Source of the DNA: Ignavibacteriota bacterium
GTDB lineage: Bacteria; Bacteroidota; Ignavibacteria; UBA10030
Length of the DNA stretch: 38,761 bases
NCBI GenBank assembly: GCA_003142575.1
Contig: PLMS01000069.1
Coordinates: 1,295 to 40,055 of the forward strand
Direction of reading: 5' to 3'
The number at the start of each line of letters is the position of its first letter. Positions within the stretch are counted from its first letter, which is position 1. The notes under the pieces are model-generated. The model worked only from the letters and a program-made list of their open reading frames with translations, was not told the DNA's origin and did not search any database. Both the position numbers and the translations under genes were made by a program. Positions 1-38,761 of this stretch are shown here, piece after piece.

Positions 1-90
1 GACCCCACCTTAGTCCTCCCCTAAAAGGGGAGGAGATCAATGAGAAAATGGTATTATCGAAGAACAGACTGAGTAGTTACGAGATTTGTT
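1..90. repeat. Dispersed repeat, copy 1 (with hairpin)
   Basis: The segment holds an 8-bp hairpin (15-22 with 26-33, arms CCTCCCCT and AGGGGAGG). It is followed by an AT-rich stretch ending near a GTAGTTA motif. The same order of blocks recurs at 15846-15962, where the first block is split by an inserted hairpin. The 122 bases before the prfA stop hold no gene. This is a non-coding dispersed repeat of unknown function, and the hairpin has no T-run to make it a clear terminator. Confidence 0.7.
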
Positions 91-122
91 TGAAGTTTGC
101 TATTTGAAATTTGGAGTTTCGA

Positions 123-1193
123 TTATGCAGTAGCATTTTGAAGTTTTTCTGCACGGTCGGCAATTCGCAGTTGCTCGATCAATTCATCTAAATCACCGTT
201 AATGACGCGATCCAAACTATAAATTGTAAAACCGATGCGATGATCCGTCAGCCGGTTCTGTGGAAAATTATACGTACGGATCTTGTCGCTCCGGTCGCCG
301 CTCTTCACTATCAATTTTCGTTGTGCTGCGGTTGACTTCGTTTGTTCTTCAAGTTTCATTTCATAGAGTTTGGCACGCAGCATCTTCATCGCCCGTTCAC
401 GGTTCTGAAATTGTGAACGTTCCTGCTGGCACGCGACGATAATGCCGCTGGGCTTATGCGTAATACGGACGGCTGTTTCCACTTTGTTCACATTCTGACC
501 GCCTTTTCCACCCGAACGAAAGGTATCCAACTGAAGGTCGGCAGGATTGATGTCTACTTCAATTTCTTCGACTTCAAGCAGCGCGACGACAGATGCTGCT
601 GAAGTATGTACACGCCCTTGTGCTTCCGTTTCAGGAACACGCTGAACACGATGCACGCCGCTCTCAAATTTCATTATACCATATGCACCATCTCCCGAAA
701 CTGCAAACGAGATTTCCTTGAAACCTCCTTTTTCAGTTTCATTCCAATCCATCAGTTCAACTTTCCAACCTTTACGTTCGGCATATCGGGTGTACATCCG
801 GTAGAGGTCTGCTGCAAACAAGGCAGCTTCTTCTCCGCCCGTACCGGCGCGAATTTCCATAATAAAATTTTTTGTGTCATTCGGATCGGGCGGAATCAAT
901 AACAACTTCAGCTCGTCTTCCAATTGAACAATCTGGATTTTCAACCTGTCGTATTCTTCCTGGGCGAGCGATTTCATTTCAGGATCGCTCGAGGAATCCA
1001 GTAATTCTTTGCTGCCGTTCAAGTCGTGAAAGACCTTTTTGTACCGTAATCCGGTTTTAACGATTTGCTCCAGAGATCGAAATTCCTTCCCCAACTCGCG
1101 GCTCTTTGTCTGATCCGCAATAATAACCGGATTGCTCATCAGCATACTCACTTCTTCGTAGCGATGGAAAATTTTTTCTAGCTTGTCAATCAT
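123..1193 (-). CDS. prfA: Peptide chain release factor 1
   Basis: This factor reads UAA and UAG stop codons in the ribosomal A site and triggers release of the finished protein. At 356 residues it has the usual length. The codon-recognition tripeptide is PET at 187-189, of the RF1 PxT type rather than the SPF of RF2. The GGQ motif that reaches the peptidyl transferase centre is at 231-233, within [10 protein letters not shown]; its glutamine is the usual target of PrmC methylation. The start ATG lies 7 bases after the stop of the DUF1385 gene, so the two form a minus-strand operon. No prmC is seen next to it, although that gene is a common neighbour and could lie outside the window. Identity is secure. 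Confidence 0.98.
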
Positions 1194-1200
1194 AGACTCT

Positions 1201-2268
1201 TCACACTTTGCTCGCTAATGGTATTGCATTGACACTATCGGAAACCGGCTGCAGAACATATTTTGAAGGATCTTCCAGGCCCAATGCACAACGGAGCGCA
1301 ATCAATGCGACTTCGATTTGTTTTGTATCAGGTTCCTTTGTCGTAATCTTCTGAAGCAGCAATCCGGGAGCGATGATAATCCTGCCCCACCATGTTGTGC
1401 TGTGCTTCGCAGAGAATTTTATGATCTCATACGCTATGCCGCCAACAATCGGGATGAACGGCACATGGGTAAGGAGGCGAACCGGAAGGGTGAGAGTTCC
1501 CAGTAGTTTTAAAAGGAGCGCATCAAGCAAGCTGAATGACAGAATCGCAACGAATGCAACGATAAGCAGAAAACTTGTTCCGCATCGGGGATGGAAACGG
1601 CTGTATGTTTTTACTGAATCTGGTACAAGCAGAGCTTTTAATTCGAATGCAAACACTGATTTATGTTCTGCGCCATGATAGCGGAACAACTGCTTGACGT
1701 CTTTCATAAGTGAAATTCCAGCCAAATAGAGAAGGAGAATCGTGATACGAATAGCACCCGCCGTAAGATTGAATGTTACAGCGGTCTGTTCGATGGCAAA
1801 CACTTTTGTCGTGAGATACAATGGGACGATGAAGAATATTCCGATACCAAGCGTGAGCGCAAAGATCAGTGTTCCAACGAGAGCAAGGTTCGATTGGGAC
1901 TTTGTCGTCTTTTCAGAACCATTTCCTTTAACATTGTTTTTCTCTTTTCCTCTTTCCGCTTCAACATCAAGCATAGCAATCTCAGCCGAGAAATTGAGTG
2001 TCTTTATACCAAGGATCATCATATCAATAAGTCCGATCGCGCCTCGCAGCACAGGGACATTCAGCCATGTATATTTTTCGGTGAAAGATTTGTATTGCTG
2101 ATGCTGTACAATGACCTGACCGTTTGCACGCCGTACTGCTGTCGCTACAAAACCGGGCGCACGCATCATCACACCTTCAATGACTGCTTGACCGCCGACC
2201 TGCATAGGTTTATTAGGATCATAATCGGGGTTTGTGGGAATCCATTCTTGTTTTTCTTTTTCTTGCAC
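1201..2268 (-). CDS. DUF1385 membrane protein (YqhQ-like)
   Basis: An integral membrane protein of the DUF1385 family, whose function is not established. I chose the GTG at 2268 (355 residues) because a strong GAGGAG Shine-Dalgarno sits 7 bases upstream. The longer reading frame from a TTG at 2322 has no ribosome site, and that TTG falls in the -35 box of a good promoter. The family signature [12 protein letters not shown] is at 25-36. About four hydrophobic segments follow, and the conserved RYHGAEHKS motif lies in a loop between them. The soluble N terminus is short and charged. It is transcribed with prfA, a pairing seen in other bacteria, which hints at a housekeeping role. The family assignment is firm; any function would be a guess. 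Confidence 0.9.
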
Positions 2269-2293
2269 TCGTATCTCCTCATCTTTCTTATGA

Positions 2294-2322
2294 AATATAC
2301 GGAAGTTTTTCTGCGCTAACAA
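2294..2322 (-). promoter_or_regulatory. Sigma-70-type promoter for DUF1385-prfA
   Basis: On the minus strand there is TTGTTA (2322-2317), a 17-base spacer and TATATT (2299-2294). Transcription would start near 2287, giving a leader of about 20 bases with a GAGGAG site before the GTG start of the DUF1385 gene. The layout also explains why the upstream TTG is not the start codon. Confidence 0.6.
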
Positions 2323-2378
2323 TTTGAGCGAGAGAAGAAGTTTCTCTACCTTGTATTTGTGAAAAGGGAAGCATACAA

Positions 2379-4223
2379 GTGCATGTGAAGGAAAACAAAC
2401 GACACATAGAATTGCTCGCTCCCGCTAAAGATTTAGAAAGCGGAAGGGCAGCTCTCAACCATGGTGCCGATGCAGTGTACGTCGGTGCTCCCAAGTTCGG
2501 TGCACGTGCCGCCGCGGGAAATTCATTGAATGACATTGCCAAACTCATTCAGTATGCTCATCGTTACTGGGCGAAGGTGTATGTTGCGTTCAATACGATT
2601 CTTTTCGATGATGAATTAGATGAGGCACAGGCAATTGTCCGATCCCTTTCTGAAGCTGGAGCTGATGCTTTAATCATTCAGGATATGGGATTACTAGAAC
2701 TTGACTTGCCGCCTATTCCCCTCTTTGCCAGCACACAGACACATAATTATTCACTGGAAAAAATTCAATTCCTTGAGAAAGTCGGATTTCAACGCGTCAT
2801 TCTTGCACGCGAATTGTCATTAAAACAATTGAAGGAAATTCGTGCAAACACTACAATCGATTTGGAATTCTTTGTTCATGGAGCACTCTGTGTCAGTTTC
2901 AGCGGACAATGTTACCTGAGTCAAGCGACACAGGGGAGAAGTGCCAACCGTGGAGCGTGTGCCCAGCCATGCCGCTTGCCCTATACGTTGACGGACAGCA
3001 GTGGAAAGATTCTGGCAAAAGATAAATATCTCCTTTCTCTCAAAGACCTCAATCTCTCAGAGTATCTCCGGGATTTGATCGATGCAGGTGTTTCATCGTT
3101 CAAGATTGAAGGAAGATCGAAGGATATAAATTATGTAAAAAATGTTACAGCATTCTATCGACAACGAATTGATGAGATTTTAGAAACAGATTCATCTCTT
3201 TCGTGTGCATCATCAGGACGGACGATGCCGGCATTTCAACCCGATCCGTCAAGGACGTTTAATCGTGGATTCACCGACTATTTTATCCGGCGCCGGAACA
3301 AAGATATTCTTTCGTCTCACACACCAAAATCGGTCGGAGCTTGTTTAGGAAAAGCCGGAAAGACACGGCGAGATCATTTTCTTCTCGAAACTACAGAAGC
3401 ATTGCATAACGGCGATGGCATATGTTTTTTTGATCGACAAGAAGTCCTCTGTGGTACGAATATTAACAAAGTAGAAAAAAATAAAATCTACCCTTCTGAA
3501 CTTAAAGGAATCGAAGAAGGGACAATGATCTACCGAAATTACGATCATCAGTTCGCTAAATCACTTCAAGAAAATAAAACGAAACGCCTTATCAACGTGA
3601 AAATGCAATTTGAAGAGACTGAAAATGGTTTTGTACTCAGTATTGTGGATGACGATGATGTAAAGGTTTCCGTTATTCAAAAAGTTGAGAAAATTCCTGC
3701 AAAGAATCAGGCTGCAGCAGAGGAGACGGTTCGGCGTCAGCTTATGAAATTAGGAGATTCTATCTTCGTTTCGGATGAGCTTCATATTGTCTGGAGTCAG
3801 CCATATTTCATACCGGTCAGCGTGTGCAATGAATTGCGGCGTGAAGCGATCTCCCAATTGGAAGAAAAACGAATGAAGAGATTTCCTCAGCACCATTCAA
3901 GCATTATTCCGAATAGTGAACCGTATCCGACGACGCATTTAGACTATTCTGCAAATGTTGCGAACAAGAAATCGGAATCGTTTTACCGCAGGCATGGCGT
4001 TGAAATCATCGAACCGGCATTTGAACTCCAGCATAGTAAGCGAACGACCGTTATGACGATGAAGCATTGTCTACGATTTCAATTCGGCCTTTGTGTAAGT
4101 CAAGCTACTGCTGATGCTGATCCGCTCTTTCTTCAAGATGCAAAGAATACGTATCGATTGGAATTTGATTGTGAAGCATGTCAAATGAAAATTGTGTTTG
4201 AAAAGAAGACCAGAAAGAAATGA
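2379..4223 (+). CDS. U32 peptidase-like protein (RlhA-type)
   Basis: A 614-residue member of the U32 family. Characterised bacterial members (RlhA, TrhP) act in hydroxylation of rRNA or tRNA rather than as proven proteases. Its length is closer to RlhA (about 650) than to TrhP (about 450), so an RlhA-like role on 23S rRNA is the best guess. The family core HGALCVSFSGQC is at 168-178, followed by RGACAQPCR, giving cysteines 171, 178, 194 and 198 that fit an iron-sulfur site. The C terminus has a second cysteine group (MKHCLRFQFGLC and DCEACQMKI). The GTG start at 2379 has a GGGAA site 8 bases upstream. It is transcribed divergently from the DUF1385 gene. The family is certain; the exact RNA substrate is inferred. 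Confidence 0.9.
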   Translation: MHVKENKRHIELLAPAKDLESGRAALNHGADAVYVGAPKFGARAAAGNSLNDIAKLIQYAHRYWAKVYVAFNTILFDDELDEAQAIVRSLSEAGADALIIQDMGLLELDLPPIPLFASTQTHNYSLEKIQFLEKVGFQRVILARELSLKQLKEIRANTTIDLEFFVHGALCVSFSGQCYLSQATQGRSANRGACAQPCRLPYTLTDSSGKILAKDKYLLSLKDLNLSEYLRDLIDAGVSSFKIEGRSKDINYVKNVTAFYRQRIDEILETDSSLSCASSGRTMPAFQPDPSRTFNRGFTDYFIRRRNKDILSSHTPKSVGACLGKAGKTRRDHFLLETTEALHNGDGICFFDRQEVLCGTNINKVEKNKIYPSELKGIEEGTMIYRNYDHQFAKSLQENKTKRLINVKMQFEETENGFVLSIVDDDDVKVSVIQKVEKIPAKNQAAAEETVRRQLMKLGDSIFVSDELHIVWSQPYFIPVSVCNELRREAISQLEEKRMKRFPQHHSSIIPNSEPYPTTHLDYSANVANKKSESFYRRHGVEIIEPAFELQHSKRTTVMTMKHCLRFQFGLCVSQATADADPLFLQDAKNTYRLEFDCEACQMKIVFEKKTRKK

Positions 4224-4244
4224 AGAAGACTTGGTATGCACAGG

Positions 4245-4269
4245 AAAACCCGCAGCGAGCAGGCTTTTT
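4245..4269 (+). terminator. Weak terminator-like hairpin after the U32 gene
   Basis: An imperfect stem (CCCGC with GCAGG, one mismatch, loop AGCGA) is flanked by AAAA on the left and CTTTTT on the right, 22 bases after the U32 stop codon. The mismatch and a bulge keep confidence low. Confidence 0.3.
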
Positions 4270-4275
4270 GTTGTG

Positions 4276-4339
4276 TGCACCCGGAGGGAGTCCCCGCCTG
4301 AACGGCTGACGCCAGTCAGGCGGGCAGGGAACCCCCAAC
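4276..4339 (-). repeat. tRNA-Arg 3'-end remnant, split by a hairpin
   Basis: Bases 4276-4292 plus 4329-4339 reproduce, without mismatch, the 28 bases at the 3' end of the intact tRNA-Arg gene (T-arm, 3' acceptor strand and part of the variable loop). Two further flanking bases also match. The two parts are separated by 36 inserted bases (4293-4328). The remnant has the same orientation as the tRNA and lies just beyond the GIY-YIG gene. This is the position expected of the distal attachment-site copy left when an element integrates into a tRNA 3' end. Confidence 0.85.
4293..4328. repeat. GC-rich hairpin inserted in the tRNA remnant
   Basis: A 36-base insertion begins with a perfect 9-bp inverted repeat (CCCGCCTGA at 4293-4301, TCAGGCGGG at 4316-4324). 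It has an alternative inner stem CTGAC/GTCAG and ends in CAGG. It interrupts the tRNA fragment exactly, with no loss of tRNA bases. Two comparable hairpins interrupt repeats at 15799-15822 and 15857-15886, so it probably belongs to a family of small palindromic elements. Confidence 0.75.
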
Positions 4340-4358
4340 TATATATGAATTCTTAATA

Positions 4359-4610
4359 TCACAAACGCTTAAGAAAACGCCTACCAGCGGCAGACTTAAA
4401 ATACTTCTTTCGTTTACGAGCTTCCACAAGTGTTTTGGCAACCTCTTGATAAATGAGTATGAATGGTCGTCGTCTCTTTGTGGATTGTACTTTACCATCG
4501 TTATGCATCTTAAGACGCTTCTCAACATCAGATGAAAGACCAGTATAGTGCTTATGATCAACGAGACTTTGTAGCATGTAAGTACTATATTTGCTTGATG
4601 AACCTTTCAT
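4359..4610 (-). CDS. Small GIY-YIG nuclease-domain protein
   Basis: An 83-residue single-domain GIY-YIG protein of the UPF0213/free-standing type. The motif residues are in place: YML at 11-13 (GIY position), YTG at 22-24 (YIG position), Arg32 and His36 in KRLKMHN, and Glu63 in VEARKRKK, so it looks catalytically intact. It has no added DNA-binding domain. The ATG lies only 20 bases after the 3' end of tRNA-Arg on the same strand with no Shine-Dalgarno, so it is probably expressed, if at all, from the tRNA transcript. It lies between the intact tRNA and a displaced copy of the tRNA 3' end, which suggests it arrived as, or rides on, a small integrated element. DNA substrate and function are unknown; homing-like or repair roles are both possible. 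Confidence 0.88.
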   Translation of the reverse strand: MKGSSSKYSTYMLQSLVDHKHYTGLSSDVEKRLKMHNDGKVQSTKRRRPFILIYQEVAKTLVEARKRKKYFKSAAGRRFLKRL

Positions 4611-4630
4611 TGATATAGAATTAAAGTCTG

Positions 4631-4704
4631 TGCACCCGGAGGGAGTCGAACCCCCAACCTACAGCTCCGTAGGCTGCCGCTCTATCCAATTGAGCTACGG
4701 GTGC
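4631..4704 (-). tRNA. tRNA-Arg (anticodon ACG)
   Basis: The minus strand folds as a full cloverleaf of 74 bases. The acceptor is GCACCCG with CGGGTGC and discriminator A. The D-stem is GCTC/GAGC. The anticodon stem GCAGC/GCTGT carries loop CTACGGA, and a T-arm with TTCGACT follows. Anticodon ACG would be edited to ICG and read CGU, CGC and CGA arginine codons. The CCA end is not encoded, so it must be added after transcription. Its 3' end is duplicated at 4276-4339, beyond the adjacent GIY-YIG gene. Confidence 0.97.
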
Positions 4705-4797
4705 AAGAAAACATCTAATAAAAAATATATCAAAAAAATTGAATATTTGCAATGACTGCACGTAATCTTAAAGAGAAAGGTTAGGGAAGGGGAAACC

Positions 4798-4895
4798 TCG
4801 TAGGGATTTGATTCATCAAATCCCCATGGTGAAGGACGTGATAGCTCAAAAGAGATGTGATGAATCAAAAGGACGTGATGAATCACGTCCCTACG
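4798..4895. repeat. Composite palindromic element (MITE-like)
   Basis: A 98-base non-coding block is bounded by inverted ends CGTAGGGA and TCCCTACG. It contains two strong palindromes: 4803-4824 (10-bp arms GGGATTTGAT/ATCAAATCCC) and 4871-4890 (9-bp arms GGACGTGAT/ATCACGTCC). The half-motif GATTCATC or GATGAATC occurs three times. It fills most of the 295-base gap between tRNA-Arg and the DUF2723 gene. No ORF or transposase is present, so a non-autonomous dispersed palindrome is the best description. Confidence 0.65.
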
Positions 4896-5000
4896 ATCGT
4901 CTCCACGGCAGGAAAGAAAGAATCATTTATACGTTCATTCTTTTCTGATTTCTTCTTATCATGATACAGCAATTATCAAACAATCGGGAACATATCCACA

Positions 5001-7910
5001 ATGAAAAATAATCTTATGCATCGCGCTATAGGCGCAATCGTCCTATTCATTTCTGCTGTTCAGCTCATTATGACCGCACAGGTTTCTGTCCCATTTTGGG
5101 ATCCGGGCGAACTCTCTGCTGCCGCCTACTTGATGCAAGTGCCGCATCCGCCTGGCGGACCTCTCTTTTCGATCATGGGCAGAATATTCTATATGCTTCC
5201 TATCCCTGGTGACATCGGTTTTAGAATGAATGTCATGTCTTCCGTTGCGAGCGTCTTCACGGTTTTATTCTTGTATCTCATCGCAGTCAAAGTCATTGAA
5301 AACTACAAAGGAAAACAATCCGGTAATTCGTTAGAAGCATTAGGAACGTACCTCGCTGCTGCCATCGGAGCTTTAACGTTATCGTTCAGCGATACGTTTT
5401 GGTTTAATGCCGGTGAATCTAATTATTTTGCAGCAAGCATGTTGCTCTATTCTTCTATTGTATGGTTGATGATGGTGTGGAATGAAAAAGCCGACGAACC
5501 TGGAAGTGAACGGTATCTTTTGATGATTGCATACATAGCCGGTTTATCAGCCGGACTTCATCTGATGAGTGTTTTGACGATAATTATAGTAGGGATTGTT
5601 GTGGTTCTTCGGAAGTATGTCAATAACGATGAGGAATACTTACAGTCATCATATGTCTTTCTGGGACATATGGTTTTGTTATTCATCATAGCAGCTATTT
5701 TTTGGAGCGGAGAAACTGCAACTCAACCTCCGACAGAAGAGATGACTAGTAAGTTCGCTAAAAATTTTATGATTGCCATGGCGGTAGCAAGTCTTGTAGT
5801 CGTGGTAGTATTTAGAAAAAAGGTTCTTCAACGAAACTCCATCTATCTATCTTTTCTTGTCGGCGGACTTGCATTTGGAGTAGTGTTTTTCGGTATCATC
5901 CGATATTTTCCAAAGTTATTGCTCATCATTGCCGGAGATAATCTGGAAGTAGGACTTTGTGTTCTTTTGGGTGTTATGGTAGTCGGAGGATTAGGGGCAT
6001 ATTATGCAATGAAGCAAAAGCAGATGATCCTTGCTCTCTCTCTTACTGCGGCACTTATCGCGATACTCGGTTTTACGACATACACGATGATTGTTATCCG
6101 TGCAAACGCAAACTTGCCAATGAATGAAAATCATCCGAAGTCGTTCGCACAGCTTATTACGTATTTGAATCGAGAGCAGTACGGCGATTTCCCCATGTTT
6201 CAACGACGATGGTCGTCAGAGCCGGAAAAAGCTGGCATCTATACAAATTACAGCAGTGATCTCGATTTCTTCCTACGCTATCAAATGAACCATATGTTCC
6301 AACGCTATGTTGGATGGAATTTTATCGGAAAAATCTCATCTGATCAAGATGCAGGAGTGAATTGGAAAGGATATTTTGGCATACCATTCTTCTTGGGATT
6401 ATTCGGTCTCTATACGCACTTCCGAAAAGATTGGAAGATGGCATCTGTCTTTCTCTTCACGTTTATTTTAATGGGATACTTAATTACCTACTATCAAAAC
6501 CAGCAGCAGCCGCAGCCGAGAGATCGTGAGTATTTTTATTGCGGGGCATATTTCGTTTTTGCACTTTGGATCGCGCTTGGTATCAAAGGGTTGCTTAATC
6601 TTGTTCAGGAAAAGATAACATCGCCGTCGGCTGTGAAACCTGCTTTTATTGGAGTGCTCGTGCTCAGCACACTCTTTGTTCCTGCGAGAATGCTGCAACT
6701 CAATTATTTTACGCATGATCGTTCGAAGAACTGGGTGCCCTGGGATTTCGCTTACAACATGTTACAGACATGCGATCAGGATGCAATTCTTTTCACTCAG
6801 GGCGACAATGATACATTCCCTTTGTGGTACATGCAGGATGTGGAAGGTGTCCGGCGGGATGTGAGAATTGTGAACTTGAGCCTGGTGAATACACCATGGT
6901 ACATCCTCCAGATGAAGAATACGCCAGCATATGCTGAGGCAAAAGCAGTACCGATGAATATGCCTGATTCATACATTAAAGATATTCAACCGATCGCATG
7001 GGAACCGAGAAACGTCGAGTTACCCATATCAAAAGAAACGATCCAGCACTTTCAGGAAGAGAAGGGAGTTGTTCTTGATACATCTATTGTCAATAACGGA
7101 AAAATTACATTCCTACTTCCCAATACATTACAGTTTGGCAAAACAAAAGCGCTCCGTGTACAAGATATTGCTGTGTACGATATCATATTGGCTAATGAAT
7201 GGAAGCGGCCTATTTATTTTGCCTCTACTTGTTCACCGGACGCAAAGATTGGACTGGAAGACTATATGTGGTTCAAAGGATTGAATTGGAAGCTTGAACC
7301 AATGAAGACCTCAGAAATAAATTATGGAATAGATCCTATCAAGCTCGAAGCAAACCTTATGAATGAACCATCGGATTTTTCCAAAACTTTGAAATATGGA
7401 TATAAATTCCGTGAATTGGCAAATCCAAAAGTATTTTTCGATGAAAATACAATTCGCATTATTTCCAACTATCGGGCAGCATTTCGTGGACTTGCCGCGT
7501 ATTACATAAATGTCGAAAAAAATCCACAGAAGAGTATGAAAGTGTTGGACAGGATGGAGTCGCTTATGCCACATACAAAAATTCCTTATGGATGGCAAAG
7601 TGCATGGCAAATGGCGACTTTCTATCATTCTCTAGGACGCATGGATCGGGTGAAGGAAATGGCAACAGAGATTGAACCGGCTTGTCTCAGTCTCATTGAG
7701 AAAGGCGAAGTGGAGATGAATTCCTATTACAATCCATACCGCTCGCTCCTTGATCTTTACGAAATGACAAAAGAATATGGCAAGTCACTCAATATTCTAC
7801 GGAAATTAGCGGTGCTCTATCCGACTGACACGAATATTAAGCAAAGGATTCAAATGTTAGAGCAAATGAGCAAACAATCTGCAGCACCCACACCAGAAAA
7901 GGGAAAGTGA
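5001..7910 (+). CDS. DUF2723 membrane protein, likely GT-C glycosyltransferase
   Basis: A 969-residue polytopic membrane protein of the DUF2723 family, related to GT-C enzymes that use lipid-linked sugars; family members have been linked to protein O-glycosylation in Bacteroidota. The first external loop carries the family motif FWDPGELSAAAY with Asp34 and Glu37, then VPHPPGGPLF around 48-56. In GT-C enzymes the early acidic residue is the usual catalytic base. Roughly a dozen hydrophobic segments fill the first 560 residues. The remaining 400 are soluble, with helical repeat-like segments near the C terminus and a Pro-rich end. The ATG at 5001 starts a run of closely spaced plus-strand genes. 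Family assignment is firm; sugar donor and acceptor are not visible in the sequence. Confidence 0.9.
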   Translation: MKNNLMHRAIGAIVLFISAVQLIMTAQVSVPFWDPGELSAAAYLMQVPHPPGGPLFSIMGRIFYMLPIPGDIGFRMNVMSSVASVFTVLFLYLIAVKVIENYKGKQSGNSLEALGTYLAAAIGALTLSFSDTFWFNAGESNYFAASMLLYSSIVWLMMVWNEKADEPGSERYLLMIAYIAGLSAGLHLMSVLTIIIVGIVVVLRKYVNNDEEYLQSSYVFLGHMVLLFIIAAIFWSGETATQPPTEEMTSKFAKNFMIAMAVASLVVVVVFRKKVLQRNSIYLSFLVGGLAFGVVFFGIIRYFPKLLLIIAGDNLEVGLCVLLGVMVVGGLGAYYAMKQKQMILALSLTAALIAILGFTTYTMIVIRANANLPMNENHPKSFAQLITYLNREQYGDFPMFQRRWSSEPEKAGIYTNYSSDLDFFLRYQMNHMFQRYVGWNFIGKISSDQDAGVNWKGYFGIPFFLGLFGLYTHFRKDWKMASVFLFTFILMGYLITYYQNQQQPQPRDREYFYCGAYFVFALWIALGIKGLLNLVQEKITSPSAVKPAFIGVLVLSTLFVPARMLQLNYFTHDRSKNWVPWDFAYNMLQTCDQDAILFTQGDNDTFPLWYMQDVEGVRRDVRIVNLSLVNTPWYILQMKNTPAYAEAKAVPMNMPDSYIKDIQPIAWEPRNVELPISKETIQHFQEEKGVVLDTSIVNNGKITFLLPNTLQFGKTKALRVQDIAVYDIILANEWKRPIYFASTCSPDAKIGLEDYMWFKGLNWKLEPMKTSEINYGIDPIKLEANLMNEPSDFSKTLKYGYKFRELANPKVFFDENTIRIISNYRAAFRGLAAYYINVEKNPQKSMKVLDRMESLMPHTKIPYGWQSAWQMATFYHSLGRMDRVKEMATEIEPACLSLIEKGEVEMNSYYNPYRSLLDLYEMTKEYGKSLNILRKLAVLYPTDTNIKQRIQMLEQMSKQSAAPTPEKGK

Positions 7911-7930
7911 TTTCATAGCGATTGAACTCT

Positions 7931-9103
7931 ATGGCACAAGATGTCCAGATAGTCGTTAATAAGCATACGCCGTATGCTGTGAAGGCGTTTGAGCGGATCG
8001 GAAAAGTAACTGCGTTCGATACGCATGAAATCACGAAGGATACAGTCAAAGATGCCGACATCCTCATCGTTCGTTCCGAGACGAAAGTCGATCATACTTT
8101 GTTGGATGGAAGCCGTGTGAAATTTGTCGGAACGGTGACGATCGGAATCGATCATGTGGATGAAGAATATCTTGCACAGAATGGAATTACGTTTGTCAGT
8201 GCTCCCGGCAGTAATTCAAATTCGGTTGGTGAATATATCACAGCAGCATTATTGGAACTGGCACAGAGCAATGGTTTCTCACTGAACGACAAAACCATCG
8301 GTATTGTAGGAGTCGGCAACGTTGGCAGCAAGGTTTGGCGCAAAGCAGAAGCGCTGGGATTGCGAGTACTTTTAAATGATCCGCCTCTTCAACGGCTGGG
8401 AAGTAATTATCCATTGCATTCCTTAGAAAAATTGATGGAGGCGGATATTATTACGCTCCATGTTCCGTTGACACGTTCAGGATCTGATGCAACATATCAT
8501 CTTTTCAATGAGAATCGAATTCGCAAAATGAAACGGGGTGCCATTCTCATCAATACCTCACGCGGCGGCGTTGTGGAAACAGATGCCTTGAAACGCACAC
8601 TGAGTGATGGGCATCTCTCAACTGCCGTGCTTGATGTATGGGAGAAAGAACCAAATATCAACACATCTCTCCTTGAACTCGTTTCATTAGGAACACAACA
8701 CATAGCCGGTTATTCGTTAGATGGCAAGCTCAATGCACTTCGGATGAATTACGAAGCAGTCTGTCGTTTTCTCGGGAGACCTAGTGATCAAGAAATCAAT
8801 GCACTTATACCGGATTCTGCGTTACCGGAAATCAGGGTTGAAGGAATTCACACATCGGTGCAACAGACACTTCGAGATATCGTAAAGCAATGTTACGACA
8901 TTACCTTGGATGACCGGCTTCTGCGTCAAATTATATCGCTTCCGGAAGAAGAACGTGGGAAGTATTTTTCTAGAATTCGCACAGAGTACCGCATTCGGAG
9001 AGAGTTCTTTAACTACACAGTATGTGTGGACGGCGAAGCAAAGAGTCTTTTCAATGTGCTTCAACTTCTTGGGTTTAAAGTGACGAAAGCAGCATCGTCA
9101 TGA
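7931..9103 (+). CDS. pdxB: Erythronate-4-phosphate dehydrogenase
   Basis: A D-2-hydroxyacid dehydrogenase that oxidises 4-phosphoerythronate, the second step of the DXP-dependent route to pyridoxal phosphate. I used the ATG at 7931 (390 residues); a TTG nine bases earlier is possible, and neither has a clear ribosome site. The Rossmann motif GVGNVG is at 127-132. The catalytic triad is Arg211 (NTSRGG), Glu240 (WEKEP) and His257 ([11 protein letters not shown]). The HIAGYSLDG and [12 protein letters not shown] stretches match PdxB rather than lactate or phosphoglycerate dehydrogenases, and the length and a C-terminal dimerisation region also fit. The stop overlaps the dut start (ATGA), so translation is probably coupled. 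Other PdxB-like dehydrogenases cannot be wholly excluded without alignment. Confidence 0.9.
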
Positions 9104-9573
9104 CTGAAAGATTTCAGGCACGTATTCTCAGAATCAATCCGGAACAACAGGATATTCCCTTACCTGCGTATGCAACGGAAGGGTCTGCAGGAATGGATAT
9201 TTGTGCTGCAGTAGAGAAGGACGTGGAAATTCCACCGGGCGAAACAATTTTAATTCCGACAGGATTTATCATCGAGTTGCCGCAAGGGCACGAAGCGCAA
9301 GTGCGGCCAAGGAGTGGTCTTGCTATCAAACATAATATTGGAATTCTCAACTCACCGGGAACAATTGATTCCGATTATCGCGGTGAGGTTAAAATTATTC
9401 TCACAAACTTTGGAAAGAGGCCGTATGTTATTCACCGCGGGGATCGCATAGCGCAAATGATTGTGGCAAAGTACGAACGCGTGCAATGGAAAGAAGTATC
9501 GTCGCTTGCTGAATCTGTACGCGGAGAAGGCGGTTTCGGCCATACGGGAATTGCATCGAAGGGGAATCAATAA
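9100..9573 (+). CDS. dut: dUTP diphosphatase
   Basis: This enzyme hydrolyses dUTP to dUMP and pyrophosphate, keeping uracil out of DNA and supplying dUMP for thymidylate synthesis. All five motifs of the homotrimeric family appear in order in 157 residues: GSAGMDICA near 28-36, PRSGLA near 70, [11 protein letters not shown] near 86-96 with the catalytic aspartate, GDRIAQMIV, and the Gly/Phe-rich [10 protein letters not shown] tail. That tail closes over the nucleotide of a neighbouring subunit. The ATG overlaps the pdxB stop by four bases. The next gene starts one base after the dut stop codon. Confidence 0.97.
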
Positions 9574-9574
9574 A

Positions 9575-10891
9575 ATGGCTCAACAAAGAAAAAGGAAGAA
9601 CACAGCGCGAATGAAATCCAACCATCGAGATGGATCACAGGATATGCGCTTGGACTCGGTTTTCGCATCATTGGGCAGGATTGAGATCGTGCTGCTCATC
9701 GGAGGTGTGCTTCTGTTACTCGTGCTCATCTATACTATTCATGCTATCCTTTCTCCATTTCTTGCACTTGGCTCTATTCTCTTCATTCTCTTTCCATTGC
9801 GCCGCTATGTACTTGCACGGAATCTCATGTGGCTCGCAATCATTCTCTTTACATTATGGTTTTTGGATTCCGTATCGGCGATCCTTGCGCCCTTTATTGT
9901 ATCCATAATCTTTGCGTATATGCTCAAACCGGTTGTGGATCTTTTCCAAAGCTGGAAAATTCCGCGCTGGGTGAGTTCGCTCATACTTATCCTGCTCTTC
10001 ATTTCAGGTATTACTCTCATTCTCTTTTTTGTTCTTCCCATAGCGCTCTCACAGTTTGAAGGTGTACTTGATTTGCTGTCGAAACTCACGAATGAATACC
10101 AAAGTACGTTTTGGAACAGCCATTTGGTCAAAATATTAGAGAGCTATGGTATCTCTGTAAATGAACTTCGTAATGCATTTGCCAGCCAACTGACGCCTCG
10201 ATTTGAAGATATTCTCAAAACGCTTATCAATGCGCTTGGTTCCTTAATGAGCAGCATCTCAGGTTTCATTACACAAATATTTTATATCATTTTAGTGCCA
10301 TTCCTGACATTTTATTTCTTGGCAGATTTCCCCAAAATCAGCCACCGTTTTTTGATGCTCTTTCCTCGAAGGAATCGCGACCGTGTAGAAAACTTTATGA
10401 CTCGTGCTGATGATCTTATTGGACATTATTTACGTGGAGCACTTTTAGTAGCACTTCTACAAGGATTTATTATTTCAGTCGTTTTTTCTATTGTCGGAAT
10501 AAAATATGCTTTCCTTTTGGGACTCCTGACATGTCTCTTCGATTTTGTTCCCTATTTTGGTCTTATTGCTATTATGGCGCTTTCTGCAGTGATTGCACTC
10601 TTCAGCGAACCGCCTGTCTTAACAAAATTAGCAATTGCTCTCGTCTCCATTTCCATCCTTCATATGGCGGAAATAACATTTCTCTCGCCGAAAATAGTCG
10701 GCAGTAAAGTAGGAATGCATCCGCTGCTCATTATTCTCTCTTTGCTCATCTTCATGTATTTCCTTGGTTTTATTGGGTTGCTCATTGCAGTTCCGACGAC
10801 AGCGCTGGTGATATTGTTTGTCAGAGACTGGGAAGCACGAAGGCGCGGAGAAATTCCCATGCCAAAAGATTCCTCCAAAGCGGGTCTTTAA
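9575..10891 (+). CDS. AI-2E family transporter
   Basis: A polytopic membrane protein of the AI-2E/TqsA-PerM family, whose members export various small molecules; only a few have been tied to autoinducer-2 or to Na+/H+ exchange. The ATG at 9575 (438 residues) is preferred over a much longer frame that would run through dut, because a GGGG-type site lies about 10 bases upstream and the dut stop is directly before it. After a basic cytoplasmic N terminus there are about eight hydrophobic segments. The characteristic GLLTCLFDFVPYFGLI and late PKIVG/HPLLIILSLL stretches are present. The stop shares one base with the start of the rsmI-like gene (TAATG). The substrate cannot be read from the sequence. 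Confidence 0.9.
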   Translation: MAQQRKRKNTARMKSNHRDGSQDMRLDSVFASLGRIEIVLLIGGVLLLLVLIYTIHAILSPFLALGSILFILFPLRRYVLARNLMWLAIILFTLWFLDSVSAILAPFIVSIIFAYMLKPVVDLFQSWKIPRWVSSLILILLFISGITLILFFVLPIALSQFEGVLDLLSKLTNEYQSTFWNSHLVKILESYGISVNELRNAFASQLTPRFEDILKTLINALGSLMSSISGFITQIFYIILVPFLTFYFLADFPKISHRFLMLFPRRNRDRVENFMTRADDLIGHYLRGALLVALLQGFIISVVFSIVGIKYAFLLGLLTCLFDFVPYFGLIAIMALSAVIALFSEPPVLTKLAIALVSISILHMAEITFLSPKIVGSKVGMHPLLIILSLLIFMYFLGFIGLLIAVPTTALVILFVRDWEARRRGEIPMPKDSSKAGL

Positions 10892-11571
10892 TGTCAGGTG
10901 TTCTTTATCTCGTTGCAACTCCTATCGGCAATTATGATGACATTACACTTCGGGCAATAAAAGTACTCAAAGAAGCAGATGTCATTGTGTGTGAAGAACG
11001 AAGTGAAGGACAGCATCTCCTTCGTCATTATGGAATAGAAAATCAAGTAGAGACACTCAACGAGCATAATGAGGCGGCAGCAGCGAGTGTCATTATCGAT
11101 TTTCTGAAAGAAGGGAAGTCCATTGCATTAATTTCCGATGCGGGGACACCTGTGTTTTCTGATCCCGGAAGAATATTAGTTGAAAAAGCTATCCACCTGC
11201 ACATAAAGATTGTTCCTATCCCCGGCGCTTCCTCGCTCCTTCCAGCGCTCATTGTTTCAGGATTTTTCATTAAGGAATTTGTATTTGCCGGATTTCTTTC
11301 GCCCAAGCGAGAACGACGTCTTACCGAATTGCGCGAGTTTCGAAAGGAGCGCCGCACGATTGTCTTGATGGACACACCCTACCGGCTCGTTCAGCTTTTA
11401 CGGGATATGGCAGATGTCTTTGGAGAAACGAGACGAGTGTGCGTTGCCTTCGATCTGACGTTATCGACGGAAGAAATCTTTCACGGAACTGCGCCAAAAT
11501 TGTACCAGAAGTTCCTGAAAGAAGGTAAGAAGGGGGAATTTGTTGTGGTATTGGAAGGAACGAAGAAGTAA
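10891..11571 (+). CDS. rsmI: RsmI-like tetrapyrrole-methylase-fold methyltransferase
   Basis: A SAM-dependent methyltransferase of the TP-methylase fold. RsmI methylates the 2'-O of C1402 in 16S rRNA. The N terminus YLVATPIGNYDDITLRA and the SDAGTPVFSDPG and PIPGASS motifs are typical of RsmI. Two features are unusual. The usual AEDTR after the first strand reads CEERS (about residue 35-39), and the YEAPHR position reads MDTPYR. At 226 residues it lacks the C-terminal extension of longer RsmI proteins, as short forms in related bacteria do. It may be true RsmI or a diverged paralogue with another RNA target. The start overlaps the previous stop by one base, so it ends the plus-strand run that begins at 5001. 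Confidence 0.8.
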   Translation: MSGVLYLVATPIGNYDDITLRAIKVLKEADVIVCEERSEGQHLLRHYGIENQVETLNEHNEAAAASVIIDFLKEGKSIALISDAGTPVFSDPGRILVEKAIHLHIKIVPIPGASSLLPALIVSGFFIKEFVFAGFLSPKRERRLTELREFRKERRTIVLMDTPYRLVQLLRDMADVFGETRRVCVAFDLTLSTEEIFHGTAPKLYQKFLKEGKKGEFVVVLEGTKK

Positions 11572-11600
11572 GCGTTCCATTTAGGTTTAGAAAGATACAT

Positions 11601-11633
11601 ATGCATTCCATAACGGAAGGCATTCTTGTATTT
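11601..11633. terminator. Terminator-like hairpin between convergent genes
   Basis: ATGCATTCC (11601-11609) pairs with GGAAGGCAT (11615-11623), with one mismatch and a 5-base loop. A T-rich but broken run follows. It lies in the 80-base gap where the rsmI-like gene and the arginine decarboxylase gene converge, which is the expected place for a shared terminator. The tail is poor, so confidence is modest. Confidence 0.4.
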
Positions 11634-11651
11634 CATCAGTCTACGATGAAG

Positions 11652-12197
11652 CTACGGCAGCAGCACGGCTACCGCAACCACCGATGTCCATAAACCGTTC
11701 TTATCGCCTTCCGCAGATTGTGTAATGTTAAATGTGCGAACGATCTTTCCAGACATTTTGAAGATTTTCTCCCGTTCGTCCCAGTTCGTGTTCGGATCAA
11801 ATTGCACACCGAGTGTCGTTGCAAGCATAGAAGCTGCAAGATCTTCAGCATATTCACCCGCGCGTTCATCGGTTTCGCCGAAAGGATGGTGTTCGGAAAG
11901 ATAGCCATAGACTGTATCATCGGCAGGCTGCGCAACGCCGATCGATGATGCAATGAGGCGATTGGGTTCATTGGTGGCGTTTCTCGCCATCACGCAAAAG
12001 GTTATTTGCCCTGGGCTCAATTGTTTAATCCCTTCATCCTTCGGAATGCGTTTGCAGCCAGGCGGGTAAATACTCGAGACGGTCACAATGTTACATATTT
12101 CGATGCCGGCATCTCTCAAAGCAAGCTCGAATGATTGAAGGTAGTCTTTATGGCGTCCAACGCCTTTAGAAAAAAACATTTTCGTGGGAGTAAACAA
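11652..12197 (-). CDS. pdaD: Pyruvoyl-dependent arginine decarboxylase
   Basis: This enzyme decarboxylates arginine to agmatine, the entry to putrescine and spermidine. It is made as a proenzyme that cleaves itself between two serines to create the pyruvoyl cofactor. The cleavage site is Ser41-Ser42 in [11 protein letters not shown]. The N-terminal [11 protein letters not shown] and the conserved [11 protein letters not shown] helix match the family, and 181 residues is the usual length. The TTG start at 12197 is supported by a GGAG site 7 bases upstream and keeps the PTK strand; an internal ATG at 12179 would cut it. The next gene upstream on the same strand, tyrS, is 161 bases away across a hairpin repeat, so this gene may have its own promoter. 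No agmatine-processing gene is in the window. Confidence 0.95.
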
Positions 12198-12274
12198 TTC
12201 AAATCTCCGAAAAGATTAATGATAGGTTATTTCTTGTTTATTTTTGTGGAATCTCAAGAATAGGAACAAAGTAC

Positions 12275-12322
12275 TCCTCCCCATGTCCCCTCCTCGTGGA
12301 GGAGGGGAAAAAGGGGTGGTGG
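12275..12322. repeat. Pyrimidine-rich hairpin repeat
   Basis: CCCCTCCTC (12287-12295) pairs with GAGGAGGGG (12299-12307) around a 3-base loop, followed by an A-run and GGGGTGG. It resembles, on the opposite strand, the CCCCACC plus CCTCCCC/GGGGAGG arrangement at the start of the window and near 15900. It lies between tyrS and the arginine decarboxylase gene and is not coding. Confidence 0.55.
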
Positions 12323-12358
12323 AGCAAGAGCGCAAAATTATACTTGAGGGTGATATTT

Positions 12359-13585
12359 TCATGAGTTTGTATATGTCAACGATTTTTTAACTTTTAAAAA
12401 TCTTCGTTTACCAACCTTAAGAATAAATTCACTTTTATCCGGTAGAAGTGCATTAGGATCGGAGACACGTTCGCCATCAATACTCACGCCGCCCTGATCG
12501 ATTAACCGCCGCGCTTCGCCCTTTGAAGTGGCGAGTTTTGCTTCTGCGATCAATGCGGTAATAGTCATGGGAGCGTTTACCGTAAATTCTTCAATATCGT
12601 CTGGAATACTTTTCTCAACAAATATTCTATCGAATTCCTCTTCGGCACCAGTTGCTGCTTCCTGTGAATGATACATCCGGACAAACGTTCGTGCGAGTGT
12701 ACGTTTCATATCACGAGGATTGATTTTGGGATTGTCCAAAGACTTCTTGATTTCTAAAAGTTCTTTCTTTGATACATCAGTTGCCAATTCGAAATACTGA
12801 TAGATGAGTTTATCAGGAATACTGAGCGTCTTGCCATAAATGTCTTTTGGCGTATCACTCACGCCAATGTAGTTATCGAGAGATTTACTCATCTTCTCAA
12901 CACCGTCGGTACCGACAAGAATAGGCATCATTAATGTCACTTGCGGCTCCTGACCGAATTCCCGCTGGATATCTCTTCCCACCAGAAGATTGAACTTCTG
13001 GTCTGTGCCGCCAAGCTCGACATCTGCATGAATAGCAACGGAGTCCATCGCTTGGGCTAGAGGGTAGAGGAATTCATGCACGCTGATCGGTTCGCCGGCT
13101 TTGTAACGAATTGTAAAATCATCCCGCTCCAACATTCGCGCAACCGTATATTTACTTGCAAGCCGGATAACATCGGCAAAGCTCATCTTGTCTAACCACT
13201 CGGAATTATACTGCATCGTCACTCGTTGGGACGAAAGGATTTTTGTCGCTTGTTCAAAATAGGACTGACCGTTCTTGCGTGTTTCTGCAAGAGTCAGTGA
13301 AGGACGTGTTTTACTTTTTCCCGATGGGTCTCCAATCATTCCGGTAAAATCGCCGATGATCAAAGTAGCTTGGTGTCCAAGATCTTGGAATTGCCGAAGT
13401 TTGCGAAGGACAACAGAATGTCCTAAATGTAAATCAGGACGGCTTGGGTCGCAGCCAAGTTTTATATTGAGCGGCTTCTTTGTTTTGATGGAATGTTCAA
13501 GCTTCTTGACGAGATCTTCTTCCGGGATAATTTCAAAGACCCCGCGCTTGATCAGATCCATTTGTTCATTGATGGGGGGGAACAA
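12359..13585 (-). CDS. tyrS: Tyrosyl-tRNA synthetase
   Basis: Charges tRNA-Tyr with tyrosine. A class I synthetase of 408 residues: HLGH at 53-56 (HIGH signature), the following RKLRQFQDLGH helix and IGDFTGMIGDPSG, then KMSKS at 231-235, and a C-terminal S4 RNA-binding domain from about 340. The long HLGH-side motif fits the TyrZ-like bacterial subgroup. The TTG at 13585 keeps the FPPINEQMDLIKRG N terminus usual for the family, whereas the first ATG (13561) would remove part of it. That TTG lies three bases after the smpB stop, with an AAGGAG inside the end of smpB, so translation is probably coupled. Seven cytosines follow the start codon on the coding strand. Confidence 0.97.
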   Translation of the reverse strand: MFPPINEQMDLIKRGVFEIIPEEDLVKKLEHSIKTKKPLNIKLGCDPSRPDLHLGHSVVLRKLRQFQDLGHQATLIIGDFTGMIGDPSGKSKTRPSLTLAETRKNGQSYFEQATKILSSQRVTMQYNSEWLDKMSFADVIRLASKYTVARMLERDDFTIRYKAGEPISVHEFLYPLAQAMDSVAIHADVELGGTDQKFNLLVGRDIQREFGQEPQVTLMMPILVGTDGVEKMSKSLDNYIGVSDTPKDIYGKTLSIPDKLIYQYFELATDVSKKELLEIKKSLDNPKINPRDMKRTLARTFVRMYHSQEAATGAEEEFDRIFVEKSIPDDIEEFTVNAPMTITALIAEAKLATSKGEARRLIDQGGVSIDGERVSDPNALLPDKSEFILKVGKRRFLKVKKSLTYTNS

Positions 13586-13588
13586 TTC

Positions 13589-14050
13589 TTACGTTCTACT
13601 CCTTTTCAGTCGTGCAATGTTTCGGTCTGATTCGCGTTTTGCAATTGCTTCACGCTTATCATAACTCTTTTTACCGCGCGCGAGCGCGAGTTCTACTTTT
13701 GCGTATGGTCCCTTGAAATAGACAGACAAGGGAATGAGCGTTAATCCTTTTTCCTTCAACCCGCCAAGCAGTTTACGGATTTGTTTTTTCTGCAGCAACA
13801 GCTTCCGTTTGCGTCGAGGTTCATGGTTGTAAATACTGCCATGCTCGTACGGATTGATATGCATTCCTTCCAACCATACTTCACCGCTTCTCAATTCAGC
13901 ATAACTGTCCTGGAGATTTGCATTGCCCTGTCGCAACGACTTCACCTCGGTGCCGGTGAGAACAATGCCGGCCTCAAACGCTTCGATGATGAAATAATCG
14001 TGCCGTGCCTTGCGGTTGCTTATTGAGATACGCTGTGGTGCTTCTGCCAT
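13589..14050 (-). CDS. smpB: SsrA-binding protein SmpB
   Basis: Binds tmRNA and brings it to stalled ribosomes, where it mimics the missing part of tRNA so that trans-translation can tag and free the nascent chain. The 153-residue protein shows the family hallmarks: NRKARHDYFIIEAFEAGIVLTGTEVKSLR at the N terminus, HINPYEHGSIYNHEPRRKRKLL in the middle, and a basic C-terminal tail beginning KKSYDKREAIAKRESDRNIAR that inserts in the mRNA channel. It is the first gene of a minus-strand unit with tyrS and has a good promoter just upstream. No tmRNA gene was recognised in the window. Confidence 0.98.
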   Translation of the reverse strand: MAEAPQRISISNRKARHDYFIIEAFEAGIVLTGTEVKSLRQGNANLQDSYAELRSGEVWLEGMHINPYEHGSIYNHEPRRKRKLLLQKKQIRKLLGGLKEKGLTLIPLSVYFKGPYAKVELALARGKKSYDKREAIAKRESDRNIARLKRSRT

Positions 14051-14068
14051 CCGAACATTTTTGTTTTT

Positions 14069-14097
14069 AACATACCTGAAAAGTAAAAAAGAATCAA
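14069..14097 (-). promoter_or_regulatory. Sigma-70-type promoter for smpB-tyrS
   Basis: On the minus strand there is TTGATT (14097-14092), a 17-base spacer and TATGTT (14074-14069), about 19 bases before the smpB ATG. It is divergent from the lpdA promoter; the two are about 170 bases apart. The intervening 285-base gap shows no ORF or strong structure. Confidence 0.55.
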
Positions 14098-14267
14098 TGA
14101 GAATTCTTAATTTCTTCTATGAGAAAAAATTCATCAGAAAGAGCGCTGGAACACCTTTGCAGGACTTTTAGCGTGAATGGGAAGAGCAATTTATTCATCG
14201 AACGGGGGAACTCGGATGAGATGATTCATCGTTTCATAGAGAGTGGGTAGAGCGAAGTATGACTGCT

Positions 14268-14296
14268 TTGCCTTTCGGAACACTTCTGACTATATT
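14268..14296 (+). promoter_or_regulatory. Sigma-70-type promoter for lpdA
   Basis: TTGCCT (14268-14273), a 17-base spacer and TATATT (14291-14296). Transcription would start near 14303, 33 bases before the lpdA ATG. This placement excludes an upstream in-frame start at 14243. Confidence 0.55.
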
Positions 14297-14335
14297 AAGC
14301 GCAGAAAACCGATATTTTCTCCTAGAAAGAATACT

Positions 14336-15730
14336 ATGGCAGAGCGGCAATACGATGTGATAGTGATCGGCGGCGGTCCTGGCGGATATGTAGCGGCGAT
14401 TCGAGCTGCACAGCTTGGGATGAAAGTTGGTCTGGTGGAACGTGATAAACTTGGCGGCGTATGCCTCAATTGGGGATGTGTTCCCTCAAAAGCACTCATT
14501 AAAAGTGCCGAATTGTATAATGCTTTTAAAAAGTCGCAGGAATTTGGAATTTCTCATACCGGGCTTATATATGACTTTTCAAAGATTATTTCCAGAAGCC
14601 GGGGAGTTGCTGATCGCATCTCCAAAGGTGTCGAGTATTTAATGAAGAAAAATAAAATTGAGATTATTTCCGGCACAGCAAAACTTACAGGCAGAAATTC
14701 TATTGAAGTGACAAAAGACGGCAAAGTCACAGATACAATCAAATCAAAAAGCATCATTCTCGCTACAGGCGGAAGGCCGCGCTCCGTTCCTGGTGTTACT
14801 ATTGATCGGAAGAAAATCATCACAAGTACAGAGGCAATGTCGTTGCCGGAACAGCCGAAATCACTGATTGTCATTGGCGGAGGCGCCATAGGTGTAGAGT
14901 TTGCGTATTTCTACAATTCATTCGGAACCAAAGTAACTATTGTGGAAATGCTGCCATCGATTCTTCCGATCGAGGACAAGGAGATTACAAAAATTCTTGA
15001 CTCCAGTCTGAAGAAATCCGGAATTGATATTCTCACAAACACAAAAGTCGAAAGCGTAAAAATAGACCATGAAGTAACTGTCACGGTTTCTGATAAAGAT
15101 GGAAAGAAAGATATAAAGGCAGATCTTGCGCTGATGGCAGTTGGTGTTCAGGCAAATATTGAAAATATCGGACTTGAAGCGATCGGAGTGAAAACCGAAC
15201 GCGGTTTCATCATTGTCAATGAATTTGGAAAAACCAACATCGATGGGATATACGCTATCGGCGATGTATCCGGTCCGCCGTTGTTAGCGCACGTGGCTTC
15301 GCACGAAGGAATTATTGCTGTCGATCACATAGCAGGAAAAGCGAAACACGGAATCGATCAATTGAACATTCCAAGCTGCACATATTGTCAGCCGCAGGTT
15401 GCAAGCGTAGGTTTAACAGAAGAAGCGGCAGTTGCCAAAGGATACAAAGTTAAGATCGGTCGTTTTCCATTTCGCCCGTTGGGCAAGGCAATGGCAATTG
15501 GCGAAACTGAAGGAATAGTGAAATTAGTCTTTGATGAAAAATACGGCGAATTGCTTGGCGCCCACATCATTGGTTCGGAAGCAACGGAAATGATTGCCGA
15601 GCTTGGCATAGCGAAAGCGCTGGAAACGACATGGGAAGAATTGCACAATACCATGCATGCACATCCGACGTTGTCGGAGGCAGTGATGGAAGCTGCCGGT
15701 CAGGCGTTCGATGTCGCAATTAACATTTAA
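14336..15730 (+). CDS. lpdA: Dihydrolipoyl dehydrogenase (E3)
   Basis: The FAD-dependent E3 component that reoxidises the dihydrolipoyl arm of E2 and passes electrons to NAD+. The ATG at 14336 (464 residues) directly precedes the conserved YDVIVIGGGPGGY FAD-binding stretch and lies just after a well-placed promoter. The redox disulfide is Cys43-Cys48 in GGVCLNWGC. The NAD motif GGGAIGVEF and the FAD-binding AIGDVSGPPLLAH follow. The catalytic pair is His443 and Glu448 in HPTLSE. It heads a cluster with lipB, E1, E2 and lipA, so it is most likely the E3 of that complex and may be shared with glycine cleavage. A 250-base repeat-filled gap separates it from lipB. Confidence 0.97.
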   Translation: MAERQYDVIVIGGGPGGYVAAIRAAQLGMKVGLVERDKLGGVCLNWGCVPSKALIKSAELYNAFKKSQEFGISHTGLIYDFSKIISRSRGVADRISKGVEYLMKKNKIEIISGTAKLTGRNSIEVTKDGKVTDTIKSKSIILATGGRPRSVPGVTIDRKKIITSTEAMSLPEQPKSLIVIGGGAIGVEFAYFYNSFGTKVTIVEMLPSILPIEDKEITKILDSSLKKSGIDILTNTKVESVKIDHEVTVTVSDKDGKKDIKADLALMAVGVQANIENIGLEAIGVKTERGFIIVNEFGKTNIDGIYAIGDVSGPPLLAHVASHEGIIAVDHIAGKAKHGIDQLNIPSCTYCQPQVASVGLTEEAAVAKGYKVKIGRFPFRPLGKAMAIGETEGIVKLVFDEKYGELLGAHIIGSEATEMIAELGIAKALETTWEELHNTMHAHPTLSEAVMEAAGQAFDVAINI

Positions 15731-15774
15731 AAAAAATATAACTATTCAGAGTTCTTTTAAATAGAGAAATGGTT

Positions 15775-15834
15775 CCCTCTCCTTGTAGGAGAGGGTTACT
15801 TGTCCGCCGGTTTTTTGGCGGAGGGTGAGGTCAA
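15775..15834. repeat. Hairpin repeat interrupted by a second hairpin
   Basis: CCCTCTCCT (15775-15783) pairs with AGGAGAGGG (15787-15795). The sequence then reads TTA, a 24-base insertion (15799-15822), and GGGTGAGGTC. Removing the insertion gives a continuous GGGTTAGGGTGAGG. The insertion is itself a hairpin (TCCGCC 15803-15808 with GGCGGA 15817-15822, T-rich loop). Confidence 0.65.
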
Positions 15835-15845
15835 AAAAACAGATT

Positions 15846-15962
15846 GACCCCACCTTTGCGCCAGAGGCGCATCCGCTTCTGGCGGAAGTCCTCCCCTATG
15901 AGGGGAGGAGAAAAAAGTAAAAATGGCATTATAGATGAACCTACTAAGTAGTTATTAAAGAT
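15846..15962. repeat. Dispersed repeat, copy 2, split by a hairpin
   Basis: The sequence matches bases 1-90 of the window in order: GACCCCACCTT, AGTCCTCCCCT, the AGGGGAGGAG arm, AAAATGG.ATTAT and GTAGTTA. A 30-base insertion (15857-15886) separates the first two blocks. The insertion folds as CGCCAGA/TCTGGCG (15859-15865 with 15878-15884) with a paired GCG/CGC core. Everything between lpdA and lipB (15731-15980) is this and the neighbouring repeat; no gene was seen. Confidence 0.7.
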
Positions 15963-15980
15963 ATTGAAAAGAGAAACTGA

Positions 15981-16715
15981 TTGATTCCTCTTCTCGTTTC
16001 AGACATTAAACGCACCAAATACGCAGACGCATGGATGCTTCAGCAAAGGATAATGGCACTCCGCCAATCCGCCGCTCTGGAAGATATTCTCCTTCTCACA
16101 GAACACGAACATGTGTATACGCTCGGCAAAGGTAGCGACGACAATCATCTCCTTGCTTCAGAGGAAGAATTGAAAGCTGGCGGTACGGATGTTTTTCACA
16201 TCGATCGCGGCGGGGATGTGACCTATCATGGTCCCGGTCAGATCGTCGGTTATCCCATTCTCGATCTCAACAATTACTTTTTAGATGTTCATCGGTACCT
16301 GAGGAGTATCGAAGAAGTGATTATTCAGACGTTGGTGAAATTCGGAATCTCAGCAGGACGTGAAAAGGAAATGACTGGTGTATGGGTGCAGGGTGAGAAG
16401 ATTGCCGCTATCGGCGTTAAAGTAAGCCGCTGGGTAACGATGCATGGATTTGCACTCAATGTGAATTCCGATTTAACAAAGTTTAATCGGATCATTCCTT
16501 GCGGCATCTTTCATAAGGGAGTAACATCGATGCAGCGAGTATTAAACCGGGAAGTTCCTTTTCAATCTGTTCAGAAAGCATTGGTTCATTCCTTTGCGGA
16601 TGTATTCGGCTGTCAGCCTCGCTGGATAGATAAAGAAGAGTTGAACACCATGACGTTGAATTTGACTACACAAGAAAAAGAGAAAGAACTGTCGCAGAAT
16701 CTTGCACCTAAATGA
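15981..16715 (+). CDS. lipB: Octanoyltransferase LipB
   Basis: Moves the octanoyl group from acyl carrier protein onto the lipoyl-domain lysine of E2 and similar proteins, the first step of de novo lipoate attachment. The 244-residue protein carries RGGDVTYHGPGQ at 76-87, the acyl-binding Lys140 in GEKIAAIGVKV, and the acyl-thioester cysteine Cys174 in IIPCGI. All three are needed for activity. The start is a TTG at 15981 with only a weak purine-rich site; later ATG codons would remove the conserved first strand. The C-terminal 30 residues beyond the catalytic domain are charged and not conserved. Its place between E3 and E1, with lipA downstream, ties lipoylation to assembly of this dehydrogenase complex. 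Confidence 0.96.
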   Translation: MIPLLVSDIKRTKYADAWMLQQRIMALRQSAALEDILLLTEHEHVYTLGKGSDDNHLLASEEELKAGGTDVFHIDRGGDVTYHGPGQIVGYPILDLNNYFLDVHRYLRSIEEVIIQTLVKFGISAGREKEMTGVWVQGEKIAAIGVKVSRWVTMHGFALNVNSDLTKFNRIIPCGIFHKGVTSMQRVLNREVPFQSVQKALVHSFADVFGCQPRWIDKEELNTMTLNLTTQEKEKELSQNLAPK

Positions 16716-16764
16716 AGTTTCGGCGACAGAGATCTTTTATAATCGATAAGGAGTCTCACAAGAC

Positions 16765-18813
16765 GTGAGAGATGTAGCAGAAGCGGTTCAAACAAGTGAT
16801 GCTCGTTTCGTTGGATGGTCGAAAGAAGATTGGATAGAGGCTTATCGGATCATGCTTCTTTCCCGCCGGATGGATGAGAAACAAGAAACGCTTTTTAAGC
16901 AAGGGAAGATCTTTTTTCATGTAGGTGGTTCAGGACATGAAGCAGCCCAAATTGCTGCCGCGACAGCGCTCAAGCCCGGTTACGACTGGGCTTTTCCGTA
17001 CTATAGAGATCAGGCGTTTGTTCTTAAATATGGAATAACACCTGAAGAAATTTTTCTTGCAGCATTGCATCGGGCAGGAGATCCGGCAAGCGGCTCGAGA
17101 CAAATGCCCGGACATTTCGGGAAAAAAGATCTTCGTATTGTATCGCAATCAAGTCCGACAGGAACACAATACCTTCAGGCGGTGGGAGTTGCGCTTGCAA
17201 TTAAGAAGGAAATGGGAGACGAAGTCGTCTATGTTTCCTCAGGAGAAGGGGCAACCAGTGAAGGTGAATTTTTTGAAGCTGTGAATTGGGCGGCGCGTGA
17301 AACATTACCGGTCATCTTTTTTATTCAGGATAACAAGCTTGCAATTTCTGTCCCCGTGACCACCCAAACAGCCGGCGGGTCGATCTATGAAGCGACAAAG
17401 GGTTTCAAAGGACTGGAACGTTTTCAATGCGATGGTACTGATGTGGCAGAAACGTTTGCCGTGATGCAGAAAGCTGTTCAGTGTGCTCGGGAAAATAAAG
17501 GTCCATCATTAATTCAGGCACATGTTGTTCGACTCTCGCCGCATTCATCATCGGATGATCCGAAAAAATACAGAACAGCAGAAGATATCGAACAAGACCT
17601 CAAGCGAGATCCTGTTCTGCGGTTGACGCGGTTTCTTATTGAACAAGGATATTTAGGCGAAAATGAAGTAACGGAGATGAAGGAAGAAGTGAAGCGCGCC
17701 GTTGAATCTGCTGTTGAATGGGCAGAGAATCAACCGCTTCCGGATCCTTCAACAGTTCTGCAGCATGTGTATGGAAATGCACATGCAACTCCGATAGAGG
17801 AATTCATCGAACCGGAACATTCCGGAAATAAAATTGTGATGGTGGATGCTATCAATCACGCTTTGAATGAGGAGATGAGCAGCAATCCGAAGATGGTTGT
17901 GTTTGGCCAGGATGTTGCCGATGGAAAAGGCGGGGTCTTCACGGCGACGAAGGGTCTTCTAACGAAATATGGAATTGATCGAACATTTAATTCACCGCTG
18001 GCAGAGGCAAGCATCGTTGGCGTCGCAATCGGTATGTCATTAAAAGGATGGACTCCGGTTCCGGAAATTCAATTTGGCGATTATATTTGGCCGGCATTTA
18101 CGCAGATTCGCGATGAACTGGCGATGATGAGGTATCGTTCCAATGGCACGTGGTCGTGTCCGATGGTCATTCGGGTTCCCGTTGGCGGTTACATTCATGG
18201 CGGACATTATCACAGCCAATGCATTGAAGGATTTATGGCACACATTCCGGGAGTCCGATTAGCGTTCCCATCCACAGCGGCAGATGCGAAAGGATTGCTG
18301 AAGTCAGCTCTACGCAGCGACGACCCTGTAATCTTTATGGAGCATAAGGGATTGTATCGACAGGGATATGCATCTACTCCTGAACCCGATGCTGATTATC
18401 TTCTGCCCTTTGGAGTCGCGGCAATACGACGCGAAGGAAATGATCTTACGGTTGTTACTTACGGAGCTATGGTGCATCAATCGCTGGAAGCTGCGCGAAT
18501 GATGGAGTTGAATGGCGTGAGTGTGGAGGTGATCGATTTGCGCACGTTAAATCCGTTAGACGAGGAAGCAATCTATCGATCGGTCAAGAAAACGAATAGA
18601 GTTGCTGTGATTCATGAAGATACTCTGACGGCTGGTTTTGGTGCTGAAATTGTAGCACTCATTGTAAAGAATTGTTTTGAACATCTCGATGCGCCGGTTG
18701 TGCGTGTAGCCGCATTAGACTCACCGGTTCCTTACAGTCCGCCGCTGGAAGATGCCATGCTGCCGAACAAACAGAAGATACTCACCGCTCTTGAACAACT
18801 TGCTGGGTATTAA
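16765..18813 (+). CDS. 2-oxoacid dehydrogenase E1, alpha-beta fusion
   Basis: A thiamine-diphosphate enzyme that decarboxylates a 2-oxoacid and transfers the acyl group to E2 lipoyl arms. Alpha and beta subunits, normally separate, are joined in 682 residues. Alpha spans about 1-340, with the ThDP/Mg motif GEGATSEGEFFEAVNWA at 160-176 and Asn190, and the phospho-loop-like HSSSDDPKKYR at 260-270. Beta runs from about 355, with GQDVADGKGGVF, PLAEASIVGVAIG and GGHYHSQ. The HSSSDD loop and overall pattern resemble branched-chain (2-oxoisovalerate) dehydrogenase, but pyruvate is a real alternative. The GTG start has an AAGGAG 11 bases upstream. E2 follows 11 bases after the stop. Fusion is real in the sequence; substrate is inferred. 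Confidence 0.93.
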   Translation: MRDVAEAVQTSDARFVGWSKEDWIEAYRIMLLSRRMDEKQETLFKQGKIFFHVGGSGHEAAQIAAATALKPGYDWAFPYYRDQAFVLKYGITPEEIFLAALHRAGDPASGSRQMPGHFGKKDLRIVSQSSPTGTQYLQAVGVALAIKKEMGDEVVYVSSGEGATSEGEFFEAVNWAARETLPVIFFIQDNKLAISVPVTTQTAGGSIYEATKGFKGLERFQCDGTDVAETFAVMQKAVQCARENKGPSLIQAHVVRLSPHSSSDDPKKYRTAEDIEQDLKRDPVLRLTRFLIEQGYLGENEVTEMKEEVKRAVESAVEWAENQPLPDPSTVLQHVYGNAHATPIEEFIEPEHSGNKIVMVDAINHALNEEMSSNPKMVVFGQDVADGKGGVFTATKGLLTKYGIDRTFNSPLAEASIVGVAIGMSLKGWTPVPEIQFGDYIWPAFTQIRDELAMMRYRSNGTWSCPMVIRVPVGGYIHGGHYHSQCIEGFMAHIPGVRLAFPSTAADAKGLLKSALRSDDPVIFMEHKGLYRQGYASTPEPDADYLLPFGVAAIRREGNDLTVVTYGAMVHQSLEAARMMELNGVSVEVIDLRTLNPLDEEAIYRSVKKTNRVAVIHEDTLTAGFGAEIVALIVKNCFEHLDAPVVRVAALDSPVPYSPPLEDAMLPNKQKILTALEQLAGY

Positions 18814-18824
18814 GAAAGGCATTT

Positions 18825-20132
18825 ATGCAAGTTGAAATTATCATGCCGAAAATGGGAGAAAGTATACAGGAAGGGACGATTATCCGATGGGCAAAAAATC
18901 CGGGAGAGAAGATTGAGAAAGACGAAACACTCCTCGAAATCAGCACCGATAAAGTTGACTCGGAAATTCCGTCGCCCGTCAGTGGAATAGTAGCTAAGAT
19001 CTTTGCGAAAGAACAAGATACTGTTTTGGTCGGAACAATAATAGCTTATATCGAAACAGATTCGTCGGTCAGCATAGACACATACCAAGATGTAATAACT
19101 GAAACGACTGCGAAGAAATCTCAAGAAGGCACCGGTGTACCGCAGAATTATCAGTTGTCAACCGTTCAAGACCGGGAGCAAAAACGTAACGCACATCGAT
19201 TCTATTCTCCGCTTGTAAAGATGATTGCAAAACGAGAAGGGATCGCGCAACGTGATCTCGAAAAAATTAAAGGGTCAGGCTCTAACGGTCGAGTGACAAA
19301 GGATGATGTGATCATCTATCTTGAACAACGGGAGCGTACTACCGGCGCTTCTTTTTCGAATGACACTTTCTTTAGAATTCGCAGTGTCGATATCCTGGAA
19401 TTAGCAAAGAAATACCCCTTGCCGAAGTATCGCATCGTCAAAATGGATAATATCCAGAAGAAGATGGCAGAACATATGATACGGAGCGTAAATACGTCTC
19501 CCCATGTCACTGTCGTTGATGAAGCAGATATGACCGAGATTGTGAACTTTCGTTTGAGTACATTAGAACAGTTCGAGAAGCAGCATGGGTTCAAGCTGAC
19601 GTACACACCCTTCTTTGCCTATGCGGTTGTGAGCACGTTGACAGAATTTCCTCTTGTCAACAGCTCGGCAGAAGGCGATACGATCATCTATAAGAACTTC
19701 ATCAATCTTGGTATGGCGGTCGCATCGCCCAATGGATTGATTGTACCGGTAGTACGTAATGCTGGAGAGAAGAATTTTGTAGATATGGCTCAATCATTAA
19801 CAGATATTACAATTCGTGCGCGTACGAAGAAATTAACACCCGACGATATCGTTGATGGGACATTTTCGATCACAAATTATGGTATTTTCGGAAGTATCAT
19901 AGGAACACCGATTATCAACCAGCCGCAGTCGGCGATAATCGGAGTTGGTTCGATCAAGAAACGGCCGCAAGTTATCACGGATGATTCTGGAAAAGATTCA
20001 ATAGGCATTCGGTCGATGGTGTACTTAACACTGACATTTGACCATCGTATCATTGACGGAGCAACAGGCGGACAATTTCTGTCTCGTGTGAAATGGCAGC
20101 TTGAACATTTTGACTTTCAATCGGTGAAATAA
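18825..20132 (+). CDS. Lipoyl-dependent acyltransferase (E2)
   Basis: The core of the 2-oxoacid dehydrogenase complex: it carries the swinging lipoyl arm and transfers the acyl group to CoA. Domains in 435 residues: one lipoyl domain (1-80) with the modified Lys43 in [10 protein letters not shown]; a linker; a peripheral-subunit-binding domain (126-168) with [13 protein letters not shown] and [11 protein letters not shown]; and the catalytic domain (about 205-435) with His407 and Asp411 in [12 protein letters not shown]. The linkers are charged rather than the Ala-Pro type seen in proteobacteria. The stop overlaps the lipA start by one base (TAATG). It should be a direct substrate of the neighbouring LipB and LipA. 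Acyl specificity (branched-chain, pyruvate or 2-oxoglutarate) is not settled. Confidence 0.95.
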
Positions 20133-21019
20133 TGGTTTTGGAAATTCAAGAAACACAAAAAGAAAAAACGGTTTCGGCTCGGCTTCAACGCCCGGAGTGG
20201 CTCAAAGCAAAAATTCCCGGCGGCAAAGAATATGTCCGTCTCGACGGCATTATGCGCTCCCATCAGCTGCATACGGTGTGTGAGGAAGCCCGATGTCCCA
20301 ATATGGGAGAATGTTGGAATTTAGGTACTGCAACTTTCATGATTCTTGGCGATATTTGTACCAGGTCTTGCGGGTTCTGTGCGGTGAAAACAGGACGCCC
20401 GGAGTATGGCTTAGACTGGGATGAACCGCGCCGCGTTGCAGAAGCGGTTGAGTTGATGAAGATTCGGCATGCGGTCATCACTTCTGTGAATCGTGATGAA
20501 AGGAAAGATGGAGGCGCACCGATATTTGCAGAAACGATACGGCTGATTCATGAACGGGTACCGGGATGTAAGATAGAAGTGCTTATTCCCGATTTCAAAG
20601 GAAGCGAAGAAGCGCTTGATATCGTGCTTGCGGCAAAACCGGACATTCTCAATCATAATTTAGAAACGGTTCCGCGTCTGTATCGGACAGTGCGTCCGCA
20701 GGCAAATTACTGGCAATCATTAGAAGTGCTTGATCGGGCAAAGAAAAAAGAATTTGTGACGAAGACAGGATTGATGCTTGGTGTGGGAGAACGGACGGAA
20801 GAAATTTTAGAAGTGATGAGTGATGCTCGTTCTGTTCAGTGCGACATTCTTACACTTGGACAGTATCTCCAGCCGACAAAAGAACATCTTCCGATTGATC
20901 GGTACGCGCATCCGGATGAATTTAAGATGTTGAAAGAAGAAGGATTGAAGATGGGATTCCGTCATGTTGAATCTGGACCATTAGTGCGCAGTTCTTATCA
21001 TGCAGCAGGACAGGTTTGA
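20132..21019 (+). CDS. lipA: Lipoyl synthase LipA
   Basis: A radical-SAM enzyme that inserts two sulfurs into the octanoyl chain already attached by LipB. Both iron-sulfur sites are visible in 295 residues: the auxiliary-cluster motif with Cys50, Cys55 and Cys61 ([12 protein letters not shown]), and the radical-SAM motif with Cys76, Cys80 and Cys83 (CTRSCGFC). The C-terminal RSSY motif, whose serine binds the auxiliary cluster, is near residue 288. The start is translationally coupled to E2. It completes an operon holding the complex and its cofactor enzymes. Confidence 0.98.
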
Positions 21020-21026
21020 GAATCCG

Positions 21027-21704
21027 ATGATTACAAAGTACGGATACGATGTTTATTTCACTATTGCAGCGGTGTGTGTTGTCATTATTGTACTAGCGAT
21101 TCTGTTCGTTGAACCGAAATCATTGCGGTACTCGGTTATAGTGGTCTCACTTGCATTTCTTGGTTTTACAACAAGTTTTTTTCGCGACCCCGAGCGCACA
21201 ACACCGAAAGGCGAAAATCTTATTATCGCTCCTGCAGATGGCAAAATCATTGTTCTCAAAAGAATTCACGATGATGAATTCTTCCATGCAGATGTACAGC
21301 AGATCAGTATTTTTATGTCGCCGCTCAATGTTCATGTCAATCGCAATCCTATCACCGGAACAGTACGGCACACCCGATACGTCAAAGGGGAGTACTTTGC
21401 TGCATACGGAGACAAGGCATCGGAAAAGAATGAGCAAATGATTGTTGGACTTGAAGGTGCGAATGGAAAAGTGATGTTCAAACAAATTGCTGGATTTGTT
21501 GCTCGGCGTATTGTTTGCCAATTAAAGCCGGGCGATACGGTGAATGTGGGTGAACGGTTTGGCATGATCAAATTTGGTTCTCGTGTGGATGTGTTTTTCC
21601 CGCTGTCCGTGAATGGTCGCGTGCAGATCGGGGATATTACAAAAGCCGGCGAAACAATACTGGGAGAGTATTCCCAGAACGAATCGGAGAAAAAATTAAG
21701 ATGA
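21027..21704 (+). CDS. psd: Phosphatidylserine decarboxylase
   Basis: Converts phosphatidylserine to phosphatidylethanolamine at the membrane, using a pyruvoyl group made by self-cleavage. The ATG at 21027 (225 residues) gives the usual MITKYGYD start and lies 8 bases after lipA; an earlier ATG at 21000 would overlap lipA and add a tail not typical of the family. There are one or two membrane helices at about 8-50, then APADGKI, the SPLNVHVNR motif, and the cleavage site Gly184-Ser185 in KFGSRVD. The length fits the short class of Psd found in many non-proteobacteria. It overlaps pssA by four bases, so the two consecutive steps are co-translated. Confidence 0.95.
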   Translation: MITKYGYDVYFTIAAVCVVIIVLAILFVEPKSLRYSVIVVSLAFLGFTTSFFRDPERTTPKGENLIIAPADGKIIVLKRIHDDEFFHADVQQISIFMSPLNVHVNRNPITGTVRHTRYVKGEYFAAYGDKASEKNEQMIVGLEGANGKVMFKQIAGFVARRIVCQLKPGDTVNVGERFGMIKFGSRVDVFFPLSVNGRVQIGDITKAGETILGEYSQNESEKKLR

Positions 21705-22465
21705 AAATTACTCGAGCAGTTGTTCCAAGTCTTTTTACAACGTTGAACATCTTTTGCGGATTTCTTTCCATCCTTAGTGTTACTCAGGGGCATTTTCAAA
21801 CGGCAGCTTGGTTCATCATTCTTGCCGCTATTTTTGATTCGCTGGATGGAGTGATGGCGCGCATTACGCGTTCATCAAGCCAGTTCGGTGTCGAACTTGA
21901 TTCGCTCGCAGATGTGGTCTCATTTGGCGCGGCGCCGTCGTTTATGGTGTATCAGGCATATCTGTACACATTGGGAAATTGGGGAATCATGATAGCGGCT
22001 TTGCCTGTTGTGTTTGGAGCTATTCGTTTGGCGCGGTTTAATGTTCAGTTGGTGGGATTCGATAAAGATTACTTCAATGGATTACCGATTCCGATGCAGG
22101 CGATCACCATCTGCGCATTCATTCTTCAATACTATGGCGACGGCTTTGGTTTGAGCGGCTGGAGTGGATCTGGATTAACAATTCTTGTTATCGTGCTCTC
22201 ATTCTTGATGGTGAGCCGAGTAAAGTATGACACAATTCCAAAACTTTCCAAACGTCAGATAAAAGCTCATCCTTGGAAAGTTGTCGGACTGTTCATTGGA
22301 ATACTTGCCATCGTATTTTCAAAGGGGACCCTTCTCTTCCTTATGTTTACACTTTACATCCTTTTCGGATTGATCAGGTTTGCTGTGCAGGGATTGACGA
22401 AGTCATTTAAAAAAACCGAGAATGAACTGAAAGTGGCGGAGAAATTCTCACGCATTGATATATAG
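21701..22465 (+). CDS. pssA: Phosphatidylserine synthase
   Basis: Makes phosphatidylserine from CDP-diacylglycerol and serine; the product feeds Psd encoded directly upstream. The CDP-alcohol phosphatidyltransferase signature is complete: DSLDGVMARITRSSSQFG followed by ELDSLAD, giving the four metal-binding aspartates. The 254-residue protein has six to eight hydrophobic segments. The substrate-side motif around FNGLPIPM is that of type II bacterial serine synthases rather than phosphatidylglycerophosphate synthases. Start and psd stop overlap as ATGA. The charged C-terminal tail (about 30 residues) has no recognised function. Confidence 0.96.
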   Translation: MKITRAVVPSLFTTLNIFCGFLSILSVTQGHFQTAAWFIILAAIFDSLDGVMARITRSSSQFGVELDSLADVVSFGAAPSFMVYQAYLYTLGNWGIMIAALPVVFGAIRLARFNVQLVGFDKDYFNGLPIPMQAITICAFILQYYGDGFGLSGWSGSGLTILVIVLSFLMVSRVKYDTIPKLSKRQIKAHPWKVVGLFIGILAIVFSKGTLLFLMFTLYILFGLIRFAVQGLTKSFKKTENELKVAEKFSRIDI

Positions 22466-22474
22466 GAGACAAAC

Positions 22475-22729
22475 GTGTTTCATTCAAAAGTATTTGTGAC
22501 CTTAAAAAAATCTATCCTTGATCCACAAGGAAAAGCTGTGGAACAAGGTATTCATTCACTTGGCTTTGATGCTGTTGGTGATGTACGGATCGGCAAGTAT
22601 ATCGAGATGGACATAGATACGAATTCACGTGAAGACGCAGAAGGAATGACCAAAGAGATTTCGGATAAACTTCTTGCGAATCTCATCATGGAAAGTTATT
22701 CGTTCACTACTGAACCTGTCAAAGAGTAG
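22475..22729 (+). CDS. purS: FGAM synthase subunit PurS
   Basis: The small structural subunit that links PurQ and PurL in the three-part phosphoribosylformylglycinamidine synthase of purine synthesis. The 84-residue protein starts with the typical strand FHSKVFVTLKKSILDPQGKAV and contains VGDVRIGKYIEM and MTKEISDKLLANLIMESY, the family pattern. The GTG start has a GGAG site about 7 bases upstream. It lies 11 bases before purQ. The presence of PurS means the organism uses a short PurL, which must be encoded elsewhere. Confidence 0.96.
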   Translation: MFHSKVFVTLKKSILDPQGKAVEQGIHSLGFDAVGDVRIGKYIEMDIDTNSREDAEGMTKEISDKLLANLIMESYSFTTEPVKE

Positions 22730-22740
22730 CAGGATAGAGC

Positions 22741-23484
22741 ATGGCAAAAGTAAAAATTGGTGTGATCGTTTTCCCCGGCTCAAACTGCGACCATGACGCT
22801 CATTATGTAGCTGAGACCATAATGGGACAGGATGCCCGACTGATCTGGCATAAGGAAGGATCGATTGGCGATGTGGATGTTGTTATTCTTCCAGGCGGAT
22901 TTTCATATGGTGACTATCTTCGGTGCGGAGCAATAGCGCGCTTTTCACCGGTGATGAAGGATGTCGTTCGTTTTGCCAATAACGGCGGTTTGGTTATTGG
23001 AATATGCAATGGGTTTCAAGTACTCACAGAAGCAGGATTACTGCCGGGTGTATTGCTTCGAAATAAATCTCTGCTGTTCATCTGTAAGTACTTACATCTC
23101 CGTGTTGAGAATGCGAAAACGAAATTCACACACCAATGCGAATTAGGTGAGATCATCGAAATTCCGATTGCCCATGGGGAAGGGAATTACTTTACCGATC
23201 CCGATACGCTCAAGCGATTAGAAGACAATCAGCAGGTAGTATTTCGTTATTGCGATCGATCGGGTAAAGTTACAGACGATGCAAATCCTAATGGTTCATT
23301 GAATAATATTGCAGGTATTATCAATGAGACAGGAAACGTACTGGGAATGATGCCGCATCCTGAGCGTGCATCCGATCCAGTGTTAAAACATACAGATGGA
23401 AGAAAAATATTTAAATCCATGATCCGCAGTGTCGGTTCACAGTTGCAGATAGCAGAAAGTTTAGTTACAGAAAGGAGTTTATAA
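22741..23484 (+). CDS. purQ: FGAM synthase subunit PurQ (glutaminase)
   Basis: The class I glutamine amidotransferase subunit that releases ammonia from glutamine for the PurL active site. The nucleophile is Cys89 in GICNGFQ, and the triad is completed by His206 and Glu208 in MPHPER. The early [13 protein letters not shown] and [17 protein letters not shown] stretches mark PurQ and not another amidotransferase. The 247 residues are slightly longer than the 225-230 common in Gram-positive bacteria, the excess being mainly around 105-125. It follows purS closely and is one base from tatA, with a GGAG-type site inside its own end serving tatA. Confidence 0.97.
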
Positions 23485-23485
23485 T

Positions 23486-23689
23486 ATGGGATCTATAGGT
23501 GGTCCAGAACTGTTTCTTATTCTCCTCATCGTTCTCATCTTTTTCGGTGCAAAAAGGTTGCCGGATTTAGCGCGAGGACTTGGACAGGGAATTCGTGAAT
23601 TCCGCAAAGCAGCCAGAGATGTACAGGATGAAGTCGAGAAGGAACCAAAAAAACTTGACGAGAAGAACGATACAAAGCCGCAAGGCTGA
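23486..23689 (+). CDS. tatA: Twin-arginine translocase TatA/TatE subunit
   Basis: A 67-residue pore-forming component of the Tat system, which exports folded proteins. It has the expected layout: a short periplasmic N terminus (MGSIGGPE), one membrane helix (about 9-22), the FGAKRLPDLARGLGQGI hinge and amphipathic helix, and an acidic-basic tail. The FG pair at the end of the helix and the Pro of the hinge are conserved. The N terminus has Glu8 where TatA proteins often carry a polar residue. No tatC is seen here. The ATG lies directly after purQ with an AAAGGAG site upstream. Confidence 0.95.
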   Translation: MGSIGGPELFLILLIVLIFFGAKRLPDLARGLGQGIREFRKAARDVQDEVEKEPKKLDEKNDTKPQG

Positions 23690-25153
23690 GTGCTGAATCC
23701 TGAAATCCACATCTCCACAGCAATACATACAGCGAGTTCCATGAAATCATTTGATGTACTACGAGCGGAGCTTTCAGCGGGTACAACGACCTGTGAACGC
23801 ATTACTTCGGGATATCTCCGTACGATTGAAGAAAAAAAGCATCTGAACGCGCTTCTTTCAGTATTCCCGGAAAAAGCGCTTGAGCAAGGGAAGATTGTTG
23901 ATAAGAAGCTGCAGAATGGAACAGCCGGCCCACTCGCAGGAATGGTGATGGCTATAAAAGATGTCATTTGCATAAAAGACGAGCGAGTGACATGCGGATC
24001 AAAAATATTAGAGAATTTCATTTCTCTATATGATGCAACTGTCGTTCAGCGTTTGCGTGCCGCTGATGCAGTCATCATCGGCAAAGCCAATATGGACGAA
24101 TTCGCGATGGGTTCATCCACAGAGAACTCAGCATATGGACGAGTAAAGCTTCCGCAGGATGAGACACGCATTCCCGGAGGATCAAGCGGCGGTTCCGCGG
24201 TTGCTGTGCGGGCAGGGATGTCCACGACTTCCTTAGGATCGGATACAGGCGGTTCCATTCGCCAGCCTGCGGCATTTCGCGGAGTGATTGGATTAAAGCC
24301 AACCTATGGACGAGTTTCACGCTACGGGCTTGTTGCCTATGCATCCTCGTTTGATTCCATTGGTCCTTTCGCATTGACGACAAAAGATACGGCGAGTGTT
24401 TTTCAGGTTATAGCCGGACATGATCCCAACGATTCAACATCAGCAGAAGTACCGGTACCGGATTATCTTTCGCAATTAACCAAAGATGTGAAAGGTTTGC
24501 GTGTTGGAATTCCAAAGGAATATTTTGGTGAAGCTCTCAATTCCGAAATTCGTCAATCGATAGAGAAGAAAATTGATGTTTTGCGAAGCAATGGAGCGAT
24601 TATCACGGAAGTGAACCTTCCCCATACAGAGTATACGATCGCCGCATATTATATTCTTGCTACTGCGGAAGCATCATCGAATCTTGCACGATATGATGGA
24701 GCGCGGTACGGCTACAGGAAGGAAGATGTACATGATCTTTCCGAAATGTATATTAAATCGCGGAGTGAGGGATTTGGCACAGAGGTCAAGCGGCGTATTA
24801 TGCTGGGCACGTATGTCCTTTCCGCTGGCTACTACGATGCATATTATCGGAAAGGTCAAAAAGTCCGACGATTGATTCAGGAAGATTTTACAAAAGCGTT
24901 CGAGAAAGTTGACTGCCTCATCACACCGACATCGCCAAGCACTGCGTTCAAGGCAGGCGAAAAGATGAATGACCCTCTGCAAATGTATCTTTCGGATATT
25001 TATACTACGTCGGCGAATCTTGCAGGCATTCCCGGTATCAGCATACCATGCGGAGAGGATCATCAAGGATTACCGATTGGTTTACAGATTCTTGGACCGC
25101 ATTTTGGTGAGTCGACATTATTGCGCGTAGCCGATTTTTTGGAAACAACATAA
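23690..25153 (+). CDS. gatA: Glutamyl-tRNA(Gln) amidotransferase subunit A
   Basis: The amidase subunit of GatCAB, which converts mischarged Glu-tRNA(Gln) (or Asp-tRNA(Asn)) to the correct form. The amidase-signature triad is present: Lys90 in MAIKDVI, cis-Ser165 in GGSSGGS and nucleophile Ser189 in GSDTGGSIRQPA. The GTG at 23690 directly abuts the tatA stop and gives 487 residues; an ATG at 23741, right before SFDVLRAEL, would give 470 and also fits the family. gatB and gatC are not in the window. The tRNA-Gln near the right end is a likely substrate. Confidence 0.95.
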   Translation: MLNPEIHISTAIHTASSMKSFDVLRAELSAGTTTCERITSGYLRTIEEKKHLNALLSVFPEKALEQGKIVDKKLQNGTAGPLAGMVMAIKDVICIKDERVTCGSKILENFISLYDATVVQRLRAADAVIIGKANMDEFAMGSSTENSAYGRVKLPQDETRIPGGSSGGSAVAVRAGMSTTSLGSDTGGSIRQPAAFRGVIGLKPTYGRVSRYGLVAYASSFDSIGPFALTTKDTASVFQVIAGHDPNDSTSAEVPVPDYLSQLTKDVKGLRVGIPKEYFGEALNSEIRQSIEKKIDVLRSNGAIITEVNLPHTEYTIAAYYILATAEASSNLARYDGARYGYRKEDVHDLSEMYIKSRSEGFGTEVKRRIMLGTYVLSAGYYDAYYRKGQKVRRLIQEDFTKAFEKVDCLITPTSPSTAFKAGEKMNDPLQMYLSDIYTTSANLAGIPGISIPCGEDHQGLPIGLQILGPHFGESTLLRVADFLETT

Positions 25154-25189
25154 TACTATCATCCGTCAAAAAGAGGAATATCATTCATC

Positions 25190-26206
25190 ATGAGCATCCT
25201 CGTTGATAAAAATACACGTCTCGTTGTGCAGGGAATTACAGGCAGCGAAGGAACCTTCCATACGAAGCAAATGATGGAGTACGGAACCAAAGTGGTTGCC
25301 GGTGTTACACCGGGAAAAGGCGGCACACTCTATCAAGGCAATGAGAAGGATCAGCTGCCGCGTCCAGTTCGGGTGTTCAATACTGTAAAAGAAGCGGTGG
25401 AGAGTGAGCGGGCAAACGCTTCTATCATTTTTGTTCCTGCGGCTTTTGCTGCCGATGCAATTATGGAATCTGCAGCCGCCGGAGTCAAACTCATCGTGGC
25501 GATTACCGAGGGGATTCCGACAAGTGATATGGTGAAGGTGCACGAATATGTATCAAGAAAAGGAGTTCGGCTTGTCGGACCAAATTGTCCGGGTGTGATT
25601 ACTCCGGGAGAAGCGAAGATCGGCATTATGCCCGGCTTCATTCATAAGCCGGGGCGAGTTGGAGTGGTATCGCGAAGCGGAACTTTAACCTACGAAGCGG
25701 TCTCACAGCTTACAGAGCGAAATATCGGACAATCTACTTGTGTCGGCATTGGCGGCGATCCGATCATTGGAACACAGTTCATCGATGTGATAAAACTTTT
25801 TCATGCAGACAAGAAAACAGATGCTATCATTATGATTGGTGAGATTGGCGGAACGGCAGAAGAGGAAGCAGCAGACTACATCAAAAAATACGTAAAGAAA
25901 CCGGTTGTCGGGTTTATCGCTGGACGCACTGCACCTCCGGGACGCCGGATGGGACATGCCGGTGCTATTATCTCCGGTGGAAAAGGAACAGCTGACGAAA
26001 AGATGAAGGCAATGCGTAATGCCGGAATCACCGTCGTCGATAGTCCGGCTGTAATCGGTGAGACAATGGAAAAAATACTTAAAAGATTTGATAAGAGAGA
26101 CGGTGGAAGGAAGACGGCAGATATGAAAAAAGTACACCCAAAAAAACGCGGAACGCTGAGTAACGCGAAAGGGAAAAGTATGAAGCATAAAAGGAAGGTA
26201 AAATAA
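25190..26206 (+). CDS. sucD: Succinyl-CoA ligase alpha subunit, with basic tail
   Basis: The alpha subunit of succinate-CoA ligase, which binds CoA and carries the phosphohistidine during ATP or GTP formation. The CoA-binding N terminus ([17 protein letters not shown]) and the active His256 in [10 protein letters not shown] are normal. The catalytic fold ends near residue 300, where SucD usually stops (about 290). Here a further 38 residues follow, rich in Lys and Arg ([22 protein letters not shown]). The ATG at 25190 has a GAGGAA site about 12 bases upstream. sucC is not adjacent. Repeats begin right after the stop. Confidence 0.95.
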
Positions 26207-26230
26207 AGGGCGCCTCTAATAAATCAAGTT

Positions 26231-26254
26231 CCTCCAAAGGAGTCCCTTTGGGAC
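26231..26254. repeat. Double hairpin after sucD
   Basis: Two short overlapping palindromes: CTCC-AAA-GGAG and GTCCC-TTT-GGGAC (26242-26254), 25-48 bases after the sucD stop. They lack a following T-run, so they look more like dispersed palindromes than a terminator. Confidence 0.45.
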
Positions 26255-26264
26255 AAGCATAAAT

Positions 26265-26385
26265 TTCAAACAATGACCAAATCCCAAATCTAAATGATCG
26301 AAAAAATGATTTTTTTATGTTTGGTTTTTTATCGTTAGAATTTGTTTGCTATTTGTAATTTGTGATTTGGAACTTTTTGAGATTC
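26265..26385. repeat. AT-rich degenerate repeat with inverted halves
   Basis: The left part (CAAATCCCAAATC) and right part (ATTTGTAATTTGTGATTTGG) are loosely inverted. The block TTTGCTATTTG.AATTTG also occurs at about 98-113 of the window, just before prfA ends. This is the bulk of the 271-base gap between sucD and the Nudix gene; pyrimidine-rich CCTAATCCCTGAT repeats follow up to the start codon. No gene or RNA was recognised. Confidence 0.45.
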
Positions 26386-26477
26386 CCTAAAAGTAAAATG
26401 TGAAATGAAATATCAAAAAAACGATAAACCACTAATCCCTAATTCCTAATCCCTGATCTTCAATCTCTTATCTAAAC

Positions 26478-27017
26478 ATGCCTCTTAAAACGTGGAAAAA
26501 AAAATCCGAAACTGTTCTCTTTCGTAATTCTTGGTGGACCTATAAAAAAGATGAAACCGAACTGCCAGGCGGGAAACGAGGAGAATATCATTATGTCCAT
26601 ACTAACGGGGCAAGTATGGTTGTACCGGTATTAAACGATGGCAGGATTGTTTTCGTAAATCAATATAGATACTTGAACGACCGGGAAAGCCTGGAACTTC
26701 CTTGCGGCGGTGTGAAGGATGGGCACACCTATGAAGAAACCGCAAAGCATGAACTTGAAGAAGAGGCAGGATTCATTACACGCGATTGGCAGATGGTTGG
26801 CGAGTTTAATCCCTATAACGGCATAACGGATGAACTCTGCCGGGTCTTCATTGCGAAAAACCTTTCTGAAGTTCCACCGACCCCGGATGAGACGGAGGAG
26901 TTCGAAATACTATCTCTGATGCCGGATGAAGTGGATACCCGTATTACTACCGGAACAATTTGGGATGGGATGACAATAGCGGCATGGAACATAGCAAAAT
27001 CGCGCATTTCTGGATAA
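26478..27017 (+). CDS. Nudix hydrolase (ADP-ribose pyrophosphatase-like)
   Basis: A 179-residue Nudix protein, closest in layout to ADP-ribose or NDP-sugar pyrophosphatases (NudF type), which have the ELPxGG entry to the box. The box covers about 76-98: GGVKDGHTYEETAKHELEEEAGF in order, with the metal-binding EELEEEAG-type core kept (HELEEEAG). Two consensus positions differ: the glutamate after G-x5 is His, and the arginine before the last acidic cluster is also His. Many active members tolerate such changes, but they leave the substrate open. The N-terminal 45 residues form the usual extra beta-sheet. It stands alone between two repeat-rich or AT-rich gaps. Confidence 0.88.
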   Translation: MPLKTWKKKSETVLFRNSWWTYKKDETELPGGKRGEYHYVHTNGASMVVPVLNDGRIVFVNQYRYLNDRESLELPCGGVKDGHTYEETAKHELEEEAGFITRDWQMVGEFNPYNGITDELCRVFIAKNLSEVPPTPDETEEFEILSLMPDEVDTRITTGTIWDGMTIAAWNIAKSRISG

Positions 27018-27393
27018 ACCGTCATTTTACTTTCTCCACTTCCTGAATTACCTATTTTTTATGGAAGTTTGTAGAAAATATTTGTGATCACGAAGAAAGA
27101 AAAAATAATCGCTTATTTTTTTATATTTTTGCCTCTTTTTTTATGGTACAAAATATGATGGTAACCGCCGAAACGAATATCTTAGATTCGAAGGTCGATA
27201 CATTGATATAGGTCACATAACTGAAGGATGTTCGCTGTATATTGAAGCAGTTTAATAAAGACATATAAGCAGGAAGAAATTAAGATGTAAAGATACGAAA
27301 TAGTAATGAGTTGATTGAACACTTGAATATGAAATTGAGATAGTTTATACTATAACAAGATTTTAAGTAATATAAAAAAGGCATTGAGAAAAT
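27018..27393. other. AT-rich intergenic region before the pilin-like cluster
   Basis: These 376 bases have no credible ORF. A T-rich stretch lies at about 27100-27145, a small 5-bp hairpin (CGAAT/ATTCG) at 27174-27190, and a good promoter near the right end. I compared the middle part with riboswitch cores I know, such as c-di-GMP, and saw no match. The region may simply be a long upstream area for the next operon. Confidence 0.5.
27323..27351 (+). promoter_or_regulatory. Sigma-70-type promoter for the pilin-like cluster
   Basis: TTGAAT (27323-27328), a 17-base spacer and TATACT (27346-27351). Transcription would start near 27358, leaving a leader of about 36 bases before the first gene. Together with the terminator at 30146 it defines a single three-gene unit. 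Confidence 0.6.
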
Positions 27394-27978
27394 ATGAATA
27401 CCGGACAGATGATGTTGACAATATGCGCGTTGGCTCTTTTTGGAACAACTGTTTTCACGGTGAATAAAAATAATTTGAACAACGGTACAATTTTACGGCA
27501 AACAGAATTAGGTATTTATGCTGTTTCTTTAGGGACTTCATATATTCAAAGAGCATCGGAAATGGATTTTGATGAAAACACAGTTGGCGGACTTCTCTAT
27601 ATAACTACTCCTATGCTACGAGAACCAAATATTCCAGCGACATGGTTAACAGCGGTAGGAAATTTAGGAATAGAAACCAATGCCAGCGGTCGTAATAAAA
27701 CCGGTCCCCAAGAATGGGTTGGTAAGGATACATCGTTTGACGATTTCGATGATTATAATAATTTTCAGAAAGACACTTTAATAGCGGATGTTGATAGTTT
27801 CCACGTCACAGCATCGGTATTTTATGTTAACCAGGATGGCTCGGCAGCAGCAACAATGACTTGGCAAAAAGAGATGGATATTAGTGTGAGCAGCACAGTA
27901 AATCGTCAAGTATTCACCGGGGATGCAGGAGGTATTGACATAATTAAATTGTCATACATTTTGGCCTTTTATAAATAG
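27394..27978 (+). CDS. Pilin-like protein, cluster gene 1
   Basis: Not recognised as a named family. The 194-residue protein begins MNTGQ, then one hydrophobic segment (6-22, MMLTICALALFGTTVFT) and a soluble domain. This resembles type IV pilin-like proteins with an extremely short leader, where a prepilin peptidase could cut after Gly4; the glutamate normally at +5 is missing. The remainder is polar, rich in Asn, Asp and Thr, with no cysteine outside the membrane segment, and ends in a beta-like SYILAFYK. The next gene starts 9 bases later. A minor pilin or secretion pseudopilin is the best inference. A simple membrane-anchored surface protein is the alternative. Confidence 0.7.
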   Translation: MNTGQMMLTICALALFGTTVFTVNKNNLNNGTILRQTELGIYAVSLGTSYIQRASEMDFDENTVGGLLYITTPMLREPNIPATWLTAVGNLGIETNASGRNKTGPQEWVGKDTSFDDFDDYNNFQKDTLIADVDSFHVTASVFYVNQDGSAAATMTWQKEMDISVSSTVNRQVFTGDAGGIDIIKLSYILAFYK

Positions 27979-27987
27979 AGAAAAATT

Positions 27988-28653
27988 ATGGGAACTTCAA
28001 CAATTCTTGATATCTTGGGTTCATTGACAACTTTTGGACTGCTATTAATTGCGACGCTTGAGCTTAATGCGAACGCTTCGGAGAGTAATTACGCGTATAC
28101 TCAAAGTTATTTACTTCAAAGGAATATGATTGTGCTTACTACCATGTTAGAAGATGATCTTAAGCACGTCGGGTCTGGCGTTAGTTTAATAGATCCTACA
28201 ATAACATATGGCGGAATACAAAAAGCCGATACAGATGATTTAATATTTTTAACAGTTTTACCTGGATCTAGCGTTATTAATACAGTGGAATGGAAATTTG
28301 AATCACAGGTAGCAGGGCCATATACCATCCCCCCAATGAATACCAATATTCATTACTTAACTAGGATTGTCGACAACGTACCAAATCGGATGAATCTTGG
28401 AGTTACGCGGTTCACAATAAACTATTGGAATGTTTATGATCCTACTGCTCCAGTAGTTACTCCTATTACTAATCTTTCTACACCAAATTCTGGAAATATT
28501 GGACCAGTATCAGTGCTGATCAGACTTGAGAGTGCCTTTAAGATGAAGCAAGAGTATACGTCCGACACTGTTCGTGGATCTTCACAATATGAAATGGTAT
28601 GGCGTCAAATACGTTCAGTATCAAGGAATAACTCGGTTCAATTTCCACAATAA
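27988..28653 (+). CDS. Pilin-like protein, cluster gene 2 (PilW-like)
   Basis: Not a named family that I can assign firmly. The 221-residue protein has a single N-terminal hydrophobic segment (about 9-24, ILGSLTTFGLLLIATL) after a very short MGTSTILD leader. Then comes a helix with YTQSYLLQRNMIVLTTMLEDDLKHVGSGV and a beta-rich soluble part. The LLQRNM...LEDDLKHVG pattern is reminiscent of PilW/GspJ minor pilins, where this helix stacks against the membrane helix. It lies between two genes of the same overall design, so the three products probably act together at the cell surface. Confidence 0.7.
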   Translation: MGTSTILDILGSLTTFGLLLIATLELNANASESNYAYTQSYLLQRNMIVLTTMLEDDLKHVGSGVSLIDPTITYGGIQKADTDDLIFLTVLPGSSVINTVEWKFESQVAGPYTIPPMNTNIHYLTRIVDNVPNRMNLGVTRFTINYWNVYDPTAPVVTPITNLSTPNSGNIGPVSVLIRLESAFKMKQEYTSDTVRGSSQYEMVWRQIRSVSRNNSVQFPQ

Positions 28654-28672
28654 AGATGTAAGGAGAAAAGTT

Positions 28673-30082
28673 ATGGGACGCACTTCATTAATGATGATTA
28701 TCGTATTTAATATGATTTTTATGATGATGGGTTTTAGAATGTCGACAGCAACTTCAGCGGCATATGAAAAATATTGTGGATATGCCGACATCGAACAAGC
28801 CGGACTTACTATGGAAAGCTGCGCCAATTTGGCTATTTCAAATGCCCTTCTCGATACCGCGAGAAGTAATATGATTACTTTATTGTCTGGTCAACAGATA
28901 TTTGGAAAAGTTGGGACATCATTCACGGCAGTACAATATCCAATGTTAGATGCTGCAAGTGTACAAGTTGGAGAAAGTTTACGAGTAATTGGAAGTTACC
29001 CGATCAATATCGGGGGTTCGGTTACTGCATTAACATGTACGACAAATGTAAGAGTAAGAGGGAATGCTTTTGCTCAATTTGTTTTTTATAGCCAGCACGA
29101 ACAAGGAATTCAATGGATTACAGGTGAAACATGCTGGGGCAGATTACATACACAGGATAATTTAACTATTAATGGAAATCCAGATTTTAAGCGCAAGGTG
29201 ACATCAAAGGGAAGTGTTATTTTGAAGAATGGTAGTTCGGATCATCCAAATTTTGAACAAGGATACGGTCATGCTGATATTTCGATACCAACTCAACTTA
29301 CTGATCTGACTAATTATGGATCGACTGCGAAAGGTGGTGCATATTATCAAGGTGTAGACACGTATGTTCAATTCTTAAGTACTGGACAAGTAGTTGTACG
29401 AGTCGCAGCGACAGGCTCAGATGAACAAGCTGCATGGACAAATAATTCTACAACACTAATGACTGTCGCACCAAGTCGTACAGTGCCACAATGCACAACA
29501 TATGCTTCAACAGCGGCATTGACTTCAAGCGGTGTTCTGCTTGTTCAAGATGGACAGCTTCATATAAAGGGAGTATTAAACGGACAAATTACTCTTGGCT
29601 GCGTCGATTCAAAGAACAGCAGCGGAGTGAATTCAGGATTGAGTTCAGTATGGATTGATTCATCGGTTGTTTATAAAGATGCTCCACCATCCTTTCAATA
29701 CCAAACCAATGTTTCCGATGATATGTTAGGCATAGTTTCAACTAATAATATTACGATTTCGCAATATCTTAATCATAATGATAACTCTGGTCGTGTTGCG
29801 CTCGGCGATGTTACTATTGATGCATCTATGTTTTGCCAGGATGCAGGTGCGGGTTTTGGCTCTGAGAATCCCGGTGGTCGAGTAAGTGCAACGCTTCATG
29901 TTGTTGGTGGAGTACAACAAGACACACGACAAATAGTCGGTCAAAATGGACATGGATTCATAAAGGATTATGATTGGGATTTGAATCTTCAAACGCGCCA
30001 GCCAGTAGGTTACCCAAGGACTCCATTTGAGGTTCAAAATTGGGTAGATAATACATCAATCCCAATTCACTTTTGGGATTAA
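28673..30082 (+). CDS. Pilin-like protein, cluster gene 3 (DUF4900/PilX-like)
   Basis: The ATG at 28673 (469 residues) has an AGGAG site 8 bases upstream, so a longer frame starting inside the previous gene is rejected. The N terminus MGRTSLMM and hydrophobic segment (5-21, Met-rich) are followed by a conserved-looking helix (YEKYCGYADIEQAGLTMESCANLAISNAL). The central part FVFYSQHEQGIQWITGETCWGRLHTQDNLTINGNPDFKRKVT, read in pieces, matches the DUF4900 pattern: a Phe-Tyr-Ser-x-x-Glu stretch, then a His-Thr-x-Asp/Asn turn and a G-x-P-x-F motif. The second half looks like a repetitive beta-helix. It is the largest of the cluster and could be the tip or adhesive subunit. Confidence 0.75.
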   Translation: MGRTSLMMIIVFNMIFMMMGFRMSTATSAAYEKYCGYADIEQAGLTMESCANLAISNALLDTARSNMITLLSGQQIFGKVGTSFTAVQYPMLDAASVQVGESLRVIGSYPINIGGSVTALTCTTNVRVRGNAFAQFVFYSQHEQGIQWITGETCWGRLHTQDNLTINGNPDFKRKVTSKGSVILKNGSSDHPNFEQGYGHADISIPTQLTDLTNYGSTAKGGAYYQGVDTYVQFLSTGQVVVRVAATGSDEQAAWTNNSTTLMTVAPSRTVPQCTTYASTAALTSSGVLLVQDGQLHIKGVLNGQITLGCVDSKNSSGVNSGLSSVWIDSSVVYKDAPPSFQYQTNVSDDMLGIVSTNNITISQYLNHNDNSGRVALGDVTIDASMFCQDAGAGFGSENPGGRVSATLHVVGGVQQDTRQIVGQNGHGFIKDYDWDLNLQTRQPVGYPRTPFEVQNWVDNTSIPIHFWD

Positions 30083-30145
30083 ATCAGAAAATAAAAAAGA
30101 AAAGATTAGAAAAAAAGTTAGATAAATATTGCAGATTTGAAAAAA

Positions 30146-30176
30146 GGTGCTTACGGGATTTATAAGCGCCTTTTTT
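30146..30176. terminator. Bidirectional rho-independent terminator
   Basis: GGTGCTTA (30146-30153) pairs with TAAGCGCC (30163-30170), eight pairs including one G-U, with a 9-base loop. Six T follow on the right and an A-run precedes on the left, so it can stop both the pilin-like cluster (plus) and nrnA (minus), whose ends converge here. Confidence 0.85.
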
Positions 30177-30212
30177 ATTGATAGGTGTTACTTCCTTGAT
30201 GTATTGATATTC

Positions 30213-31196
30213 TCACTTCACAAATTTACCTGCACTTTTTAGCGCTTGATGCATAACATCGTCGAGCTTTGCGTTGGAAATACGCGCGCCTGCTGCATTT
30301 TTATGCCCGTTGCCGCCAAATTCTTTTGCTAATTCATTAATTGCAATATCACCTTTAGAGCGAAAACTCACCTTGACGATATTGTCCATTTCTGAGAACA
30401 TCAATCCAATCTGAACTCCATCGATCGTCAACGTGTAAGGTACAAAGGCATCAGTGTCTGCTTCTGATGTGCCGGTGGCTTCAAACATTTTGCTTGTGAG
30501 AACAATGTAGGCGAGCTTTCCATCGTACATTGTCTGCATATTGGCGAGCGCCATTCCCAGCAATCGCATGCGTTTTGCTGAGGTACGTTCGTACACCTGT
30601 TCATAAATGACAATAGGATCGGCTCCCGCTTGAAGAAGATGAGCAACGATTGTGTGAACTTCCGAATCGGTCTTCTGGTACCGAAATGAACCGGTATCGG
30701 TCATAATGGCTGTGTAGAGAGCCGTCGCTGTTACGCGGTCGATCGTACCGCCTGCCATAGAGATAAAGTTATAAATGATTTCCCCGGTCGCAGGTGATTG
30801 TTCATCTAAAAGATACAGATCCGCAAACTCGCCCGGCTCCGGATGGTGGTCGATGCAGACCTTCATGGCATGACTTTTCATAATGAACGGTGTCATTGCA
30901 GCTAATCTGTCCGGATCATTCGCATCCAGTAAGATGATAACTTCGGCATTCTCGACAATATCTTCATGGCGTGGCGGATCGAATTGAAAGATAGGGTGAA
31001 GTTTGTGAAGAAAGAGATAGTTCTCAGGTGTTGCACTACAATTCAAAATAGAAACTTGTTTGCCTTTAGATTCGAGATAATGGGCGAGAGCAACTTCAGA
31101 GCCGAGACCGTCGCCGTCAGGATTCACATGGGAAGTCAGGACAAATCGTTTATGCGATTCAATAATCAAACGAAGTTTTTCAAATGGGAGTTGCAA
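30213..31196 (-). CDS. nrnA: DHH-family oligoribonuclease/pAp phosphatase
   Basis: NrnA degrades very short RNAs (nano-RNA) and can dephosphorylate 3'-phosphoadenosine 5'-phosphate. The DHH metal-binding residues are present: His23, Asp27 and Asp29 in HVNPDGDG, Asp91 in DANDP, and the DHH motif itself at 116-118. The C-terminal DHHA1 domain has FGGNGHKNAAG near 300, which binds substrate. The length of 327 residues is typical. The start is a TTG at 31196, backed by a GGGA site about 6 bases upstream. It is downstream of korAB on the same strand, with a hairpin between them, so it probably has its own promoter. Confidence 0.95.
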   Translation of the reverse strand: MQLPFEKLRLIIESHKRFVLTSHVNPDGDGLGSEVALAHYLESKGKQVSILNCSATPENYLFLHKLHPIFQFDPPRHEDIVENAEVIILLDANDPDRLAAMTPFIMKSHAMKVCIDHHPEPGEFADLYLLDEQSPATGEIIYNFISMAGGTIDRVTATALYTAIMTDTGSFRYQKTDSEVHTIVAHLLQAGADPIVIYEQVYERTSAKRMRLLGMALANMQTMYDGKLAYIVLTSKMFEATGTSEADTDAFVPYTLTIDGVQIGLMFSEMDNIVKVSFRSKGDIAINELAKEFGGNGHKNAAGARISNAKLDDVMHQALKSAGKFVK

Positions 31197-31234
31197 TGAG
31201 TTCCCTTTATTTTGTGCTAAATTGGCAGAAAGAA

Positions 31235-31264
31235 GGGTGTGATTCTATTTGTGAAACCACACCC
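31235..31264 (-). terminator. Possible terminator after korB
   Basis: A 7-bp perfect stem (31235-31241 with 31258-31264; GGGTGTG/CACACCC) with a 16-base loop, followed on the minus strand by TTCTTTCT. It lies 23 bases after the korB stop. The loop is long and the tail impure, so the call is tentative. Confidence 0.45.
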
Positions 31265-31286
31265 CGCAGGTCAAGATATTAAAAAA

Positions 31287-32339
31287 TTATTGAATTGTCC
31301 AAGTTTCGCCTGAATTCAGAAGTTTCGCCATATTTCCTTCGCCGCGTTTCTCTTTTGCAAATTCGATCTGGCGCTGCATTTCGCTTTCGTATGTCGGGCG
31401 TTCTATGGAAAGAAACACTCCCAGCGGACGCGGCATATGAGAGTGGTAGGTCATATCTGCCAGAATAAAGGAAAGTGTTGTGTCCGTTTCGTTATGCACG
31501 AGCAGGTCATGAATGGAAACCTTGCCATCCTTAAGTGATACGACTTCGGGTGAAAATCCATTCAGGCGAATGCCTTTGTCTTTCTCTTTGCCGAAGACGA
31601 GCGGTTTGCCATGTTCGAGATATATCACGCTATCGTCTTTTGTCTCTTTCTCTGTGAACTGCAAGAATGCGCCGTCGTTGAACACATTGCAGTTTTGGTA
31701 GATTTCGACGAACGAAGTTCCCTTGTGATCATGGGCGCGTTTCAGGATCGATTGGAGATGCTTCGGATCACGGTCGAGCGTACGTGCAACGAATGTTGCG
31801 CTGGCGCCGAGTGCAAGCGAGGCAGGATTGAATGGATAATCAAGAGAACCGTACGGCGTCGATTTTGTGATCTTTCCTTTTTCCGATGTCGGCGAGTATT
31901 GTCCTTTGGTCAATCCATATATCTGATTATTGAATAAAAGAACATTGACATCAATATTGCGGCGCAGGAGGTGAATGAGATGGTTGCCGCCTATACTCAT
32001 ACCGTCACCATCGCCGGTAACTACCCAAACGGAAAGATCGGGTTGCGCAAGTTTGACACCTGAGGCAATTGCCGTGGCGCGTCCGTGAATTCCATGAAAT
32101 CCGTACGTATCCATATAATAGGGGAAACGACTGGAACAACCAATGCCGGAGACGAAGACAATTTGATGCTTCGGGATACCGATATCAGGCATGATGCGCT
32201 GGGCTTGTGCGAGGATGGAATAGTCGCCGCATCCTGGACACCACCGGACTTCTTGATCACTCTGGAAATCTTTTGCAGTGTATTTCAATTTGCTGCCCGG
32301 TTGAGATTGCAGGGAGATATTTTCGATAAGGTTATTCAT
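31287..32339 (-). CDS. korB: 2-oxoacid:ferredoxin oxidoreductase, beta subunit
   Basis: The thiamine-diphosphate and iron-sulfur subunit of a 2-oxoglutarate (or related 2-oxoacid):ferredoxin oxidoreductase, which decarboxylates the substrate and reduces ferredoxin. The ATG at 32339 (350 residues) has an AGGA site 8 bases upstream and follows the korA stop by two bases; the TTG at 32345 is too close to that site. Cluster cysteines appear as WCPGCGD (34 and 37), GIGCSSR and YQNCNVF. The ThDP site is VTGDGDGMSIGGNH with NNQIYG. The family is clear; substrate preference cannot be fixed from the sequence. It forms a two-gene unit with korA. Confidence 0.95.
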   Translation of the reverse strand: MNNLIENISLQSQPGSKLKYTAKDFQSDQEVRWCPGCGDYSILAQAQRIMPDIGIPKHQIVFVSGIGCSSRFPYYMDTYGFHGIHGRATAIASGVKLAQPDLSVWVVTGDGDGMSIGGNHLIHLLRRNIDVNVLLFNNQIYGLTKGQYSPTSEKGKITKSTPYGSLDYPFNPASLALGASATFVARTLDRDPKHLQSILKRAHDHKGTSFVEIYQNCNVFNDGAFLQFTEKETKDDSVIYLEHGKPLVFGKEKDKGIRLNGFSPEVVSLKDGKVSIHDLLVHNETDTTLSFILADMTYHSHMPRPLGVFLSIERPTYESEMQRQIEFAKEKRGEGNMAKLLNSGETWTIQ

Positions 32340-32341
32340 GG

Positions 32342-34180
32342 TCAATGTCCTTTGATTAACTCATCAATTTTTAACTCAATCTCTTCGGCGAGAAATGGTG
32401 CTCCTTGTACTTTATTGAGTCCAACCGCAGGCACGAGGTAATTGGCACGTATGATCTTGATGAGTTGACCTAAATTAAGTTCAGGTACGAGAATCGTTTT
32501 GAACCGGGAGATGATTTCTCCAATATTCTTTTGCATTGGATTGAGATATCGCAAGTGCAAAAGTGAAACACGGTGTCCCTTTGCACGATGGCGCTGCACG
32601 GCGGTTTTTATTGCTCCGTAAGTACTTCCCCAGCCTACAACCAAAACATCCCCCTGTTGGTCACCTTCAACTTCTGCCGGTGGGATGTCGTTGGCAATTC
32701 GCGCCACTTTTTCAGATCGCAAATGAACCATAAGTTCATGATTCTCAGGTTCATAGTTGATATTTCCTGAAATGTTTTGTTTTTCCAGACCTCCGATACG
32801 ATGTTCAAGTCCCGGAGTACCGGGGATTGCCCATGGTCGCGCAAGGGTCACCGCATCTCGTTCATACGGGAAAAATCCTTCAGGGTCTGTTCTGAAGTGA
32901 GGAGAAATGTCTGGAAGTTTTTCATAATCAGGAATGAACCACGGCTCAGAACCATTGCCGAGATAGCCATCCGTTAGGCAGATAACCGGAGTCATATACT
33001 TGATTGCGATGCGCACAGATTCATAGATGGCATTGAAACAATCAGAAGGTGTTGCAGCAGCAATGACCGGAATTGGCGCTTCGCCATTGCGTCCATAGAG
33101 GGCTTGAAGTAAATCGGCTTGTTCTGTTTTCGTTGGTAAACCGGTGCTTGGACCGCCGCGCTGAACATTGACAACGACAAGAGGCAATTCAACCATCACC
33201 GCAAGTCCTAATGCTTCAGTTTTCAAAGAGAATCCGGGTCCGCTTGTTGTTGTTGCACCAAGCGCTCCGGCAAAAGACGCACCGATGGCAGACGTGATTC
33301 CTGCAATCTCGTCTTCTGCCTGAAACGTTTTTACACGAAAATTCTTGTAAATAGAAAGTTCATGTAAAATATCACTCGCCGGCGTAATAGGGTAACTGCC
33401 AAGGAAGAGATCGATTTTTGCCTTTTGAGCTGCCGCCATCAAACCCCATGCAGTTGCTTGGTTGCCTGTAATATTTCTGTATTTCCCCGGTGCAAGTCGT
33501 GCCGGTGCAACCGCATAACGCACTTTAAAGAGTTCGGTTGTCTCGCCGTAATTCCACCCCGCCTTCAATACTCGTATATTTGCTTCACGAATATCAGGTT
33601 TGTCGGCAAACTTTTCGGCAAGCCATTTTAGTGTAGGTTCCAGAGGGCGATCATACAACCAGTACATCATTCCGAGAGCAAAAAAATTTTTGGAGCGATC
33701 AACGAGCTTGCTGGAAAGATTCATCTCTTGAAGTGACGTTATGGTCAACTTTGTAATGTCCACCTCAAATACTTGATAGGTTGAGAGGGATTCATCTTTC
33801 AGAGGATTGGAAGAATATCCTGCAAGCTTAAGGTTCTTGTCGTTAAAACCATCGGTGTTAGCGATAATGGAACCGCCCTTGATGAGCGAGGGGAGATTGA
33901 CTTTAAGCGCGGCGGCGTTCATCGCTACAAGCATATCACATGAATCACCGGGGGTGTTGATCTCCGTGCTGCCGAAGTGGATTTGGAATCCGCTGACGCC
34001 GGATGTCGTTCCTTGCGGTGCACGAATTTCAGCAGGATAATCAGGCAGGGTGCTCAAATCGTTTCCAAGAATGGCGGTCGTGTTGGTGAATTGTGTGCCA
34101 GCAAGCTGCATTCCGTCGCCGGAATCGCCGGCGAAGCGAATGGTGGCTTCATCAAGATTTCTAAGTTTTTTTTCTTCCAT
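32342..34180 (-). CDS. korA: 2-oxoacid:ferredoxin oxidoreductase, gamma-alpha fusion
   Basis: The large subunit of the same enzyme. The N-terminal third (about 10-200) is the gamma domain, with FAGDSGDGMQLAG at its front. The rest is the alpha subunit with the pyrimidine-binding domain near 255-450 (LGSYPITPASDI, QAEDEIAGITSAIGASFAG, TTTSGPGFSLKTEALGLAV) and a C-terminal transketolase-like domain (GWGSTYGA, LRYLNPMQ). The order gamma-alpha in 612 residues is usual for KorA in this group and in many Actinobacteria. The enzyme can run as an oxidative TCA bypass or reductively. The ATG start has only a weak site upstream. The rplI-end terminator lies about 130 bases upstream, so it starts a new unit. 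Confidence 0.95.
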   Translation of the reverse strand: MEEKKLRNLDEATIRFAGDSGDGMQLAGTQFTNTTAILGNDLSTLPDYPAEIRAPQGTTSGVSGFQIHFGSTEINTPGDSCDMLVAMNAAALKVNLPSLIKGGSIIANTDGFNDKNLKLAGYSSNPLKDESLSTYQVFEVDITKLTITSLQEMNLSSKLVDRSKNFFALGMMYWLYDRPLEPTLKWLAEKFADKPDIREANIRVLKAGWNYGETTELFKVRYAVAPARLAPGKYRNITGNQATAWGLMAAAQKAKIDLFLGSYPITPASDILHELSIYKNFRVKTFQAEDEIAGITSAIGASFAGALGATTTSGPGFSLKTEALGLAVMVELPLVVVNVQRGGPSTGLPTKTEQADLLQALYGRNGEAPIPVIAAATPSDCFNAIYESVRIAIKYMTPVICLTDGYLGNGSEPWFIPDYEKLPDISPHFRTDPEGFFPYERDAVTLARPWAIPGTPGLEHRIGGLEKQNISGNINYEPENHELMVHLRSEKVARIANDIPPAEVEGDQQGDVLVVGWGSTYGAIKTAVQRHRAKGHRVSLLHLRYLNPMQKNIGEIISRFKTILVPELNLGQLIKIIRANYLVPAVGLNKVQGAPFLAEEIELKIDELIKGH

Positions 34181-34313
34181 AGTATTTCTTTTGTCTTATG
34201 CTCTCTATCTCAATATAAAATAACTGAAAGAAACTCAATCAATTGTTCATTCAGAGCGGCTGTCTATTCTACAGAACATTACTTTTAACAAAAAGAATCC
34301 CCAAAGAGAAAAG

Positions 34314-34340
34314 AAAAAAGGCAGCGTATGAGGCTGCCTT
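34314..34340 (-). terminator. Rho-independent terminator of the ribosomal operon
   Basis: A perfect 8-bp stem (34318-34325 with 34333-34340; AAGGCAGC/GCTGCCTT, 7-base loop) is followed on the minus strand by a run of T. It lies 37 bases after the rplI stop and separates that operon from korAB. Confidence 0.85.
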
Positions 34341-34377
34341 TTCGGTATTCTATAAGTATTTTTGTGAAACCATAAGA

Positions 34378-34821
34378 CTATTCTCTCACAATCCATACCT
34401 TAATCTTGCCCATTACGCCACCAGCAAGTTTGACAGGTACATCATAAATACCAAGAGCTTTGAGAGGTTCTTCCAATTCAATATGCCGTTTATCTAAAGT
34501 GATCTCTTTTTCCACAAGAGCGTCGGCGATCATTTGAGAAGTGACGGAACCAAAAAGCTTATCTTCCTCGCCAACTTTCATCTTGATGGTGATAGAAATC
34601 TTTTCAAGTTGTACGGCAAGAGTTTCAGCCTGTTTGCGCTCTTTATCAACGAAGTGAGATTGTTGTTTGCGTTCTTCCTCAAGCTGGCGCAAACTGCCTT
34701 CTGTGGCTTCGTACGCAATGCCGCGCGGAATGAGATAATTGCGTGCATATCCGTCTTTCACAGATACAACCTCACTCATATTGCCCAGCTTATCTGAGTT
34801 TTTTCTTAATATCACTTTCAT
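34378..34821 (-). CDS. rplI: 50S ribosomal protein L9
   Basis: L9 binds 23S rRNA near the L1 stalk and helps keep the reading frame. The 147-residue protein shows the N-terminal domain MKVILRK...LGNMSEVVSVKDGYARNYLIPRG, with the invariant GYARNYL turn, then the long central helix (about 40-75) and the C-terminal domain ending in IKVWIVRE. Length and order are canonical. The ATG has an AAAAGGAG site upstream. It is last in the rpsF-rpsR-rplI unit, 41 bases after rpsR, and is followed by a strong terminator. Confidence 0.98.
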   Translation of the reverse strand: MKVILRKNSDKLGNMSEVVSVKDGYARNYLIPRGIAYEATEGSLRQLEEERKQQSHFVDKERKQAETLAVQLEKISITIKMKVGEEDKLFGSVTSQMIADALVEKEITLDKRHIELEEPLKALGIYDVPVKLAGGVMGKIKVWIVRE

Positions 34822-34862
34822 AATACATACTCCTTTTACACAAAAATCATGATGAGAATTGC

Positions 34863-35240
34863 TTAACTCACAGCGTCATTGACAAACGATAACAATGCAA
34901 GATGCCGGGCACGTTTGATGGCGTTTACAAGTTGACGTTGATGGCGAGTGCAAGTACCTGTGATTCGGCGAGGAATGATCTTTCCTTGTTCGGACACGAA
35001 GCGTTGAAGACGTTTCTCGTTTTTATAGTCAATATAGACATCCTTTGCGTCGCAGAATCTGCACGTTCGTTTTTTTCGCTGCAGTTGTTGTCGATTTGTG
35101 GAACGCTGACCGTTCGGAGAAGCATCGCGTCGATATCCGCCGCGTTGTGGCCCTCCTTGTGATCCTCCTCGTTGCGAACCTCCTTGCGATCCTCCTCGTT
35201 GCGGTCCCCGTGGATTTGATGAACGCTGTGTCATAGCCAT
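34863..35240 (-). CDS. rpsR: 30S ribosomal protein S18, extended N terminus
   Basis: S18 pairs with S6 on the 30S platform. The conserved core starts near residue 57 with RTCRFC (Cys60, Cys63) and includes [19 protein letters not shown] with a third cysteine, so this is a zinc-type S18. The usual protein has 75-90 residues; this one has 125, because the first 50 form a Gly-, Gln- and Arg-rich extension made of near-perfect nine-residue repeats ([18 protein letters not shown], then PQRGGY) at 13-36. The ATG at 35240 is backed by an AAGGAAGGA site, and no later start in frame carries one, so the extension appears to be translated. Confidence 0.95.
35133..35204 (-). repeat. In-frame 27-base tandem repeat inside rpsR
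   Basis: About 2.6 units of a 27-base repeat encode the nine-residue RGG/Gln-rich motif in the N-terminal extension of S18. The unit length is a multiple of three, so copy-number change would keep the frame. Confidence 0.7.
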
Positions 35241-35274
35241 AATGTATATCCTTCCTTATCTATCGTCGTGAGAA

Positions 35275-35718
35275 TCATACGTTGCTTTGGGTTGGGGCTT
35301 CTGGAACCTGCGCGATGCCCTCGGTGAGAACCACCAGAGGGGAAGCGCTTGTAGATGGAACAGCGGCAGGAGCCAATTGTTTCATGAGATCGCTTGCTGA
35401 GATGCGAGCCTGCAATGCCTTCTTATCCAACGCAATAATGAGAAATCGAATGATGTTCTCATCGAGTTGGAAATGGCGTTCAAGTCTTGCCACGATGTCA
35501 CCGCTCGAGGTGAACTCGCACAACACATAGAATCCGTTGTTTTTCTTTTTAATAGGATACGCAAATCGCTTGCGCCCCCATTTTGCCAACTCCATAATTT
35601 CGCCGCCATGCTTGATGATGAGTTCTTTCACCTTGTCGATAATGGCGTCGATCTGTGGGTCATCGAGGCCGGCGTTCACAATGAACGTCGTCTCGTAGAT
35701 CTTTTGCTTCTGTGACAT
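35275..35718 (-). CDS. rpsF: 30S ribosomal protein S6, extended C terminus
   Basis: S6 binds S18 and 16S rRNA on the platform of the small subunit. The core (about 1-100) contains YETTFIVNAGLDDPQ, ELAKWGRKRFAYPIKKKNNGFY and the LERHFQLDENIIRFLI strand, all canonical. The last 45 residues (from about 103) are Ala-, Pro- and Ser-rich and lie beyond the normal end, resembling the variable tails seen in other bacteria. The ATG has an AAAGGGAA site 9 bases upstream. rpsR follows 34 bases later, with no ssb gene between them. Confidence 0.97.
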   Translation of the reverse strand: MSQKQKIYETTFIVNAGLDDPQIDAIIDKVKELIIKHGGEIMELAKWGRKRFAYPIKKKNNGFYVLCEFTSSGDIVARLERHFQLDENIIRFLIIALDKKALQARISASDLMKQLAPAAVPSTSASPLVVLTEGIAQVPEAPTQSNV

Positions 35719-35829
35719 AGATATGTTCCCTTTGGACTTGTGATAATGATGACCCGCTCAATCGGGAGATACGTTCCGACAAGAGGGCAGGGTTATTTAA
35801 CTACTTTCTTCACTTGATTTAATATTGAA

Positions 35830-36387
35830 TCATTTCATTGCCCGATCTCTACCATCCTTGATGTACGATATACAAGCGTCGCGTGCTCGTTCAACCATCA
35901 ACTTCACGTTCGGAAGCTCGGATTCGGAAAACTGTTCGAGCACAAAATCCTTCATCTTGGTTTTTTCTGCAGGCATCATTGCAGATGCAATACCGCAGCG
36001 AAGTCTGGCAAACTGATCCGTCTGTAAATGATAAATGACAGACGATAATCCATTGTGTCCACCATCGGTTCCATTCTGCCGCAGTCGAATTGTACCCAGG
36101 GGCAATTGGAAATCATCGCATACCACGAGTAAACTATCCAACGGAATTTCCTGTTGTTCCAGAAATTCCTGAACAGCTATTCCACTGTTGTTCATGAAGG
36201 TTGCTGGTTTCAATAATGCAACTTCTATGTTATTCAAAGAACACCGCGCAAACCAGTAATCCCCTTTGCCGGGGCGAAAAGCGACACCTGTTACGGCAGC
36301 AAACTCATCGACGACCAGGAAACCCACATTGTGGCGAGTCTGTATATACTCACTTCCGTGATTTCCCAAACCAACGATGCAATACAT
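35830..36387 (-). CDS. pth: Peptidyl-tRNA hydrolase
   Basis: Releases peptides from tRNA that dropped off the ribosome, recycling tRNA. The catalytic set is visible in 185 residues: Asn9 in VGLGN, His19 in TRHNVGF, the MNNSG substrate-binding stretch, and Asp in CDDFQLPLG, which positions the histidine; NGTDGGHNGL follows. The ATG at 36387 is used; a TTG one codon earlier adds only a residue. It is placed between rplY and rpsF, and the rplY-pth pair is common in bacteria. A gap of 111 bases before rpsF may hold an internal promoter, but none was clear. Confidence 0.97.
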   Translation of the reverse strand: MYCIVGLGNHGSEYIQTRHNVGFLVVDEFAAVTGVAFRPGKGDYWFARCSLNNIEVALLKPATFMNNSGIAVQEFLEQQEIPLDSLLVVCDDFQLPLGTIRLRQNGTDGGHNGLSSVIYHLQTDQFARLRCGIASAMMPAEKTKMKDFVLEQFSESELPNVKLMVERARDACISYIKDGRDRAMK

Positions 36388-36411
36388 CAAATCTCAAAGA
36401 CGAATAGAAGA

Positions 36412-37140
36412 TTATTTCTTTTTCTCTTCAGGTTTCTTTTTTTCTTCAAGTTTCTTTTTCTCTTCAGGTTTCTTCTTCTCGTCCGCTACTTCAGCACCTT
36501 CTTCAGGCTTTTTACCCTTTGCTATAACTTCTGGCTCAGCGAGTGCTTCAGTCGTAGGTGCAGCAACAGCAGCCACTTCGGCTTCTTTCACCACAACAGG
36601 CGGAACAACAGCGACAACCGTACTGGTCTCATTTTCCAGAATTTTCACATCTGGAATTTTCAGATCCTTCACGTGAACAGAACGATTGATCTCCAACTCT
36701 CCTACATTAATCTCTATATGGTCCGGAATATTCTTTGGCAAGCACGAGACTTTCAGCTTATGTAAAATATGCTGCAGGATTCCGCCTTCCCGGACGCCTT
36801 TCGGAATGCCGCCTGTCAACTTGACCGGCACTTCGACGGTCAGTGATTCGTTCTGATTCAAACCAAACAAATCAAAATGCACGGGCGACTCGGTCACCGG
36901 ATCGAGTTGCACATCTCTCAAGACGCACATATGGGATGAACCATCATTCAACTTCAGATTGATGACATGCATTGCCGAAGTTGTGTATAACGGCTTGAGT
37001 GATATTTCCGACAATAACACCGGAATATTTTGTTGTCCGTGTCCATAGTAGATTCCAGGCACTTTGCCGGTTCCACGAAGTGCACGTGAGCGTTTGCCGA
37101 CATCCTTTCGGATTTCCGCGGTTATAGTTATTTCAGACAT
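36412..37140 (-). CDS. rplY: 50S ribosomal protein L25 (CTC/TL5 type), Lys-Glu tail
   Basis: L25 binds 5S rRNA. This is the long two-domain CTC/TL5 form: an N-terminal 5S-binding domain (1-95; KDVGKRSRALRGTGKVPGIYYG) and a C-terminal beta-domain (about 96-185; GIPKGVREGGILQHILHKLKVSCLP). A further 55-residue tail follows, first Ala-, Pro- and Glu-rich, then KKKPEE-KKKLEE-KKKPEE-KKK at the very end. A GAGGAG site lies 7 bases before the ATG. It starts 15 bases after the prs stop, in the usual prs-rplY-pth order. Confidence 0.96.
   Translation of the reverse strand: MSEITITAEIRKDVGKRSRALRGTGKVPGIYYGHGQQNIPVLLSEISLKPLYTTSAMHVINLKLNDGSSHMCVLRDVQLDPVTESPVHFDLFGLNQNESLTVEVPVKLTGGIPKGVREGGILQHILHKLKVSCLPKNIPDHIEINVGELEINRSVHVKDLKIPDVKILENETSTVVAVVPPVVVKEAEVAAVAAPTTEALAEPEVIAKGKKPEEGAEVADEKKKPEEKKKLEEKKKPEEKKK
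36415..36477 (-). repeat. In-frame 18-base repeats at the end of rplY
   Basis: Three successive 18-base units encode KKKPEE, KKKLEE and KKKPEE, ending in KKK. They make the C terminus strongly charged and are the kind of sequence that changes length by slippage. Confidence 0.65.
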
Positions 37141-37154
37141 CGTGTATCTCCTCG

Positions 37155-38099
37155 TTAAGACTTATCTTTATCAACATCAAATAGTGAACTGATGGATTCA
37201 TTCCGATGTGTTCGGAGAATCGCTTGAGCAAAGATGTTCGCCGTTGAGCGAACTTTGATCTTGGCGCACTTTTGTTTCAATGGAAGTGTATCAGTAACAA
37301 TGAGTTCCTTGACGACCGATTCTTCGATCCGTTTATATGCCGTTCCGGACAAGATAGGATGTGTACATGCACCAAAAATCTCTTTTGCTCCATTTTTTCT
37401 CAATGCTTGCGCAGCGTTGACGAACGTACCGCCCGTATCGATTAAATCGTCAACAATAAGAATATTTTTATTATCAACATTACCGATGATATTCAATACC
37501 TCGGCTTCGTTTGCTTTCGGCCGCCGTTTATCGATCAGAATCAACTCGCAGCCAAGTCGTTTGGCGTACGAACGCGCCATCTTAATGCTTCCAACATCAG
37601 GTGAAGCGACAGCAAGATTAGAATTATCCATCTTCGTAAAACACTCGATCAACACTGCCGACGAATATAAATGGTCCATTGGTATATCAAAGAATCCTTG
37701 GATCTGTGCTGTATGCAAATCCATCGTGATCACGCGATCAGCACCTGCCTTTGTGATCAAATTAGCAACAAGCTTTGCGCTGATCGAGACGCGCGGCTGG
37801 TCTTTTCGATCCTGACGAGCATATCCAAAATACGGAATGACCGCCGTGACACGTTTTGCCGATGCTCGTTTTGCTGCATCCAGCATGATCAACAACTCCA
37901 TCAAATTCTCCGCTGGCGGCTGTGTCGGTTGAATGATAAAGACATCGTCACCGCGAATGTTTTCGATAAACTTGACCCAGAGTTCACCATCGCTGAATGT
38001 CTGGAAGGCGACTTCTCCAAGCGGGATCTTTGCTTTAGTGCAAATTTGTTCCGCTAACGGGCGGTTTGATCGTCCCGAGAAAATCTTCAACTCGCTCAT
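37155..38099 (-). CDS. prs: Ribose-phosphate pyrophosphokinase
   Basis: Makes PRPP from ribose-5-phosphate and ATP, feeding purines, pyrimidines, histidine, tryptophan and NAD. I chose the ATG at 38099 (314 residues, MSELKIFSGRSN), with an AAGGAA site 5-6 bases upstream; earlier ATG and TTG codons add a non-conserved tail. The class I signature DLHTAQIQGFFDIP starts at 127, and FGYARQDRKD at 91-100 is the ATP-binding flexible loop. The PRPP loop DDLIDTGGT is at 217-225. It is first of the operon that includes rplY, pth, rpsF, rpsR and rplI, with tRNA-Gln upstream on the same strand. Confidence 0.98.
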   Translation of the reverse strand: MSELKIFSGRSNRPLAEQICTKAKIPLGEVAFQTFSDGELWVKFIENIRGDDVFIIQPTQPPAENLMELLIMLDAAKRASAKRVTAVIPYFGYARQDRKDQPRVSISAKLVANLITKAGADRVITMDLHTAQIQGFFDIPMDHLYSSAVLIECFTKMDNSNLAVASPDVGSIKMARSYAKRLGCELILIDKRRPKANEAEVLNIIGNVDNKNILIVDDLIDTGGTFVNAAQALRKNGAKEIFGACTHPILSGTAYKRIEESVVKELIVTDTLPLKQKCAKIKVRSTANIFAQAILRTHRNESISSLFDVDKDKS

Positions 38100-38183
38100 C
38101 AACTTCCTTTCGCTAGTAGCCATTATTTCTTTCAATTCATAGAATGGTACGAACCAGCACCATCTTGATGATTATGCTCATTG

Positions 38184-38255
<72 letters not shown>

Positions 38256-38370
38256 ATCATTTTTGTGGTTCATCTGTCAATGAAGCAGTGTCTGAGAGTA
38301 TCCCAGCAAGCGAGGTATTCTATCCATAAAAAACAAAAACGAACTCCAATTCCATCGATGAAACTGTCAT

Positions 38371-38396
38371 AAAAAAACCAACTCCAATTGAGTTGG
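38371..38396 (-). terminator. Terminator-like hairpin on the minus strand, before bioY
   Basis: CCAACTC (38378-38384) pairs with GAGTTGG (38390-38396), 7 bp with a 5-base loop, and the minus strand then has seven T. The structure is a textbook terminator in the minus direction, yet the nearest gene to the right (bioY) points the other way. Confidence 0.6.
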
Positions 38397-38519
38397 AATT
38401 AAAATATATTGAAAAAACGCTTGTAAGTCAAACAAGAAAAGAACACTGCAAAAGTTTGATTTTCTTGCCACATTTATCTAATTTGCCTTATGAAAACATA
38501 AAAAACTGCGGAGACCCAT

Positions 38520-38761
38520 ATGCTCATAAAACGGAACAATACTACTATAAGAGAACTCAGCTTGCCAGACGAACGAGCGAGTGTGCAAGCCTTTTGGGTG
38601 ATTACATTTTCTATCCTCGCAGCAATCGGTGCACAAATTGAGATACCGAATCAACCGGTTCCTTATACGTTACAAACATTTTTTGTTCTCTTGGCGGGTG
38701 CGCTTCTCGGAAAACGCAATGGAGCGGCGAGTATGGGACTTTATTTGATCCTTGGTGCCAC
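38520..38761 (+). CDS. bioY: Biotin transporter BioY (partial)
   Basis: The substrate-binding membrane subunit of a biotin ECF transporter. Only the first 80 residues are in the window; the reading frame is open at the right edge. After a polar 24-residue N terminus comes a membrane helix (VITFSILAAIGAQIEIP), then the family hallmark QPVPYTLQTFFVLLAGALLGKRNGAASMGLYLILG. The ATG has a GGAG site 6 bases upstream. It is transcribed away from tRNA-Gln and prs. The 264-base gap before it holds the minus-strand hairpin at 38371-38396 and no convincing gene. Confidence 0.93.
   Translation, partial: MLIKRNNTTIRELSLPDERASVQAFWVITFSILAAIGAQIEIPNQPVPYTLQTFFVLLAGALLGKRNGAASMGLYLILGA

Follow-up and report, generated by a model that had tools for sequence, protein, structure and literature searches.

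The window, by which the whole 38.8-kb stretch of DNA analysed is meant, carries a compact unit at a tRNA-Arg(ACG) gene. On the minus strand the tRNA gene is followed by an 83-aa GIY-YIG frame and then by a distal, partial copy of the tRNA (4339-4275). The features of the locus are as follows:

4630..4704, minus strand: intact tRNA-Arg(ACG), the host gene and proximal copy (ARAGORN; Rfam RF00005, 67 bits)
4359..4610, minus strand: GIY-YIG nuclease gene, 83 aa, UPF0213/SLX1-like, with Lys68 in place of the conserved Glu (PF01541)
4329..4339, minus strand: 5' block of the distal partial tRNA copy, tRNA positions 47-57 (exact match)
4293..4328, minus strand: 36-nt hairpin that splits the partial copy in its T-loop, precisely at GTTC^GA (folding)
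4275..4292, minus strand: 3' block of the distal partial tRNA copy, tRNA positions 58-75 (exact match)
4225..4274, minus strand: native 3' flank of the tRNA gene (flank comparison with genomes G004 and G005)

This layout of tRNA-Arg, GIY-YIG gene and hairpin-split 3'-end copy, with its coordinates, had been described in an earlier note on this DNA and was confirmed by ARAGORN, Rfam, PF01541 and exact matching. The GIY-YIG frame matched PF01541 with an E value of 1.2e-10 (42 bits; cut-off 22.6) and was the sole gene between the two tRNA-Arg copies; no integrase gene was present between them. The tRNA-Arg(ACG) itself was uninterrupted, and its distal copy was split at GTTC^GACT by the 36-nt insert (fold -25.4 kcal/mol, z -4.6), a position occupied by a different hairpin in genomes G002 and G003. 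The flank at 4225-4274 precedes the convergent end of a neighbouring gene, which we take to be a U32-type peptidase. Searched against Rfam at E values up to 1, the window locus returned, besides the tRNA, a single antisense hit well under its cut-off, and neither a group I or group II intron nor an RNA of another Rfam family; 15 other loci searched at gathering cut-offs returned two tRNAs and nothing else. Self-protection through recoding of the rebuilt tRNA was not seen, the intact and partial copies in the window being identical over 29 nt. Palindromic repeats (GTAGGGATTTGATTCATCAAATCCC and GGACGTGATGAATCACGTCC) were also observed upstream of the tRNA at 4790-4905, and similar ones lie behind a tRNA-Ser in G003 (L168).

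The locus was compared among six genomes of the genus, G000 (the genome of the window; 3.28 Mb, 152 contigs) to G005. In G002 an element occupied the same, syntenic place. In G004 and G005 the tRNA-Arg(ACG) was single and was followed directly by the flank that in the window (4225-4274) lies behind the distal copy; the empty site anticipated by the earlier note is thus present in both, and the upstream neighbour differs from that of the window at least in G004. The earlier note had counted against mobility any relative that lacked the nuclease gene and kept the distal copy. G003 is such a relative, having a degenerate distal piece at tRNA-Arg(ACG) and no nuclease, and because G004 and G005 are empty this piece is read as a relic. 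The G001 contig ends 98 bp behind its tRNA-Arg(ACG). The seventh acceptor pair of this tRNA is G-C in G000, G001 and G002 and A-T in G003, G004 and G005 (window 4630-4704 versus L258-L261), a difference that tracks either element presence or descent.

Two further sites showed both states within the genus. At a tRNA-Ser(CGA)-Ser(GGA) pair, located in the six genomes via its upstream flank, G003 and G005 were empty, G000 and G002 carried an element with the nuclease gene behind the tRNA and a 3' partial copy beyond it (layout UP: tRNA, nuclease, 3' partial copy), and the mirror layout (DN: 5' partial copy, nuclease, tRNA) occupied Ser(GGA) of G004 and Ser(CGA) of G001. At tRNA-Leu(CAA), G004 and G005 were empty, with an upstream flank common to both, and G000, G002 and G003 were filled; the neighbourhood of this tRNA differs in G003 and partly in G002. 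The nuclease gene of the window matched that at tRNA-Arg(TCG) of G003 at 206/234 nt (88%), with a host gene at 914/1200, and matched its syntenic counterpart at tRNA-Arg(ACG) of G002 at 160/249 nt (64%), with the host gene at 1074/1200. This mismatch between nuclease and host-gene identity shows that the element has passed between species and from one tRNA gene to another.

Ten PF01541 matches were found in G000, of which three were located directly behind a tRNA, Arg(ACG), Leu(CAA) or Ser(GGA), each with a partial copy of the 3' part of that tRNA on the far side. In the Ser copy a hairpin pair interrupted the T-loop at the same point (GTTC^GAAT), and the Leu copy began in the anticodon arm and was interrupted behind that arm. 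All of the 41 genomes searched (G000 and 40 related genomes of the order) contained PF01541 matches. A set of 121 distinct GIY-YIG genes (set A) was compiled from 109 loci (L016-L124) among the matches listed, together with the loci of the window's own genome, most frames of UvrC length being left out. Two profiles divided the set into 69 genes of the window's subgroup and 52 of a second subgroup; the former profile gave six matches in G000, three of which were the tRNA-linked genes. A tRNA was present within 300 bp of 57/69 genes in the window's subgroup versus 2/52 in the second (Fisher p 1e-19), a contrast that is partly circular, the profiles having been built from 21 tRNA-linked proteins and from 28 proteins chosen by motif, respectively; the overall proportion, 59/121, is free of this circularity. 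All 75 tRNA-gene pairings within 300 bp in this set were co-oriented. The GIY-YIG genes lacking a tRNA that the earlier note had considered adverse to its reading do exist, as 50/52 genes in the second subgroup and 12/69 in the window's subgroup, and several of these 12 lie in arrays, at contig ends or beside a partial tRNA.

When the phylum was searched with the subgroup alignment, 87/148 genomes gave matches, other subgroups being included in part. Loci were taken from the upper part of the match list with preference for single-contig genomes and arrays, and in this set (set B), whose rate is biased accordingly, a tRNA was present within 300 bp at 51/64 loci, or 47 of 60 distinct places, since 4/64 were second fetches of one place; five loci repeating set A had been dropped. 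The tRNAs of set B were co-oriented with the nuclease gene in 57/57 cases, repeats included. The same alignment matched 98/145 genomes of a second phylum, which we take to be Patescibacteria from the title 'Candidatus Nomurabacteria' of one record (L178). Among the 31 loci with the best matches there, 21 had a tRNA within 300 bp, with 23/23 pairings co-oriented and a partial copy scoring at least 20 in 10/21 of the tRNA-linked loci. In a single-contig assembly of 3.67 Mb (G172), three identical tandem units preceded tRNA-Ser(UGA) and three preceded tRNA-Pro(CGG), and in another genome (G098; L214) eight nuclease genes stood in tandem within 4.2 kb, every one with a 3' tRNA piece behind it, and no whole tRNA was called there. 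These arrays speak against assembly error and fit repeated insertion or unequal recombination. The presence of the same layout at dozens of loci places the 3'-end duplication beyond chance, and the further cases at other tRNA genes that the earlier note had proposed to look for were found widely, with 3' as well as 5' copies.

Partial copies were sought within 400 bp of the nuclease gene (350 bp in one analysis), with tRNAs sought within 300 bp. A partial copy scoring at least 20 was found for 83/106 tRNA-linked genes placed on the tree described below, and none for 23/106; the null distribution, which includes pairs of loci that share a tRNA, had its 95% point at 18 and a maximum of 74, and some of the copies scoring 20-25 may be due to chance. 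The two layouts obeyed a simple rule of ends: 52/58 UP copies reach the 3' end of the tRNA and 23/25 DN copies begin at its 5' end, leaving 8/83 copies that break the rule. Insertion accompanied by restoration of the tRNA must produce just this pattern, whichever side it comes from. At the end of contig C112 of G000 (L002:1-230), two 5' tRNA pieces and palindromic sequence were noted by eye before an apparent tRNA-Arg(TCG) in the absence of a nuclease gene; these are perhaps the relic of a DN element.

An insertion or replacement was detected in 73/83 partial copies and none in 10/83, and 40 of the 83 had one or more clean insertions between adjacent bases of the tRNA. Of the 49 clean sites, 19 lay in the T-loop, 10 in the D-loop, 8 in the anticodon stem, 5 in the anticodon loop and 7 elsewhere, GTTC^GA making up 15/49. 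UP and DN elements of one tRNA can share a site, such as Ser(GGA) 70/71 or Pro(GGG) 31/32, besides using others. In the first 50 elements analysed, 36 had inserts, 48 in all, of which 32 folded with z <= -2 and 39 had at least 60% of their bases paired. Several inserts of 22 or 30 nt consisted of two abutting hairpins whose loops are complementary or nearly so, e.g. TCCCGAAGGGA-TCACTTCGTGA. The Ser and Arg hairpins of G000 have sequences different from those of G002, with pairing retained. Exact blocks covered 87% of the tRNA span over the 83 copies (median 94%), figures that are flattering in that they count exact blocks of at least 8 alone. Because the copies are well kept around the plugs, we take the plugs to be not simply decay.

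Double hairpins also occur apart from tRNAs, and one of the plug type stands alone at 26229-26253 of the window, apparently in an intergenic region. A strict scan, which demands perfect stems, counts overlapping variants separately and cannot itself prove covariation, gave 39 double hairpins per 23.7 kb on the partial-copy side, 25 per 50.5 kb beside nuclease genes for which no tRNA was called, 28 per 106 kb at distant positions and 8 across the 38.8 kb of the window. Such pairs are enriched on the partial-copy side and are not exclusive to it.

A FastTree tree of 152 subgroup proteins included 106 with a linked tRNA, representing 13 amino acids and 27 isoacceptors, so that the tRNA-Arg-specific target suggested by the earlier note was not borne out. 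On this tree, which was built on 78 columns and leaves 70/147 inner branches open, the tRNA amino acid changed 27 times versus a mean of 70.2 and a minimum of 65 in 300 shuffles, and the host family, known for 105, changed 55 times versus a shuffle mean of 64.8 and minimum of 59. The signal of tRNA identity is strong and that of the host weak but real, and descent therefore plays a part. That nuclease and tRNA piece are inherited together is not enough to show that the protein recognises tRNA sequence, because the piece travels with the nuclease as a homology arm.

By profile comparison the closest relatives of the nuclease were UPF0213 structures (1zg2, E 1.6e-15; 1ywl, E 4.5e-15), followed by SLX1 (2.5e-9 to 2.4e-7) and, marginally, I-TevI (0.015). 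An AlphaFold2 model from six sequences had a pLDDT of 90.7; its fold matches were UPF0213 (1zg2, E 7.3e-4, the sole one below 0.001), SLX1 (2.1e-3 and weaker) and, more weakly, I-TevI. The protein is about 85 aa in length, with no second or separate DNA-binding domain; in the window's nuclease PF01541 was the only domain found, with no RAYT (Y1 transposase) domain. The window protein retains the Tyr, Gly, Arg and His of the family and has Lys68 where 149/150 aligned subgroup members have Glu, a residue that we presume to be catalytic. Because of this replacement in an otherwise well-kept sequence, the window copy, a GIY-YIG member by fold, is probably inactive and fixed, and the gene called intact in the earlier note has an open frame and probably no function. 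In seven of the nine pairs with a ratio examined, dN/dS was finite at 0.06-0.31, indicating purifying selection; the other two pairs had infinite dS (one being misaligned), and two of the finite pairs were saturated, with dS above 2.

With the Leu-linked protein as query, no match was obtained in 72,556 plasmid records, and 50,697 phage records yielded 10 Rhizobium phage records at 44-46% identity, none of which covers 80% of the query; no annotated tRNA was present in 3.2 kb of one of these records. No relatives were found in viral contigs. Carriage by phage or plasmid was rejected on the basis of these searches. Three proteins had no match in PHROGs, NCBIfam returned one match far below its cut-off, and PADLOC returned weak partial matches (E 0.002-0.007).

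Some genes of this kind lie outside tRNAs. Four of the 12 tRNA-less members of the window's subgroup (L060:758-958, L063:718-927, L069:775-975 and L079:770-970) have inverted repeats instead, of the kind TATCTCACGGGGTGAA. In L063 and L079 the nuclease gene, with short inverted repeats at the element ends, is situated between pieces of a tyrosine-recombinase gene, the frames on its two sides having Phage_integrase and SAM-like domains, except that the 49-aa piece downstream in L063 had no Pfam match. The position of these two inside split recombinase genes shows that the same kind of nuclease gene inserts into protein genes too. Members of the second single-domain subgroup (L006, L007, L008, L010 and others) are mostly not tRNA-linked and have dispersed palindromes on their flanks, for instance GTCATTGCGAGGA or CTGAGCGAAGTCGAAGG. 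A third GIY-YIG lineage, starting with WFYILRL or WFYMLRL, is found 130-540 bp behind tRNA-Asn and co-oriented with it (L084, L087, L109, L112), with no clear partial copy.

Several known systems resemble the element in part. UPF0213/COG2827 (1zg2, 1ywl) shares its fold and size and provides the best profile matches, and no function or tRNA link of that family was found in the open-access literature. SLX1 is the second family by profile and by fold; it is eukaryotic, partners SLX4 and is not known to be mobile. Integrative islands that target tRNA genes likewise insert at a tRNA gene and leave one whole tRNA with a partial copy at the far side, but the bracket in the window has no integrase and the element is about 0.4 kb and comes with both 5' and 3' partial copies, which contain hairpins.

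The closest functional parallel is SegB, a free-standing GIY-YIG homing endonuclease of T-even phages that cuts inside tRNA genes and occurs with many tRNA isotypes (PMC13096335; PMC2988022). The earlier note had thought a tRNA target for a GIY-YIG gene to be new, a claim that SegB qualifies. The motif RAWTSGAAC is given for 23/83 SegB cut sites, and SegB activity is described as required for tandem amplification via breaks and recombination (PMC13096335). The complement of this motif, GTTCSAWTY, falls in the T-loop, the place of interruption in many of the partial copies; GTTCGACTC of the window departs from it at one position, and the account of SegB gives no cut position within the motif (PMC13096335). 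As with SegB, a GIY-YIG gene adjoins tRNA genes and alleles without the element exist (the empty Arg, Ser and Leu sites), whereas SegB is a phage protein of 221 aa and the elements here are chromosomal, encode about 85 aa and include a hairpin-broken partial tRNA. T4 segB lies 5 bp from tRNA-Arg, with no partial tRNA copy within 200 bp. The similarity between SegB and the subgroup was weak (hhalign probability 34, 64 columns). In CPR bacteria, insertions encoding GIY-YIG proteins, unlike group I or II introns, have been reported in rRNA genes; most of the rRNA insertions described there are situated at the top or base of stem-loops, and the GIY-YIG inserts were judged by the authors to lie outside spread by homing, with no sign of homing (PMC11270868). 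These too are GIY-YIG genes in structural-RNA genes, but the RNA is rRNA, and the word tRNA is absent from that text (PMC11270868). No description of a chromosomal GIY-YIG element lodged in a tRNA gene was found in the open-access literature searched. In outline the elements appear to match the homing-endonuclease kind, in a chromosomal tRNA form for which we found no published description.

The observed anatomy, recurrence, empty sites, movement and co-inheritance with tRNA identity are best explained, with a probability that we put at about 0.7, by a minimal homing-like mobile element of about 0.4 kb, made up of a single-domain GIY-YIG gene and a partial copy of the tRNA gene that it occupies. 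In the proposed cycle the nuclease would cut tRNA genes in the loops of their arms (in the window in the T-loop, at GTTC^GA), and the break would be repaired by homologous recombination from an element-bearing copy, with conserved tRNA sequence serving as homology. Repair would copy the nuclease gene into the tRNA gene and leave one complete tRNA and one partial copy, the latter being, according to the side, the 3' part behind the nuclease, as in the window, or the 5' part before it. The hairpins would plug the loops at the presumed cut sites, so that the partial copy would be neither a tRNA nor cleavable, and the same recombination could yield tandem arrays, relics and loss. The earlier note's proposal of a minimal mobile unit whose nuclease targets the tRNA thus holds for mobility and tRNA linkage, on the evidence of the empty sites, the 27 isoacceptors, the mirror layouts, the incongruent inheritance and the tandem arrays; targeting by the nuclease itself we infer.

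Several observations weigh against this homing-like reading. The presumed site is interrupted in the partial copy and kept in the intact tRNA, and since the regenerated tRNA retains it, a sequence-specific nuclease should still cut the host. The window copy lacks the conserved Glu, and a protein of about 85 aa has no separate DNA-binding domain. In addition, 23/106 genes have no partial copy scoring at least 20 (in the second phylum only 10/21 have one), 12/69 have no tRNA within 300 bp, and the distal piece in G003 has no nuclease. The weak similarity to SegB, the lack of a partial tRNA copy beside T4 segB, the host signal on the tree, the 10/83 copies with no insertion detected, the 8/83 that break the rule of ends and the judgement of the CPR authors on homing count against it as well.

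Among the rivals, it is conceivable, though unlikely, that the palindromes drive the process: dispersed double-hairpin repeats would enter the loops of stem-loops, with the GIY-YIG protein as a helper, as RAYT is for REP, and the tRNA copies as accepting sites. The two-hairpin inserts that plug D-, anticodon- and T-loops, the pairs found elsewhere (window 26229), the other dispersed palindromes flanking the sister GIY-YIG subgroup and the fact that, after UPF0213, the nearest solved relatives belong to SLX1, a structure-specific nuclease, all favour such a process, which nevertheless leaves the partial tRNA copy, the rule of ends and the regenerated tRNA unexplained and has to contend with double-hairpin pairs being densest on the partial-copy side (39 per 23.7 kb). 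Rather less probable is a domesticated function. The nuclease, whose gene is probably transcribed together with the tRNA, would then benefit the cell, for instance through amplification of tRNA genes when toxins that cleave tRNA attack, as SegB does for its phage. Tandem arrays, purifying selection, fixed orientation and some host signal on the tree would agree with a cellular role; presence, however, is patchy within the genus, the tRNA used changes, the arrays multiply the nuclease and a broken tRNA piece instead of the intact tRNA, and the window copy lacks the conserved Glu.

It is very improbable that the locus is the relic of a larger, integrase-driven island, a possibility raised in the earlier note that gained no support within the distances searched (up to 300 bp for tRNAs and 400 bp for partial copies, so that long forms would be missed). 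A duplicated tRNA 3' end is the usual footprint of a tRNA-targeting integrase, yet the window's bracket contains no other gene, 27 isoacceptors carry the compact form, duplications of the 5' end occur as regularly as those of the 3' end, and hairpin plugs are not known to belong to att sites. Chance adjacency or an assembly artefact, which might be suspected from the many nuclease genes at contig ends in draft genomes, can be practically dismissed given an element that is syntenic in G000 and G002, occurs in a single-contig assembly of 3.67 Mb and recurs in two phyla.

The minimal homing-like element may represent a widespread and previously undescribed class of selfish DNA of minimal size, present in Patescibacteria as well as in the phylum of the window, in which an SLX1-like nuclease of 85 aa copies itself into the arms of tRNA genes; we advance this wider view tentatively and regard it as possible and not as probable. 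It would have the tRNA arms read as DNA structure or as sequence with one whole tRNA left, the paired-hairpin plugs being a product or a required part of the cycle. Lineages would be largely dedicated to one kind of tRNA, with the tRNA genes of a genome acting as parallel homing sites, and the inverted-repeat relatives would have invaded protein genes such as those of tyrosine recombinases. The system can be tested directly: it needs a single short protein and one tRNA gene, the cut site is predicted (GTTC^GA), and nature supplies both empty sites and, in the window's copy, a Glu-to-Lys variant. If the homing-like reading is right, many small free-standing GIY-YIG genes would be homing-like parasites of tRNA genes, and the elements would rank among the smallest autonomous mobile elements. 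They would account for hairpin-bearing tRNA fragments that mislead annotation and interrupt assemblies, and would demonstrate that a parasite can occupy an essential gene with neither an intron nor an integrase.
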